Made by a program: the position numbers and the translations under genes
The notes under the pieces: generated by a model
Database searches by the model: none
What the model was told of the DNA's origin: nothing
The model's input: the letters and a program-made list of their open reading frames with translations, nothing else
Assembly (NCBI GenBank): GCA_016794525.1
Contig: JAEUJY010000144.1
Span: 1 to 64,000, forward strand
Direction of reading: 5' to 3'
Length of the DNA: 64,000 nucleotides
Origin: Myxococcales bacterium
Lineage (GTDB): Bacteria > Myxococcota_A > Polyangia > Haliangiales > Haliangiaceae
In this document: piece after piece, positions 1-64,000 of the stretch
Position numbering within the stretch: position 1 is the stretch's first letter
Layout: each line of letters begins with the position of its first letter

Positions 1-206
1 TCGAAGAACGTCGCGAACCCCAGGTGGCGATGCACGCCGGCCGCCCGCGCGCGCCGCAGCCACCCGGCCTCCTCGACGTCGAGCGCCGCCCGCCGCCGCG
101 CCAGGCCGCGCAGCGTCCGGTCGACCTCGCGCCAGTCGTCCCCCGCCGTCCCGCCCGCGGGCGCGACCGCCCCCACCTTCTCTCCGCCCTCACCACCGTC
201 CAGCAT
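1..206 (-). CDS. HNH endonuclease-like protein, N-terminal part (cut by window edge)
   Basis: Only the first 68 codons are present; the gene runs off the left edge. The ATG at 206 has a GAGGT ribosome-binding site about 8 bases upstream. After a Gly-rich start the protein reads DDWREVDRTL, RRRAALDVEEAGWL and HRHLGFATF. This Arg/Ala/Glu-rich helical segment is what I remember from the start of the HNH endonuclease family found in many copies in Kofleriaceae-type myxobacteria, where an HNH motif follows near the C terminus. That motif lies outside the window, so the assignment rests on the N terminus alone. The upstream region holds a cluster of palindromes, suggesting specific regulation. Confidence 0.6.
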   Translation of the reverse strand, partial: MLDGGEGGEKVGAVAPAGGTAGDDWREVDRTLRGLARRRAALDVEEAGWLRRARAAGVHRHLGFATFF

Positions 207-263
207 GCCCGAGACCTCAGCAAGCCGCGCGCCAGCCGCAACCCCGCGACGCCACGCGCCGGA

Positions 264-346
264 TGTCCGAATCTCGGACACGATGGCCGGGATCCGGACG
301 AATCCGGCCGTCCACCGGACAGCCGCGCCTGTCCGGCCCCGGACAG
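264..346. promoter_or_regulatory. Cluster of TCCGGACA-type inverted repeats (candidate operators)
   Basis: Two perfect inverted repeats lie here: TGTCCGA-ATC-TCGGACA at 264-280 and CTGTCCGG-CC-CCGGACAG at 329-346. Between them are a TCCGGA palindrome at 293-298 and a lone half-site CCGGACAG at 315-322. The cluster sits 58-140 bases upstream of the HNH-like start and downstream of the metallophosphoesterase gene. No run of T follows, so a regulator-binding region fits better than a terminator. No known regulator is identified. Confidence 0.55.
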
Positions 347-376
347 CTCGCCTACCGCCCGCCTACCCGCTCGACG

Positions 377-1108
<732 letters not shown>

Positions 1109-1123
1109 GCGGATCGAGCCGTC

Positions 1124-1154
1124 AGTGTAACTGGTTTTGGTGGAAAGCGCGCAA
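1124..1154 (-). promoter_or_regulatory. Candidate sigma70-like promoter for the metallophosphoesterase
   Basis: On the minus strand TTGCGC (1154-1149) and TACACT (1129-1124) are separated by 19 bases. Transcription would begin only about 9 bases before the ATG at 1108, giving a very short leader without a good ribosome-binding site. Confidence 0.35.
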
Positions 1155-1186
1155 GGGCTGCGCGAATCCTCGCGGCCCGACCGCGT

Positions 1187-3817
1187 TCACTCGTCCACCA
1201 GATCGCTCTCGTCCAGCTCCTCGTCGGCGTCGTCGTCGGCCAGCAGGTCGCTCTCGTCCAGCAGCTCCATCGGGGAGCTGGCGTCCAGCGCGGCCAGTTC
1301 CCCCTTGCCCAGCTCCGGCAGACCGCGCTCGAGGGCCTCGAAGAACCGCCGCGAGAACGCGCGGTTCACGGTCACCTCACGCACCGGCGCCCGGGCCGAG
1401 ACGTCGTCGGAGGCGGCCGGCTCCATGCGATCGATCGCCATGCGCGCCACCGGCGCGACGGCGCTCTGGCCGTTGGCCAGGGTCTCGACCGCGTGGCGGC
1501 CCCCGCGCACGCCGACGTGGGCCATGGCCCAGGCGATCCGCTCGCGATCGTTGGCGGTGGCGCGCTCGCCGAGCCGCCCCAGCCGCGCCGCCAGCGGCAT
1601 CAGCGCCGGCGGGCCGACGTGGCCGACCGCGCGGGCGATCTCGCGCCAGATCTCGGTCGGCTCGCCCAGGAGCGCGTCGACCACCGCCTCGGTGCCCTCC
1701 TCGGTCCGCAGCAGCGCCAGCGCGAGCGCGCAGCCGTGGCGCAGGAACGCCTTGCTGCTCGACAGGCCGGCGGTCAGGGTCGGCGCCGCCGCCGGTCCCA
1801 GGCGCACCATCGCGCCCAGCACCCGCACCGCGTCGGCGCGGCTCATCCGCCGCGCGGCGTTCATCACCGCGCGCGCCACCGCGCCGTCGCCGCGCTCGCA
1901 CAGCTCGAGCGCCGCGGCCAGGCGCCGGTCGCGATCCTCGAGCAGCTTGACCAGCTCGCCGGTCGCCAGGCCCTTCACGCCGGCCGGCGCCGCCGGCTTG
2001 GGCGTGATGATGCCCGAGGTCACCGGCTCGGCGTCGGCGGCGCTGGCGGCCACGCCCAGCGCCGCCGCCTCGTCGGCCAGCGCCTTGCGGTTGTCGTCGA
2101 TGGCATCGGCGTCGAGGTCGTTGGCGCTGGCCTGCCCCAGCAGCGCCTGGAAGCCGGCGTCGAGGCGCAGCAGCAGATCCTTGCGCGACCGCGCCAGGCC
2201 CTCGGAGACGGCGGCCTGGGCCAGCTCCGGGCCCATCCACAGCCCGAGCTCGACGGCGCGGGCCAGCACCTGGTGGCGCAGCTCGCGCCAGCGCCCGAGC
2301 GGGAAGCTGCGCACGCACGCCAGGTAGTCCTCGCGCGCCGGCTTCGAGAAGCGCCGGGCGATCGCCAGCGCGCGGCGGGCCTGGTTGGCGGTGGCGATCG
2401 GCTCGAGCTTGTCGACGCGGAACTCGCCGTGCTCGGGGTGGCCGAGCCCCAGCACGTCGCCGACGCCGCCCAGCGCCACCAGGCCGCGGGCGAAGTTGGC
2501 GGTGGCGCCCAGCGAGCGCAGGTGGTCCGAGGCCGCGCGCACGACGAACGCGACGTTCTCGGTGAGCGGCGCCGTGAGCCGCGCCCGGCGCACCGGCCGG
2601 CCGTCGACGACGACGTCGATCTCCAGCGCGAAGTCGCGCTCGAGGGTGGCCAGGAACCGCCGATCGAGCTCGGCGGCGACGTCGAGCGGCACCAGCACGC
2701 GGTGGGCCGGGCCGACGCCGCGCAGCGCCGCCGGGGTGCCGATCAGGAGCACGATGACGCCGTACTCCGGCAGCCGCTGGACGACCAGCCGCGCGTCGAG
2801 GCGGCTGGCGGTCAGCGCCGCGCCGCTCGCGCCGGTCGCGCGCACCGCGATGCGCGCGCGGGCGTCCTCGAGCGTGAACGCCGCCGGGGCGGTGCTGCGC
2901 GCGAAGCCGACGATCCACGGGTCGGCCGACGGCCGCGGCGCGTCGGCGGTGGTCGTGGTGATCGGGTCGGCGCTCGCGGGCAGCTCCGGCGCGTCGATCT
3001 CCGACAGCAGCTCGAACGGGCTGGTCACCTCGTCGGGGACCTCGGTCAGCGAGCGCACCGGCGTCGTGACCGGCTCGGGGGCCGGCGCCGGGGTCGGCCG
3101 GACCGGCCGCGCGGCCGCGGCGGCGCGCGCGTCGCGCTCGGCCTGCTCCTTCAGCGCCGCGGCCTCGGTGCGCAGGCGGGCGGCGTCGCGATCGGCGTCG
3201 AGCAACCGGCGCGCCGCCTCGGCGCCGGCGGCGTCGAGATCGGCCCGGAGCGCGTCGAGCTCGCGGGCGCGCTTGTCGAGCGCCGCCTCGCGCGCGGCCA
3301 GGTCGGCCTTGCGCGCGTCGAGCTCCTTGCGCTCGCGCTCGACCTCGCGGGCGCTGTCGGCGGCGCGCGCGGCCTCGAGCGCGGCGTCGGCCTTGCGCTC
3401 GAGCAGCGCGGTCAGCCCGGCCGGCCCGAAGACGACGGCGAACTCGCGCACGTAGGCCGGCACCGCGGCGGCGCGATCGCCGGCCAGCTCGGTCCACAGC
3501 GCGGCGCGCAGCTCGAACTCGCGGTGGCGGTCGGCCTCGCTGGCCACCAGCGCGAACACCTCGCTGGCCGGATCGTGGAACACCACCGGCGTCGTGATCG
3601 CCAGCTCGCCGCCGTCGGCCGTCGTCAGCCGGTTGAGCGTGCCGCCGAACAGCCGGTGCGCCAGCTCGGGGTCGGCGACCGCGTCGACCACGTCGTGGAC
3701 CTTGGCCGAGACCACGTCGCCCGACGGCAGGGTCACGTGGACGGCGCGGGTGCGGGTGGCGCCGACGGCGCCGCGATAGGCGTGCTGCGAAGGTGCGCGA
3801 TCGCGCCCACGAGACAT
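1187..3817 (-). CDS. Large coiled-coil protein with CpXC-like N terminus and HEAT-like repeats
   Basis: This 876-residue protein starts with a beta-rich region (residues about 20-130, including LPSGDVVSAKV, PVVFHDPASEVFALV and PAYVREFAVVFG). I recall similar segments in myxobacterial proteins annotated as CpXC-domain proteins, although the paired Cys of CpXC is missing here. A coiled coil rich in Arg, Ala, Glu and Leu follows (about 139-235), then a Pro-rich linker, a mixed domain (about 300-600) and helical HEAT-like repeats (about 630-805). The C-terminal tail is very acidic. No signal peptide or membrane segment is seen, so it is probably a cytoplasmic scaffold. The start is supported by a TGATATGCC sequence 6 bases before the ATG. 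No enzymatic motif was recognised and the function is unknown. Confidence 0.75.
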   Translation of the reverse strand: MSRGRDRAPSQHAYRGAVGATRTRAVHVTLPSGDVVSAKVHDVVDAVADPELAHRLFGGTLNRLTTADGGELAITTPVVFHDPASEVFALVASEADRHREFELRAALWTELAGDRAAAVPAYVREFAVVFGPAGLTALLERKADAALEAARAADSAREVERERKELDARKADLAAREAALDKRARELDALRADLDAAGAEAARRLLDADRDAARLRTEAAALKEQAERDARAAAAARPVRPTPAPAPEPVTTPVRSLTEVPDEVTSPFELLSEIDAPELPASADPITTTTADAPRPSADPWIVGFARSTAPAAFTLEDARARIAVRATGASGAALTASRLDARLVVQRLPEYGVIVLLIGTPAALRGVGPAHRVLVPLDVAAELDRRFLATLERDFALEIDVVVDGRPVRRARLTAPLTENVAFVVRAASDHLRSLGATANFARGLVALGGVGDVLGLGHPEHGEFRVDKLEPIATANQARRALAIARRFSKPAREDYLACVRSFPLGRWRELRHQVLARAVELGLWMGPELAQAAVSEGLARSRKDLLLRLDAGFQALLGQASANDLDADAIDDNRKALADEAAALGVAASAADAEPVTSGIITPKPAAPAGVKGLATGELVKLLEDRDRRLAAALELCERGDGAVARAVMNAARRMSRADAVRVLGAMVRLGPAAAPTLTAGLSSSKAFLRHGCALALALLRTEEGTEAVVDALLGEPTEIWREIARAVGHVGPPALMPLAARLGRLGERATANDRERIAWAMAHVGVRGGRHAVETLANGQSAVAPVARMAIDRMEPAASDDVSARAPVREVTVNRAFSRRFFEALERGLPELGKGELAALDASSPMELLDESDLLADDDADEELDESDLVDE

Positions 3818-3864
3818 GGCGACGGCATATCACCGCCGCGCGCGCGCGATCTACTGCCGCCTGG

Positions 3865-4458
3865 TCAATTGACGAGCGGGTCGGCAGGCGGCGCGGGCTC
3901 GTCGTCGCCGTCGTCCTGGCCGTCGTCGGCCGCGGGCACCGACTTGCCGGCCAGCTCGGCGGCGACGGTCAGCAGCACCTCGTGGACGTGCTCGAGGGTG
4001 TCGAGCCGGCCGCACAGCGAGTAGTACTCCTCGGTCGACACCGGGCTCATCCGCGCCAGCGCCGCCTCGACGTACGGCCGCATCTTCGGCGGCGAGTCCA
4101 GGCCGGTGTCGAGGTCGGCGGCGTCGGCGCGGACGATCGCCGAGCCGACCATGCCGGCCGGCGAGAACGACACGCCGGTCGGCAGCACCAGCCGCCACGT
4201 CAGCTCGTCGCCGTCGCCGGTCTCCCAGCGCCCACCCAGGCGCCGCACCACCACCTCGCCGAAGTACGCCGCGGCGGTCGTGATGATCAGCCGGGTCGTC
4301 GCCGGCTGGTCCGCCGGCACGTTGCGCAGGTAGTGGTCCAGCAACGGCAGCGTGTCGCTGTCGAAGTCGAGCGCGACCCCGACCGCGCGCCGCACGTACT
4401 CGACGGTCTGGGCCGCGTACTCGCGGAGGCGTTCGCTGAGCGGGGTGGGCGCGGTCAT
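3865..4458 (-). CDS. Conserved hypothetical protein (197 aa)
   Basis: The ATG at 4458 gives 197 residues. A longer reading frame upstream has shadow-like composition (Gly/Ala/Pro/Arg-rich), so it was not used. The protein mixes helices and strands (RLREYAAQTVEYVRRAVG, LDFDSDTLPLLDHYLR, TTAAAYFGEVVVRRLGG, YSLCGRLDTLEHVHEVLLTVAAELAG) and ends in an acidic, Pro-rich tail. There is no signal peptide or membrane segment. It lies 47 bases downstream of the start of the coiled-coil gene, on the same strand. I do not recognise the family; the composition indicates a real cytoplasmic protein. Confidence 0.7.
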   Translation of the reverse strand: MTAPTPLSERLREYAAQTVEYVRRAVGVALDFDSDTLPLLDHYLRNVPADQPATTRLIITTAAAYFGEVVVRRLGGRWETGDGDELTWRLVLPTGVSFSPAGMVGSAIVRADAADLDTGLDSPPKMRPYVEAALARMSPVSTEEYYSLCGRLDTLEHVHEVLLTVAAELAGKSVPAADDGQDDGDDEPAPPADPLVN

Positions 4459-4655
4459 CGCCGCAGCATGTCGGCGCCCCCCCGCTTGGTCAAGCCACCA
4501 TGACGGACCCTTCCCCGGAGCTCCGGGGCCGTCTCGGATCGTCGCCGCCTGCCCACCCCGGGCGCCACGCGCCGCGCCGTTTCGGCCGGTGGCCGCCCGA
4601 CCGTCGGGAGCCGCGCTCCGGGCCGTTTCGGGTGGGGGCCCCACGTCTTGTGGGG

Positions 4656-4721
4656 GAGGGGCTTTGCGAAAGCCCCTCTCATCAACACGAGGGGCTTTGC
4701 GAAAGCCCCTCTCATCAACAC
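4656..4721. repeat. Two tandem 33-bp units, each a perfect hairpin
   Basis: Two identical 33-bp units lie at 4656-4688 and 4689-4721. Each contains the arms AGGGGCTTT and AAAGCCCCT around a GCG loop (4657-4677 and 4690-4710), followed by CTCATCAACAC. The array begins directly after the stop of the DUF4097 gene, so it could be a doubled terminator or a duplicated REP-like palindrome. No U-tract follows on either strand, so the terminator role is uncertain. The remaining stretch, 4459-4655, holds no recognisable gene. Confidence 0.75.
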
Positions 4722-4722
4722 G

Positions 4723-5709
4723 TCACTGCACCAGCGCGAAGCTGACGTCGCCGAACCGCGACTCCACCTGCACCGCCGCCCGATCGCGCCGCGCCCCGTA
4801 GCGCGCCTCGATCCACCGATCGGCGCTGCTCGGCGGCGCGGCCGCACCCGCCAGGGTGACCCGGCCGCCGGCCCGGGCCCGCACCGCCACGCCGACCGCG
4901 CCGCGCAGCCGCACGTCCACCGCGCCGCGCAGGCTGGTGACCGCCACGCTGCCGCCGGCCTGGGGCTCGGCCTCGAGGTCGATGCTGCCGCTGATCGACG
5001 ACAGCCGCACCTGCTTGCTGGCGACGCGCCGGCCGTCGATGTCGCCGGCGTAGGCGCGCGCGGTCAGCGCGGCGCCGCGGACGCTGTCGAAGGCCAGGTC
5101 GCCGTCGACGGCGTGGCTGTCGAGCGAACCGAAGACCTCCTCGAACCGCTGGCTGCCGGCCAGCGAGCGCGCGAACACCACGCCGGCGACGTTGCGCACG
5201 ACGATCGGCCCGGTCGACGAGTCGAGGTCGGCGCCGGCGTCGACGTTCTCGACCTCGAGCCGGCCGGTCGTCACCCGGCCGCTGATCGTCGCCGCGCGCG
5301 GCACCTTGATCGTCAGGTCGACCCGCACCGAGGCCAGCGCCACCGCGGGGCGCTCGGCGCCGCCGCTGCCGCGCTCGGTGAGCAGCGTGGTGAGCCGGAC
5401 GCTGCCGTCGGGGTTGGCCAGGCTCTCGACCCGCAGCCGGCGCAGCGACGCCGCGTCGGGCGCGTGCTTGACCGCGATCACCGTGACCGTGCTGCCGTCG
5501 TAGCCCTCGATCCGGACGTCGCCGAGGCTGTTGTCGATCGTGATCTCGCCGACCGGCCGCCCGACGACGCCGGCCTCGAACTCGGCGCGCTCGATCACCG
5601 CCCCGTCGCCGTCGCCGTCGGTGCCGTCGTCGGCCCGCGCCACGGCCGGCGCGGCCAGCGCGGTCAGCCCGGCCAGCGCGCTCGCGGCCAGCGCCCGCAG
5701 CGCGCTCAC
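4723..5709 (-). CDS. DUF4097-type secreted beta-helix adhesin-like protein
   Basis: The 328-residue protein begins with a signal peptide (SALRALAASALAGLTALAAPAVARA). The rest alternates short strands in the pattern of DUF4097/putative adhesin proteins: ITIDNSLGDVRIEGYDGSTVTV, ISGRVTTGRLEVENVDAGADLDSSTGPIVVRNV and LSSISGSIDLEAEPQ. Such proteins fold as a right-handed beta-helix-like stack. The GTG start at 5709 overlaps the TGA of the anti-sigma gene by 4 bases (GTGA), so the two are probably translationally coupled. As the last gene of a sigma/anti-sigma operon it is a likely envelope-stress effector or sensor. The binding partner is unknown. Confidence 0.85.
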   Translation of the reverse strand: MSALRALAASALAGLTALAAPAVARADDGTDGDGDGAVIERAEFEAGVVGRPVGEITIDNSLGDVRIEGYDGSTVTVIAVKHAPDAASLRRLRVESLANPDGSVRLTTLLTERGSGGAERPAVALASVRVDLTIKVPRAATISGRVTTGRLEVENVDAGADLDSSTGPIVVRNVAGVVFARSLAGSQRFEEVFGSLDSHAVDGDLAFDSVRGAALTARAYAGDIDGRRVASKQVRLSSISGSIDLEAEPQAGGSVAVTSLRGAVDVRLRGAVGVAVRARAGGRVTLAGAAAPPSSADRWIEARYGARRDRAAVQVESRFGDVSFALVQ

Positions 5710-6416
5710 CGCCCACCCCCCATCGCGACCTGCTCGCCGAGCGCGACCCGCTCGAGGTAGCTGGTCAGGTCGTGCCACGCGCGCTCGCGGACGTGGCCGG
5801 GGCTGGCCACCAGCACCGCCTGCTCGCGCCGCTCGAGATCGTGGGCGAAGGCCTGGGCCCGCCGCGGCGCCCAGGTCGCGACCTCGGCCCGCGCCAGCGG
5901 CAACAGCTCGCTCACCACCTGGCGGAACCGGCCGTCGGCCTCGCGCTCGAGGTCGGCGCGCTCGTCGAGCGCGTCGCGCAGCGCCAGCCGCACCGGCGGC
6001 GCCGCCGCCGCGGGGGCGACCACCGGCGCGCGCAGCGCCAGCGGCTGGCTCGGCGCCGCGCCGCGCAGCTGCACGACGGCGAGGGCGATCGCGCCGGCCG
6101 AGCCCACCATCGCGACCGGCCACGCCACCGGGCGCAGCCACGCGACCAGCCGCGACCATCCAGTGGCCAGCGCGCCGCGCCGGCTGTCGGCGATCTCCGC
6201 GGCGCCCAGGCGCGCGTCGATCGCGGCCCACAGGTGCGCCGGCGGCTCCGCGGGCGGCAGCTCGGCCAGCGCCGCGCGCAGCCGGGTCTGCTGATCGGCG
6301 AGGTCGCGGCACGCCGCGCAGGTGCGCAGGTGGCCGCGGCACGCGCTGGCGCCGACCTCGTCGAGGTCGCCGTCGAGGTACGCGTCGACCTGCTCGGCGA
6401 GCTGGCGACAGTTCAC
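5706..6416 (-). CDS. Anti-sigma factor with zinc-finger (zf-HC2) domain and one membrane segment
   Basis: The 236-residue protein starts with CRQLAEQVDAYLDGDL and the zinc-binding pattern H-x3-C-x2-C (GHLRTCAAC, residues about 29-37), the signature of anti-sigma domains that hold an ECF sigma factor. A membrane segment follows (WPVAMVGSAGAIALAVVQL, about 105-123). The remaining region, outside the membrane, is Ala-rich and then helical and charged. The GTG start overlaps the sigma gene stop by 4 bases (GTGA), and its own stop overlaps the next gene in the same way. It probably sequesters the sigma factor encoded upstream until an envelope signal arrives. Confidence 0.88.
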   Translation of the reverse strand: MNCRQLAEQVDAYLDGDLDEVGASACRGHLRTCAACRDLADQQTRLRAALAELPPAEPPAHLWAAIDARLGAAEIADSRRGALATGWSRLVAWLRPVAWPVAMVGSAGAIALAVVQLRGAAPSQPLALRAPVVAPAAAAPPVRLALRDALDERADLEREADGRFRQVVSELLPLARAEVATWAPRRAQAFAHDLERREQAVLVASPGHVRERAWHDLTSYLERVALGEQVAMGGGR

Positions 6417-7099
6417 GGGGCCTCCCCGCCGGGCAGCCGCTCGGCGGCCAGCGCCGGCCCCAGCAGCTCGCGCATCCGCATCCGCGCCTTGTGCAGCTGC
6501 GACTTCGACGTGCCGACGCGGCAGTCCATGATGGCCGCGCACTCCTCGTGGGACAGCCCCTCGACGTCGTGCAGCACCAGGATCGCGCGGTAGCCGGCCG
6601 GCAGCTCGGCCATCGCCGCCTCGACCCGGCGCGACAGGCGCGGATCGCGGCTGGCCACCGGCGGCGCCGCGACCTCCTCGAGGTGATCGTCGCCGACCTC
6701 CTGCCGCCGGCGCTGCTTGCCGGCCTGGGTCAGCGCGCAGTTGACCGCCAGGCGGTAGATCCACGTGCCCAGCTGGGCGTCGCCGCGGAACCCGGCCAGG
6801 CCGCGGAACACGCGCACGAACACCTCCTGCGCGACCTCCTCGGCGTCGACCGGTCCGACGATGCGGTGGCACAGGCCGAACACGCGCCGCTTGTACTGGT
6901 GGTAGAGCAGCTCCATCGCCCGCGCGTCGCCGCGCCGACAGGCGGCGATCAGGGTCGCGTCGTCCATGGCGGCGGCGGCCAGGTCGGCGCGGGGGCGTGG
7001 GATATCCGAGACGGCGGTGCTGGCCACAGGGTCCTCGCGTCGGGGGTCCTGGGTAGGACCGGCCGCTGGCGCGGAGGGTTGCCTGGGGCGCTCGCTCAC
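6413..7099 (-). CDS. ECF (group IV) RNA polymerase sigma factor
   Basis: Region 2 is clear (LIAACRRGDARAMELLYHQYKRRVFGLCHRIVG, VDAEEVAQEVFVRVFRGLAGFRGDAQLGTWIYRLAVNCAL). Region 4 carries the helix-turn-helix LPAGYRAILVLHDVEGLSHEECAAIMDCRVGTSKSQLHKARMRMRE. The family directs RNA polymerase to stress-specific promoters and is controlled by the anti-sigma protein encoded next. A GTG at 7099 opens a 228-residue protein with a poorly structured first 44 residues; TAGGGT 9 bases upstream supports it. An ATG at 6967 (MDDATLIAAC) would give the canonical length. The gene is divergent from the PfkB-like gene across about 100 bases. Confidence 0.92.
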   Translation of the reverse strand: MSERPRQPSAPAAGPTQDPRREDPVASTAVSDIPRPRADLAAAAMDDATLIAACRRGDARAMELLYHQYKRRVFGLCHRIVGPVDAEEVAQEVFVRVFRGLAGFRGDAQLGTWIYRLAVNCALTQAGKQRRRQEVGDDHLEEVAAPPVASRDPRLSRRVEAAMAELPAGYRAILVLHDVEGLSHEECAAIMDCRVGTSKSQLHKARMRMRELLGPALAAERLPGGEAP

Positions 7100-7202
7100 G
7101 GTCCCGGGACCCTAACCCGGCGCGATTGCCCGGTCGAGGCGCCCCGTGAGGTCGGCCGGGCTGTTACCCTTGCGGTGTGATCCCGCCGACACGGAGCCCC
7201 CG

Positions 7203-8111
7203 GTGAGCCCGCCGATCGTGGTCGGCGTCGGGCGGGTCGGCGTCGCGCTGTCGGCCCTGGCCGTGCGGGTCCCCGAGGCCTCGTCCGGAGACGCCGGCGA
7301 GCTGGCCGCCATCGCGGTGTCGCCGGGGCCCGGCGTCGCGGTCGCGGTGCGCACCGCCGCCGTGTTCGGGTGCGCCGGCCGCCTGGCCGGCTGGGTCGGG
7401 ACCGACGGCCTGTCGGCGCTGGTCCGCGCCACCTTGACCCAGGCCGGCATCGACGCCGCCCTGCTCCGCCCCTGCCCTGGCGGCTCCCGCGCCGAGCTGG
7501 TCACGGTCGATCCCCAGGGCGGCCGGCTGGTGCAGCGCGCCGCCGGCGACGACCTCGACCTCGACGCGCTGCCGATCGACGCCGAGGCCGCGCTGTCGGG
7601 CGCCGGCGCGCTCCTGCTCGACGACTCGCTGCCGGCCGCGCAGATCGCGGTGGCCCAGCGCGCCCGGGCCCGGGGCATCCCGGTGGTGATCGACCTGACC
7701 GCGCCCACCGAGGGCTCGAGCGAGCTGGTGGCGTTCGCCGACGTGCTGCTCACCTCCGAGCGCATGCTGGCCGAGCTGGCGCCGCGGCGCGATCTCGAGG
7801 GCGCGCTCGGCGAGCTGGTCCGGCTGGGGCCGCGCGCCGTGGTGGTGACGCTGGGCGCGGCCGGCGCGGTCGGCCGCCACGGCGGCGAGCTGGTGGAAGT
7901 GCCGGGGTACCCGGTCGAGACGCTCGACTCGACCGGCGCCGGCTCGGTGTTCCACGGCGCGTTCGTCGCCGGGCTCCTGGGCGAGCTGCCGTTCGCGCGC
8001 TGCATCGAGCTGGCCTCGGCGGCGGCGGCGCTGTCGTGCCAGGTGCTGGGCGCGTGGGACGGCGTGCCGGCGCGCGACGAGGCGATGGCGCTGGTCGCGG
8101 GCCGTCGCTAG
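7203..8111 (+). CDS. PfkB-family sugar kinase homologue with altered catalytic motif
   Basis: The 302-residue protein has the ribokinase/PfkB fold: an opening PIVVGVGRVGVALSAL, an FGCAGRLAGWVGTDGLSALV segment, and the C-terminal anion-hole motif near residues 247-258. That motif is normally DTTGAGD, with the last Asp as catalytic base; here it reads DSTGAGSVFHGAF, so the base is Ser (TCG). The family phosphorylates sugars or nucleosides. This member may be inactive, slow, or have another role. The GTG at 7203 was chosen because it has a GGAG ribosome-binding site and there is no other in-frame start near it. The next gene is 68 bases downstream on the same strand. Confidence 0.8.
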   Translation: MSPPIVVGVGRVGVALSALAVRVPEASSGDAGELAAIAVSPGPGVAVAVRTAAVFGCAGRLAGWVGTDGLSALVRATLTQAGIDAALLRPCPGGSRAELVTVDPQGGRLVQRAAGDDLDLDALPIDAEAALSGAGALLLDDSLPAAQIAVAQRARARGIPVVIDLTAPTEGSSELVAFADVLLTSERMLAELAPRRDLEGALGELVRLGPRAVVVTLGAAGAVGRHGGELVEVPGYPVETLDSTGAGSVFHGAFVAGLLGELPFARCIELASAAAALSCQVLGAWDGVPARDEAMALVAGRR

Positions 8112-8179
8112 CGTTTTCGTGGGGACAGCGCTCGGGGCGATCCCCGCGCCGCGCGATCGGTCGTGGTAACGCTCTCGCC

Positions 8180-10420
8180 ATGGCCGAGGCCGCTACTCCG
8201 TCGTTCGCTTCCACGCGCGCCGCGTTCGCCGCCGGCGCCGGCGCCGCGCTCTGCGCCGCGTTGATCCTGGCCGTCGTCGACGGCGTCGTCACCGGCGGCG
8301 GCGCGATGATCACCGTGCTCGGCCTGTGGGGCCTGCCGGCGTTCGCGTTCGCGCTCTACGCCGGCGCGGTCGCGGCCGGCTTCTCGGCGACGTTCGGGCC
8401 GGGCGCGATCGGCCGGCTCAAGGACGACCCCGAGCGCGACGCGGCGTGGGCCGGCGTCGTCGTCGCCGTGCTGATCGCGGCGGTCGCGATCGCGATCCTG
8501 GCGCCGACGGCCGCCAAGAAGCTGGTCGCCAACGTCCACCGCCCGATCCCCGGCGCGCGCGTCATGGGGCCGGTGATGATGATCCTGACCCTCGGCGCCG
8601 GGCTGGCGATCGTGCCGCTCGCGCGGCTGGCCCGCGCCGGCGCGCGCCCGCTGCCGGTGATCGCCGGCGTGCCGCGCTTCGTGCAGGCGCTGATCATCGC
8701 GATCCCGGCGGCGCTGGTGTTCGCGCGCAACGCGCTCTACCACGCCGGCTTCGACAACGCCGCGCTGCCGATGGGCGCGATCGCCGAGCTGGTGCTGCTG
8801 CCGGTGCTGACGCTGGTGGTCGGCGCGGTCGCGCTGGGCCCGCTGGCCGCGGTGCGGACCAAGCTGCCGGCCCGCGGCGCGCTGGTCGGCGTCGGGCTGG
8901 CGCTGGCGCTGGTGCTGGGCGTCGTGACGCTCGGCCGGCAGCCGTCGGCCGGCGTGGCCAAGGCCGTGACCTCCGAGGGCGGCGCGTCGCGCATGATCGT
9001 CTTCGTGATCCAGGGGCTGTCGGACGCCGACGGCGACGGCTTCTCGGGGTTCTTCCGCGGCCCCGACTGCGACGACCACGACGCCGAGGTGAACCCCGAC
9101 AAGAAGGAGATCGCCGGCAACGGCAAGGACGACAACTGCCAGGGCGGCGATCGCGCCGCCGAGCCGGTCGCCGACGGCGGCGCCCCGCCCGCCCCCGACG
9201 GCGGCGCCCCGGCGATCGACGCCGGGGTGGCGGCGCCGGCGGCCGCGGGCAAGAACGTCGTGATCGTCATGATCGACACCGTCCGCGTCGATCGCCTGGG
9301 CAAGAGCGGCTACCAGCGCGACGGCAAGTCGCTGACCCCGCGCATCGACGCCTTCCTCGATCAGGCCGTGTGGTTCAAGCGCACCTACGCCCAGGCCAAC
9401 AACACGCCGCGCTCGATGCCCAGCTTCATGGCCTCGCGCTACCCGTCGCTGGTCAAGGTCGACAAGCTCCACTCGAAGTACCCCCGGGTCGACGACGCCA
9501 ACGTCATGCTGTTCGAGCAGCTGCAGGCCGCGGGGCTGACCACCCTCGGCGTGGCCTCGCACTTCTACTTCCGCGACGAGCGCAACTTCGCCCAGGGCTT
9601 CACCAGCTTCGACAACGACGGCGCGCTCGACATCGGCCCGTCGAACAAGGACGTCGCGGCGCCGCGGATCGTGCCGCGCGCGGTGGCCAAGCTGGCCGAG
9701 CTGGGCAAGTCCAAGCAGCGCTTCGCGATGTTCGTGCACCTGTTCGAGCCGCACTCGAGCTTCGTCGAGCACGAGGGCTACCCGCCGGTCACCGAGACCG
9801 GCACCAAGGCGCACGCGCGGCGCTACGACTACGAGCTGGCGTTCGTCGACGGATGGGTCGGCCAGCTGCTCGACGGCCTGGCCGCGGCCGGCCTCGATCA
9901 GGACACGGTCGTCGTGCTGATGAGCGACCACGGCGAGGCCTTCGGCGAGCACAACTTCGGCGGCCAGAGCATGTTCCACGGCACCAACCTCTACGACGAG
10001 CAGCTGCGGGTGCCGTTCGCGTTCCGGGTCCCGGGCGCGGCGCCGCGGGCGGTCGACGACGTGGTCCAGCTGATCGACCTGGCGCCGACGGTGGCCGAGC
10101 TGGCCGGCGCCAAGCCCGACGCCAGCTGGCTGGGCCGCAGCCTGGTGCCGGCGATCCAGGGCGGCGCGCTGCCGCCCAAGCCGGCGTTCGCCGAGCTGCT
10201 CGCCTACCCCGGCTGGGAGCAGGACCTGAAGATGGCGGTGTCGGCCGACGGCGCGTGGAAGCTGATCAACGTGCTGTCGCAGCGCCGGATGGAGCTCTAC
10301 GACCTGGCCAGCGACCCCGGCGAGCAGCGCGATCGGTTCGGCGACGCCAGCGCCGCCGCGGCCAAGGAGCAGATGCAGAAGCTGCTGCTCGACTGGGTCG
10401 AGGTCACGCTCGCCGAGTAG
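8180..10420 (+). CDS. Membrane-anchored sulfatase-superfamily hydrolase with MopE-type metal-binding motif
   Basis: The 746-residue protein has several N-terminal membrane segments (residues about 15-265: [51 protein letters not shown] and others). A MopE-type Asp-rich motif follows ([20 protein letters not shown] with [11 protein letters not shown], about 283-320). An Ala/Pro linker leads to an alkaline-phosphatase-fold sulfatase domain (about 355-746: [47 protein letters not shown]). The nucleophile region reads [10 protein letters not shown], without the Cys or Ser of the formylglycine signature, so Thr probably serves, as in phosphoglycerol-transferase-like members. TGGTAACGC 7 bases before the ATG supports the start. 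The substrate is unknown; it acts outside the cytoplasmic membrane. Confidence 0.88.
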
Positions 10421-10464
10421 CCGCACGCCACCGCGCCAGGCCGGCGCGCCGCCGAGGGAACGCC

Positions 10465-10896
10465 ATGACCACCTACCAGAACCCGACCCCCACCGTCGAC
10501 GTCATCATCGAGCTGGCCGACCGGCCCGGCACCGTCGTGCTGATCGAGCGCAAGCACACGCCGGTCGGCTGGGCGCTGCCCGGCGGCTTCGTCGACCGCG
10601 GCGAGTGGGTCGCCGACGCCGGCGTCCGCGAGGCCAAGGAGGAGACCGGCCTCGACGTCGAGCTGACCGAGCTGTTCCACGTCTACAGCGACCCGGCCCG
10701 CGACGCCCGCCAGCACACGATGTCGACGGTGTTCCTGGCCCGCGCGGCCGGCGCGCCGGTCGGCAGCGACGACGCCGCCGCGGCCGGGGTGTTCGCGCTC
10801 GACGCGCTGCCGCCGCTGGTCTTCGACCACGCGACGATCCTGGCCGACTACGTGGCCTACCGGGCCACCGGCCGCCGTCCGCCGCCGCGACGCTGA
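10465..10896 (+). CDS. NUDIX hydrolase
   Basis: The 143-residue protein carries a full Nudix box at residues about 38-60: [25 protein letters not shown], which fits G-x5-E-x7-REUxEExGU. This loop binds Mg2+ and cleaves nucleoside diphosphate-linked substrates. The N terminus ([33 protein letters not shown]) resembles the ADP-ribose pyrophosphatase/NudF-like group, but the exact substrate is not fixed by the sequence. The ATG at 10465 follows a GAGGGAA ribosome-binding site. It lies 44 bases after the sulfatase and probably shares its transcript. Confidence 0.9.
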
Positions 10897-10917
10897 CCGC
10901 GGCGCGCGCCGGTCGTG

Positions 10918-10923
10918 TACGAT
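10918..10923 (+). promoter_or_regulatory. -10 element (TACGAT) for the glycosyltransferase
   Basis: TACGAT is preceded by TG and lies 7 bases before the ATG at 10931. It overlaps the alternative ATG at 10922, which would therefore lie upstream of the transcription start. This decides the choice of start at 10931. Confidence 0.4.
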
Positions 10924-10930
10924 GGCGGCG

Positions 10931-11956
10931 ATGGCCACGCCGCTGGTGACGATCGCGATGCCCGCGTTCAACGAGGAGCACTACATCGAGGCCTGCATCC
11001 GCTCGGTGCAGGCCCAGGACTACCCGAAGGATCGGATCGAGATCCTGATCGCCGACGGGCGGTCGACCGATCGCACCCGGGAGATCCTGGCCGACCTGGC
11101 CAAGGCCGATCCCCGGATCAAGGTCGTCGACAACCCCGATCGGCTGCAGGCCGCGGGGCTCAACCAGCTGATCAAGGCGGCCAAGGGCGAGATCATCGTC
11201 CGCATGGACGTGCACTGCGAGTACGCGCCCAGCTACGTGCGCACCTGCGTCGAGAAGCTGGCGGCGACCGGCGCCGACAACGTCGGCGGCGCCCAGCGCG
11301 CCAAGGCCAAGACCGCGTTCCAGCGGGCGCTGTGTGCCGCGCTGACGTCGCCGGTCGGCGTCGGCGGCGCACGGTATCGCAGCGCCACCGCCGAGGGCTT
11401 CGTCGACACCGTCTTCCTGGGCGCGTTCCGCCGCGCGGTCTTCGATCGCATCGGCCTGTACGATCCCAAGGCCATCACCAACGAGGACGCCGAGATCAAC
11501 CAGCGGCTGCTCGAGTCCGGCGGCCAGATCTACCTGTCGCGCGACATCGAGGTGCACTACTACCCGCGCGACTCGTTCCAGACGCTGGCCAAGCAGTACT
11601 GGAAGTACGGCCGCGGCCGGGCGCGGACGCTGCTCAAGCTGGGGCGGTTCCCGACGCTGCGCCCGCTGATCCCGTTCGCGATGGTGATCGGCGCCAGCGC
11701 GCTGGTGCTGGTGCCGCCGCTGTGGCCGATCGCGCCAGCGGCGTTCGCGGCCTACGCCCTGCTCACCGGCGCCGAGGCGGTCCGGGTGGCGGCGCCGCTG
11801 GGCCCGGCCGGCGTGGCCACCGCGTGGGCGATCTTCCCGGTGCTGCACGCCAGCCACGGCGCTGGCTTCGCGTCGGGCCTGTTGCACTACCTGCGCGCGC
11901 CCGACTGGGGCCCGGTCGAGAAGCCGACCCCGGCGCCGGCGCTGCGCGCGGTGTGA
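10931..11956 (+). CDS. Family 2 glycosyltransferase, ExoA-like
   Basis: The 341-residue protein has a GT-A domain: VTIAMPAFNEEHYIEACIRSVQAQDYP, the nucleotide-sugar loop EILIADGRSTDRTREIL, a DxD-like VRMDVHCEY and the acceptor-side acidic motif TNEDAEINQRLLESGG. The C-terminal part has membrane segments (LIPFAMVIGASALVLVPPLWP, PAAFAAYALLTGAEAV, ATAWAIFPVLHASHGAGF). The arrangement resembles succinoglycan-type glycosyltransferases, which add sugars to a lipid carrier at the inner face of the membrane. No other polysaccharide genes are beside it, so its product cannot be predicted. The gene is convergent with the helicase, with 16 bases between the stops. Confidence 0.9.
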   Translation: MATPLVTIAMPAFNEEHYIEACIRSVQAQDYPKDRIEILIADGRSTDRTREILADLAKADPRIKVVDNPDRLQAAGLNQLIKAAKGEIIVRMDVHCEYAPSYVRTCVEKLAATGADNVGGAQRAKAKTAFQRALCAALTSPVGVGGARYRSATAEGFVDTVFLGAFRRAVFDRIGLYDPKAITNEDAEINQRLLESGGQIYLSRDIEVHYYPRDSFQTLAKQYWKYGRGRARTLLKLGRFPTLRPLIPFAMVIGASALVLVPPLWPIAPAAFAAYALLTGAEAVRVAAPLGPAGVATAWAIFPVLHASHGAGFASGLLHYLRAPDWGPVEKPTPAPALRAV

Positions 11957-11972
11957 CCGGTCGCGCGCGCCG

Positions 11973-14900
11973 CTAGCCGTCGCCCAGGGCGACCCGCTCG
12001 CCGGTCGCGGACGCGCCGCCGCGGGCGATCAGCACCGCGATCGCCGCGTCGATCCGCGCGGCCAGCTTGTCGCCGGGACGGGCGAAGCCGACCAGCTTGG
12101 CGGTCTCGCGGACCAGGTCGGCGCGCGGCAGGCCGAGGTTGCGCTCGAGGACGATCCGCGCGGCGCCGGCCAGCTCGACCAGCGGCAGGTGCTCGCCGTC
12201 GCGCTTGCTGTCGGGCCGGCTGTCGTCCGGAACCCGGACCGCCGCCAGCGCCGCGGGATCCTGATCGCGGCGCCACACCACGTCGGGGTCGTCGGGGCTG
12301 CCGACCTGGGCCCGGGTGGCGGCGATCATCCGCACCCGCTCGACGACCTTGGGCATCATCCGGCCGATGCCGTAGGCGGTGGCGACCCGGCGGGCCAGGA
12401 GCGCCGCGTGGATCGGCGCCTCGACCGCCAGCACGGTGTCGATGACCTTGCCCAGCTCGTCGCCGCGCGCCACGTCGTGCAGGTCGTCGGCGGTGCGCCG
12501 CCCCGACACCACCGGCGCGACGACGTAGCGGCCGATCGGCGTGCGCGCGACGGCCGGCGCGGTCAGCGCGGGCGCGGTCGGCGTGAACGCCACCGGCACC
12601 GGGGCGCTGACCGGGGCGCTGGCGCTGACCGGGGCGCTGGCGCTGACCGGGGCGCTGCCGCTGACCGGGCCGCTGCCCGCCGCCGGGACCGCGATCGGGC
12701 CCGACGTCGAGGCGCGCGCGGCGATCGGCGCCGGCGTCGGCGTGCGTCCGCCCGGTGCCTTGCGCGCGTTGCGGGCCTTGGCGACCGCGGCGATCGCGGC
12801 GTTGTAGGCGCGGCCCAGCTCCTTGTCGGGATCGTGCTGCCAGTCGAGCGACCAGATCCGGTGCAGCTGCCAGCCGAGGTTGGTCAGCACCTGCGCCCGC
12901 AGCCGGTCGCGATCGCGCGCGGTGGCGGCGCGGGCGTAGGCCGGGCCGTCGGTCTCGATGCCCAGCACGTACCGGCCGGGGTCGTCGGGGTCGACCACCG
13001 CGAGATCGATCTTGTAGCCGGCGCAGCCGATCTGGTGGTGGACGGTCAGGCCTTTCGCGGTCAGCGCCGCCGCGATCGCCGCCGCGGTCGGGGTCGCCGG
13101 CGGCCGGGCCTGGCGCTCGCCCGCGGGCTGGCCGCCGGCCCGGGCGTAGCGCAACAGCTCGCCCAGGTGGCGCACGCCGAGCGCGCTGACGTCGGGGTCG
13201 AGCTGCTCGGGCTCGAGCGACGAGAACACCACCAGCTCGTCGCGGGCGCGGGTGACCGCGACGTTGAGCCGGCGCTCGCCGCCGGCCTTGTTGAGCGGCC
13301 CGAAGTTCATCGTCACCTTGCCGGCGGCGTCGGGGCCGTAGCCGATCGAGAACAGGATCACGTCGCGCTCGTCGCCCTGGATCGTCTCGAGGTTCTTGAC
13401 CAGCACCGGCTCCTTGGCGTCGTCGGCGAAGAACCGATCGAGGGCCGGATCGGCGGCGCGCGCGTCGTCGAGCAGGTCGAGCACCAGCTCCTGCTGCGGC
13501 CGCGAGAACGTGACCACGCCGATCGAGCGCGCGGCCCGCGCCGGATCGCGCAGCCGCGCCACCACGTCGGCGACCACCGCCTCGGCCTCGGCGCGGTTCT
13601 GCCGGGTGCCGGCGCGATCGTAGACGCCGGCCACCTTGCGCCAGCCGACGCCCAGCCCGGCGACGTCCGCGGCGGCGGCCGGGAACACGTCGAGCGCGCC
13701 GTCGTAGTAGTGCTGGTTGGAGAACGCGATCAGATCTTCGTGGTGGCTGCGGTAGTGCCAGGTCAGGCGCAGCTCGGGCAGCCGCGCGGCGACGCACTCG
13801 TCGAGGATGCTCTCGAGCTCCTCGACGTCGTCGTCGGGGTCGGCCCCGGCCTCGGCCGCCGCGCCCTCGCCGATCGCGAAGAACCGGGTCGGCGGCAGCT
13901 GCTTCGAGTCGCCGACCACCACCGCGGCCTCGCCGCGGGCCAGCGCGCCGATCGCGTCGGCGGTCGGGATCTGCGACGCCTCGTCGAAGACGACCAGGTC
14001 GAAGCGGCCGATCGCCGGGTCGAGGTACTGCGCCACCGACAGCGGGCTCATCAGCAGGCACGGCTTGAGCCGCGGCAGCAGGTTGGGGATGGCCTGGAAC
14101 AGCGCGCGCAGGGGCTTGTGGCGGCGCTGCTTCTTCAGCTCGTGGAGCAGCGTCCCGATCTCGCCGGCGTCGGCGGTGTCGGCCGACACCCGCGGCACCC
14201 GCTCGGCGAGCCGCGCGATCGCCCGGGCCTGGGCCACGCCCAGCTGCGCGCGATCGAGCTCGACGAACTCGGCGACCCGCGCGTGGTGGCTGGCGCCGTG
14301 GAACTGCGCCAGCGCCGGGCTGCTCGCGATCGCGCGGTCGGCGACGCCGCGGTACAGCGCCCGCTCCCACGCGGCGACGATCGCCTCGGCCGGCACCGCG
14401 CCGGCCTCGACGCCGGCGACGGTCTGGCCCAGGCCGGCGGCGACCGCCGCGGCCCGCGCGCGGACGTACAGGGTCCAGTCGCGCAGCGCGGTCGGCGCCG
14501 CCCCCCACGCCGCCACCTGCGCGCGCAGCGCCTCGAGGTGCGGGCGCTCGTCGTCGCGCACCTCGACGCCGCACACGTCGCGCAGCCGGCCCAGCGCGGT
14601 GCGCCAGCGCGCCACCGCCGCCGCCAGCTCGGCCCAGCTCGCCGCCGGCTGCGCGGGATCGGCGGCGACCGCGACGATCGCCTGCCACGCGGTCGCGCGA
14701 TCGGCGGGGGCGACCGCGGTGCGCGCGAACGCCGCCGCCAGCTCCCGGGCCCAGGTCAGCGCGGCGTCGACCCGGCCCAGATCGCCGCCGTCGTCGGCGG
14801 CCGGCGCCAGCGCACCCAGCCAGCGGCCGGCGTCGGCGCGGGCGGCGGCCAGCGCGCGCTCGGCCTCGACCACGGTCTCGGCGGTGGCGAGATCGGCGGC

Positions 14901-16907
14901 GACCTCGGCGTCGGGCGGCAGCGCGCCGGTGGCCAGCGCGCCCCGGGCCTGCTTGCGCGCGGCGCGCAGCGCGAACCAGCGGAACAGCGGGAAGCGGTTC
15001 GCCCAGGCCTTGAACCGCGCGGCCAGCCCGCCGAGCGGCAGCGCGTAGACCCGCTCGCTCCAGCGCGCGGCCAGCGTGCGCGCCAGCTCGCGGCGCCGGC
15101 GGGCCAGCGCCAGCCAGGCGACGACGTCGGTCGGCGCGACCACCGCGCCGTCGCCGCCGGCGGCCCGGGCCTTGACCAGGGCGATGCGCTCGGCGACCGC
15201 GCCGCCGGCCGCGCCCTCGCCAGGGCGGACCTCGGCGTGGGCCTGGGCGGCGGCGATCAGCTCGGCGCCCGGGTGCGGCGTCTTCGCCAGGTGGTCGGCC
15301 AGCGTGCCCAGCGCCTCGAGCTGATCGCGGGTGCGGGCGCCGACGCCGGGCAGCCGCGGCGCCAGGCCGTCGACCGCGGGCGCCAGCGCGGCGGCGGCGG
15401 CGGTGGCCTCGGCCAGCGCGGCGCGCACCGCGTCCTCGGTCGACAGCTGCCAGGTGTCGAGCGTCGAGCCGTGCCACGGGTGCGCGGTCACCGGCGCGAT
15501 CGCGCCCGCGGCCTCGGCGAACCGGCGCACCGCCTCGCGCTGCGCGGCGATCGCGTCGGCGGTCGCCGCGGTGCCGTCGGGCAACGCCGGCGCGTCGCGC
15601 AGCCGCCCCAGCTCGCCCAGCGCGTCGTGGGCCGAGATGCCGGCGGCGCCCGGCGCGTGCAGCGCGGCGACGTAGCGGTTGAGCTCGGCGCGGGCCGCGG
15701 CCAGCCGCGGATCGTCGCCGGTGACCGGCGCGTTGGGCCGCCACACCCGCTCGAGCACCCGGCCCAGCTCGGCGATCACCTCGCGCTTGCCGGCCTTGTG
15801 CGAGTGCAGCTCGAGGCAGAAGTCGCCCAGCCCCGCCGCGGCCAGCCGCCGCTGCACGACCTCGAGCGCCGCCTGCTTCTCGGCGACGAACAGCACGGTC
15901 TTGCCGTTGGTCAGCGCCTGCGCGATCAGGTTGGTGATCGTCTGCGACTTGCCGGTCCCTGGCGGTCCTTGGAGCACGAACGATCGGCCGGCGGCGGCGG
16001 CCAGCACCGCGGCCAGCTGGCTGGCGTCGCAGTCGAGCGGCGCGAACAGCTCGCCCAGCGGCAGCGTCTCGTCGAGCGTGGCCGCCACCGGGAACGCCGG
16101 CTGGGCCGGGAACGCCGCGCCGTCGCCGGTGGCCAGGTGGTGGACCACCGGCGCGGCCAGGAGCGCCTCGCCGCGCTCGGCCAGATCGGTCCACATGACG
16201 AACTTGGCGAAGGCGAAGACGCCGAGCCGCGCCTCGGGCAGCACCTGCCAGCCCGGCAGCTTGGCCACCGCGGCGCCCAGCGTGCCCATCAGCCCGGCCA
16301 GGTCGAGGTCGTCGCGCTCGCCGGCCGGCGGCGTCACGCGGATCCCGAACTCGGTGGCCAGCTTCTCGAACAGCGTGTCGTTCCAGCGCGGCTCCTCGTC
16401 GGCGCGGGCGGTCAGCGTGTAGCGCTCGCGGGCGCCGGTCCGGCGCAGCTCGACCGGGTACAGCGCCAGCGGCGCGTGGCGCGCGACCTCGCCGCCGTCG
16501 GTCTCGAACCAGCGCAGCACGCCGAGCGCCAGCCACAGCGTCGACGCGCCGCTCTCCTGCTGGCTCTCGCGGGCGCTGCGCGCCATCGCCACCAGCCGCC
16601 GGTCGAGCTCCTCGGCCGACAGCGCCGCCAGCAGCCGCCGCTGGGCCAGCGCGTCGGCCCCGGCCTTGGCCGCGGCCTCGGCGGCGCGCTCGACGCCGCC
16701 GACCGCCGCCGGATCGATCGCCGGGGTCGTGGCCAGCTCGAGCGGCGCGCCGTCGTCGAGCCGGGCCGCCAGCGCCACCGCGTCGACGCCGGCCAGCGGC
16801 ACCACCTGCCGGCCGTCGCGCGCGTCGAGCAGACGGTTGCGCAGCGTCAGGTCGAGCAGCGACAGCTTCCAGCGATCGAGGCGGCGGGCGGCGGCGGGCG
16901 CGGTCAC
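11973..16907 (-). CDS. Giant SF1 helicase-nuclease (DUF4011 / AAA / Vsr-like nuclease / DUF3320)
   Basis: From the GTG at 16907 the protein has 1,644 residues. Residues about 1-300 form a DUF4011-type start (RRLDRWKLSLLDLTLRNRLLDARDG). The superfamily 1 helicase follows: Walker A QGPPGTGKSQTITN near 312, Walker B VVFDEASQIPTADAIG near 974, KQLPPTRFF, GDERDVILFSIGYG and NVAVTRARDELVV near 1217. A Vsr/DUF559-like endonuclease comes next (about 1280-1360, HHQIGCAGYKIDLAVVD, YVLGIETDGPAY). A repetitive linker and a DUF3320-like C terminus complete it. Single large proteins of this make-up occur in bacterial defence islands, so a role against foreign DNA is plausible but not shown. It is divergent from an ADP-ribosylglycohydrolase gene. 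Confidence 0.88.
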   Translation of the reverse strand: MTAPAAARRLDRWKLSLLDLTLRNRLLDARDGRQVVPLAGVDAVALAARLDDGAPLELATTPAIDPAAVGGVERAAEAAAKAGADALAQRRLLAALSAEELDRRLVAMARSARESQQESGASTLWLALGVLRWFETDGGEVARHAPLALYPVELRRTGARERYTLTARADEEPRWNDTLFEKLATEFGIRVTPPAGERDDLDLAGLMGTLGAAVAKLPGWQVLPEARLGVFAFAKFVMWTDLAERGEALLAAPVVHHLATGDGAAFPAQPAFPVAATLDETLPLGELFAPLDCDASQLAAVLAAAAGRSFVLQGPPGTGKSQTITNLIAQALTNGKTVLFVAEKQAALEVVQRRLAAAGLGDFCLELHSHKAGKREVIAELGRVLERVWRPNAPVTGDDPRLAAARAELNRYVAALHAPGAAGISAHDALGELGRLRDAPALPDGTAATADAIAAQREAVRRFAEAAGAIAPVTAHPWHGSTLDTWQLSTEDAVRAALAEATAAAAALAPAVDGLAPRLPGVGARTRDQLEALGTLADHLAKTPHPGAELIAAAQAHAEVRPGEGAAGGAVAERIALVKARAAGGDGAVVAPTDVVAWLALARRRRELARTLAARWSERVYALPLGGLAARFKAWANRFPLFRWFALRAARKQARGALATGALPPDAEVAADLATAETVVEAERALAAARADAGRWLGALAPAADDGGDLGRVDAALTWARELAAAFARTAVAPADRATAWQAIVAVAADPAQPAASWAELAAAVARWRTALGRLRDVCGVEVRDDERPHLEALRAQVAAWGAAPTALRDWTLYVRARAAAVAAGLGQTVAGVEAGAVPAEAIVAAWERALYRGVADRAIASSPALAQFHGASHHARVAEFVELDRAQLGVAQARAIARLAERVPRVSADTADAGEIGTLLHELKKQRRHKPLRALFQAIPNLLPRLKPCLLMSPLSVAQYLDPAIGRFDLVVFDEASQIPTADAIGALARGEAAVVVGDSKQLPPTRFFAIGEGAAAEAGADPDDDVEELESILDECVAARLPELRLTWHYRSHHEDLIAFSNQHYYDGALDVFPAAAADVAGLGVGWRKVAGVYDRAGTRQNRAEAEAVVADVVARLRDPARAARSIGVVTFSRPQQELVLDLLDDARAADPALDRFFADDAKEPVLVKNLETIQGDERDVILFSIGYGPDAAGKVTMNFGPLNKAGGERRLNVAVTRARDELVVFSSLEPEQLDPDVSALGVRHLGELLRYARAGGQPAGERQARPPATPTAAAIAAALTAKGLTVHHQIGCAGYKIDLAVVDPDDPGRYVLGIETDGPAYARAATARDRDRLRAQVLTNLGWQLHRIWSLDWQHDPDKELGRAYNAAIAAVAKARNARKAPGGRTPTPAPIAARASTSGPIAVPAAGSGPVSGSAPVSASAPVSASAPVSAPVPVAFTPTAPALTAPAVARTPIGRYVVAPVVSGRRTADDLHDVARGDELGKVIDTVLAVEAPIHAALLARRVATAYGIGRMMPKVVERVRMIAATRAQVGSPDDPDVVWRRDQDPAALAAVRVPDDSRPDSKRDGEHLPLVELAGAARIVLERNLGLPRADLVRETAKLVGFARPGDKLAARIDAAIAVLIARGGASATGERVALGDG
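12606..12677. repeat. Four tandem copies of an 18-bp unit inside the helicase gene
   Basis: The unit GCTGACCGGGGCGCTGGC begins at 12606, 12624, 12642 and 12660, with single-base changes in the last two. On the coding strand it encodes Ala/Pro/Ser/Val repeats of the linker between the nuclease and the C-terminal domain. All copies keep the reading frame, so copy number could change linker length without breaking the gene. Confidence 0.85.
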
Positions 16908-16991
16908 CGCGGGAATGTACGCCCCGCGCGCGGGCGCCGCGTCGACGAGGTCGCGGGTGGAGCGATCCCGGCGAGGCGAGTAGGATGCGCC

Positions 16992-18026
16992 ATGACCTGG
17001 ACCGCTCCAGCCGATCGCGACCGCGGGCTCGGCGCGCTGTGGGGGCTGGCGCTGGGCGACGCGCTCGGCACGACCACCGAGTTCACCGCGCCGCCGGCCC
17101 CGCCCTACCCGGCCCTGGCGACCGGCCCGCTCGACGACATCGTCGGCGGCGGCCCGTTCTCGCTGGCGCCCGGCGAGGTCACCGACGACACCCAGATGGC
17201 CGCGGCGCTGGCCCAGAGCCTGATCGTCTGCGACGGCGACCTCGATCGGGTCGACCTGGCCGCGCGCTTCGTCGACTGGCAGCGCCACGCGTTCGACGTC
17301 GGCTCGCAGATCGGCGCGGCGCTGCGCCGGCTGGGCACCGGGGCCAGCGTCGACGACGCCGCCCGCGCGGTGTGGCTGGAGCGCGGCAAGGACGCCGCCG
17401 GCAACGGCGGGCTGATGCGCGCCGCGCCGCTGGCGGTCGCCTACTGCGCGCGCCCCGACGCGCTGATCGACGCGGCGCTGGCCGAGGCCGCGCTGACCCA
17501 CTTCGACCCGCGGTGCCGGCTGGCCCAGGCCGCCTACGACGCGGCGATCGCCGCCGCGGTGCGCCCGGCCGGTACGCCGACCGCCGCCGCGATGCTGGCC
17601 GCGGCCCGGGCCGGCCTCGACGAGGCCACGGCGCGGCTCGACGCGGTCGGCGACGATCGCGACCGCATCACCGCCGCCCACGCCGCGCTGACCAGCGACC
17701 TCGACGCCGCGACCGAGGACGATCCTGCGCTGTACGGCGAGCGGCTGCACCTCCACCGCCACCAGGGCTTCGTCCGGATCGCGTTCCGGCTGGCGTTCTG
17801 GCAGCTGGTCCACGCCCCCGACTTCGCCGCCGGCGTCATCGACGTCGCCAACCGCGGCGGCGACGCCGACACCAACGCGGCGATCGTCGGCGCGCTCCTC
17901 GGCGCGCGCGACGGCCTGGCCACGCTGCCGCGCCGCTGGGTCGAGCGGGTCCACGACGCCCGTCCGCCCGACGAGGCGCTGGCCACCCGCTACCACCCGC
18001 GGGCGCTGGTGGAGCTCGTGCCATGA
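16992..18026 (+). CDS. ADP-ribosylglycohydrolase family protein
   Basis: The 344-residue protein has the metal-binding motifs of the ARH/DraG family: GLALGDALGTTTEF near residue 17, VTDDTQMA near 61, AGNGGLMRAAPLA near 136 and NRGGDADTNAAIVGALLGA near 285. These Asp and Thr residues coordinate the two Mg2+ ions that remove ADP-ribose from proteins or other acceptors. The start is supported by TAGGAT 5 bases before the ATG, although this promoter is weak. Its stop overlaps the next gene's start (ATGA). The family reverses ADP-ribosylation; no ADP-ribosyltransferase was recognised in the window, so the target is unknown. Confidence 0.92.
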   Translation: MTWTAPADRDRGLGALWGLALGDALGTTTEFTAPPAPPYPALATGPLDDIVGGGPFSLAPGEVTDDTQMAAALAQSLIVCDGDLDRVDLAARFVDWQRHAFDVGSQIGAALRRLGTGASVDDAARAVWLERGKDAAGNGGLMRAAPLAVAYCARPDALIDAALAEAALTHFDPRCRLAQAAYDAAIAAAVRPAGTPTAAAMLAAARAGLDEATARLDAVGDDRDRITAAHAALTSDLDAATEDDPALYGERLHLHRHQGFVRIAFRLAFWQLVHAPDFAAGVIDVANRGGDADTNAAIVGALLGARDGLATLPRRWVERVHDARPPDEALATRYHPRALVELVP

Positions 18027-19213
18027 GCGCGGCGGCGATGCGCGCGGCGTTCGCGCTCGATCCGGCGGTGCTGCACTGGAACCACGGCTCGTACGGCGCC
18101 GCGCCGCGGGCCGCGCTGGCCGCGCAGCAGGCGGTGCGCGATCGGATCGAGGGCGCGACGATGCGGTTCTTCGTCCGCGAGCTCGCGCCGGCGATGGCGG
18201 CGGCCCGCGCCGCGGTGGCGGCGTTCGTCGGCGCCGATCCCGACGGCCTGGTGGTCGTGCCCAACGCCACCCACGCGGTCGCGATCGCGCTGGCCGCGGT
18301 GCCGCTGGGCCGCGGCGACCAGATCGTCACCACCACCCACGCCTACCGCGCGTGCAAGAACCAGCTCGATCGCAAGGCCGCCGACGCCGGCGCCGAGGTG
18401 GTCGTGGCGCCGCTGGCGCTGCCGCTCACCGACGCCGCCGCGCCGGCCCAGGCGGTGCTGGCCGCGGTCACGCCGCGCACCCGGCTGGTGCTGGTCGATC
18501 ACGTCACCAGCCCGACCGCGATCGTGTGCGACGTGGCGGCGCTGGCCCGGGCGCTGCCGCCGGCGGTCACGCTGATCGTCGACGGCGCCCACGCGCCGGG
18601 CAGCCTGGCGCTCGACGTCGCCGCGATCGGCGCGCCGTACTACGCGGGCAACCTGCACAAGTGGGCCTGCGCCCCCAAGGGCGCCGCGTTCCTGTGGGTC
18701 GCGCCCGATCGCCGCGCCGCGACCCGCCCGCTGGTGGTCAGCCACGGCGCCACGCTGCCGCTCGACGGCAGCACGCGGTTCCGCCGCGAGCACGACTGGA
18801 CCGGCACCCACGATCCGTCGGCGTTCCTGGCCGCGCCGGTCGCGCTGGCGACGATCGCGGAGCTCGGCGGCGGCTGGCCCGCCGTGCGCGCCCACAACCA
18901 CCGGCTGGCGCTGGCGGCCGCCGCGGCGCTGGGCGAGGCGCTCGGCGCCGACCCGATCGTCGCCCCGGCGATCGCCGACGTCGCCCAGGCCAGCATGGCC
19001 GCGGTCGCGGTCGAGCTGCCGCCGGGCGCCACCGGCGTCGCGCTGGTCGAGGCGCTGCTGGCGCGCGGCGTCGAGGTGCCGGTGGTCGAGCACCCCGGCA
19101 CGCCGTGGCCGCTGGTGCGCGTCTCGGGCCACCTCTACAACGACCTCGGCGAGGTGGCGCCGCTGGTCGACCACCTGCGCGCGCTCGGCGTGCGCGGCCG
19201 GAGGATCGCATGA
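18023..19213 (+). CDS. PLP-dependent class V aminotransferase-like enzyme, isopenicillin N epimerase-like
   Basis: The 396-residue protein opens with VLHWNHGSYGAAPRAAL, typical of the epimerase-like branch. Further family features are VVVPNATHAVAIAL, LVLVDHVTSPTAIVCDV, the PLP-binding Asp-His in VDGAHAPGSLALDV and the lysine in YYAGNLHKWACAPKG. The Lys of LHKW would form the Schiff base. Members act as desulfurases, lyases or epimerases on amino acid derivatives; this substrate is not identifiable. The ATG at 18023 overlaps the previous stop by 4 bases, and the stop overlaps the next start in the same way, so three genes form one tightly coupled operon. Confidence 0.9.
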   Translation: MSAAAMRAAFALDPAVLHWNHGSYGAAPRAALAAQQAVRDRIEGATMRFFVRELAPAMAAARAAVAAFVGADPDGLVVVPNATHAVAIALAAVPLGRGDQIVTTTHAYRACKNQLDRKAADAGAEVVVAPLALPLTDAAAPAQAVLAAVTPRTRLVLVDHVTSPTAIVCDVAALARALPPAVTLIVDGAHAPGSLALDVAAIGAPYYAGNLHKWACAPKGAAFLWVAPDRRAATRPLVVSHGATLPLDGSTRFRREHDWTGTHDPSAFLAAPVALATIAELGGGWPAVRAHNHRLALAAAAALGEALGADPIVAPAIADVAQASMAAVAVELPPGATGVALVEALLARGVEVPVVEHPGTPWPLVRVSGHLYNDLGEVAPLVDHLRALGVRGRRIA

Positions 19214-19965
19214 GCGGCCGCACCTTCGTCATCGGCGACGTCCACGGCGAGCGGGCGATGCTGTCGCAGCTGCTGGCGGCGCTGCCGTTCATCGCGCCCG
19301 ACGACGCGCTGGTGTTCCTCGGCGACTACCTCGATCGCGGCCCCGACAGCCGCGGCGTGATCGAGATGCTGCGCCGCCTGCCCGAGGCCACCGCCGGCCA
19401 GGTGGTGTGCCTGCGCGGCAACCACGAGGACGCGCTGCTCAAGGCCATCGACGATCGCGACCCGAGCTTCATCCTGCCGCCGGGCAACGGCGTCGCCGCC
19501 AGCTACCGCGCGTTCATCGACGACGCGACCGCCGATCCGTTCGCCGCCGATCACGTGCGCCAGTACTTCGAGCCGGCCAGCTGGCTGCCGGCGCCGGTGG
19601 TGGCGTGGATGCGGTCGCTGCCGCTGTGGCACCGCGACGTCCACGCGACCTACGTCCACGCCGGCGTCGAGGGCGAAGGCACGGTGTGGGCCGCGCCCGA
19701 GGCGTCGAGCCCGGCGGCGCTGTTGTGGCAGCGCGAGCCCGACTTCTTCGCCGGCTACGGCGGTCCGCCGCTGGTGTTCGGCCACACGCCGGTGACCGAG
19801 CTGCCCCCCGACGACGCGACCCGCACCGGGCCGTGGGCCCGCGGCCCGCTGATCGGGCTGGACACCGGCGCCGGCAAGGGCGGCCCGCTCACCTGCCTCG
19901 AGCTGCCGTCCCGGGCGGTGCTGCAGGTGTTCCCCGACGGCCAGCTCATCCGCTCGACGGTGTGA
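19210..19965 (+). CDS. Ser/Thr protein phosphatase-like metallophosphoesterase (PrpA/ApaH type)
   Basis: The 251-residue protein has all PPP-family motifs: VIGDVHGERAML (GDxHG) near residue 9, GDYLDRGPDS (GDxVDRG) near 38, LRGNHED (GNHE) near 74 and YVHAGVEGEG and FGHTP further on, which provide the remaining metal His ligands. Bacterial members dephosphorylate phosphoproteins or cleave diadenosine tetraphosphate. Its start overlaps the aminotransferase stop (ATGA). Its last 20 bases overlap the convergent thioesterase gene. A role in reversing kinase signalling would fit, but its partner is not known. Confidence 0.92.
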   Translation: MSGRTFVIGDVHGERAMLSQLLAALPFIAPDDALVFLGDYLDRGPDSRGVIEMLRRLPEATAGQVVCLRGNHEDALLKAIDDRDPSFILPPGNGVAASYRAFIDDATADPFAADHVRQYFEPASWLPAPVVAWMRSLPLWHRDVHATYVHAGVEGEGTVWAAPEASSPAALLWQREPDFFAGYGGPPLVFGHTPVTELPPDDATRTGPWARGPLIGLDTGAGKGGPLTCLELPSRAVLQVFPDGQLIRSTV

Positions 19966-20407
19966 CCACGATGCCGGCCAGCGCGTCGCGCAGCCGCGGC
20001 GGGATGGCCACCGGGCGCCGGGTCGCGCGGTCGACGAAGACGTGGACGAAGTGGCCGTGGGCCACCGCCTGGTCGCGGGCGTCGGCGTCGCCCTCGTCGA
20101 CGAAGATCGCGATGCCGTAGGTGACCGCGCGGCCGCCGAGGCGATCGACTCGCACCATCGCGGTCAGCGGCGTCGGGTAGGCGATCGGCGCGTGGTACTG
20201 GCACGCCGACTCGACCACGAGGCCGATCACGTCGCCGCCGTGGATGTCGAGCCCGCCCGCGCGGATCAGGAAGTGGTTCGCCGCCGAGTCGAAGTAGCTG
20301 TAGTAGGTGACGTTGTTGACGTGGCCGTAGACGTCGTTGTCCATCCACCGCGTCGTGATCGCCACCGGGTAGCGGTAGTCGGCGCGGCGCGGGCGGGCGA
20401 CCGGCAT
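19946..20407 (-). CDS. Acyl-CoA thioesterase, hotdog fold (4-hydroxybenzoyl-CoA thioesterase/YbgC-like)
   Basis: The 153-residue protein begins with YRYPVAITTRWMDNDVYGHVNNVTYYSYFDSAANHFL, the classic hotdog motif in which the Asp after TRWMDND is the catalytic residue. The chain then has the expected alternating strands (GLVVESACQYHAPIAYPTPLTAMVRVDRLG). It hydrolyses acyl- or aroyl-CoA esters in the cytoplasm. Its ATG shares a base with the stop of the upstream dehydrogenase gene (TGATG), so the two are co-translated. Thioesterases of this type also accompany 2-aminobenzoyl-CoA gene clusters such as the one 6 kb downstream, which may be relevant. Confidence 0.88.
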   Translation of the reverse strand: MPVARPRRADYRYPVAITTRWMDNDVYGHVNNVTYYSYFDSAANHFLIRAGGLDIHGGDVIGLVVESACQYHAPIAYPTPLTAMVRVDRLGGRAVTYGIAIFVDEGDADARDQAVAHGHFVHVFVDRATRRPVAIPPRLRDALAGIVVTPSSG

Positions 20408-21714
20408 CACCGGCCTCCCAGCGCGGCGCGGAACAGCCCGTCGAGCAGCGCGCCGGTGACCTCGACCGGCGCGTTGCCCAGGAGCCGCTGCTGCGGCAGC
20501 GTGCCCTCGACCAGCGCCGGCACGTCGCCGTCGTCGTAGCCGATCGCGCGCAGGCTGCCGGGCGCGGCCACCGCGCGCATCACGCCGGCCACCGCGTCGG
20601 CCAGGCACGCGCCGGCCTCGGCGTCGCCGACGTCGGCGATCGCGGCGCCCAGGAGCCCCGCCGCCTCGCGGAAGCGCGCCGGCGCGGTCGCGGCCAGCGC
20701 GTCGAACGCCGCCGGCGCCCCCAGCGCGACCGCGAAGCCGTGCGGCACCAGCGGCGCGCCCGGCGGGTAGCCCACCGCGACGTAGTCGCGCACGCCGCCG
20801 GCGATCGCGTAGGCCATCGCGTGCGGCACGTGGACGCCGGCGTTGCCGAACGCGATGCCGGCCAGCGTCGCGGCCCACATCATCTCGGCGCGGGCCTCGG
20901 CGTCGTCGGCGTCGTGGGTCGCGCGCGGCAGGAAGCGGCCGCACAGCCGCAGCGCCTCGCGGCAGCCGACGTCGCTCCAGCGGTTCGCGCCCTGGCTCAT
21001 CGGCCGCGCCGTCGGCGTCGGCGGCGCCGGCCGCTGGGTGTGCGGCCGCGCGGTGTACGACTCGAGCGCGTGGCACAGCACGTCGAGCCCGGCGGCGGCG
21101 ACCACGCTGGCTGGCAAGGTCGCGGTCACCCGCGGATCGATCACCGCCTCGGTCGGCCGCAGCCGCGGCGACGCCACGCCGGTCTTCACGTGGTGCGCGC
21201 GCAGATCGAAGATCGCGATGCCGGTGACCTCGCTGCCGGTGCCGGCGGTGGTCGGGCACGCGACGTGGACCGGCAGCGCCGCGGTCAGCGGCTGGCCCTC
21301 GCCCCACGGCGCCGCGACGTAGCGCCGGACGTCGTGGCCGGTGGCCGCGCCCAGGTTGGCCAGCTTGGCGGTGTCGATCGTCGAGCCGCCGCCGAGCGAC
21401 AGCACGCCGTCGGCCCGGGCCTGGCGCGCGAACGCCACCGCGTCGGCGATCGACGCGTCGGTCGGCTCGACCGCGACGTCGGCGTAGACCGCCGCGTCGA
21501 CGCCGGCCGCGGCCAGCGACGCCGCCACCTCGGCGAACCACGGCAGGCCGTGGACCCGCGGGTCGACGAACACCGCCACCCGGGCCACCCCGTGGGCGCG
21601 CAGCCGCGGCCCCACCTCGGCCAGCGCCCCGCCGCCGAACGTCACCCGGGAGGCGTCGACCGTGAAGCAGGGGTCGCACCCGGCCGCGACCGCCGCCAGG
21701 TGCCGGCAGCTCAT
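20407..21714 (-). CDS. Iron-containing alcohol dehydrogenase, hydroxyacid-oxoacid transhydrogenase (ADHFE1)-like
   Basis: The 435-residue protein matches the hydroxyacid-oxoacid transhydrogenase branch of iron-dependent dehydrogenases: [22 protein letters not shown] for NAD binding, [41 protein letters not shown] and [22 protein letters not shown]. Metal ligands are the Asp of GLDVLCH and the His residues of [14 protein letters not shown] and VPHGFAV. The known enzyme couples oxidation of 4-hydroxybutyrate to reduction of 2-oxoglutarate, giving succinic semialdehyde and D-2-hydroxyglutarate. The substrate here is inferred from family only. The start lies 2 bases after the upstream kinase gene's stop. 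Confidence 0.88.
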
Positions 21715-21716
21715 GC

Positions 21717-23189
21717 TCAGGGCTTCTTGCCGCGGCGCTGCTGGAACGAGTACGGCCGGTGGGTCGGGCCCTTCTTGTCGCCGCCCTCGCCGTCCTCGTC
21801 GAGCGGCGCGCCCATCGGCTCCTCGGCGCCCTCGCGGAACCGGATCGCGGTCAGCGGGTTCTCGCCGACCAGCACCTGGGTCTGCTTGTCGAGCAGGTCG
21901 CCGAGGCCGTCGAGCTTGTCGATGTCCTCGAGGATGTCGTCGACGGTGGTGTAGCGCTCGGTGCGCGAGTCGCGGGTCATGCGATCGAAGATGTCGTCGA
22001 TGCCCTTGGGCAGCGAGCCGTTGATCGTCGACGGCATCGGCGAGCGGCGGCCCGGCAGCTTCCGGGTCAGGAGCTCGTAGAAGATGATGCCGAGCGCGTA
22101 GATGTCGGTCTGGGCGCCGGCGCCCATCGGGTCGGCGTACAGCTCCGGCGCCATGTACGCGACGTTGCCCATGCCGACGTAGACCTGGCGGATCACCGCG
22201 TGGTCGCGCTCGACGACGCGCGAGAAGCCGAAGTCCGAGACCTTGACGTTGCCGTAGCCGTCGATCAGCAGCTGCTCCGGCTTGAGGCCGCGGTGGTAGA
22301 CCCGCTGGGCGTGGGCGGCGCGCAGCGCGTGCAGCGTCTGCAGCAGGTACTTGAAGACCAGATCGACCGGGATGTCCTCGGCGTCGTTGATCAGCCGCCG
22401 CGCCGAGCCGTTGGGCGCCAGCTCGGTGATCACGCACGGGAACTCGCGCTCGAGGTTGACGTCGTGGATCGGCAGGATGTTCGGGTGCGCCAGCGTCGCC
22501 GCGGCGCGCACGACGTCGGAGAACCGGCGCACGATCTCGTAGCGCTGGTCCTCGCTGAAGAAGCCGAACAGGTCGCGCACCTCCTTCAGCGCGACCTCGC
22601 GGTTGAGCGCGACCTGGCGCGCCCGGTAGACCGTGCCGATGCCGCCCGAGCCGAGCGACGCCAGCTTCTCGTAGCGGCCGTCGCTGTCGGCGTTGCCGGC
22701 GATCTCGCCGCCGACCGCCATCGACGGGCGGCCGCCCGACGACATCATCTTGGCCGGCATCGGATCCTTGCGCGGCACCGCCATCGCGCCCGAGTTGCCG
22801 CCGCCGGTCGACGACACGACGCCGGAGTTGGTGCTCATGCCGGGCGCCGCCGGGCCGAGCATGCCGGCCTGGGTGCGGGTCTGGCGCAGCTTCTTGAAGT
22901 GCGCGACCGCCCGCTCGGTGAAGTCGGTGAGGTTGCCGCCGTTGACGACGTCCTCGCCCTCGGGCGTGACCTCGAGCGAGTCGCCGTTGCGATCCTGGCG
23001 TAGGTACCCCGACTTCTCGAGGAAGCTGACGTACTCGGCGAACGGGATCGAGACCGCGCCCTCGCACACCCGGCGGATGTCGTCGAAGCGGTTCTGACGC
23101 CCGTAGCGCGCCTCGGCCATGACGTTGGCGAGGATGAAGCGAGCTTCCTCGCACAACACTTCTTTGGTGACCTTGGCGCGGCCTTCCAT
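21717..23189 (-). CDS. Ser/Thr protein kinase-like protein with HRD changed to HRG (probable pseudokinase)
   Basis: The 490-residue protein has an N-terminal winged-helix-like region (about 1-100) and a Hanks kinase domain (about 175-440). Kinase landmarks are [12 protein letters not shown], the VALKEV lysine, DFGFSR and [22 protein letters not shown]. In the catalytic loop, which reads [12 protein letters not shown], residue 301 is Gly (codon at 22287-22289) where active kinases have the catalytic Asp. It therefore probably signals by binding, or has low activity. No membrane segment is seen. TACAAT 7 bases before the ATG at 23189 fixes the start; the TTG two codons earlier would lie upstream of the RNA start. 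It leads an operon with the dehydrogenase and thioesterase. Confidence 0.88.
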
Positions 23190-23196
23190 CGGCAAG

Positions 23197-23202
23197 ATTG
23201 TA
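23197..23202 (-). promoter_or_regulatory. -10 element (TACAAT) of the pseudokinase operon
   Basis: TACAAT on the minus strand is a near-consensus -10 hexamer ending 7 bases before the ATG at 23189. Transcription would start at or beside the A of the ATG, so the message is predicted to be leaderless. Confidence 0.5.
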
Positions 23203-23222
23203 GGCAGCCGCGGGCGGCGCGG

Positions 23223-23639
23223 TCAAACCCGGGGGGGGCCTTCGGCGACCAGCCGGTCGACGAGCGGCGCGTCGGCCGGCAGGATCGGGTAGCCGCCGAG
23301 CTCGGCCGGGCGGCACCACGCCAGGTCGGCGACCTCGACGGCGCGCGGCGTCGCGCCCGGCGCCAGCCGGCACGCGTAGACGATCATCAGCAGATCGAAC
23401 TCGGGGTAGGCGTGGTGCAAGACGTCCCACGCGCGCCCGACCGTGACCTCGACGTCCAGCTCTTCGCGCAACTCGCGCGCCAGGCCGGCGGTCGGCGCCT
23501 CGCCAGGCTCGAGCTTGCCTCCGGGAAACTCCCATTGACCACCCAGCGGTTGGTCGTCCTTGCGGCGCGTGATCAGCACGCGGCCGTCGTCGGCGACGAT
23601 GAGTCCGGCCACCACCAGCTTGCGCGCGCGCGAGGTCAT
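23223..23639 (-). CDS. MutT-like (8-oxo-dGTP) NUDIX diphosphatase
   Basis: The 138-residue protein starts [35 protein letters not shown] and has the Nudix box [26 protein letters not shown] at residues about 39-64. The WEFPGGK segment is typical of MutT-like enzymes that hydrolyse oxidised dGTP and protect DNA from mutation. The C-terminal half ([35 protein letters not shown]) matches the fold. The ATG at 23639 gives a full-length family member. It is divergent from the DUF507 gene with 69 bases between the starts. A role in DNA repair is known for the family and inferred here. Confidence 0.92.
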
Positions 23640-23669
23640 TCTTCGACGACAATACGGCCGCGGTCGTCC

Positions 23670-23698
23670 TTGCGAAAGCGGGTATCGGCCCGTACAGT
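23670..23698 (+). promoter_or_regulatory. Sigma70-like promoter of the DUF507 gene
   Basis: TTGCGA (23670-23675) and TACAGT (23693-23698) are separated by the ideal 17 bases. Transcription would start near 23705, about 4 bases before the ATG at 23709, so the message is leaderless or nearly so. Confidence 0.6.
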
Positions 23699-23708
23699 GC
23701 GGGCTCCC

Positions 23709-24224
23709 ATGAAACTGTACGCGGGCAAAGTCGACACGATCGCCGCCGAGGTGATCAACAAGCTCACCAGCGACGGCGACCTCGAGGTCGCGGACCCGCA
23801 CGAGGCCCAGCTCGACGTGGCGTCGGTGCTCAAGGAGTACCTCCGCGTCGATCGCGAGCTGACCGAGCGCGCCAAGGACATCCTCGAGATCCGCGGCCTG
23901 CCCCACGGCCACCTGTTCCGCACCAAGAAGCAGCTCGCCGACCAGAAGGATTTCGGCCTCGGCGAGGAGGCCCTGACCTGGATCACCAACCAGCTCGTCG
24001 AGACCTTCATGCAGTCGAAGAACATCGACGAGGTCTACGCCGAGGACGTCACGCTGCGGAAGAAGATCAAGGAGATCGTCCGCAAGCACATGGCGGTCGA
24101 GGAAGAGCTCGATCAGGAAGTCCGGCAGCGGCTCAAGAACATCCAGGAGGGCACGTCCGCCTGGGAGGTCGAGTACGCGCGCGTGCTCGACCAGGTCAAG
24201 CAGAAGCACGGCATCAAGGAGTAG
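23709..24224 (+). CDS. DUF507 family protein
   Basis: The 171-residue protein starts [27 protein letters not shown], the usual opening of DUF507. It is almost entirely helical and charged ([54 protein letters not shown]). The second half repeats the pattern of the first, as is normal for the family. DUF507 proteins are widespread in Deltaproteobacteria and related groups and have no established function. There is no signal peptide. Codon use is slightly less GC-extreme than in neighbouring genes, fitting a well-expressed cytoplasmic protein. The start has a strong promoter directly upstream. Confidence 0.92.
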
Positions 24225-24329
24225 GCGGCGCGGGGCGGCGGGCCCGAGGCGGCGGCGGGCACGAGGCGGGCACGAGGCGACAGCGACCGAGGACGATCGC
24301 GGTTGCGCCGAGGCGGCGCCTGCGGTTGG

Positions 24330-24809
24330 ATGGACGCCATGTGGTGGTGGCATCGCCTCGACGACCCCGACGAGGGCCCCAAGCTCAAGGTGTGGCACGT
24401 GCTGTTCATCGTCACGCCGCTGATGCTGTGGCTGGCGTGGAGCTCGTTCCGCGACTTCTCGAAGCTCGAGGACGAGGGCGGCGTGCTGTACGTGGGTCGC
24501 ACGACGAAGCTGCTCTACGACCTCGGCGGCAAGTGGGCGGTCGTGCTGGCCCCGATCGCGGTCGCCGCGGTGTGGCTGTACGGCGTGGCCGTGACGCTGC
24601 GCCTGCACCGCCGCGCCGACGAGCTGGCCGGCCTGCGCGAGCCGGCGCCGCCGCCCGCGCCGCCGCCGCCCGACCTCCCGCGCGCGATCGCCACCGGCGC
24701 CCTGCCCTCGGCGCCGCGCCTCGACCCGCTGGCCGCCAAGGCGCCCGAGCGCCCTGCCGACAGCGCGCCCGCGCCCGCCACCGGCGACGGCCCGCGCCTG
24801 CTGCGCTGA
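24330..24809 (+). CDS. Small hypothetical membrane protein
   Basis: The ATG at 24330 gives 159 residues. Two membrane segments are clear: VWHVLFIVTPLMLWLAWSSF (about 21-40) and WAVVLAPIAVAAVWLYGVAVTL (about 69-90). A short loop (RDFSKLEDEGGVLYVGRTTKLLYDLGGK) lies between them, and the tail is Pro/Ala-rich and probably disordered. A TTG further upstream is in frame, but the ATG is better. The 105 bases before it contain two GGGCACGAGGC copies and no recognisable gene. I do not recognise the family; the loop could reach the periplasm. Confidence 0.7.
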   Translation: MDAMWWWHRLDDPDEGPKLKVWHVLFIVTPLMLWLAWSSFRDFSKLEDEGGVLYVGRTTKLLYDLGGKWAVVLAPIAVAAVWLYGVAVTLRLHRRADELAGLREPAPPPAPPPPDLPRAIATGALPSAPRLDPLAAKAPERPADSAPAPATGDGPRLLR

Positions 24810-24839
24810 ACCGCCGGCAGGCGCTGCGGCCGCCCGCGG

Positions 24840-25769
24840 TCAGCGATACGGGCCGTCGGCGCGGACGGCGGCGGGCTCGGCCAGGCGCGCGACCAGCCCG
24901 ATCGCCGGCGCGAGCCGCTCGCGGCTGCCGACCAGGCCGTCGAGCACCAGCGCGACGTCGCCACCGGCGAGCGCGATCGGCGGCGCCCCCAGGTCACGGA
25001 CCGCCGCGGCCGCCGCGGCGAGCCGCCGCGCGAGCGTCGCCGCGTCGATCGACGTCGGCGCGCGGATCCGGGTGCGCAGGCGCGCGTGCTTCGCGGGCTC
25101 GTCGGGCATGCGGCGGATGAAGTCGGCGGTCACGGACGCGGCGTCGCGCTCGAAGCGCATCGCGAAGCGCTCGCCCAGATCGAAGGCGGCCGCGGTGACC
25201 GCGCCACCGAGCGCCGCCGCGACCGCGGCGAGCTCGGCCCCGAGCCGCGCCGGCCGGCTCGCGAGCAGCACGCCGATCTCGATCACCGCGGCCAGGTGCG
25301 CGGGGTTGCTGGCGACCGGGGCCATCAGCACCTCGCCGTCGCCGACCCCGATGCGCGCGCCGTCGATCAGCGTGCGGCGCAGCGGGCCGGCCGTGACCCA
25401 GAGGCACGCGGGCAGCGCGTCCCGGGTCGGCGCGTCGATCCAGGCCTCGGCGAGCGCCGGATCGTCGCACGCGATCTGGACGTCACCCTCGTCGAGCGCC
25501 GCCGCGACCTTCGCGGGCGTGCCGTCCACCTCGCGCTGGCGTGGCAGCACGCGGAGCATCGCGCCCTGGAGATCGATCGTAGACGTGACCAGGCACACGC
25601 CGTCCGGTTCGCGGCGCGTCGTCACGTGCACCGCGCCGCCGTCGTCGAGCTCGAGGCGCAGCCGCGGGATCCGGTCGTCGTCGCACTCGAGCGTGCAGCC
25701 GGCGAGCTGCGCGGCGACGTCGGCGAGCTCCACGCGGGCGGCGGGATCGAACGGCGTCAGCAGGCCCAC
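24840..25769 (-). CDS. Hypothetical protein, 309 aa
   Basis: A GTG at 25769 with TATCAT 6 bases upstream opens this gene. The protein seems to consist of two related halves: LARVELADVAAQLAGCTLECDDDRI and LRLELDDGGAVHVTTRREPDGVCLVTSTIDL in the first, then HLAAVIEIGVLLASRPARLGAELAAVAAALGG and FDLGERFAMRFERDAASVTADF in the second, ending with an Ala-rich helix. There is no signal peptide or membrane segment. It stands alone upstream of the creatininase-like gene with 25 bases between them, on the same strand but downstream of it. I do not recognise a family and assign no function. Confidence 0.7.
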   Translation of the reverse strand: MGLLTPFDPAARVELADVAAQLAGCTLECDDDRIPRLRLELDDGGAVHVTTRREPDGVCLVTSTIDLQGAMLRVLPRQREVDGTPAKVAAALDEGDVQIACDDPALAEAWIDAPTRDALPACLWVTAGPLRRTLIDGARIGVGDGEVLMAPVASNPAHLAAVIEIGVLLASRPARLGAELAAVAAALGGAVTAAAFDLGERFAMRFERDAASVTADFIRRMPDEPAKHARLRTRIRAPTSIDAATLARRLAAAAAAVRDLGAPPIALAGGDVALVLDGLVGSRERLAPAIGLVARLAEPAAVRADGPYR

Positions 25770-25775
25770 GCGTGG

Positions 25776-25781
25776 ATGATA
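25776..25781 (-). promoter_or_regulatory. -10 element (TATCAT) of the 309-aa hypothetical gene
   Basis: TATCAT on the minus strand ends 6 bases before the GTG at 25769, predicting a leaderless transcript and supporting the GTG as start. Confidence 0.45.
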
Positions 25782-25794
25782 GCGGTGCCGAGGG

Positions 25795-26538
25795 CTACGC
25801 GCTCAGCTCGCCGACGATCATCTCGGCCAGGCGCTCGATCTGCGCCTGGCCCTCGGCGGCGGTGGCCGCGGCGGGGTCGCCGGCGTAGGCGTCGTGCATG
25901 CCCATCGCGGCGAAGGTGGTGACGCCCTTGCCGAGCTGCTCCGACAGGCTGATCGGCACCGGCGGCAGCGGCGCGCGCGCGGCCTCGTCGACCAGCGCCG
26001 GCTCGGCGGCCAGCACGATCGACGTCTCGTAGCGCCCGGCGTGGCAGGCGCCGCTCTTGAACTCGGCCGACAGCGTCCGCGCCCAGCGGCGGGTCAGCGG
26101 GCACGCGACGACGACGCCGGCGCGGTCGACCGCCGCCGCGCGGATCGCCGCGTCGTGGGCCGGCTCGAGGTGGTTGTTGACCAGCGCCACCTGGGCGAAG
26201 CCCTGGGCGCGCAGCCCGTCGCACACCGCGGCGACGAACGCGGTCAGCACCGCCGGCGGCACGCTCACCGCGCCGGCGAACCCCGCGGCGCACTCGGTGA
26301 CGCCGTACGGCACCGCGGGCGCGATCACCGCGTCGCGCCCCGCCGCCGCCAGCAGCTCGACCGCGCGCACGCACGCGGCGCGCGAGATCGCGACGTCGGT
26401 GCCCAGCCCGAGGTGCGGGCCGTGGGGCTCGGTCGAGCCCACCGGCACCAGCGCGATCACCGGGCCGGCCGCCAGCCGCTGCGCCAGCTGCGCGCTGGTC
26501 ATCGCGTGCAGGTCGCGGGTGGACGTCGCGCCGCTCAC
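25795..26538 (-). CDS. Creatininase family amidohydrolase
   Basis: The 247-residue protein carries the metal site of creatininase-like hydrolases: VGSTEPHGPHLGLGTDVAI near residue 33 (Glu, His, Asp ligands), a VNNHLEPAHD segment where the family often has NGHGGN, and GACHAGRYETSIVL with the C-terminal His and Glu. Such enzymes open cyclic amides such as creatinine or formamidopyrimidines. The substrate here is unknown. The GTG start at 26538 overlaps the CoA ligase stop (GTGA), so it is the last gene of the aromatic-acid operon. That position suggests a hydrolytic step on a nitrogen-containing intermediate, which is an inference. Confidence 0.88.
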   Translation of the reverse strand: MSGATSTRDLHAMTSAQLAQRLAAGPVIALVPVGSTEPHGPHLGLGTDVAISRAACVRAVELLAAAGRDAVIAPAVPYGVTECAAGFAGAVSVPPAVLTAFVAAVCDGLRAQGFAQVALVNNHLEPAHDAAIRAAAVDRAGVVVACPLTRRWARTLSAEFKSGACHAGRYETSIVLAAEPALVDEAARAPLPPVPISLSEQLGKGVTTFAAMGMHDAYAGDPAAATAAEGQAQIERLAEMIVGELSA

Positions 26539-28193
26539 CGGTTGACCTCGGCGGCCAGCCGCCGCTTGTCGACCTTGCCGCGATCGTTCTTGGGCAGCTC
26601 GTCGACGAACACCACCCACCGCGGGTACTTGTACTTCGACAGCCGCGCCTTGACGTGGTCCTGCAGCTCGGCGGCCAGCGCGTCGGCGTCGGCGCTGAGC
26701 CGGGCCCGCGCCTCGGGCCGCACCACCACCACCGCCTTGGGCTTGGTCAGCCCAGCGTCGTCGGCGCCGATCACCGCCACCGCGCTCACCGCCGGGTGGG
26801 CCAGGAGGCAGTCCTCGACCTCGGCCGGCGCGACGAAGACGCCGCCGACCTTGAGCAGGTCGTCGGCGCGCCCCGAGAAGTACAGGTAGCCGTCGGCGTC
26901 GACCCGGAACAGGTCGCCGGTGCGGCACCAGTGGCCGTGGAACGTCAGCCAGCTCTTGTCGCGATCCTGGAAGTAGCCCTGGGCGACGCTGTCGCCGCGC
27001 ACCCACAGGACGCCGATCTCGCCGACCGGCACCGGCGCCGCGTCGGCGCCGCGCGCCTCCTCGGGCAAGACCCGCAGCTGGTAGCCGTCGACCACCCGGC
27101 CCAGCGAGCCCAGCTTCACGTCGCCGGGGCGGTTGGTGCAGTAGATGTGGAACATCTCCGCCGAGCCGATGCCGTCGTAGATCGCGCCGCCGAACCGCTC
27201 GAGGAACCGCTGGTACAGCGGCGCCGGCAGCGCCTCGCCGGCCGACAGGTGGAAGCGCACGCTGGCGAGATCGAGGCCGGGGCGGCCGGCGGCGCGCAGC
27301 TCGTCGTCGTGATCGAGCAGCTTGCCGAGCATCGTCGGCACGTTGGTGACGATCGTCGGGCGGTAGCGGGCGATCGCCGCGGCCAGGCTCTCCGCCGTCG
27401 GCCGCTCGCTGAACAAGCACGTCGTCGCGCCGACCGCGAACGGGAACCACAGGTTGGTGCCGGTGGCGTAGCCGAAGAACAGCCGCGGCACGCTGACGGT
27501 GACGTCGTCGGCGCGGTAGCCCATCGTCGCCTTGGCGTAGACCTCGGTGTTGAACGCGAAGTCGCGGTGGCAGTGCATCGCCGCCTTGGGCCGGCCGGTC
27601 GAGCCCGACGTGAACAGCCAGATCGCCGGGTCGTCGCGGTGGGTCCGCGGCAGCGCGCGGGCGTCGGGACGGCCGCGCTCGATCGCGTCGGTCAGCGGCC
27701 GCCACGGCCGCTTGCTCGCGATCAGGGCCGGCCCGGCGGTCACCGCGGCCTCGGGATCGTCGTCGGTGGCGGCGTCGGCGGTCAGCACGAAGCCGCCGCG
27801 CGGCGCGCCGGCCAGGTGCGGCACCAGCGCGTCGGCCACCGCCGGCGTCGTCACGACGATCGACGCCTTGACGTAGTCGATGACCGCCGCGAGGTCGGGC
27901 GCCGGCATCGCCGGGTTGCCCATCGTCACGACGCCGCCGGCGGCCAGCGTCGCGAAGATCGCCCACGCGAACGGCGGCACGTCGGGCAGCACGATGTAGA
28001 CCCGCTCCTCCGGGCGCAGCCCGGCGGCGACGAAGGCCTGGGCCAGCGCGCGGGCCCGGTCGGCCACGTCGGCGTAGCTCCACGCGCGGTCGCCGAAGCG
28101 GATCGCCGGGTGGTCGCCGCGGCCCTCGCGCACCCGCGCGAACAGCCAGTAGTCGGCCAGGTTGAACTCGTCCGGGAAGCGGACGTCGGTCAT
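26535..28193 (-). CDS. Benzoate/2-aminobenzoate-CoA ligase family acyl-CoA synthetase
   Basis: The 552-residue protein has all adenylating-enzyme motifs: IWLFTSGSTGRPKAAMHCH near residue 195, FFGYATGTNLWFPFAVGATT, DGIGSAEMFHIYCTN, LWVRGDSVAQGYF, WCRTGDLFRVDADGYLYFSGRADDLLKVGGVFVAP and the C-terminal Lys in PKNDRGKVDKRRL. The GIGSAEMFHIYCTNRPGDVK stretch is typical of benzoate-type CoA ligases. It makes an aromatic acyl-CoA from ATP and CoA. The ATG overlaps the acyl-CoA dehydrogenase stop by 4 bases. Benzoate or anthranilate is the likely substrate class, inferred from family and neighbours. Confidence 0.9.
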   Translation of the reverse strand: MTDVRFPDEFNLADYWLFARVREGRGDHPAIRFGDRAWSYADVADRARALAQAFVAAGLRPEERVYIVLPDVPPFAWAIFATLAAGGVVTMGNPAMPAPDLAAVIDYVKASIVVTTPAVADALVPHLAGAPRGGFVLTADAATDDDPEAAVTAGPALIASKRPWRPLTDAIERGRPDARALPRTHRDDPAIWLFTSGSTGRPKAAMHCHRDFAFNTEVYAKATMGYRADDVTVSVPRLFFGYATGTNLWFPFAVGATTCLFSERPTAESLAAAIARYRPTIVTNVPTMLGKLLDHDDELRAAGRPGLDLASVRFHLSAGEALPAPLYQRFLERFGGAIYDGIGSAEMFHIYCTNRPGDVKLGSLGRVVDGYQLRVLPEEARGADAAPVPVGEIGVLWVRGDSVAQGYFQDRDKSWLTFHGHWCRTGDLFRVDADGYLYFSGRADDLLKVGGVFVAPAEVEDCLLAHPAVSAVAVIGADDAGLTKPKAVVVVRPEARARLSADADALAAELQDHVKARLSKYKYPRWVVFVDELPKNDRGKVDKRRLAAEVNR

Positions 28194-29326
28194 GGGCTGC
28201 CTCCGGTGGCGATCGCGCGGCCGATGATGGTGCGCTGGATCTCGCTGGTGCCTTCGTAGATGCGCAGCGGGCGGATCGCCCGGTACAGGTGCTCGACCAT
28301 CGCGCCGGCGACGACGCCGCGGCCGCCGAGCAGCTGCACCGCGCGGTCGATCACGTCCTGCGCGGCCTCGGTGGCGTGGAGCTTGGCCATCGACACCTCG
28401 ACGGTGCCGCGCGCGCCGGCGTCCTTGACCGCGGCGGCGCGCCAGGTCATCAGCCGCGCGCTGTCGATCTGGGTGGCCATGTCGGCCAGGTGCGCCTGCA
28501 CCAGCGGCTGCTCGGCCAACGGCTTGCCGAACTGCACGCGGGCGCGGACGTGGCGGGCCGCCTCGTCGAGCGCGCGCCGCGCCATCCCGACCGCCGCCGC
28601 CGCCACCGACACCCGGAAGGTGTCGAGCGTCCGCATCGCCAGGCCGAACCCGGCGCCGACCTCGCCGATCCGCGTGGCGCGGGCGCCGTCGAGGATCAGC
28701 CGGCCCAGCGGGTGCGGCGCGATCGGCGCCTGCGGCACGACGGTCACGCCGGGCCCGTCGAGCGGCAGCCAGAACGCGGTCAGGCCCTTGCGGCCGAGCG
28801 CGGGGTCGACGGTGGCCACGACGGTCGCGACCGACGCCAGCCCGAGGTTCGAGATGAACATCTTCTCGCCGGTGAGGCGGTAGCCGTCGCCGTCGGCCAC
28901 GGCCCGCGTGCTGATCGCCGCGACGTCGCTGCCGGCCTCGGGCTCGGTCAGCGCGAACGCCGCGACCGCCCGGCCGGCGGCCAGATCGGGGAGCCGCGCC
29001 CGCTGCGCGGCGTCGCCGGCGGCCAGCACCGCGTAGCTGCCCAGCCCCTGCACCGCGAAGATCGAGTCGGCGCGGGCGTTGACCCAGCCGAGCAGCTCGC
29101 GGGTCAGGCACAGCGAGCGGGCTCGGACCTGGCCGTCGGCCGGGGCCACCAGCGCGAACAGCCCGGCCTCGGCCAGCGCCGCCACCGCCGCGCGATCGCG
29201 GGCCGGCTCGTCGGCGGCCTCCTCCGCGGCGGCCAGCGCCGGCGCCGCCGCCCGCAGCCGCGCCGCCAGCGCGCGGTCGCCGTCGTCGCAGAACCACGGC
29301 AGGTCGTCGGTCGACAGCGGGATCAT
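28190..29326 (-). CDS. Acyl-CoA dehydrogenase
   Basis: The 378-residue protein shows the full acyl-CoA dehydrogenase pattern: FALTEPEAGSDVAAISTRAVADGDGYRLTGEKMFISNLGLA, LRVSVAAAAVGMARRALDEAARHVRARVQFGKPLAEQPLVQAHLADMA and QLLGGRGVVAGAMVEHLYRAIRPLRIYEGTSEIQRTIIGRAI. The Glu of YEGTSE is the place of the catalytic base. FAD is the cofactor, and electrons would pass to an electron-transfer flavoprotein not encoded here. It overlaps both neighbours by 4 bases. In 2-aminobenzoate-type clusters an enzyme like this oxidises the ring-derived acyl-CoA. Confidence 0.92.
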   Translation of the reverse strand: MIPLSTDDLPWFCDDGDRALAARLRAAAPALAAAEEAADEPARDRAAVAALAEAGLFALVAPADGQVRARSLCLTRELLGWVNARADSIFAVQGLGSYAVLAAGDAAQRARLPDLAAGRAVAAFALTEPEAGSDVAAISTRAVADGDGYRLTGEKMFISNLGLASVATVVATVDPALGRKGLTAFWLPLDGPGVTVVPQAPIAPHPLGRLILDGARATRIGEVGAGFGLAMRTLDTFRVSVAAAAVGMARRALDEAARHVRARVQFGKPLAEQPLVQAHLADMATQIDSARLMTWRAAAVKDAGARGTVEVSMAKLHATEAAQDVIDRAVQLLGGRGVVAGAMVEHLYRAIRPLRIYEGTSEIQRTIIGRAIATGGSP

Positions 29327-30177
29327 GCGTCGCCCTCGGGGGACGCGGGGGCGCCGGCGAACCGCGGCGGCCGCTTGGCCTTGAACGCGGCGTGGGCCTC
29401 GGCGAAGTCGCCGTGCTGCATGCACAGCGCCTGGGCCTGGGCCTCGGCCTCGATCGCCTCGGCCAGGCCCATCGTGACCTCGCTCTCGATCATCTGCTTG
29501 GTCATCGCGTGGGCGAACGCCGGGCCCGCCGCCAGCCGCGCCGCCCACTCGGCGGCGAGCTTGTGGCAGTCCTCGACGGTGTCGACGACGCGGTTGACCA
29601 GGCCGATGCGCTGCGCGTCGGCCGCCAGCACCAGGTCGCCGAAGAACAACAGCTCGGCGGCGTGGGTGGTGCCGACGATCCGCGGCAGCAGGTAGGTCGC
29701 GCCCATGTCGGCGCCGCACAGCCCGACCTTGGGGAAGATGAAGCCGAACTTGGCGCTGGCGGCGGCCAGCCGGAAGTCGGCGGCGATCGCGATCACCGCG
29801 CCGGCGCCGACCACGGCGCCGTGGACCGCGGCGATGACCGGCCGCTTGCAGCGGCGGATCGCGGCGATCAGCCGGCCGGTGGCGCGGGTGAAGGCCAGGA
29901 GCTGCGCGGTCGACTGGCCGAGCAGGTGGTGGATGATGTCGTCCTGGTCGCCGCCCGAGCAGAACCCGCGGCCGTTGCCGCGGATCACCACCGCGCGCAC
30001 CTCGTCGAACCGGTCGAGCTGCTCGAAGGTCTCGGCCAGCTCGCGGTAGCTCTCGAAGGTGAGCGCGTTGAGGCGCTCGGGGCGGTCGAGGGTGATGGTG
30101 GCGACGCCGCGGTCGACGACGAGGCCGAAGGTGCGAGGGGTGGGAAACCCGGTGGGCAGCGCGGTGGGCAGCTCCAT
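29323..30177 (-). CDS. Enoyl-CoA hydratase/isomerase family protein
   Basis: The 284-residue crotonase-fold protein has the oxyanion-hole segments RGNGRGFCSGGDQDDIIHHLLG near residue 71 and KRPVIAAVHGAVVGAGAVIAIAADFRLAA near 113, and FIFPKVGLCGADMGATYLLPRIVG with the position of the second oxyanion residue. It would hydrate or cleave a ring-derived enoyl-CoA. The ATG at 30177 has GGTACACC ending 8 bases upstream, so a GTG six codons earlier lies before the predicted RNA start and was not used. The stop overlaps the dehydrogenase start (ATGA). A gap of 51 bases separates it from the RidA gene upstream. Confidence 0.92.
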   Translation of the reverse strand: MELPTALPTGFPTPRTFGLVVDRGVATITLDRPERLNALTFESYRELAETFEQLDRFDEVRAVVIRGNGRGFCSGGDQDDIIHHLLGQSTAQLLAFTRATGRLIAAIRRCKRPVIAAVHGAVVGAGAVIAIAADFRLAAASAKFGFIFPKVGLCGADMGATYLLPRIVGTTHAAELLFFGDLVLAADAQRIGLVNRVVDTVEDCHKLAAEWAARLAAGPAFAHAMTKQMIESEVTMGLAEAIEAEAQAQALCMQHGDFAEAHAAFKAKRPPRFAGAPASPEGDA

Positions 30178-30185
30178 GGGCCGCG

Positions 30186-30191
30186 GGTGTA
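30186..30191 (-). promoter_or_regulatory. Internal -10-like element (TACACC) before the enoyl-CoA hydratase
   Basis: On the minus strand TGG-TACACC ends 8 bases before the ATG at 30177, inside the 51-base gap after the RidA gene. It could start a second, leaderless transcript for the four downstream genes. Confidence 0.35.
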
Positions 30192-30228
30192 CCACGCAGC
30201 CTCGGCGGATCGCCGCTGCCGCCGCGCG

Positions 30229-30630
30229 CTACGCGACGAACGCGGTCGCCTGGATCTCGACCTTGGCCCGCGGCTCGACCAGCGCCGCCACCGCCACCAG
30301 CGCCATCGCCGGGAAGTGCTTGCCCAGCCGGGCCCGCCACACCGGCCCCAGCTCCTTGAGCCGCGCGCGGTAGCCCTCGATGTCGGTGACGTAGATCGTC
30401 ATCGACGCGATGTCGGTCACCGCGGCGCCGGCGGCGGCGACGACCGCGACCACGTTGGCCAGCGCCTGATCGAACTGCGCGATCAGGTCGTCGGTGTGGA
30501 ACACGCCCTGCGCGTCCCAGCCGATCTGGCCGGCGACGCACAGCGTCCGGCCGGCGCCGATCATGCCGTTGGCGTAGCCCCGGGGCGTCGGCCAGCCCGG
30601 CACCAGCACCGGCTCGACCCGGGCCGTCAC
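30229..30630 (-). CDS. RidA (YjgF/YER057c) family deaminase-like protein
   Basis: The 133-residue protein reads LVPGWPTPRGYANGMIGAGRTLCVAGQIGWDAQGVF, then FDQALANVVAVVAAAGAAVTDIASMTIYVTDIEGYRARLKELG and FPAMALVAVAALVEPRAKVEIQATAFV, the normal trimeric RidA fold. This subgroup, with GYANG at the start and VEIQATA at the end, is the one I recall from 2-aminobenzoyl-CoA gene clusters. RidA proteins hydrolyse reactive imines and enamines to ketones and ammonia. Here it could release the ring amino group as ammonia. The GTG start overlaps the SDR stop (GTGA). Confidence 0.92.
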   Translation of the reverse strand: MTARVEPVLVPGWPTPRGYANGMIGAGRTLCVAGQIGWDAQGVFHTDDLIAQFDQALANVVAVVAAAGAAVTDIASMTIYVTDIEGYRARLKELGPVWRARLGKHFPAMALVAVAALVEPRAKVEIQATAFVA

Positions 30631-31394
30631 TTCAGCACCTGCCCGCCGTCGAGGACGATGGCCTGGCCGTGGATGCCGCGGGCGTCGTGGCTGCACAGCA
30701 TCGCGACCGCGTGGGCGACCTCGGCCGGCTCGATCAGCCGCTTCTGCGGGCTCATGCCGGTGAGCGCGGCGGTCGCCGCCGCGGTGTCGCGGCCGGTCTT
30801 GGCGGCGATCCGGGCGATCGCCTCCTCGGCCATCCGCGTCCCGACCCAGCCCGGGCACACCGCGTTGATGGTCACGCCGGTCCGGCCCAGGTCGACCGCC
30901 AGCGCGCGGGTCATCCCCACCGCGGCGTGCTTGGCCGCGCAGTACGCGGCGGTGTAGCCGTAGCCGGTCAGGCCGGCGTTGGACGCGATCGTGACGACCC
31001 GGCCCCACCCCGCCGCCACCATCGCCGGCACGAACGCGCGGGTCAGCCGGAACGGCGCGGTCGCGTTGAGCTCCATTATCCGGTCCCACATCGCGTCGTC
31101 GGTGTCGGCCAGCGGCGCGCTCTCGGCGATGCCGGCGTTGTTGACCAGCACGTCGACCCGGCCGAGGCCGCGGACGGTCGCGATCATCGCGTCGGTGGCG
31201 GCGCGGTCGGCCAGGTCGGCCACCACCGCGACGCCGTCGATCGCCGCCGCGACCTCGGCCAGCTCGGCCTGGCTGCGGCCGGTGACGATCACCTTGGCGC
31301 CGCGGCTGGCGAGGTGGCGCGCGATCGCCGCGCCGATGCCGCGGCCGCCGCCGGTGACGAGCGCCAGGCGCCCGTGGAGACTGTCGGTGTCCAT
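30627..31394 (-). CDS. Short-chain dehydrogenase/reductase (SDR)
   Basis: The 255-residue protein is a classical SDR: the NAD(P)-binding TGGGRGIGAAIARHLASRGAKVIVTGRS, the NNAG motif, the active-site Ser in VVTIASNAGLTG and Tyr-x3-Lys in YTAAYCAAKHAAVG. INAVCPGWVGTRMAEEAIARI and GIHGQAIVLDGGQVLK finish the fold. As first gene of the operon it is probably a hydroxyacyl-CoA dehydrogenase acting on the product of the hydratase. The ATG at 31394 has TACCAA 7 bases upstream. Confidence 0.92.
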   Translation of the reverse strand: MDTDSLHGRLALVTGGGRGIGAAIARHLASRGAKVIVTGRSQAELAEVAAAIDGVAVVADLADRAATDAMIATVRGLGRVDVLVNNAGIAESAPLADTDDAMWDRIMELNATAPFRLTRAFVPAMVAAGWGRVVTIASNAGLTGYGYTAAYCAAKHAAVGMTRALAVDLGRTGVTINAVCPGWVGTRMAEEAIARIAAKTGRDTAAATAALTGMSPQKRLIEPAEVAHAVAMLCSHDARGIHGQAIVLDGGQVLK

Positions 31395-31401
31395 GGCCGT
31401 G

Positions 31402-31407
31402 TTGGTA
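31402..31407 (-). promoter_or_regulatory. -10-like element (TACCAA) of the aromatic-acid operon
   Basis: On the minus strand GG-TACCAA ends 7 bases before the ATG at 31394. It lies in the 106-base divergent gap with the Sel1-like gene. Confidence 0.35.
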
Positions 31408-31500
31408 CCGCGCCCGCCGGCCGCTGCGAAGCCCGGGCGGCCACGAGTCGCGGCCCGCGCCGATGGCACCCGCCGCCCCGCCGTGGCACCGTCGGAGGCG

Positions 31501-34500
31501 ATGCTCGCCCAGCCGCGTGCGCTGATCCTGCTCTCCACCCTGGCCCTGCTCGCCGCGACCGGGACCGCCACCGCGGCGCCGCCGGTGTGCGACGGCCCCG
31601 CCGACTGCGAGGCCAAGTGCGAGGGGGGCGACGGCGAGCTGCCGGCGTGCACCCGCCTGGCCGACGCGCTCTTGCGCGGCCGGCGGATCGCGATCGATCG
31701 GCCGCGGGCGCTGCAGCTCCTGACCAAGGCGTGCGGCGTCGACGACGAGGACTTCGACGCGCCGACCGACCCCGCCGCCTGCGTCGCGCTCGGCGACCTG
31801 CGCAAGGACGGCTGGATGTTCGAGATCGATCGCACCGACAACTTCCGCGCGCCGTACATGCGCGCGGCGTCGCGGGCGCGGTGCTTCGACGGCGACCAGC
31901 AGGGGTGCGCCACCCGGGCCCGGGCCAACCTCGCGCTGGCCTACGCCAACCTGGCGCCCGGCGCGTCGCTGACGCCGGCCGCGGTCAAGACCGCGTTCGC
32001 CGACGCCGAGCTGGGCTGCACCAAGGGCAACGATCCCGAGGCGTGCCTGTTCCTGATCAACTACGCGTACCGCGGCGCCGAGGGCAACGAGGCCCAGCGG
32101 CGCAGCGCGGCGGGCAACGCCGGCCTGGTGGCCGGCTGCGTCGCCGACGACGTCACCGCGTGCCTGGCGGTGCTCGACTCGACCGCGCCGCCGATCAAGG
32201 CCGCGCTCGAGCGCGGCTGCCAGCGCCGCGACCCGCGGGCCTGCGGCAAGCTCCGCTACAACGACGTGCTCGCCGTCGTGCGCGACCCGGCCAAGCTCAA
32301 GCCCGCGGTCGAGGCGTTGCTGGCCACCTGCGACGGCGACGGCCACGATCAGTGCGCCCCGCTGGCCAGCGATCTGATCTACGGCCGCCCCGGCTTCGTC
32401 GAGGCGGATCCCGAGCGCGGCCTGGCGCTGGCCGAGCACCGCTGCGACCTCGGCGACCCGGTCGGCTGTCAGGTGCTGGCGTCGGCCCGCGGCAAGCGCG
32501 GCCCCACCGCGATCCAGGACGAGGCCGTCGCCCGCGGCTTCGCCGATCGCGCCTGCCGGCTGGTCGGCCACAACCAGTTCTGCCCCTGCGAGGACCCGAC
32601 CGTCCCCACCTGCGTCGTCCGCGCGCTCTACACCGATCACCTGGCGTGCGATCGCGACGAGGTCGGCGCCTGCGTCCGGGTCGCCACCCACTTCCGCGAC
32701 GGCGACGGCATCGCCCGCGACGTCGCGCGCTCGGCCAACTACCTGCGGCGCGGCTGCGACGCGGCCGACAAGGCGGCGTGCGCGACGCTCGACGAGGTCT
32801 GCCGCGACAACCCCGAGCTGCCGGTCGAGCTGTGCCAGCAGTCGCTGATCCAGAGCGACCTGTTCTTCGAGGCCGAGTTCCAGGCCGCGGCGGGCGGCGA
32901 CGTCGACATGATCAACCCCGACGCCACCGCCGCCGCGCAGCCGACGCCGGGCGCGATCACCGTCGCCGACGTCGCCGCCAACCTGCCGACCAGCGCGCGG
33001 CGCGGCCGGCTCGACGCCGATCTGGTCGTCGACGTCGTGCTCGATCGCGCCCGGCAGGCGGCGATCAAGCTGGTCGTCCACGAGCTGCTCAAGGCGCAGA
33101 AGCGCGCCGGCTACCGCTACCTCCAGGACCTGCTCGATCAGGGCGCGCGGCTGATGGCCGACCCGACGACGATGCGCCGCGAGAAGTTCCAGGACCTCGG
33201 CATGACCGTGGTCCGCGCGTTCGTCGCGGCCAACCTGATCGACGGCCTGTACCCCACCTCCGACGAGCTGCGCGCCGCGCCCGAGATCGGCGCCACCGTG
33301 ATCGCCGGCGCGCACGAGCTGGGCACCCGCCCCGGCGTCAAGCTGTCGGCCGACCTCCACGGCCACCTCGTCGACGTCGCCTACTACTGGCTGGGCCAGA
33401 CCCGGCTGTTCGGGCGCACGTCGAGCCAGAGCCAGGATCCGCCGCAGTGCCCGTTCGTCCGCGACCACGGCATCGCGCTGTGCGCGCAGCTGCGCGAGCG
33501 GGCCGTCGCCGAGCGCGCGATCGGCGTGGCCAAGGTGCTCGACGCGCTGCGCCTGGTGAAGCTCCTGCGCGGCGGCGGCTTCGAGGACGTCCGCCGGCTG
33601 ATCGAGGCGGCCAGCCGGTCGCGGACGATCGCCAACCTGCGCACGACCCCGGGCCTCAACCTGCAGGCCTGGCAGGACCAGATCATCGGCACCACCCGCG
33701 AGCGCGTCGGCAAGATGCGCGGCGGGCTGTCGGACCTGCGCCTGCTGCTGCGCGCCAGCGTCTACGCCGACAAGGGCCCCGGCATCGACGAGCTGATCGC
33801 CGCCGCCGCCGGCGCCCGCACCGCGATCGGCCCGTCGTCGATCCGGCTGGCGATCGGCACCGACAACATCGAGCAGATCTACCGGATCCTGCGCATCATC
33901 GAGCGCGCCAAGATCGAGCTGGGCAACGCGCCGATGATCGGCCCGTCCGCCCCCGGCACGCCGGCGCCCCCGCCGAGCGCGCTCGACCCGCGCACGATCG
34001 CGCTGGCCAAGGTGCGCAAGGACGTCCTCGAGGCGCTGCGCAGCTGGGGTCCGCGGGCGGTCACCGAGACCAGCACCAAGCTCGAGGCGCTGGCGGCGTC
34101 GCTCGACGGCATCGCCCCGGCGCTGACCAAGCTCGAGGCCGCGGTGGCCGACGTCCGCGGCGTCTTCGCGCGCTTCCCCGGCCCCGACCGCAAGGTGTCG
34201 CTCGACGTCGGCGATCTGCCGCTGTACGCGACCGTCGACCTGACCCGCGAGCTGCGCACCACCGCCGCGGCGCTGGCCACGCTCGACGACGGCCTGCGCG
34301 CGGTGTTCCCCGGCGAGGTCCCGGCGCGGCTGCGCTTCGCCCGCACCTCGACCGCCCGGCTGATCGCGTTCCTCGACCTGATGCAGCGGGTGGCGCGGCA
34401 GTCGCCGCTGTCGATGCGCTCGGGCGACGTCATCGCGGCGCTGCGCACGCTGGGCACCTACCGGATCGGCGGCTTCGACGCGCCGCTCTACGACGTGCTC

Positions 34501-35172
34501 GAGCCGGTGCTCGACGCGATCAAGACCCACGAGCCGATGAGCCTCGACCTCCTGTTCGCGGTGATCGGCCGGGTCCGCCTCGACACGCTGATCAGCTCGC
34601 TGCAGGGCCGGCAGAACGCCTGCACCGACGACACCAGCGTCGACTGCTGGGTCACCAAGCTGATCCACGCGCTGCAGGAGTCGGTCGAGAAGGACGGCTC
34701 GTCGATCCGCGTCGACGGCGGCAAGTTCGCCGCGCGGCTGGCGCAGCACGGCGACGACTTCCGCCACAAGCACACCTGGCGCGGCTACTTCCACCTGACG
34801 GTTGGCGTCGGTGGGCTGTACTCCGACCCGGCCGACGACACCGGCAGCCAGCGGCGGCCGGTGCCGCTGATCAGCGAGCAGGTCGGGTTCGGGCTGGCCA
34901 GCCCGTCGCTCCTGGGCGATCGCGTGACGTTCAAGGTCGGCGCGGCGGCGTCGGGCATCCTGTACCGCGCGCTGCTCGACTCCGAGGAGTCCAACGCGAT
35001 CATGCTGCACCCGATCCTGTTCGCGCTCGACGTCGGCGATCTGGTCGAGGCCTACGTCTCGCCGGCGATGATCATGCTGTACCCGCCCCACGGCGACGAC
35101 GACGGCGCGCTGCGCTGGGGCTTCTCGGCCGGCCTGAGCGTGCCGCTGTCGGCGTACCTCGAGAAGCTGTGA
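31501..35172 (+). CDS. Large secreted protein with Sel1-like, Cys-rich repeats
   Basis: The 1,223-residue protein has a signal peptide (LILLSTLALLAATGTATAAPP). Residues about 25-450 contain repeated segments with regularly spaced Cys (CDGPADCEAKCEGGDGELPAC, ACVALGDL, GCTKGNDPEACLFLINYAY, CQRRDPRACGKL), similar to Sel1/TPR-like repeats in Cys-rich secreted proteins. The middle (about 550-1,050) is helical. The C terminus (HLTVGVGGLYSDP, GVGFGLASPSLLGD, VTFKVGAAASG, LRWGFSAGLSVPLSAYLEKL) alternates strands and ends in a Leu after Lys, which could be an outer-membrane barrel-like domain. No enzymatic motif was found. It is divergent from the aromatic-acid operon and its function is unknown. Confidence 0.82.
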   Translation: MLAQPRALILLSTLALLAATGTATAAPPVCDGPADCEAKCEGGDGELPACTRLADALLRGRRIAIDRPRALQLLTKACGVDDEDFDAPTDPAACVALGDLRKDGWMFEIDRTDNFRAPYMRAASRARCFDGDQQGCATRARANLALAYANLAPGASLTPAAVKTAFADAELGCTKGNDPEACLFLINYAYRGAEGNEAQRRSAAGNAGLVAGCVADDVTACLAVLDSTAPPIKAALERGCQRRDPRACGKLRYNDVLAVVRDPAKLKPAVEALLATCDGDGHDQCAPLASDLIYGRPGFVEADPERGLALAEHRCDLGDPVGCQVLASARGKRGPTAIQDEAVARGFADRACRLVGHNQFCPCEDPTVPTCVVRALYTDHLACDRDEVGACVRVATHFRDGDGIARDVARSANYLRRGCDAADKAACATLDEVCRDNPELPVELCQQSLIQSDLFFEAEFQAAAGGDVDMINPDATAAAQPTPGAITVADVAANLPTSARRGRLDADLVVDVVLDRARQAAIKLVVHELLKAQKRAGYRYLQDLLDQGARLMADPTTMRREKFQDLGMTVVRAFVAANLIDGLYPTSDELRAAPEIGATVIAGAHELGTRPGVKLSADLHGHLVDVAYYWLGQTRLFGRTSSQSQDPPQCPFVRDHGIALCAQLRERAVAERAIGVAKVLDALRLVKLLRGGGFEDVRRLIEAASRSRTIANLRTTPGLNLQAWQDQIIGTTRERVGKMRGGLSDLRLLLRASVYADKGPGIDELIAAAAGARTAIGPSSIRLAIGTDNIEQIYRILRIIERAKIELGNAPMIGPSAPGTPAPPPSALDPRTIALAKVRKDVLEALRSWGPRAVTETSTKLEALAASLDGIAPALTKLEAAVADVRGVFARFPGPDRKVSLDVGDLPLYATVDLTRELRTTAAALATLDDGLRAVFPGEVPARLRFARTSTARLIAFLDLMQRVARQSPLSMRSGDVIAALRTLGTYRIGGFDAPLYDVLEPVLDAIKTHEPMSLDLLFAVIGRVRLDTLISSLQGRQNACTDDTSVDCWVTKLIHALQESVEKDGSSIRVDGGKFAARLAQHGDDFRHKHTWRGYFHLTVGVGGLYSDPADDTGSQRRPVPLISEQVGFGLASPSLLGDRVTFKVGAAASGILYRALLDSEESNAIMLHPILFALDVGDLVEAYVSPAMIMLYPPHGDDDGALRWGFSAGLSVPLSAYLEKL

Positions 35173-35185
35173 CCCGCGCCGGCGG

Positions 35186-37754
35186 CTACCCCGCGGTCGC
35201 GCCGAGGCCGCGACCGCCGCGCTTGAGCAGCTCCGCGGCGGCGACGTAGGCCAGCGTGATGCCGAGCAGCGCGGCCACCAGGTGCGCCGGCGGCGCGACG
35301 AAGCCGAGCAGCGTCGCGCCCGGCAGGTACGGGATGGCGCAGGTCAGCGGGATCAAGGCCAGCGTCGACCACAGCAGCACCCGCCCCGGCCGGCTGCGGT
35401 ACAGCGGCCGGTGGGTCCGCACCACCAGCGCGATCGCCAGCTCGGTCAAGAGCGACTCGATGAACCAGCCGGTGCGGAACAGCGCCGGCCCGGCGGCGAA
35501 CCCGAACCACAGCAACGCGAACGTGGCGGCGTCGAACAGCGAGCTGAGCACGCCGAAGCGCAGCATGAAGCCGAGGATGAAGCCCATGTGCCAGCGCCGC
35601 GGGCGCGCCACCAGCTCGGGATCGACCGCGTCGTCGGCCAGGCCGATCGCCGGGATGTCGGACAGCAGGTTGTTGAGCAGGATCTGGCCGGCCAGCAGCG
35701 GCAGGAACGGCAGGATCAGCGACGCCGCGGCCATGCTGATCATGTTGCCGAGGTTGGCGCTCATCGTCGTCAGCACGTACTTGAGCGTGTTGGCGAAGGT
35801 GCGCCGCCCGGCCTCGACGCCGCGGCGGATCACGTCGAGGTCGGCCTCGAGCAGCACGAAGTCGGCGGCGGCCCGCGCCACGTCGACCGCGCCCTCGACC
35901 GACAGGCTGGTGTCGGCGGCGTGCATCGCCGGCGCGTCGTTGATGCCGTCGCCGAGGAAGCCGACGACGTGGCCGGCGCGGCGCAGCGCGGCGATCACCC
36001 GCAGCTTCTGATCGGGATCGACCTCGGCGAACAGGTCGGCGCGCTCGACCGCGCGGGTCAGGCCGTCGGGATCGAGCGCCGCCACGTCGCGGCCGGTCAG
36101 GAGCCGGCTGGCGTCGAGCCCGACCGCGGCGGCGACGTGGCGGGTCACCAGCGCGCTGTCGCCGCTGATGATCTTGACGGTCACGCCGAGCTCGACCAGC
36201 GCCGCGATCGCCGCCGCCGCGCCCGGCTTAGGGTGATCGGTGAAGGTCAGGAACCCGGCGAAGGTCAGCTCGGCCTCGGCGGCCCGGTCGATCGTCGCGT
36301 CGGCCGGCAGGTCGCGGGTGGCCACCGCGATCACCCGGGTGCCGGCCGCGGCCCAGGCCTGGTAGCGCGCCCGCAGCGCGGCCCGCGCCGCGTCGTCGAG
36401 CGCCGCGCCGTCGGCGCCGCGGCTGCAGCACGCCAGCACCGCGTCGACCGCGCCCTTGCAGATCAGCCGGACCCCGCCGGGGGGTCGCGACCGCGACGCT
36501 CAGCCGCTTGCGCGCGAAGTCGTAGGGAAGCTCGGTGACCTTGGCCGGCTGGTCGGCGGCGCCGCCGCCCGCGAGGATCGCCGCGTCGAGCGGGTTGGTG
36601 AAGCCGGCCTGCAGCGCCGCGTTGGTGTAGGCCAGCGCGCCCACCGCCGGCGCCGGCGCGCCGTCGGGCCCGAACGCTCCGGCCAGCGCCACGTCGCCGG
36701 CGGTGAGCGTGCCGGTCTTGTCGGTGCACAGCACGTCCATGCTGCCGAGGTTCTCGATCGCCTCGAGCCGCCGCACCAGCACGCCGCGCTTGGCCATCAG
36801 CTGCGCGCCGCGCGCCAGGTTGACGCTGACGATCGCGGGCAGGAGCTCCGGGCTCAGGCCGACCGCCAGCGCGATCGCGAACAGGAGCGTCGTGATCGGC
36901 GGGCGCCCGAGGATCACGTTGATCGCGAACACCGCCAGCGCGACCACCAGCATCGTCGTCGTCAGCAGGTAGCCGAAGTGGCGCAGCGAGCGCTGGAACT
37001 CGGTCTCGGGCCGGGCCTCGGCCAGCCGGTGGGCGATCGCGCCCAGCTCCGACGCGGTGCCGGTCGCGACCACCAGCCCGGTCGCCGAGCCGCTGCGCAC
37101 GTCGCAGCCGCGGTAGACCGCGCTGGCCCGCTCGGCCAGGCGCGCGTCGGCCGCCACCGCCGCCGCCCGCTTCTCGGCCGGGAAGCTCTCGCCGGTCAGC
37201 GCGGCCTCGTTGACGAAGCAGTCGCTGGCGCTGACCACCCGCAGATCCGCCGGCACGATGCTGCCCGCCGACAGCACGACCAGATCGCCGGGCACCAGCG
37301 CGTGGGTCGGCACCGGCCGCGGCGCGCCGTCGCGGATCGCGGTGGCGTGCAGCTGGACCCGGGCGCTGAGCACCGCGGCGGCGCGCTCGGCCGCGTACTC
37401 GCGCGAGTAGCCGAACGCGGTGGAGGCCGCGAAGATCACGGTGACGATCACCGCGTCGACCCACGCCGCGGTGGCGAGCGACGCCGCCGCCGCGAACACC
37501 AGCAAGAGCAACAGCGGGTTGCGCAGCTGCCGCCACAGGACCGCGCGTCGGGTGACCGCGGCCTTGGCCTGCAGCGTGTTGGGCCCGTAGCGCCGCAGCC
37601 GGGCCTCGGCCTCGGCGGCGGTGAGGCCGGCGCCGTCGGTGTCGAGGGCGCGCGCGACCTCGGCGACCGCGAGCGACCACCACGCCCCACGCAGCGGCGG
37701 CGGGCGTCGGGGCGGCGGCGCGCGCAGCGACACGCGGGGCGCGAGGCGGTGCAC
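35186..37754 (-). pseudogene. Mg2+-translocating P-type ATPase (MgtA-like), interrupted by a frameshift
   Basis: Two reading frames together make one complete P-type ATPase. The first, from a GTG at 37754, has the cation-ATPase N terminus, membrane helices, NEAALTGESFPAEKR and the phosphorylation site CTDKTGTLTAG. After KRLSVAVATP (about residue 424) the frame fails. The second frame resumes with RLICKGAVDAVL and contains GDGINDAPAMHAADTSLSVEGAVDVARAAADFVLLE and the C-terminal helices ending at 35186. The break is at a run of six G (36479-36484), where five would restore the frame. The GLADDAVDPELVARPRRWHMGFI segment is typical of MgtA-type transporters. Either the gene is broken, the base is a sequencing error, or slippage makes the protein. 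Confidence 0.85.
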
Positions 37755-37830
37755 GCCCGCCAGCGAAGCATCGATCGTGCCCGCGCGGAGCTAGCGCCCG
37801 GCGCCGCGTCGGCGCAGGACCTGCGCGATC

Positions 37831-37868
37831 GCTGCGCGCGCTCACGCTCGCTGCGCGCGCTCACGCTC
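37831..37868. repeat. Two tandem 19-bp units in a divergent promoter region
   Basis: GCTGCGCGCGCTCACGCTC occurs at 37831-37849 and again at 37850-37868. The pair lies between the MgtA-like start (37754) and the HlyD-like start (37914), so it could influence either promoter. Confidence 0.7.
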
Positions 37869-37913
37869 GCGGCGCGGGTCGCGCGTGGCGCGACGGTTGC
37901 AGTCTCCCGGGGC

Positions 37914-39116
37914 ATGTCGGCCAAGCGACCCACGCGCTGGCGCACCTGGACCGTGATCGCGCTCCTGCTCGCCGGCGTGGCCGGCTATGCCGTCTACGCG
38001 CGGCTGCGCCCGGTGACCGTGACCGTGGCGCCCGTCGTGCGCGGCCGCGCGGTCGAGGCGGTCTACGCGACCGGCACGGTCGAGCCGATCGAGCGCGTCG
38101 TGGTGAAGGCGCGCCTGAGCGAGCACGTCGCGCGGATCCTGGTGAAGGAAGGCGACGCGGTCACCGCCGGCCAGCTGCTCGCCGAGCTCGACAACCCGGT
38201 GCGCGCGTTCGCGCTGCGCCAGGGCCAGGCCCAGCTCGGGCGCGCCCAGGCCCAGGCCGGCGCGCGGTCGCCGCAGCTCGCCGGGCTGGCTGCCCAGGTC
38301 CGCGGCCTCGAGGCCCAGCTCGACCAGGCCCGCCTCGAGCTCGATCGCACGACCCGGCTGGCGCGCACCGCGGCGGTGCCGCAGGCCGAGCTCGACGCCG
38401 CGCGGGCCAAGGTCGCGCTGCTCGACGCCCAGGTCCAGGCCGCCGCCGAGCAGCTGCGCTCGGCCAAGGTCGATCTCTCCGCCACCCGCGATCAGCTCGC
38501 CGCCCAGGTCGGCTCGCTGGCCGCCGAGCTCGGCGAGGGCGCGGTCACGTCGCCGCTGGCCGGCGTCGTGCTGCGGCGGGACGTCGAGCCGGGCGAGGTG
38601 GTCGCGCAGAACCAGGCGATGTTCGAGGTGGCCGACACCCGCACCCTGCTGATCGAGCTGCACGTCGACGAGGCCGACATCGCGCGGATCAACGACGGGC
38701 CCACCCCCACCGCCGCCGCGCTGTCGTTCTACGCGTTCCCCGGCCAGGCGTTCGCCGGCACGGTCGCCGAGATCCTGCCCGAGCCGGATCGGATCCGCCG
38801 CGCCTACACGGTGCGGGTGCGGCTCGATCAGCCGATCGCCGGGCTGCGGGTGGGCATGACCGCCGAGGCCAACCTGATCGTCTCCCGCAAGGACGACGCC
38901 GTGCTGGTGCCGATCGAGGCCCTCGACCGGGGCCACGCGTGGTTCGCGGTCGACGGCCGCGCCGTGCGCCGCCCGGTCACGATCGGCATTCGCGGCCTGA
39001 CCGACGCCGAGGTCACCGCCGGCGCCGCCGCCGGCGATCAGGCGATCGTCGACGCGGTCGCGCGTGGCGTCGGCGCCGGCGACCGGATCCGCGCCGTGCC
39101 GCGAGCCCGGCCATGA
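37914..39116 (+). CDS. HlyD/MacA-like membrane fusion (periplasmic adaptor) protein
   Basis: The 400-residue protein has an N-terminal membrane anchor (WTVIALLLAGVAGYAVYARL, about 12-31), a biotinyl-lipoyl-type barrel-sandwich half (VEAVYATGTVEPIERVVVKARLSEHVARILVKEGDAVTAGQLLAELDN) and a long coiled-coil hairpin (about 105-200). The second lipoyl half follows (AVTSPLAGVVLRRDVEPGEVVAQNQAMFEVAD), then beta-barrel and membrane-proximal domains. Such adaptors link an inner-membrane pump to an outer-membrane channel. Its stop overlaps the permease start (ATGA), so with the next two genes it forms a MacAB-like export system. No TolC-like gene is present. The substrate is unknown. Confidence 0.9.
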   Translation: MSAKRPTRWRTWTVIALLLAGVAGYAVYARLRPVTVTVAPVVRGRAVEAVYATGTVEPIERVVVKARLSEHVARILVKEGDAVTAGQLLAELDNPVRAFALRQGQAQLGRAQAQAGARSPQLAGLAAQVRGLEAQLDQARLELDRTTRLARTAAVPQAELDAARAKVALLDAQVQAAAEQLRSAKVDLSATRDQLAAQVGSLAAELGEGAVTSPLAGVVLRRDVEPGEVVAQNQAMFEVADTRTLLIELHVDEADIARINDGPTPTAAALSFYAFPGQAFAGTVAEILPEPDRIRRAYTVRVRLDQPIAGLRVGMTAEANLIVSRKDDAVLVPIEALDRGHAWFAVDGRAVRRPVTIGIRGLTDAEVTAGAAAGDQAIVDAVARGVGAGDRIRAVPRARP

Positions 39117-40365
39117 GGGCCGAGCTGTTCATCGCGTGGCGCCAGCTGTGGCACCGCAAGCTGCTCAACGGCATCGCGGTGCTCGGCGTGACGCTGGGCG
39201 TGCTGACGCTGATCGCGATCACCGGGATCATGCGCGGCTTCCAGACCAAGTTCCTCGACACCGTGCTGCAGATCAGCCCGCACGTCGTGATGTTCGACAC
39301 CAGCCTCGGCCAGCCCGCGCCGGTGGTGGATCAGCTGCTCGGCGGCGACCGCCGCGCCACCAGGATCGTCCGCCAGACCAGCACCGATCGCCAGCGGCGG
39401 ATCGCCCGCCCCGGCGAGACCGTCGCCGCCATCCGCGCCCTGCCCGGCGTGACCGCCGCGGCGCCGCTGGTGGTCGGCAGCGCGGTGGCGTCGGCCGGCA
39501 GCAAGACCCTGCCGGTCGAGCTGCGCGGCATCGACCCCGCGGTCCAGGACGCGGTCACGCCGCTGCGGCGGTTCGTCGTCGCCGGCGGGTTCGTCGAGCT
39601 GGGCGGCGCGGTCGACGGCGCGATGATCGGCTACCAGCTCGCGGCGCAGCTCGGCGTCGGCGTCGGCGACTCGCTGGGCTGCGTCGCCGGCCAGGGCGAA
39701 CGCGTCAACCTGCGCGTGGTCGCGCTGTTCGACACCGGCGTCGCCGGCCTCGACAAGGGCCGGATCTACGTGCCGACCCGCCTGGCCCAGACCATCCTCG
39801 GCCGCCCCGACGTGATCGATCGCATCGAGCTGCGGCTGGCCGATCCCGATCGAGCGCCCGGCACGACCACGCAGCTCGAGGCGCTGTTCGGCTACGACGC
39901 CGAGAGCTGGCAGGAGACCAACGCCAGCATGCTCGGGGTGTTCGATCAGCAGAACCTGATCACCGGCCTCATCATCGGCGCGGTGCTGGTGGTGGGCGGG
40001 TTCGGCATCCTGTCGATCCAGATCATGATCGTGCTCGAGAAGCGCCGCGACATCGCGCTGCTCAAGAGCGTCGGCTACTCGTCGAAGAGCGTGCTGGCGG
40101 TGTTCCTGCTCGAGGGCGGCGTCGTCGCCGTGGTCGGCGCCGCGATCGGCGCCGGGCTCGGCCACCTGGTCTTGACCGCGATGCGCTCGCTCGACAGCGC
40201 CTCGGGCATGGGCTACTCCAGGCCGTCGACGTTCGCGATCTACGAGCGGCCCAGCGTCTACCTGATGGCGTTCGGGTTCGCGGTCGGGGTCGGCCTCCTG
40301 GCCAGCCTCATCCCGGCGTGGCGGGCGTCGCGGGTCGAGCCGGTCGACGTGCTGCGAGGGGCGTC

Positions 40366-40369
<4 letters not shown>
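39113..40369 (+). CDS. FtsX/MacB-type ABC transporter permease
   Basis: The 418-residue protein has one N-terminal membrane helix (KLLNGIAVLGVTLGVLTLIAITGI, about 16-38), a large periplasmic MacB_PCD-like domain, and three C-terminal helices (LITGLIIGAVLVVGGFGILSIQIMI, LAVFLLEGGVVAVVGAAIGAGLGHLVL, VYLMAFGFAVGVGLLASLIPAW). The segment EKRRDIALLKSVGYSSKSV and the ending RVEPVDVLRG are family signatures. The overlaps with both neighbours (ATGA, GTGA) show a coupled operon. Such permeases perform mechanotransmission or lipoprotein release. With an HlyD-like adaptor, export across the envelope is most likely. Confidence 0.92.
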
Positions 40370-41091
<722 letters not shown>

Positions 41092-41092
41092 G

Positions 41093-42046
41093 CTAGCCGC
41101 TGGACGCGTCGAGGCGGCGCGCCCAGTCGGGCGGCGTCGGGGTCGGGTGGTAGTCCGCGTCGAGGCGGCGTAGCCCGCGCGCGTCATGGACCCAGCACTC
41201 GAGCTCGCGCAACCACAGCTCGTGCAGGTGCGCCCGGGCCTGGCCTTCGTGGACGAACACGAACCTGATGTGCTCGACCGGCTCGGGCTCGCCCGGGTTC
41301 AACCGGTAGTGCCGGCGCAAGGTCGCCGCGTTCAGCATGCGCAGCTGCGGCACCTCGACGCCGTCGGCCACCACCACGTGCAGCGTGCGGTCGTGCGCCG
41401 TGTACGCGCCCTTGGCGTCGTCCAGCATCCACTGGTCGATCTGCTGGATGAAGCCGCCGGTGTACGACACCCCCATCCGCTCGTGCCCGACCTTGGCCAC
41501 CGCGTACGCCTCCGCCGGGTCGGTGATCCCCAAGTCGTGGAATTGCACGAACGTCGTGTCGTCGGGCAGCCGGATCGTCCGCCACGGCCCGAAGTCCAGC
41601 CACCGCCGCGACACGAGGTGGTCGTGCCCGACGCCGCGGAACGCGCAGCCCCAGCCGTGATCGATGTGGCCACGCGAGAACGACCACCGATCGTAGTCAG
41701 CCTCGATCCACTCGTCGAAGAAGACCGAACCGAGGCCCACCACGCATGGGCGTCCACCGACCCTCAGGAGGGTCTCCGCAACCCGCAACTCAGGGACGAA
41801 GTGGCTCACGACGACCAGGTCGCTCCGGCGCCGATACCCAAGGCTCACCTTGTCGGTTCGCCATTTTGCGCGGGCATCGTTGCGTGCGGCAAGCATGGTT
41901 GCAACCCAGTCAGTCCCCATCGGCGCGACCTCGAACTCCAAGAGCATGGCCTGGGGAGGCTCGTCCGCATACGGAGACTGCTGCGCGAGTTCGCGAAGGA
42001 CCTGCGCGCTCTCCTTGCTCTGAATGGATGCAGTGAAGCGAATCAC
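41093..42046 (-). CDS. Hypothetical protein paired with a nuclease-like gene (possible immunity partner)
   Basis: The 317-residue protein has no recognised domain. It begins MIRFTASIQSKESAQVLREL, has strands such as AMLLEFEVAPMGTDWVATML and RSDLVVVSHFVPELRVAETLLRVGG, and ends with HIRFVFVHEGQARAHLHELWLRELECWVHD. There is no signal peptide or membrane segment, so it is probably cytoplasmic. The GTG at 42046 overlaps the stop of the nuclease-like gene (GTGA), so the two are translated together. The first part of the gene, 41.8-42.05 kb, is visibly more A/T-rich than its surroundings. This pairing and composition fit a toxin-immunity cassette gained by transfer, but neither activity has been shown. 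Confidence 0.75.
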   Translation of the reverse strand: MIRFTASIQSKESAQVLRELAQQSPYADEPPQAMLLEFEVAPMGTDWVATMLAARNDARAKWRTDKVSLGYRRRSDLVVVSHFVPELRVAETLLRVGGRPCVVGLGSVFFDEWIEADYDRWSFSRGHIDHGWGCAFRGVGHDHLVSRRWLDFGPWRTIRLPDDTTFVQFHDLGITDPAEAYAVAKVGHERMGVSYTGGFIQQIDQWMLDDAKGAYTAHDRTLHVVVADGVEVPQLRMLNAATLRRHYRLNPGEPEPVEHIRFVFVHEGQARAHLHELWLRELECWVHDARGLRRLDADYHPTPTPPDWARRLDASSG

Positions 42047-42462
42047 CGCGACTCTCCGAGTTCAAGAATAGCCGCCCGAGCCGCTTGCGCACTCCCGACG
42101 CGACTCAACCTCCCGTCGCGCGTGTAGTACTCGACGCTGACACGGCCAGACACATCCGGATCGTCCAGAACAGCCGCAAACTTGCCCAGGTTGACCTTGG
42201 CGCCCTCTGGGTCGGTGAACACGTACCGAACCTTCTTGATGTGTGGCGCCTTTGCGCCCGGCTCGATGTTCCCGCGGACCATGTCGAGGTACGCGCCGAG
42301 TTGGCCCATGTCGATCTCGCTCGGCCCCGCTTTTACCTCGACCGCGGTCGCGCCGTCGACTCCATCGATCACCCGCTTCTCGATCTTACCGGCGTTCTCG
42401 CCGTCGCTCCGCTTCACCAGCGCCTCGACGTGGGCCTTGGCGTTCGGCGCCTTGCGGCCCAT
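42043..42462 (-). CDS. Small PD-(D/E)XK nuclease-like protein (possible toxin domain)
   Basis: From the ATG at 42462 the protein has 139 residues: GRKAPNAKAHVEALVKRSDG, then EKRVIDGVDGATAVEVKAGPSEIDMGQLGAYLDMV and KKVRYVFTDPEGAKVNLGKF. The VIDG...AVEVKAG arrangement fits a PD-(D/E)XK nuclease core (Asp, then Glu-x-Lys). Toxin C-terminal domains are often of this kind. The reading frame is open further upstream (RHQLLRKGTLTKAWH), where it overlaps the end of the Gly-rich lipoprotein gene in the -1 frame. It may therefore be the C-terminal remnant or split-off part of a larger effector. Base composition is A/T-richer than the neighbours. No strong ribosome-binding site is seen before the ATG. 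Confidence 0.65.
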   Translation of the reverse strand: MGRKAPNAKAHVEALVKRSDGENAGKIEKRVIDGVDGATAVEVKAGPSEIDMGQLGAYLDMVRGNIEPGAKAPHIKKVRYVFTDPEGAKVNLGKFAAVLDDPDVSGRVSVEYYTRDGRLSRVGSAQAARAAILELGESR

Positions 42463-42491
42463 ATGCCAGGCCTTGGTGAGGGTGCCCTTCC

Positions 42492-44780
42492 TCAACAACT
42501 GGTGGCGCTGGCGCACGCACGCGTGGTCTGCAGCGTGCCGTTGGCGCCGTTGGCGCCGTCGTTGCCGTCGCGCTCGGCGCTTGGCGCGTTGGGCGCGTGA
42601 GCGCCGCCGCTGCCGCCGCTGCCCAGCGCGCCGCCGGTGATTGCGCAGTCGTGGGTGACGGTCGAGCCCGGCGTCCAGCCGAGGCCGACCGAGCGGCCGC
42701 CCTGGCCGCCGCCGCCGCCGCCTCCGTGTCCTCCGTGGGCGCCATCGCCGCCGTTTCCCGGCTGTGCGCCGCCCGGGAAAGCGCCACCGGAGTTCCCGGT
42801 GCCACCGCTCTGACCGCGGCCGCCGGTGCCGCCGTCGCCGCCGCGGCCACCGTTGCCGCGCGTGAGTGCGCAACCGGCGATAGTCACCGTGGCATTGCCG
42901 ACCGCAAACACGCCGAACGTGCTGCCGCCGGCCCCTCCACCGCCGCCGCCGCTTCGGGCTGCGCATCCGCCGGCGCCTCCACCGCCTCCACCGCCGCCGT
43001 AGCTGTCGGTGCCGTTGTCGCAGCCACCTGCGCCACCGCCACCTCCACCGCCGCCGCCGTTCTCACCCGTGCCACCCGTGGCGCCGCTGTTGCCATACCA
43101 GTAGCCGTTCGCCAGCGTTGCGCCTGTTCCTGCCGTGCCGCGAGCGCCGTTGGACGCCTCTCCGGTGCCGCCGCTGGTCGTCGGCCCGCAGACACCGACA
43201 CCGCTGCCGCCCTGCCCCGGCGCGCCGAAGCTGCCGTTGCGATACGTGGCTGCGCTGCCGTTGGCCCCGGGCCGCGCGTCGTAGTCGAGCGACAGGACGC
43301 TGCAATCGGTGTCCATCTGGCCGCCCGCGCCGCCTGCTCCGCCGTTCATGCCGCGGCTCGACGGGCTGCTGCTGCACGTGTTGGTGCCCGCGGGCCCAGA
43401 AGCCCCCCGTCCGCTCGAATCGCACGTGGTGTTGTACTCGCGGCCGTCGCCGCCCCGGCCGCCGTTCATGTACGACTGGGTGTCGACGATCACCGCGTCC
43501 TGGCCGTTGCTGCCGGCGGCGCCGGCGGCGCCGTTGCCGCCGGTGATCTGCACGCGCTCGAGGCGGACGGTGGCGGAGTCGACGTGGACGGCGTAGGTCG
43601 AGCGGCCGTTGCCGCCGACCTCGCCGATCGCGGTGGGCCCGGTGATGACCAGGTCGCCCAGCGTCACCGGGACGATCAGGTCGTGGGCGCGGACCGCCAT
43701 GTACTCGCCGTCGCCGCCGGCGGCGTTGTCCTGGGCGCCGACGATCTCGACGCGGTGGCCGGGCGTGGCGTAGCCGTCGCGCTGCCAGCCGAAGTCGTAG
43801 CCGCCCCACACGCTGATGCCGTTCACCAGCACGACCACCTCGTTGTAGGTGCCGGCCTGGACGAAGACGTGGTTGCGCGCGACGGTCGCGGCCCGGACGA
43901 TCCCGTAGCTGATCGTCTGGCACGGCGCGGCCGAGGTCAGCCCGCACGCCGGGGTGTTGGCGCCGCCGCCGGCGACGAAGATGCCGCGGGTCACGTCGCC
44001 GTCGATGCCGTCGCAGTTGGCGTCGCTGTACGTGCCGTCGGGATCGTCGGTGGTGGCCGGCGGCTGGCAGCCGCCCCAGCCGGTGGCGCCCTGGCACGTG
44101 CGCATGCCGGCGCAGGTGGTGCCGAACGGCGTCATGATCGAGCAGCTCTCCATCATGCCCATGTTGGCGGCGCTGCAGTCGCACGCGCCGGAGTTGGGCA
44201 CGCACTGCTTCACGGCGGTGCCGCCGATGACCATGTCGGTGCAGGCGTAGCCGGTCGGGCAGTTCACGGTGCGGCAGTCGCGGCTGCAGTACTTGTCGCC
44301 GTCGGGGTAGGTCAGGCAGCGGTCCATGCCGATCTGCGTGCACTCGCCGTCGCCGGTGCACGGCGAGCACAGCTGGTCGACGACCGGGACGCAGACGTTG
44401 TCGACCTGGCCGGGGTCGATGACGTCGATGACGCCGAAGCAGCCCCAGTCGGTGGGGCAGTCGTCGTTGCACAGCCGGGTGCAGCGGCCACCGGTGCCGA
44501 CGAAGATGCACACCTCGGACTCGCACTCGCTGTTGCCCAGGCACGGCTCGCCGAACGCCTTGCCCGGCACCGCGTCGATCGGGATCGCGTCGACGGTCAC
44601 CGCCGCGTCGACGTCGAGGACGCAGAGGTCGCCGGCGCCGCAGACGTAGCCGGTCGGGCACGGGTTCTGCGCGTCGCACACGCAGGCCTCGGACGCAGGA
44701 TCACAGTTGCCCGCGGGCGTCGACGAGGCACAGCCGAACGCCAGCACTCCCCCCAGGAGCACGACAACGAAGCGATACAT
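42492..44780 (-). CDS. Secreted Gly-rich lipoprotein with Cys-rich and beta-helix-like parts
   Basis: The 762-residue protein has a lipoprotein signal (VVVLLGGVLAFGCASS, lipobox LAFGC). Residues about 20-250 are Cys-rich (CDPASEACVCDAQNPCPTGYVCGAGDLCV, PNSGACDCSAANMG). A pectate-lyase-like region follows (GIFVAGGGANTPACGLTSAAPCQTISYGIVRAA, YNEVVVLVNGISVWGGYDFGW). From about 380 it is Gly-rich (GGNGAAGAAGSNGQ and long GGGG runs), and it ends CASATSC. Such proteins are common on myxobacterial surfaces. The start has TACCGT 6 bases upstream. The stop is followed after 29 bases by the nuclease-like gene's ATG. The function is unknown; anchoring in the outer membrane is inferred. Confidence 0.85.
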   Translation of the reverse strand: MYRFVVVLLGGVLAFGCASSTPAGNCDPASEACVCDAQNPCPTGYVCGAGDLCVLDVDAAVTVDAIPIDAVPGKAFGEPCLGNSECESEVCIFVGTGGRCTRLCNDDCPTDWGCFGVIDVIDPGQVDNVCVPVVDQLCSPCTGDGECTQIGMDRCLTYPDGDKYCSRDCRTVNCPTGYACTDMVIGGTAVKQCVPNSGACDCSAANMGMMESCSIMTPFGTTCAGMRTCQGATGWGGCQPPATTDDPDGTYSDANCDGIDGDVTRGIFVAGGGANTPACGLTSAAPCQTISYGIVRAATVARNHVFVQAGTYNEVVVLVNGISVWGGYDFGWQRDGYATPGHRVEIVGAQDNAAGGDGEYMAVRAHDLIVPVTLGDLVITGPTAIGEVGGNGRSTYAVHVDSATVRLERVQITGGNGAAGAAGSNGQDAVIVDTQSYMNGGRGGDGREYNTTCDSSGRGASGPAGTNTCSSSPSSRGMNGGAGGAGGQMDTDCSVLSLDYDARPGANGSAATYRNGSFGAPGQGGSGVGVCGPTTSGGTGEASNGARGTAGTGATLANGYWYGNSGATGGTGENGGGGGGGGGAGGCDNGTDSYGGGGGGGGAGGCAARSGGGGGGAGGSTFGVFAVGNATVTIAGCALTRGNGGRGGDGGTGGRGQSGGTGNSGGAFPGGAQPGNGGDGAHGGHGGGGGGGQGGRSVGLGWTPGSTVTHDCAITGGALGSGGSGGAHAPNAPSAERDGNDGANGANGTLQTTRACASATSC

Positions 44781-44786
44781 GGAGGC

Positions 44787-44792
44787 ACGGTA
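44787..44792 (-). promoter_or_regulatory. Extended -10 element (TGG-TACCGT) of the Gly-rich lipoprotein gene
   Basis: On the minus strand TACCGT, preceded by TGG, ends 6 bases before the ATG at 44780. This predicts a leaderless transcript and a promoter of its own for this gene. Confidence 0.5.
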
Positions 44793-44867
44793 CCATGAGC
44801 GCGGGTCAGACCGGTCCGGCGTTTCGTGCGGCGACGCGGCGATCCGGGGGGCGAGGTGCGATCGCGG

Positions 44868-45455
44868 TCACAGCCCATCCCACCCGGGCGCACGCACCGT
44901 CGTCGCGCCGGCGACCGCGGGCCGCGCGCCCAGCCACACGGTCGCGGCCGGCGCCTCGACGGCGAGATCGCCGCCGATCCGGGCCAGCGCGCTGGCGTCG
45001 ATGGTCTCGAGCGCGGCCGCCCGCCGCACCGTCGCGTCGCCCGCCACATCGGCGAGCCGCGGCAGCGACAGCGTGGTCAACGCGGCGTCGTCGGTGATCT
45101 CCAGCGCGCCGACCGCGGTCAGCGCCGGCGCGAAGACGCCGGTGACGCCGCCGTTGGCGACCACCGCGAAGCGGCCGCCCACCTGGCGCAGCGCCGGCAG
45201 GCCGACCGAGCTCAGCGCCAGCGTCGGCCCGATCACCAGGTCGCCGTCGACCGACTCGAGCCCGGCCAGCGCCGCGAGATCGATCGGCGCGGCGCTGCGG
45301 ATCGTGAGCGCCGGCAGGCGCGCGCAGCCGCGCAGCGCCGCCAGCTGCTCGGCCGACGCCACCACCACCGGGGCCGTCGGGCACGCGGCCGGGGCCGGCG
45401 CCGCGCCGTGGCGGCAGCCCAGCGCCGTCAGCGCGACGACGGCCCAGCGCCTCAC
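44868..45455 (-). CDS. Lipoprotein with receptor L-domain/LRR-like repeats
   Basis: The 195-residue protein has a lipoprotein signal ([13 protein letters not shown], lipobox LTALGC). It then shows repeats of about 20-24 residues with the pattern [45 protein letters not shown] and [27 protein letters not shown], like the bacterial surface proteins with receptor-L-domain folds. The GTG start overlaps the PdxJ stop (GTGA), which is unusual company for a biosynthetic enzyme. It is probably displayed on the outer membrane and binds something unknown. Confidence 0.78.
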
Positions 45456-46210
45456 CGCGTGACCGGCGCGGCGACGTCGACGCCGCGGCACGCCGCGAGG
45501 TAGCGCGCGATGGTCTCGGCCAGGCCCAGGTACAAGGCGTCGGCCAGCAGCGCGTGGCCGATCGACACCTCGGCCAGCTCGGGCACCGCGCGCGCGAAGG
45601 TCGGCAGGTTGTGCAGGTCGAGGTCGTGGCCGGCGTTGACGCCGAGCCCGGCGGTCGCCAGCGCGCGCCCGCAGGCGACCAGCTTGGCCAGCTCCTCGGC
45701 CCGCCGCGGCGTGTCCCACGCGGACGCGTACGGCTCGGTGTACAGCTCGACCCGGGCGCAGCCGGTGGCCGCCGCCAGGTGCATCTGCGCCGGAACGGGA
45801 TCCATAAAGATCGCGGTGCGCACGCCGCGATCGTTGAGCCGCGCCAGGATCGGCGCGATCTGCGCGGTCTGCCGCGGCAGGTCCCAGCCGTGATCGCTGG
45901 TGACCTCGCCGGGCTTCACCGGCACCAGCGTGAACTGATCGACCCGCAGCTCCTCGGCCAGCGCGTGCAGCGCCGGGCGCTCGTCGCCCTCGAGGTTGAA
46001 CTCGACGCCGCGCTCCTTGCAGATCGCCCGCAGGTCGCGGACGTCGGCCTCGCGGGTGTGGCGCTCGTCGGCGCGCCAGTGCAGCGTCAGGCCCTGCACG
46101 CCGGCGTCGATGCACGCGTGCGCCGCGACCCGCGGCGAGGGGTTGTCGTGGCCCCGCGAGTTGCGGAGCAGCGCGACCTTGTTGAGGTTCACCGAGAGGT
46201 TGACGGTCAC
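45452..46210 (-). CDS. pdxJ: Pyridoxine 5'-phosphate synthase PdxJ
   Basis: The 252-residue protein starts [58 protein letters not shown], matching PdxJ with its phosphate- and substrate-binding His and Arg residues. [37 protein letters not shown] and [19 protein letters not shown] complete the TIM barrel; the last contains the conserved AGHDLDLHN motif. PdxJ condenses 1-deoxy-D-xylulose 5-phosphate with 3-amino-2-oxopropyl phosphate in the last step of de novo vitamin B6 synthesis. A GTG start at 46210 gives the normal length. PdxA is not in the window. Confidence 0.94.
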
Positions 46211-46281
46211 GAAAGCTCCGTGGGTCTCGCGCGGCTGGCCCGGCGCACGCGGGCCCGTGCTGAACGTCTCGCGCTTCGGGT

Positions 46282-47295
46282 TCAGAACGCGCCGCGGACC
46301 AGCACGCCCAGCGTGTCGCCGCCGACGGCCGGCACCAGCGCGACCTCGCGGTTGCGCTTCGCGGGCGCGGTCAGGTACAGCACGACGCCGCCCGCGACGG
46401 CCACGCCGCCGACCGCGAACGCGATCGTCGAGATCGTCGCCCGGGTCCGCGCCGAGTCGATCAGATCCTGCGCCGCGCCGAGATCGCCGCGGCAGTCGTT
46501 CACGTCGCCGCCGCACTCGCGCTTGGCGTCGGCGTTGGCGCTCGTCGACATCAGCCCGAACGCGACGCCGGCGCCGAGCGCGGCGACGCCGCCCGCGACC
46601 AGCCCGATGCCGACCACCCGGCGCCCATGGCCGGGATCGAGATCGATCGGCTCGGGCGGCGGCGGCGGGGGCAGCTTGTCCGGAACCGGATCGGGATCCG
46701 GCGGCGGCGGCGTCTCGGCCAGCTTCTCCAGCGCCGGGATCTCGACGGTCACCGTCGTGCCGTCGCCCATCACCGCCACCTCCGCGTGCCACGACTGGTA
46801 GCCCTCGGCGGTGGCCTCGATCATCGACTGCCCGGGGTCGACCGGCGTCGCGACGCCGATCGCCGCCGTGATGTCGCTGCCGTCGCGCGTGACCTTGATG
46901 CCCGGCGTCGCGCCGCGCACCACCAGCAGCACGCGCACCAGCTTGGGCGCGAGCGCCTTGGCGCGCTTGGCGGCGTCGGCCTTGCGACCCTTGTTGGTGT
47001 CGGTCTCGGCCAGCGTCGAGTACAGCGCCCACGCCGACGCGCTGCGGCCGAGCTTCTCGAAGCAGAGGCCCAGGTTGTACTGGGTGCCCAGCTGCGGATC
47101 GAGCTCCTGGCTCTTGCCGAACGACTCGCACGCCTCGGCGATCTGGCCGGCGGCGATCTGGTCCTTGCCTTGCCGGAACGCCGCCTCGGCCGCGGTCTTC
47201 TTGGCCAGATCGTCGGGCTGAGCCGCCGCCACGCCAGCCATCAGGCCGACCGCCATCGTCACGAGCGCGAGGTGCCGTCGCATGGCGTCGATCAT
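46282..47295 (-). CDS. Secreted TPR/PEGA-like protein downstream of a Ser/Thr kinase
   Basis: The 337-residue protein has a signal peptide ([22 protein letters not shown]), TPR-like helices ([49 protein letters not shown]), a PEGA-like beta domain ([48 protein letters not shown]), a Pro-rich linker and two C-terminal membrane-like segments ([43 protein letters not shown]). Proteins with this layout follow Ser/Thr kinase genes in many myxobacteria. It starts 22 bases after the kinase stop on the same strand, so the two are probably co-transcribed. An ATG four codons downstream is an alternative start. The function is unknown. Confidence 0.82.
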
Positions 47296-47316
47296 GCCCG
47301 CCCCGCGATGGGCGCG

Positions 47317-48849
<1,533 letters not shown>

Positions 48850-48880
48850 TTACGGCGCAGGAGCGGCGGCGGATCGCTGG

Positions 48881-48886
48881 TATCGT
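48881..48886 (+). promoter_or_regulatory. Extended -10 element (TGG-TATCGT) of the lipoprotein gene
   Basis: TATCGT, preceded by TGG, ends 8 bases before the ATG at 48895. It lies in the 81-base divergent gap with the kinase gene and predicts a leaderless or nearly leaderless transcript. Confidence 0.5.
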
Positions 48887-48894
48887 GGGCAGCG

Positions 48895-49416
48895 ATGCGA
48901 TTCCTCCAAGCGGTCTGCGTGAGCGGCCTGGCGCTGGTGGCGCTGGGCGCATGCAAGAGCAAGAGCAAGGACGACGGCAAGGCGGCTCCGCCGGCGCCCG
49001 CGCCGACGCCGCCCCCGGCCCCCGCGGCCACCCCGGACGCCGCGCCCGCGCCCGCCGTCGACGCCGCCCCCGCGGCCGCCGCTGACGCCGGGCCCGATCC
49101 CGCCGCCGCCCGCACCGCCGCGCTCGCCGCGATCGACGCCGCGCTCACGCCGATCGAGGCCGTGAAGAAGCCCCGCGCGCGCGGCGACGCCCTGTGCGCC
49201 GATCGCGCGCTGCGCGCGCTGGCCGCCCCGCTCGATCCCGCGGCGCCGCCGGCCGGGACCGACGCCGAGGCCTGGCGCGACGCGGTGGCGTTGCTGCAGG
49301 AGCGCATCGACCCGGTCGCGGCCTGCACCGAGGACGACCGCGCCGACGTCGGCACCTACACGGTCGCCGAGCTGCGCGCCGCGCTCACCGCGGTCCAGAA
49401 GCTCGCCGCGCCCTGA
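48895..49416 (+). CDS. Small lipoprotein with Ala/Pro-rich linker
   Basis: The 173-residue protein has a lipoprotein signal (FLQAVCVSGLALVALGACKS, lipobox LGAC), a Lys/Asp patch (KSKSKDDGK), an Ala/Pro-rich linker (about 30-75) and a helical C-terminal domain (AARTAALAAIDAALTPIEAVKK, ALCADRALRALAAPLDP, VALLQERIDPVAACTEDDRADVGTYTVAELRAALTAVQKLA). Two Cys in the last domain may pair. The linker could span the periplasm. It is isolated between a divergent kinase and a convergent epimerase gene, 18 bases from the latter. The family is not recognised. Confidence 0.8.
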   Translation: MRFLQAVCVSGLALVALGACKSKSKDDGKAAPPAPAPTPPPAPAATPDAAPAPAVDAAPAAAADAGPDPAAARTAALAAIDAALTPIEAVKKPRARGDALCADRALRALAAPLDPAAPPAGTDAEAWRDAVALLQERIDPVAACTEDDRADVGTYTVAELRAALTAVQKLAAP

Positions 49417-49434
49417 CCGGCGGCGCGCGGCGCC

Positions 49435-50435
49435 TCAGACGCTGTCGAGGCCCTGGCGCAGGTACTTCACCGTCTCGGCCAGCGTCAGCTGCGGGTCGCG
49501 GATCGTGAAGCCCAGCTCGCGCTCGGCCTTGGCCGAGTCGAACCACCAGTAGTGCTCGGCCATCGCCACCGAGATGCGATCGACCGGCGGCTCCTTGCCG
49601 CGCCAGCGGTAGACCTCTTCCATCGCCGCCGCGCCCCAGGTCTGCAGCTTGCCCGGCAGCTTCAGCCACGGGCCGCGCACCTTGGACACGCGGGCCAGCC
49701 GCCCGAAGAACTCCTCGGTGGTCCAGTTCGGCCCGCCCAGCAGGTAGCGCTCGCCCGGCGTGCCCGCGGTCAGCGCGTTGGCGAACGCGATCGCCGCGTC
49801 GCGCGCGTCGACGAAGTTGACCCCGCCCTTGGGGACGCTCGGGATCTGACGGCGCAGGAACTTCAGCACGTCGCCGGTCGACGACAGCCGGCGATCGCCG
49901 GGCCCGAGCAGGAGGCTCGGGTTCAGCGAGATCACGTCGAGGCCGAGCTGCTTGCCCAGCTCGAACGCCAGCCGCTCCTGGTAGATCTTCGAGGCGTAGT
50001 ACGGCCACTTGGCGGCGATCGACTCCTGCGGCCCCTCGCGCTCGTCGAGGATCGCCTCGTCCTCGGACACCGCGATCGTGCCCGAGGTCGACGCCAGGAT
50101 CATCCGCCGGACGCCGTGGCGAGCCATCGCCTCGCACACCGCGCGGGTGCCGTCGACGTGCAGCCGCATCATCCGGGTGGCGTCGTCGGGATCCCGCGAC
50201 ACCATGCCGGCCAGGTGGAACACCGCGACCGCGCCGGGCAGCACCCGGTCGAGGTCGGCGGCCGAGCGCACGTCGCCGCGCACCACCTCGGCGCCGAGGT
50301 CGGCCAGGTAGTCCGAGCGCGTCCGCGCCAGCGCCCGCACCGCGACGCCGCGGCGGAGCAGCTCCGCGCACAGGTGCTCGCCGAGGAAGCCGGTGGCGCC
50401 GGTGACGACGACCGGGCCGCTCACGACCGGCGCGC

Positions 50436-50439
<4 letters not shown>
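49435..50439 (-). CDS. NAD-dependent epimerase/dehydratase family protein (HpnA-like)
   Basis: The 334-residue protein is an extended [36 protein letters not shown] (Rossmann, GxxGxxG), VFHLAGMVS, the active Ser in [12 protein letters not shown] and Tyr-x3-Lys in [32 protein letters not shown] and [17 protein letters not shown] finish the family signature. It resembles hopanoid-associated sugar epimerases and dihydroflavonol-reductase-like enzymes. The GTG start at 50439 overlaps the stop of the multidomain ElbD-like gene by 4 bases (GTGA), so it probably acts in the same lipid pathway. Confidence 0.88.
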
Positions 50440-54953
<4,514 letters not shown>

Positions 54954-54970
54954 CGCGACGACTCGGGTTC

Positions 54971-55054
54971 GGGGGCGGGATCCGGATCGGGGGCGGGATC
55001 CGGATCGGAGACGGGATCGGGACCGGAGGCGGGCACGGGCACGGGCACGGGCAC
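54971..55054. repeat. Intergenic simple repeats between the LarA-like and ElbD-like genes
   Basis: GGGGGCGGGATCCGGATC occurs in tandem at 54971-54988 and 54989-55006, and GGGCAC is repeated four times at 55031-55054. Read on the minus strand these are the same GTGCCC and GATCC-type units as in the kinase tail at 47.4 kb, but here they lie outside any coding sequence, in the 115-base gap within the operon. Confidence 0.75.
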
Positions 55055-55068
55055 GGGCGCTCGGTGGT

Positions 55069-56685
<1,617 letters not shown>

Positions 56686-56696
56686 AGCCTCGGAGA

Positions 56697-57386
56697 TCAG
56701 GCGTCCAGATCGAGGACGGGCCAGTCGTAGCTGCGCGCGATCGAGCGCAGGCGGAGATCGGGGTTGACCGCGGTCGGGTGGCCGACCACGGCGAGCATGG
56801 GGTAGTCGGAGAAGCTGTCGGAGTAGGCCCAGCTCTCGGCGAGATCGATGCCGTGCTTCTTCGAGTACTGGCGCATGATCTCGGCCTTGGTGGCGCCGGC
56901 GACGAACGGCTTGGCCAGCTTGCCGGTGGCGTAGCCGCCGTCGAACTCGAGCTGGTTGGCGATCAGCTCGTCGACGCCGAGGTAGCGGGCCAGCGGCTTG
57001 AGCGTGAAGTCGAGGGCGCCCGAGATGAGCACCTGGCGGACGCCGGCCCGGCGCGACTCGTCGACCAGGTCGCGGGCCCGCGGGTAGATGTTGGGCTCGA
57101 TGACGTCCTCGAACAGCTCCTCGGCCAGGGTCACCAGCCGGTCCTCGGAGGCGCCCTCGTAGCTGCGGTAGAAGATCTCGTTGAACCACTTGCGGGAGAT
57201 CTTGTCGGCCGCCCAGAACATCGGGATCGAGGCGGCCGTCGTGATGGTCCGCTTCACCGACTCCAGGAGCGAGGGCTGACGCTGCGCGTAGTAGCTGAAC
57301 GTGTGGACGATGTTGATCCGGATGAGGGTGCCGTCCACGTCATAGAAGGCCGCGGAATTCTTGTACTTATGAAGCTGATGCGGCAT
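56697..57386 (-). CDS. HAD-superfamily (subfamily IB) phosphatase
   Basis: The 229-residue protein has HAD motif [16 protein letters not shown] near residue 13, motif [23 protein letters not shown] near 119 (Ser), a Lys in [19 protein letters not shown] and motif [29 protein letters not shown] near 190. The IB group removes phosphate from small molecules such as phosphoserine or lysophosphatidic acid-type compounds. It is first in an operon of lipid-related genes, with 11 bases to the LarA-like gene, so a lipid phosphate is a reasonable substrate guess. No signal peptide is seen. The start at 57386 has no clear promoter element. Confidence 0.9.
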
Positions 57387-57460
57387 ACGGGCCCGAAGGC
57401 GGGCGGACGTTGGCCCAAACCGGGGCGACTTGTCAACCAAGCGGGCCGTCCGCACTCCCG

Positions 57461-57479
57461 GGGGCTCGTCGCCGAGCCC
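57461..57479. repeat. Hairpin GGGGCTCG-TCGC-CGAGCCC, also found at 62.6 kb
   Basis: A stem of seven base pairs with a TCGC loop (57462-57479), extended by a bulged CCC/GGG pairing. The 19-base core is identical to that at 62645-62663. It lies in the divergent gap between the HAD gene and a small membrane protein gene, so it is not a plain terminator. Confidence 0.6.
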
Positions 57480-57509
57480 GGGTGGAGGTAGGTGGCGGGC
57501 CCGTGCTAC

Positions 57510-57803
57510 ATGAGCGTCACCATGGCGATCCCGCAGTGGCTGGCGTTCGTGATCGCCGGCGTGGTCCTGCTCTACGGCGGCTACCGCATGTACCTCGCGG
57601 TCGGCGGGCCCTCCAACGAGGAGCGGGCCAAGGCCCGCACCGGCATGCTGGCGATGTCGCGCCGCACCCACGGCCTGGTGGCGATCATGCTGCTGATCGC
57701 CGGCGCGGCGCTGCTGGCGTCGGCGTTCGGCTGGAAGCCGTGGGGCTCGACCACCACGACCGTCGAGCGGCCGGGCCCGGGCTCGGCGTTGCCGGTGCGC
57801 TGA
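57510..57803 (+). CDS. Small membrane protein (97 aa)
   Basis: The protein has two membrane segments, [22 protein letters not shown] (about 10-31) and [21 protein letters not shown] (about 55-75). Between them is a basic loop ([20 protein letters not shown]), and the end is polar. The loop charge suggests that both termini are outside the cytoplasm. A second ATG at 57522 (MAIPQW) is an alternative start. It is divergent from the HAD gene. I do not recognise the family. Confidence 0.7.
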
Positions 57804-57931
57804 CCTCGCGCGGCGCGGTGTGACCGCGGCTTGACGGCGGGGGTGCGGACCGGTGGTCACGACGACCGCGGGCGGGCGCGCTGGCGCGGGTCGCGCCCGC
57901 TGGCCTCGCTCGTGCACTGCGGCGGCGGCCC

Positions 57932-59233
57932 ATGCCTCCTCGCGCCCCCGCTCGCCTCGCCCTCCCCGCCTTGCTCGCCCTCGCCGCGCTGGTCCCCGCC
58001 TGCGGCGACGATCCGGCGCCGACCGACGCGTCGCCGCTGTGCGCGCTGTACCGCGCGGCGTGCGAGCGCCAGGCCGCGTGCGGCGTCTACCTGTACAGCA
58101 ACACCGCCGACGTCGACGCGTGCCTGGCCGAGCTCGACTGCGTCGGCACCGCCGCGTCGATGGCCGCCGCCGACGTGACGGTCTCGACCGCCGACGCGAC
58201 CGCGTGCGCCGCGGCGATCACCGCCGCGAGCTGCGCCGAGCTGGCGCCGTGGCAAGACGGCCGCCCGGCGTCGTTCATCAGCGGCACCCCGGCGTGCGCG
58301 GCGACGCTGGTCGGCGGTCGCGCCGAGGGCGAGGCGTGCGCGTCGAGCGAGCAGTGCGCGGGCGCGCTGACCTGCCGGGGCCAGACCTGCCCCGGGACCT
58401 GCCAGGTCGACGCGTCGGCGTGCCAGCGCGACAGCTGCCCGGCGGATCAGTTCTGCGACCTCGGCGGCTGCGCGCCGCGCGCCGGCCGCGGCATGCCGTG
58501 CGAGATCGGCGACGACTTCGTCAACACCTGCGCCGACGGCCTGTTCTGCCAGTTCGACGCGGCGCTCAACGGCACCTGCGTCGACCCGACGCCCCGCGGC
58601 GGCGCGTGCACGGCGGCCTCGTACTTCGCGTGCGCCGGCGGCGACGCCTGCGTCGACGGCACCTGCCAGGCGCCGCGCGCGCCGGGCGCCGGCTGTTCGA
58701 CCGCGACCGACTGCGGGATGGGCAACTTCTGCGACTTCGACCACGGCAACGTGTGCGCGCCGTGGCGGCCGCTGGGCGCGGCCTGCGGCGCGATCTTCGC
58801 CGAGTGCGGGCTGCACGGCGACTGCGTCGAGGGCACCTGCCAGGCGCTGCGCGATCCGGCGCCGAGCCCGCTGATGACGCGCCCGACGGTGGCCGCCGGC
58901 GCCGACTGCGCCGACGCCAACTGCGCGGCCGGGCTGGCCTGCCGCCCGAGCGGCAGCGATCCCGCCAACCCGATCTGGCGCTGCGAGCCGGCCGCCGCGC
59001 TCGGCGCGTCGTGCGAGCCGCCGACCGAGGCGCTGCGGTTCGCGCTCCTGTTCGCCGGCCAGCGCGCGGTCGCGGCGTGCGCCCAGGGCGTGTGCGACGT
59101 GCTGGCGCCGACCTGGACCTGCGTGTCGCCCCAGCCGCCCGGCGGCGCGTGCCACCACGACGGCCTGACCGCCGAGTGCACCAGCCTGCGCTGCGAGGCC
59201 GGGGTGTGCGCCGAGTTCTTCACCTGCCCGTGA
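57932..59233 (+). CDS. Cys-rich secreted lipoprotein
   Basis: The 433-residue protein has a lipoprotein signal ([19 protein letters not shown], lipobox VPAC). The rest has many regularly spaced Cys: [64 protein letters not shown] and [20 protein letters not shown]. The repeats of the type ACxxxxxCxxxxxCxxGxC resemble Dickkopf/EGF-like Cys-rich modules found in myxobacterial surface proteins. It is probably anchored in the outer membrane and held by disulfides. No function is known. The 128 bases upstream hold no recognisable gene. Confidence 0.85.
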
Positions 59234-59288
59234 CGTGGGGTGGTCCGCGCTGGCGTCACGCCGCCGGCGTGGGCGACTCTACCCGGGC

Positions 59289-60116
59289 ATGTGTTGCTTC
59301 AGCCGGCCGATCCCGTTCGTGGGCGGCACCAAGATCTTCGGCCGCGTCGACGGCGATCGCCAGTGGCTGGCCTACAGCATGGACTTCGCCGCCCGCGAGG
59401 CGCTGGCGATGGTGCTGCCGCTGCCGGTGCCGGCCGGCACGCCCGAGGACGCGGTGCGGTTCGTCGATCTGTCCGGCTACCGGACGTTCTTCGCCGACGT
59501 CGAGCGCGCCTTCCCGGTGTTCCTGCTGCCGGCGGCCAAGGGCGGGCCGGCGTTCCGCGGCGCGATCCCCGCGCGGCCGAGGCTCAAGGTCCACGAGGTC
59601 GGCGACTTCGTCGCGTCGTTCGTGCCGACCAGCGGCGACTTCGACCGGCTCGACCCGCGGTTCCGGCTGGCGCCCGAGGTCGTCGCGGCGCTCGCGGCGC
59701 AGCGCGACTACGGCTTCGCGGTGGTCCAGCTGGCCGCCACCGGCGCCGGCTGGTGGCGCCGGCTGTGGCGCAAGGTCAAGAGCCTGGCGCCGGTGGCGCT
59801 GTCGTTCCCGACCCGCGACCCCGGCCGGGTGTTCTTCCCGACCGTCCACGTCCACGACGGCGTCGTCCACGATCAGGCCGCGTTCGATCACATGCTGTAC
59901 TGGCAGGGTGGCCCGCCGGAGGGCGACCCGCTGGTGGCGTTGGGCCAGCCGATGAGCGCGTCGGGCCCGCTCGGGCGGACGGTCGACGCGGCGCGCGCCC
60001 GGGGGCTGATCGATCCCGACGCGCCGGCCCGCCGCCGCGTGCTGGTCGGCCGGCTGCCCAACCGCGATCAGTGGATCGACCTCGCGCCGCCGACGCCGGC
60101 CGACGCCGCCGCGTGA
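59289..60116 (+). CDS. Conserved hypothetical protein starting MCCFSRP
   Basis: The 275-residue protein starts MCCFSRPIPFVGGTKIFGRVDGDRQWLAY and continues AREALAMVLPLPVPAGTPEDAVRFVDLSGYRTFF, VHEVGDFVASFVPTSGDFDRLDPRFRL, PTRDPGRVFFPTVHVHDG and FDHMLYWQGG. I recall proteins with this same opening and HVHDG segment in planctomycetes and myxobacteria, with no known function. The invariant Cys residues at positions 2-3 would become N-terminal after Met removal, like an Ntn-type nucleophile, but no other Ntn feature was checked. The protein looks cytoplasmic and lies 56 bases after the lipoprotein gene. Confidence 0.82.
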   Translation: MCCFSRPIPFVGGTKIFGRVDGDRQWLAYSMDFAAREALAMVLPLPVPAGTPEDAVRFVDLSGYRTFFADVERAFPVFLLPAAKGGPAFRGAIPARPRLKVHEVGDFVASFVPTSGDFDRLDPRFRLAPEVVAALAAQRDYGFAVVQLAATGAGWWRRLWRKVKSLAPVALSFPTRDPGRVFFPTVHVHDGVVHDQAAFDHMLYWQGGPPEGDPLVALGQPMSASGPLGRTVDAARARGLIDPDAPARRRVLVGRLPNRDQWIDLAPPTPADAAA

Positions 60117-60122
60117 TACCGT
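60117..60122 (+). promoter_or_regulatory. Extended -10 element (TGA-TACCGT) overlapping a stop codon
   Basis: The TGA stop of the previous gene is also the TGn of an extended -10 box TACCGT that ends 7 bases before the ATG at 60130. This supports that ATG over the GTG at 60121, which lies inside the box. Confidence 0.5.
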
Positions 60123-60129
60123 GGGCGCG

Positions 60130-60666
60130 ATGCGCGCCGCGTTCGCCACCAGCCTGCTCGCCCCGCTCCTCGCCACGGTCGTCGCCACGCTCGTCACGGC
60201 GTCGCCGGCCCGGGCCGACGACGGACCGGCGCCGCTGCCCAAGCGGTGCGCCGCCGACTCGCCGACCGACGCCCCGTGCACCAAGCTGGCCGGGCGGTAC
60301 CGGATCACGCTGGCGCCGCGCGGCCAGGCCTGCGTCGTGACCAAGCCGGCGACCGGGATCCTGACCGTCCGCGGCGAGGGCAAGACCCCGGCGTTCGACG
60401 CCAAGCCGCTGGTCCGCGCGCTCGGCCTCACGCCGGGCAAGGACGACGCGCCGTCGCTCAGCGCCGCCCGGCGCGACGGCGTCTGCTGCATCGACCTCCG
60501 GCTGTACGGCCACGCCGGCGATCGCGGCCAGCGCATCACCGTCAGCCTCGCCGCCGGGGCGACCACGGTGAACGCCAAGGCCCGGGACCGCTGGACCCAG
60601 GACGATCCGGGGCGCGACGAGTGCGGCGACGCCGACCTGGCGGTCACCGTCGAGCGCGTCCGCTGA
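60130..60666 (+). CDS. Small secreted hypothetical protein
   Basis: The 178-residue protein has a signal peptide (RAAFATSLLAPLLATVVATLVTASPARA, cleaved near ARA/DD). The mature part is beta-rich with paired Cys: RCAADSPTDAPCTKLAGRYRITLAPRGQACVVTKPATGILTVRGEG, ARRDGVCCIDLRLYGHAGDRGQRITVSLAAG and DECGDADLAVTVERV. Six Cys suggest disulfide bonds in the periplasm or outside. It is separated from the previous gene by its own promoter. No family was recognised. It is convergent with the diguanylate cyclase gene, with 28 bases between the stops. Confidence 0.75.
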   Translation: MRAAFATSLLAPLLATVVATLVTASPARADDGPAPLPKRCAADSPTDAPCTKLAGRYRITLAPRGQACVVTKPATGILTVRGEGKTPAFDAKPLVRALGLTPGKDDAPSLSAARRDGVCCIDLRLYGHAGDRGQRITVSLAAGATTVNAKARDRWTQDDPGRDECGDADLAVTVERVR

Positions 60667-60694
60667 TCGCGCCGGGCCGCGCGCCGCCGCCGCG

Positions 60695-62446
60695 TCAGGC
60701 GATCGCGCGGTGGGTGCCGCTGTCGTCGGCCCAGTACAGCTCGACGCGGTTCTTGCCGCTGCGCTTGGCGCGGTAGAGCGCGCGGTCGGCGCGCCGCACC
60801 AGGTCCTCGGCGGAGCCCAGGCCGCTGTCGGGGTACGCGGCGATCCCGAACGACGCGGTGACCGACAGCACCGGGCCGTCGGCGGCGACGGCGATCCGCC
60901 GATCGGCGATGCGCGCGCGGATCCGCTCGGCCAGCGCGAACGCCGCCACCAGCTCGGTGCGCGGCAGGATGATCACCAGCTCCTCGCCGCCGTAGCGCGC
61001 GGCGGTGTCGACGCCGCGCAGCTCGCCCTTGACCGCCGCCGCCACCTCGCGCAGCACCCGATCGCCGATCAGGTGGCCGTGGGTGTCGTTGAGGTGCTTG
61101 AAGTCGTCGATGTCGATCATCACGACCGCGAAGGCCTGGCCGTAGCGGCGCGCGCGCTCGATCTCCTCGTCGACGCGGGCGTCGAAGTACCGGCGCACGA
61201 ACAGCCCGGTGAGGCCGTCGACCATCGCCATCGTGTAGAGGTGGGCGTTCTGCAGCGCCGCCCCGACCTGCAGCGCCAGCGACGCCAGCAGCCGCTGATC
61301 GCTGGCGGTGAACGCGCCGACGGTGCGGCTCTGGACCGCCAGCACGCCCTCGCAGGCGTCGGCGACGAACAGCGGCACGCCCAGCCAGGACCGCACGCCG
61401 TCGGTGCCGCTGGGCCCGAGGTCGACGTCGCTGTCGGCGAGGTCGTCGATCGCCAGCGGCGCGAGGGTGGCGACGACGCGGCCGGCGGCGCCGTCGCCGC
61501 GGGCGATCGCCACCCGCGAGAACGCGTCGTGCTCGCGGTCGTAGGCGTCGACGACGAAGCCGTCGGTCTCGCGCTCGGCGCCGCGGTGGATGAGCGCGAT
61601 CGTCTCGGCGGCGGGGATGGCCTGCGCCACCTGGCGCGCCACGGTCGCGACGACGTGCGGCAGCTCGATCGACCGGGCCAGCTCGCGGGCCGAGTGGTCG
61701 AGCTGCTCGAGCTCGCGCACCCGGGCCCGCCACGCGTGGCTGGCCCGGGCCAGGCGGTTGAAGATGAAGTTGACCAGCAGGTAGGTCGCGCACAGGAACG
61801 CGAACGCCAGCTGCTGGCGCGCGGTGAACAGCAGCGCGAGCACCGCGGCCAGCGGCAGCAGCGATCCCTCGGCGAGCATGCCCGGGCCGGCCTGGTCGAC
61901 CACGAACCGCCGCCACGGCTGGCCGCCCAGCACCTGGCGCAGCCCCTGGAGGGCGTTGTGCGCGATCAGGAACGTCGCGCCGACCAGCACGACGTGGATC
62001 GCCACGTCGACCTCGAGGTCGGCGGCGAGGTCGAGCCGCGCGAACAGCGCGGCGATCGCGGCCAGGAGTCCGCCGCTCATGCCACCGAAGTACGCCGCGT
62101 ACAGCAGGCGCTCGCCCATGCGGGCGTCGCGGCGCCGCGGCCCGAACCACGGCCGGGCCAGCGCGTCGGCCGACAGCGTCACCGCGACCATGACGCCGGC
62201 GGCGACCGGGCCCACCGCGACCGCGGCGGCGACGTAGAACGCCGAGTCGAGCGACAGCACGCTGGGCCCGACCCGGAAGGCGAGCGCGCGGGCCGCGGCG
62301 ACGACCGCGACGAAGCCCAGGAACGCCACCGGGCCGGCGCGGTCGGCGAACCCGCCGGCGTGGACGCCGTGACCGACGAGCACACCCCACCCGAGCGCGG
62401 TGAGCGCGACGGTGAACGCGAGCTGTGCGGAGGGACGCGGCGGCAT
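60695..62446 (-). CDS. Membrane diguanylate cyclase (membrane sensor - GAF - GGDEF)
   Basis: The 583-residue protein has about eight N-terminal membrane segments (residues about 10-240), a coiled linker (ELEQLDHSARELARSIELPHVVATVARQVAQ), a GAF domain (about 260-405: AAETIALIHRG, SWLGVPLFVADACEGVLAVQSR, LASLALQVGAALQNA) and a GGDEF domain (about 415-570). The active site reads YGGEELVIILP (GGEEL, active type), preceded by VVMIDIDDFKHLNDTHGHLIGDRVL. It makes cyclic di-GMP from two GTP. An RxxD inhibitory site was not seen. The GAF domain and the membrane part would sense unknown signals. Confidence 0.94.
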   Translation of the reverse strand: MPPRPSAQLAFTVALTALGWGVLVGHGVHAGGFADRAGPVAFLGFVAVVAAARALAFRVGPSVLSLDSAFYVAAAVAVGPVAAGVMVAVTLSADALARPWFGPRRRDARMGERLLYAAYFGGMSGGLLAAIAALFARLDLAADLEVDVAIHVVLVGATFLIAHNALQGLRQVLGGQPWRRFVVDQAGPGMLAEGSLLPLAAVLALLFTARQQLAFAFLCATYLLVNFIFNRLARASHAWRARVRELEQLDHSARELARSIELPHVVATVARQVAQAIPAAETIALIHRGAERETDGFVVDAYDREHDAFSRVAIARGDGAAGRVVATLAPLAIDDLADSDVDLGPSGTDGVRSWLGVPLFVADACEGVLAVQSRTVGAFTASDQRLLASLALQVGAALQNAHLYTMAMVDGLTGLFVRRYFDARVDEEIERARRYGQAFAVVMIDIDDFKHLNDTHGHLIGDRVLREVAAAVKGELRGVDTAARYGGEELVIILPRTELVAAFALAERIRARIADRRIAVAADGPVLSVTASFGIAAYPDSGLGSAEDLVRRADRALYRAKRSGKNRVELYWADDSGTHRAIA

Positions 62447-62642
62447 GGTCGGACCAGACGGCCGACACCTACCACGCCGTCCTGACGCACGCAGTCACAA
62501 TCGACCGCGGCTCAGCGGATGCGGCCCCGCCAGTCCGCGCCGGTCGACGCGGCCCGCGATCCCCGCCCTCCCCATCCCCCGCGCCGGCGCACCGCGCGCC
62601 CGCAGGCTCCCGCGCCGACGCCGTGCGCGTCGCGGGAGGCAA

Positions 62643-62666
62643 CAGGGGCTCGTCGCCGAGCCCCTG
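62643..62666. terminator. Hairpin CAGGGGCTCG-TCGC-CGAGCCCCTG
   Basis: A perfect 10-bp stem with a TCGC loop. It lies 4 bases past the stop of the 57-aa gene (minus strand), a natural place for a terminator, although only TGTTG follows rather than a U-run. Its 19-base core is identical to the one at 57.46 kb. The rest of the 62447-62642 gap holds no recognisable gene. Confidence 0.5.
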
Positions 62667-62669
62667 AGG

Positions 62670-62843
62670 TCAAATATCGATGATGGCGACGCCGCGCTCT
62701 TCGCCCGGAGGCTGAGGCGGCGGGTTGGCTTGTGGGTACGGACGCGGGGTCTCGAGCGGCACCTCGATGCGACGTTCCTGGTCGCGCCGACGCTGCTCTT
62801 CCTCGCGTCGCAAGATCTCTTCGATGATCCAGGGATCCAGCAT
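62670..62843 (-). CDS. Short acidic/basic protein of 57 aa with GVAIIDI end
   Basis: The protein reads LDPWIIEEILRREEEQ after the Met, continues with an Arg-rich stretch and the Pro-rich PLETPRPYPQANPPPQPPG, and ends GEERGVAIIDI. A helical charged N terminus, a proline hinge and a hydrophobic tail are visible. I recall small myxobacterial proteins with the same IIEEI start and hydrophobic IIDI end, of unknown function. It has no signal peptide. The 24-base hairpin after the stop supports a real transcription unit. Codon use is typical of a real gene. The ATG at 62843 has no strong ribosome-binding site. Confidence 0.72.
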   Translation of the reverse strand: MLDPWIIEEILRREEEQRRRDQERRIEVPLETPRPYPQANPPPQPPGEERGVAIIDI

Positions 62844-63208
62844 GATGGGACCGCCCTAGTCTTCCCGGGGCCGCCGGGATGGGTGAAGACGGTGGATGGC
62901 TCTCGTATCCTTAGACGTCCGTTCGGGGCGAAAAGTTTAGGTGCAAACGACGCGCCGCCCCGGGGGATGCCTCAGCTTTAGCATAACGCATGAGAACGGC
63001 GAGGTGACCAGTAAGCGCTGCCACAAGTTTGCCGTCGCGAGTGTGGGCGGAACCGCACGGTCGAGGGGGTCGGATCGGGTCTAGCAACCCCAGGTTCCGT
63101 CGAACCGCCAGCCTCGACGCCAGCTTAGCGCCAGCGCCCGGACAGCGACATTTTTTGCGCGAGTTCGCGCAGACCGTCACCGCCGTTCACGCCCTCGCCG
63201 CCAGGAGA
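62844..63208. other. Intergenic stretch (365 bases), A/T-rich compared with surroundings
   Basis: The region is visibly less GC-rich than its neighbours (AAAAGTTTAGG, TTAGCATAACGC, ACATTTTTTGCGC). An open frame at 62911-63180 on the minus strand gives Arg/Pro-rich sequence without domain features and is not accepted. No tRNA, tmRNA, 6S or RNase P pattern was recognised. The minus strand has TATGCT near 62990 as a possible -10 box that could serve the 57-aa gene. Confidence 0.4.
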
Positions 63209-63886
63209 TCACTCGAGATCTTTGAGCCGCCACCGCCCGTCCTCTTTCACGAACGTCACCTGCTGCCCGGCGCCGTAGCGCATGCGCGCCTCGCCGGGGC
63301 CGACCTCGTCGATCGACTGATCGACGTTGGCCTCGAGGGCGTTGAGCAGCTGGGCCATCGCGTCCTTGCGCTCGCCGGTGAACTGGCCGCGCATCTTCTC
63401 GACGTCCATCAGCTCGGCGTAGGCCTTGGGGACGAAGCGCAGCATCACGTCCCAGCGCTCGAGCCGGTACGCGCGGACGAACGAGCGCAGCGCGGCGCGC
63501 GGCGTCGACTGGTCGTAGAACGCGAGCGGGTTGTCGGCGATGCGCCAGCCGCCGTCCTCCTCGATCAGCCGCAGGCTGTCGCCGAGCCCGTAGACCAGAT
63601 CGGCGGTGACCTGCATCCGCCGCTTGCGGCTGGCCAGCCGACCGGCGGTGTCGTCGACCTCGCGCGGGTTGTCGCGCAGCATGCGGACGAACTCCTCGCG
63701 GCTGACCTTGGCCCGGAACTCCGACGACATCAGGTCGTAGGCGGCCTCGTAGTTCTTGGCGCGCAGCGCCGCCGCGTAGCGGTCGAGCGCGCTGGCCGGC
63801 GCCGCGCCGCGCCCGCTGCACGCGCCGAGCGACAGCGCGGTTCCGAGGAGCACGGCGAGCGAGGTCAGCGCGAGAGGGCGACGCAC
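63209..63886 (-). CDS. Lipoprotein with NTF2-like fold character
   Basis: The 225-residue protein has a lipoprotein signal (ALTSLAVLLGTALSLGACSG, lipobox LGAC). It contains two repeats of the pattern ALDRYAAALRAKNYEAAYDLMSSEFRAKVSREEFVRMLRDNP and ALRSFVRAYRLERWDVMLRFVPKAYAELMDVEKMRGQFTG. Each resembles the helical start of an NTF2-like domain, and each is followed by strands (MQVTADLVYGLGDSLRLIEEDGGWRIAD; VTFVKEDGRWRLKDLE). It may bind a small ligand or assist an envelope complex. The GTG start at 63886 has TATAAC 6 bases upstream. It lies 2 bases after the stop of the partial gene. Confidence 0.85.
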   Translation of the reverse strand: MRRPLALTSLAVLLGTALSLGACSGRGAAPASALDRYAAALRAKNYEAAYDLMSSEFRAKVSREEFVRMLRDNPREVDDTAGRLASRKRRMQVTADLVYGLGDSLRLIEEDGGWRIADNPLAFYDQSTPRAALRSFVRAYRLERWDVMLRFVPKAYAELMDVEKMRGQFTGERKDAMAQLLNALEANVDQSIDEVGPGEARMRYGAGQQVTFVKEDGRWRLKDLE

Positions 63887-63888
63887 GG

Positions 63889-64000
63889 TCAGGTTATAGC
63901 AAACGCGGCGCGCGCCCGCCCCGCGGCGGCGGCGTCGGGGCCGATCGTCGCGAACGCCCGGGTCATCAGCAGCGCGGCCACCGCGACCGCGGCGGCGGCG
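63889..64000 (-). CDS. Partial gene with C-terminal hydrophobic segment (cut by window edge)
   Basis: Only the last 36 codons lie in the window. They read AVAVAALLMTRAFATIGPDAAAAGRARAAFAIT, with one hydrophobic stretch that may be a membrane segment. The TGA at 63889-63891 is 2 bases from the lipoprotein start, so the two could form an operon. The evidence is too short to name a family. Confidence 0.4.
   Translation of the reverse strand, partial: AAAAVAVAALLMTRAFATIGPDAAAAGRARAAFAIT
63893..63898 (-). promoter_or_regulatory. -10 element (TGC-TATAAC) of the NTF2-like lipoprotein gene
   Basis: On the minus strand TATAAC, preceded by TGC, ends 6 bases before the GTG at 63886. It overlaps the end of the upstream partial gene and predicts a leaderless transcript. 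Confidence 0.5.

Follow-up and report, generated by a model that had tools for sequence, protein, structure and literature searches.

Palindrome cluster upstream of an HNH-like gene

The 64-kb window that we analyzed is the start of contig C114 in a 9.8-Mb assembly (G000; completeness 96.7), a Kofleriaceae-related Myxococcota MAG. It opens inside a multi-copy HNH-like gene on the minus strand (1-206), of which the 5′ part (68 aa, ATG at 206-204) is present before the contig end cuts it off. The gene upstream, on the same strand, encodes a calcineurin-like metallophosphoesterase (Metallophos_2; 377-1108) and lies outside the module described here. Between the end of this gene at 377 and the HNH ATG, 58-140 bp upstream of the latter, sits a cluster of palindromes (264-346).

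The proximal palindrome TGTCCGAATCTCGGACA (264-280) has the form TGTCCG-N5-CGGACA and is a perfect inverted repeat with 7-bp arms, 57 nt 5′ of the HNH ATG. The distal palindrome CTGTCCGGCCCCGGACAG (329-346), a perfect inverted repeat with 8-bp arms, reads CTGTCCGG-CC-CCGGACAG and forms the left edge of the DNA that is common to the HNH copies. Between the two lie an imperfect inverted repeat, GATGGCCGGGATCCGGACGAATCCGGCCGTC (282-312), which contains a CCGGAC half-site and the related site ATCCGGACG at approximately 292-300, and a CGGACA half-site, ACCGGACA (314-321). We thus confirmed the original prediction of two perfect inverted repeats and two related sites, with TGTCCG/CGGACA as the common unit. 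The 8-mer that it had named as the building unit, TCCGGACA, is not in the cluster and has its sole exact match at 46677. Across the window, TGTCCG-N0-6-CGGACA occurs at two sites compared to 0.05 expected, and none of 100 shuffles reached two.

We rejected an SOS/LexA box, as the intergenic region has no match to the Myxococcus xanthus box, CTRHAMRYBYGTTCAGS (PMC9705874). Neither GTTCAG nor CTGAAC is found within 207-376.

A sigma-54-type promoter, TGGCGCGCGGCTTGCT (219-234, minus strand; TGGCGCG-N4-TTGCT), ends 12 nt before the HNH ATG, and the start of the proximal palindrome is 46 bp from the promoter start. The features of a sigma-54 promoter, namely a -24 GG and a -12 GC 10 bp apart in a TGGCACG-N4-TTGCW context, are found here and in at least 17 HNH copies. 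A further element, CGCGGGGTTG (239-248, minus strand), lies at a fixed distance upstream of the -24 box.

The upstream module in the HNH-like gene family

Searching the genome with the HNH-like protein returned 36 matches, about 30 of them close. Many are located at contig ends, as is usual when a repeat interrupts assembly. Contigs C113 and C114 both start inside near-identical HNH copies and carry the module at the same coordinates (1-345 of each); these starts are assembly breaks in the HNH repeat family.

When 15 HNH upstream regions were aligned, a conserved block of approximately 150-170 bp emerged, with unrelated DNA further upstream. The order within the block is distal palindrome, middle repeat, proximal palindrome, CGCGGGGTTG, TGGCGCGCGGCTTGCT and ATG. 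The proximal palindrome is exactly 46 bp upstream of a sigma-54-type promoter in 17/20 HNH 5′ ends, and in nearly all of these 17 copies the ATG follows 12 nt after the promoter; at the remaining three 5′ ends, the module is absent or degenerate. The distal palindrome is found at d = 111 or 121-122 in most copies, two values about one helical turn apart, and is missing from two. The HNH copies therefore have what is looked for in an EBP enhancer, repeated upstream palindromes in conserved helical phase. The suggestion that HNH copies share a control element is borne out by this fixed arrangement.

The domain assignment of these proteins is weak. The match to PF01844 scores 18 bits against a cut-off of 21.4, and that to the IscB HNH region (E = 8e-7) is also under the cut-off. 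By eye, the HNH motif in the C-terminal part of the copies (GGDHTPTTLAALCSAHH) has T or S, not N, at its center, making catalytic activity uncertain. A contig scan with the HNH protein as query gave no matches.

Sigma-54-type promoters with and without palindromes

Genome-wide statistics were obtained from pattern searches and their reversed-pattern controls. A search from UAS arm to promoter placed 25/35 matches in 4 of the 27 allowed lengths (51-54 nt). The pattern GGTTG-N2-5-GGCNCG-N5-TGCW gave 21 matches versus 1 for the control, with one gap length throughout despite the free gap. Six of these 21 promoters lack palindromes and precede unrelated genes, most with a start codon about 12 nt downstream, and the CGCGGGGTTG element is likewise found at sigma-54-type promoters without palindromes. 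This indicates that the promoter is general and that the palindromes mark a subset, as would be expected for the enhancer sites of one activator. The promoter-ATG spacing further predicts leaderless or nearly leaderless mRNAs. The sites, promoter elements, fixed spacings, conservation and co-occurrence are all seen directly in the DNA.

The window holds a second consensus promoter at 37886-37901, with an ATG 12 nt later (37886-37914) and no palindromes. The gene that follows is an unrelated, membrane-fusion-protein-like one.

The genome encodes rpoN (G000:C157:78426-79898) as well as an EBP with a sigma-54 interaction domain. The cluster is most likely the UAS of a sigma-54 promoter, with sigma-54 dependence predicted from the promoter sequence.

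Other genes behind the module

The motif was originally linked to the HNH family, but it is not specific to it. In the same genome, radC, comM, three REP-type transposase-like genes and a Uma2-like gene have the module upstream as well. In relatives, it is found before a second recA, before comM, before many transposase-like genes and before an EBP gene of the FHA/AAA+/Fis-type class. We therefore rejected an HNH-only motif, as the radC, comM, recA and EBP genes carry the same one. Transposase-like genes downstream of the module score 53 and 24 bits against NF047646 (cut-off 80), and are relatives of the REP-associated tyrosine transposase that fall under the membership cut-off.

Two recA genes are present in most of the family genomes examined. 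Upstream of the second recA, we counted 39 TGTCCG/CGGACA half-sites in 16 x 210 bp, compared to 3 in the same upstream length of the other recA (Fisher p = 5e-9). Several promoters of the second recA do not keep the C at -12. In most family genomes, GTCAGA-N8-TA(C/G)A lies upstream of the first recA (L320-L330, L332-L334, L398), an element that resembles the PafBC-dependent promoter of mycobacteria. Even in a genome with no clear EBP ortholog and almost no palindromes (G017), one recA is directly preceded by TGGCACGTAAGTTGCT.

The comM promoter is at nearly one position in 11/15 readable loci, one of which is in a genome that belongs to a different family of the class. We rejected dprA as a regulon member, since the module is absent from its upstream region.

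Candidate activator

We identified an EBP gene (G000:C22:11453-12895, 481 aa) whose product combines an FHA domain, Sigma54_activat (E = 1e-59) with a visible GAFTGA motif, and a Fis-type HTH. A palindrome lies 126 bp before this gene, which has its own sigma-54-type promoter as well, and the EBP thus appears autoregulated. It is one of about 35 EBP-like matches in the genome. Clear orthologs, scoring 340-690 bits compared to less than 295 for other EBPs, are found in most family genomes, and their HTH is strongly conserved. Upstream of most of these orthologs lie TGTCCG/CGGACA clusters, and it is because the sites are usually found in the promoters of the orthologs themselves that we consider this EBP the candidate regulator. 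The FHA-AAA+-HTH protein is the most likely activator to bind the palindromes. In one genome (G021), the EBP ortholog is present with only one perfect palindrome.

A contig scan with the EBP HTH returned 20 loci in MAGs labeled Kofleriaceae, Myxococcales, Myxococcota, Deltaproteobacteria and Proteobacteria.

Distribution across genomes and a possible second role of the motif

TGTCCG-N0-6-CGGACA occurs at 53 sites in the genome of the window versus 0 for the reversed control. Together with its presence at 17/20 HNH 5′ ends, this is not the random genomic distribution that the original prediction had given as grounds for abandoning it. Matches are found in 29/30 same-family genomes, ranging from 0 to 105 per genome. 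Two of these, G010 and G018 (L086-L101, L122-L161), are rich in perfect N5 palindromes (89 and 96, respectively), with 5 as nearly the only spacing. Of 62 examined palindromes from this pair, 40 are intragenic, in all reading frames, and a loose sigma-54 scan revealed almost no sigma-54-type promoters near the palindromes. About ten palindromes in the genome of the window are intragenic too.

The palindromes of G010 and G018 speak for a reading in which a regulator that has nothing to do with the candidate EBP, for example a repressor, uses the palindromes as operators, and the motif has a wider DNA-level role in the family (nucleoid or chromosome organization). We consider it unlikely, as the sites in the genome of the window keep a fixed distance to a sigma-54-type promoter and half-sites recur before EBP orthologs and the second recA across genera. 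The intragenic sites of G010 and G018 may reflect another protein acting on the same motif, or a further, non-promoter role of the EBP. These sites are the main reason why we hold down our confidence in a sigma-54 enhancer array.

Homology limits of the HNH copies

The motif had also been proposed as a mobility signature. The DNA common to dispersed HNH copies (up to 95% identity) is confined to the stretch between the distal palindrome and a TCCCACGTGGGA palindrome close to the 3′ end, and many contigs terminate within HNH genes, as would be seen if the palindromes bounded a mobile HNH cassette or served as its recombination sites, with any regulatory role secondary. However, the two ends differ (TGTCCGG-NN-CCGGACA on the left, TCCCACGTGGGA on the right), and the ends of the HNH unit hold no matching terminal inverted repeats of the kind that define an insertion sequence. 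Two copies lack the distal palindrome, no transposase is linked to the HNH unit, and the same array precedes single-copy genes such as comM, radC and recA. We regard this reading as improbable. Of the proposed signature, the bounded homology stands, but the differing ends and the lack of a transposase traveling along speak against it. The homology limits fit a cassette that would disperse together with its own enhancer.

The TCCCACGTGGGA palindrome occurs twice in most full HNH copies, where it encodes SHVG. It also forms intergenic arrays (L034:5687-6337, L024:2066-2408 and L021:2760-2951), in parts of which it recurs every 24 or 28 bp, and is absent from the 64-kb window even with one mismatch allowed.

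We rejected RNA hairpins, either a metallophosphoesterase terminator or a structure in the 5′-UTR of the HNH mRNA, as very improbable. In their favor, the predicted fold of the region is more stable than that of shuffled sequences (z = -2.6) and the distal palindrome begins 31 bp past the upstream stop codon, but there is no U-tract, the module is also found beside unrelated or divergent upstream genes, and transcription is predicted to start beside the ATG, with every palindrome upstream of that point.

Proposed mechanism

Taken as a whole, the cluster is probably a UAS array that acts on the sigma-54 promoter of the HNH-like gene, is bound by the FHA-EBP and belongs to a recombination and DNA-mobility regulon. 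The Fis-type HTH of the activator would bind TGTCCG/CGGACA approximately 30-110 bp upstream of the -24/-12 box, and its AAA+ GAFTGA module would open the sigma-54 polymerase. The FHA domain probably senses Ser/Thr phosphorylation. The predicted regulon comprises the second recA, comM, radC, about 17 HNH copies, REP-type transposases and a Uma2-like gene, and probably serves natural transformation or recombinational repair. Binding, sigma-54 dependence, the identity of the EBP, the inducing signal (competence or DNA damage) and the physiological role are what we infer from the sequences.

More tentatively, and with slightly less than even confidence, we hypothesize that Kofleriaceae possess a previously undescribed sigma-54/FHA-EBP switch for a recombination set (second recA, comM and radC), separate from LexA and PafBC and used for transformation or repair, and that selfish HNH and transposase cassettes have spread with the same enhancer-promoter, becoming active when the cell recombines DNA. 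Sigma-54 switches are well known, but a literature search that omitted most subscription journals found no case of sigma-54 EBP control of recA or comM. If true, the model would name a regulator, a binding site and a set of genes with which recombination control in a large myxobacterial group can be tested, and would illustrate how mobile nuclease genes can hitch-hike on a recombination switch of their host.

Comparison with known systems

The arrangement resembles NtrC-family sigma-54 systems (NtrC, NifA, NorR and RtcR), which have a -24/-12 promoter with clustered palindromes upstream and an AAA+ activator with GAFTGA and a Fis-type HTH, as in the candidate EBP. The 17-bp palindrome with its N5 spacer resembles the NtrC site. 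Unlike in those systems, the site here is TGTCCG-N5-CGGACA, the sensor is an FHA domain, an extra CGCGGGGTTG element is present, the targets are recombination and DNA-mobility genes, and the mRNAs are predicted to be near-leaderless. RtcR, which works with sigma-54 to activate RNA repair and has a link to the SOS response in Salmonella (PMC9879122, PMC7790460), offers a parallel in being tied to nucleic-acid damage. It differs from the candidate EBP in having a CARF rather than an FHA sensor, and in its RNA repair targets in place of recA and comM.

The gene set overlaps competence regulons in comM, radC and recA: comM and radC belong to the CRP-S competence regulon of Haemophilus (PMC5809987), and in competence radC is induced in many species and recA in some (PMC4630621). 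Those regulons depend on CRP-Sxy or on alternative sigma factors rather than on sigma-54, and here dprA falls outside the set. Multi-copy HNH genes under a recombination or repair switch have a counterpart in the LexA regulon of M. tuberculosis, which includes 13E12-family HNH genes (PMC4181829). There, LexA represses through the box TCGAAC-N4-GTTCGA; here, the sites are different and activation is predicted.

Myxococcus xanthus, with one LexA-controlled recA (the LexA box is at recA2) and pafBC (PMC9705874, PMC7029660), likewise exemplifies a myxobacterium with two recA genes under different control. Unlike in M. xanthus, one recA here has a UAS and a sigma-54-type promoter and the other a PafBC-like element.

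Follow-up and report, generated by a model that had tools for sequence, protein, structure and literature searches.

A conserved 57-residue protein of Myxococcota that may act as a flexible docking adaptor

The window analysed here, i.e. the whole 64,000-nucleotide stretch of a Myxococcales contig, carries near its end a short minus-strand ORF (62670-62843), which runs from an ATG at 62843 to a TGA at 62672-62670 and encodes MLDPWIIEEILRREEEQRRRDQERRIEVPLETPRPYPQANPPPQPPGEERGVAIIDI (57 residues). On the same strand, its upstream neighbour 365 bp away encodes a 225-residue putative lipoprotein (63209-63886, minus strand) with sub-threshold similarity to the Pfam families DUF4019 and DUF4864, while its downstream neighbour 223 bp away encodes a GAF-GGDEF protein (60695-62446, minus strand). 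No Pfam model covers the long N-terminal part of the latter, which looks membrane-like by eye. The small ORF is preceded by AGGGCGG (62851-62857, minus strand), a ribosome-binding-site-like sequence in place of which many relatives carry AAAGGCGG or AAAGGTGG, and a Shine-Dalgarno-like 4-mer is found upstream of the start in 58 of 67 homologous loci, by a loose test that has no chance control. The start itself is tightly bounded: there is no in-frame ATG, GTG or TTG further upstream in 40 of the 67 loci, including the window, where four codons only separate the ATG from an in-frame stop. An earlier note on this DNA had given the protein an 'IIEEI start'; this motif is indeed present, but at residues 6-10, and the actual N terminus is MLDPW.

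An ORF of 57 codons says little by itself, because the DNA is GC-rich and as many as 34 ORFs of at least 30 residues overlap the 4-kb stretch around it; what raises this one above chance is homology. In a single-sequence search, 34 of 36 relatives gave hits at E<=1, many of these hits being weak and rich in R, E and P; solid matches (E 7.9e-32 to 1.3e-4) were found at 30 places in 29 of the 36 genomes, the window's own genome counted. At least residues 1-56 are covered by 28 of these 30 solid matches, and none contains an internal stop, which is the reverse of the lack of frame-conserved homologues that the earlier note had named as evidence against a gene. Selection on the frame is equally visible. 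Compared with the nearest relative, substitutions at the three codon positions number 7, 1 and 25 (dN 0.08, dS 1.03), and for five further members of the genus dN is 0.17-0.21 and dS 0.73-1.12. The sense frame is open in 67/67 loci by construction; across the same stretch, each of the five alternative frames is broken in part or all of the 67 loci (54, 49, 20, 41 and 67). That this is a chance ORF conserved as a by-product of an RNA or of the opposite strand, a reading favoured by how common long chance ORFs are in GC-rich DNA, is refuted by the concentration of substitutions on third positions, the breakage of all other frames and the lack of an Rfam match, and we give it practically no credence. 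An RNA element as such was likewise rejected, as a search of 60000-64000 against Rfam came back empty, even with hits up to E 1 allowed. The suspicion that this was a real gene is thus borne out by open-frame homologues across the phylum, purifying selection, the AGGGCGG motif and the bounded start, and we regard it as nearly certain, on homology and selection, that the ORF is coding.

How far does the family extend? A first profile (A1), made from 18 members out of 23 proteins, detected it in 209 of 377 phylum genomes. A second (A2), built from 47 of 66 distinct proteins (the 19 others were omitted against redundancy, although a few of them are distinct), detected it at E<=0.001 in 240/377 genomes, 172 of the 235 high-quality ones included, which leaves 137/377 without a match; for both profiles and for the column-information analysis below, the start of L008/L055 (MLDPWVIEE) was trimmed by hand. 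In the window's class, 94 of 104 genomes have an A2 match, according to a hand count from the table. One block, which spans 12 families with 90 genomes and the membership of which was inferred from table order, has none (0/90), and searching ten of these genomes again with a profile restricted to the second and third conserved blocks (B and C, see below) gave no match either. The block doubles as a negative control on the profile, and among the remaining genomes the family is found in 240 of 287. Two matches per genome are found in 21 of the 240 (again counted by hand from the table), and the gene is usually single-copy. In G364 (L096/L123) and G180 (L097/L124), the two genomes for which both sequences were read, one of the paired copies starts with MLP[PS]FIIDQIRRRE and the other with MLPAYIIE[EH]LRRREE, which suggests a duplication followed by divergence of the helix block.

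Scanning 84,980 species genomes with exact peptide patterns of the window protein, which divergent members escape, retrieved nine loci, of which four carry the title Deltaproteobacteria, three Myxococcales, one Nannocystineae and one Proteobacteria. The protein of the Proteobacteria-titled locus (L025) is identical to that of L009 from G020, which is placed in the window's family. The 67 loci and the 95 sequences used throughout contain near relatives, so that counts drawn from them are not independent. A mobile origin, as a phage or plasmid gene, was considered and rejected: the window protein has no match at E<=1 in plasmids and phages, and viral contigs have no match to the single pattern MLDPWII.

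Upstream of the gene, GCGTTATGCT (62980-62989, minus strand) is a candidate -10 region, situated at -146 from the ATG in the window; in several other loci from its family the matching place, at -96 to -189, is occupied by GCGTTAGAAT. A second conserved upstream island (63122-63158, minus strand), which emerged from the genus alignment and has promoter-like spacing, consists of GCAAAAAATGTCG at 63146-63158 and TAAGCT at 63122-63127. Possibly, a long 5' leader or a small RNA begins here. In five other loci (L024, L076, L077, L004 and L005) as in the window, the island reads GCAAAAA[AG]TGTCG, with TAAG[TC]T about 18 bases on, and it lies directly behind the gene for the lipoprotein and some 280 bp ahead of the small gene. 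More generally, a sigma70-like pattern – TTG[AC]nn, a spacer of 16-19, then TAnnnT, TTGCTA or TGCTA[TA] – occurs upstream in 23 of 67 loci, where 3.8 would be expected, a ratio that is optimistic since the pattern was chosen after the enriched words were known; the shuffles preserve base composition only. The window's own upstream region has no match to this -35/-10 pattern and is not among the 23.

Past the stop codon lies a hairpin (62643-62666, minus strand) that is a candidate terminator lacking a T-run. Its perfect 10-bp stem (arms at 62643-62652 and 62657-62666) encloses a 4-nt GCGA loop, and three bases lie between stop and stem. It folds better than shuffled sequence (z -2.94, with one of 200 shuffles as good). 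Perfect stems of at least 10 bp occur at chance frequency in the window (6, against 2, 2, 3, 5, 6, 6, 6, 6, 7 and 7 in ten Markov-simulated windows), hence it is only the position of this hairpin, just past the stop, that is notable; it is suggestive. Elsewhere in the window, two perfect 10-bp hairpins with 3-nt loops stand 10 bases apart (4656-4678 and 4689-4711).

Is this hairpin the gene's own terminator, as had been proposed? The hairpin is real and GC-rich, as an intrinsic terminator demands, and the proposal finds indirect support in how the region folds across the family. In 66 of the 67 loci (L020, with 20 bases downstream, was left out), the 100 nt after the stop have a mean folding z of -1.72, with 33% of values below -2, whereas three sets of control stretches average 0.29 (67 stretches), -0.05 (67) and -0.17 (65), with 1%, 0% and 6% below -2; here too the shuffles preserve base composition only. 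The window's own 100 nt score only -1.4. Within the same distance, a perfect stem of at least 8 bp is present in only 8 of 66 loci (approximately 1.9% of shuffles). Some relatives (L062, L028 and L110) have clear T-run terminators. Not in favour of the proposal are the sequence after the window's stem, TTGCC instead of a T-run, the terminator scan, which does not list this hairpin, and the genus relatives, in which it was not found upon alignment. The window hairpin is a plausible candidate terminator.

The genes around the family are anything but constant. Among 40 loci of 3.9-12.2 kb from 22 families, where genes were called by a simple rule based on GC by codon position and not by a gene finder, no neighbour is found throughout. 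A homologue of the lipoprotein is upstream in 9/40 loci (families f1, f2, f9, f13 and f22) and one of the GAF-GGDEF protein downstream in 7/40 (f1 and f2), while in other lineages the neighbours include opposite-strand genes of the DUF4350 and MoxR types, DUF2520 genes, an FHA/sigma-54 activator and a short-chain dehydrogenase. In 13 of 39 loci, the first gene upstream is encoded on the opposite strand. A tRNA as neighbour was considered and rejected: six of the 40 loci contain a predicted one, of differing kinds and in differing places. In one genome, a tRNA-SeC gene (L058:8091-8184) is predicted on the opposite strand, some 2 kb ahead of the small gene.

These surroundings bear on whether the ORF could be a leader peptide or upstream ORF, regulating its neighbour – here the GGDEF gene – through its translation or through attenuation by the hairpin. 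Such an arrangement would fit the location of the hairpin, which separates the small ORF from the next gene, as well as the six f1 loci in which the GGDEF homologue is the next same-strand gene downstream (it is the second in the f2 locus). However, no GGDEF gene was found in the examined stretch of the other 33 of 40 loci, the nearest downstream gene lies on the opposite strand in 15/40, and it is the protein sequence itself that is conserved phylum-wide, which makes a leader peptide very improbable. As neighbours change between families, a leader peptide or operon partner was rejected. Rather, shifting neighbours, the promoter pattern and a downstream region that folds well together indicate that the gene is most likely an independently transcribed, stand-alone unit.

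What, then, does the protein look like? Column information delineates three conserved blocks. Block A (residues 1-18, MLDPWIIEEILRREEEQR; 62790-62843, minus strand) lies inside and at the start of a predicted helix and reaches 2.1-4.3 bits; block B (residues 26-30, IEVPL in the window and LELPL in many relatives; 62754-62768, minus strand) has columns of 1.7-4.0 bits, with P29 at 4.03, E27 at 3.22 and residues 28 and 30 at 1.98 and 1.67; and block C (residues 49-57, ERGVAIIDI; 62673-62699, minus strand) has columns of 2.2-3.9 bits, R50, G51 and V52 standing at approximately 3.9 each. The motifs that recur are thus MLDPWIIEEI... in the helix, one resembling LELPL and RGVxIIDI. Regular expressions for block B and block C match 65 and 85 of 95 sequences, respectively, compared with 5% and 2% of shuffled ones. 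Between these two blocks runs a linker that varies among members in both length and sequence, 14 of the 17 columns from 32 to 48 holding just 0.6-1.6 bits, although columns 33, 36 and 46 are conserved above 2 bits (3.1, 2.4 and 2.3). Residues C-terminal to block C also differ among members.

By eye, the chain is charged and has neither signal peptide nor membrane segment. An AF2 model computed from 10 sequences contains a single helix (residues 4-26) and no other element, with no strand in the monomer; pLDDT is approximately 85 over residues 1-20 and 51-62 beyond residue 20, for an overall value of 67 and a pTM of 0.31. Judging from this model, the small protein is most likely disordered over much of its length.

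The three blocks do not always travel together. Lineage f10 retains blocks B and C behind different N termini that have no block A, as seen in seven untruncated members (L108, L112, L113, L115, L117, L122 and L127); of its others, L118 runs off its contig, while the matches of L128 and L130 are weaker. The B-C profile matches in 6/7 f10 genomes tested and weakly (E 0.017) in G010, from the window's family, and in the window's genome its one match is the 57-residue gene itself. It follows from f10 that the B-C pair is the core of the family and the helix an optional module.

Family libraries are silent on this protein. At E<=1, neither Pfam nor NCBIfam has a family that matches it, and the best PHROG hit has E 0.74 (0.25 for one relative). 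Across the 47 profile members there are isolated weak hits only, to four Pfam families (best E 0.0074) and one NCBIfam family, each in one member, and among PDB chains nothing is convincing (best E 1.3). A full-text literature search that covered few subscription journals turned up nothing on the family, and neither did term searches in two papers on small-protein databases. The earlier note had called the gene overlooked; what bears on this here is the lack of a family model. As far as could be tested the family is undescribed, although its kind – conserved bacterial small proteins – is known, and it is quite possible that members in public genomes are labelled 'hypothetical protein'.

Comparison with known systems is nevertheless instructive. 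DUF1127 proteins, reported to act on PhoR (PMC12501420), are conserved bacterial small proteins that work by binding other proteins. The window protein resembles them in being very short, conserved and proposed to work through protein-protein contact. Unlike them, it has no Pfam match (nor is DUF1127 among the weak hits of the 47 members), and its family has three blocks and a disordered linker. Another potential parallel is with the QLxLPL-type peptides that bind the beta clamp, for example in Hda; their LxLPL core is approximated by the xLELPL of block B in many members. In contrast to the clamp motif, the initial Gln is present in only 4 of the 65 block B matches, with R in 33, the window included. 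With the defining Gln mostly missing, a beta-clamp-binding motif was rejected, and no link of the family to replication was found.

How might such a protein work? Short conserved motifs in a disordered and charged chain, which has no signal peptide or membrane segment, lead us to infer that the motifs bind proteins and that the protein acts as an adaptor. We would put at about 0.5 the probability that it is an intrinsically disordered, flexible docking adaptor, a reading that draws on sequence conservation and the AF2 model. Docking on one conserved partner, probably through strand addition to it, would fall to a pair of short motifs that are beta-prone, [LI]E[LIV]P[LV] and RGVxIID[LIF], connected by the linker that varies in both length and sequence. 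A second partner or site would be docked, in those members that have it, by the N-terminal helix, which bears a hydrophobic patch of small size (L2, W/F/Y5, I6, I7 and I10) and is followed by a highly charged stretch. What speaks against an adaptor is that no conserved operon indicates a process.

The alternative that survives best is a small domain that needs to oligomerise in order to fold, made up of the helix and of a beta hairpin to which blocks B and C each contribute a strand, as could be the case for a structural or nucleic-acid-binding microprotein in place of a docking adaptor. Both blocks are strand-like and are conserved together even where the helix is missing, and a truly folded, obligate oligomer is conceivable considering that the AF2 model is weak and comes from only 10 sequences. 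Since there is no strand in the modelled monomer, the spacer between B and C varies in length and sequence, and the PDB holds no convincing match, we view this alternative as rather unlikely.

More doubtful, by analogy, is that the protein tethers a substrate to an AAA+ protease, or is a degradation tag, block C being the protease-docking tail. Protease adaptors of the SspB type have a C-terminal docking motif, and almost all family members that were read likewise combine a flexible linker with a terminal motif that is hydrophobic. Unlike these adaptors, however, the protein shows no globular domain for substrate binding in the AF2 model; its sequence matches no solved adaptor, and the residues after block C vary, which implies that the free C terminus is unconstrained. 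A protease tether is accordingly improbable.

A bolder version of the docking adaptor can be envisaged, which we offer as speculation and consider unlikely as it stands, namely that the family is a phylum-signature hub microprotein. Its LELPL...RGVVIID core would dock an essential machine of Myxococcota, individual lineages would attach or drop the N-terminal helix module, and its absence from one block of families would mark a rewired core process.

Whatever its partner, here is a protein that is kept across much of a phylum and yet is too short for any family model searched. In the database sORFdb, only proteins of up to 50 residues are reported to have been clustered into families (PMC11796252), so that a family of 57 residues would not appear among these clusters. 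This illustrates how phylum-level small proteins can slip past family libraries. The gene is also an attractive target for genetics: it is small, usually present as one copy and offers three clear blocks to alter. Myxococcota are known for their complex behaviour, and if the protein is truly the adaptor of a core process, its study would open that process in this phylum.
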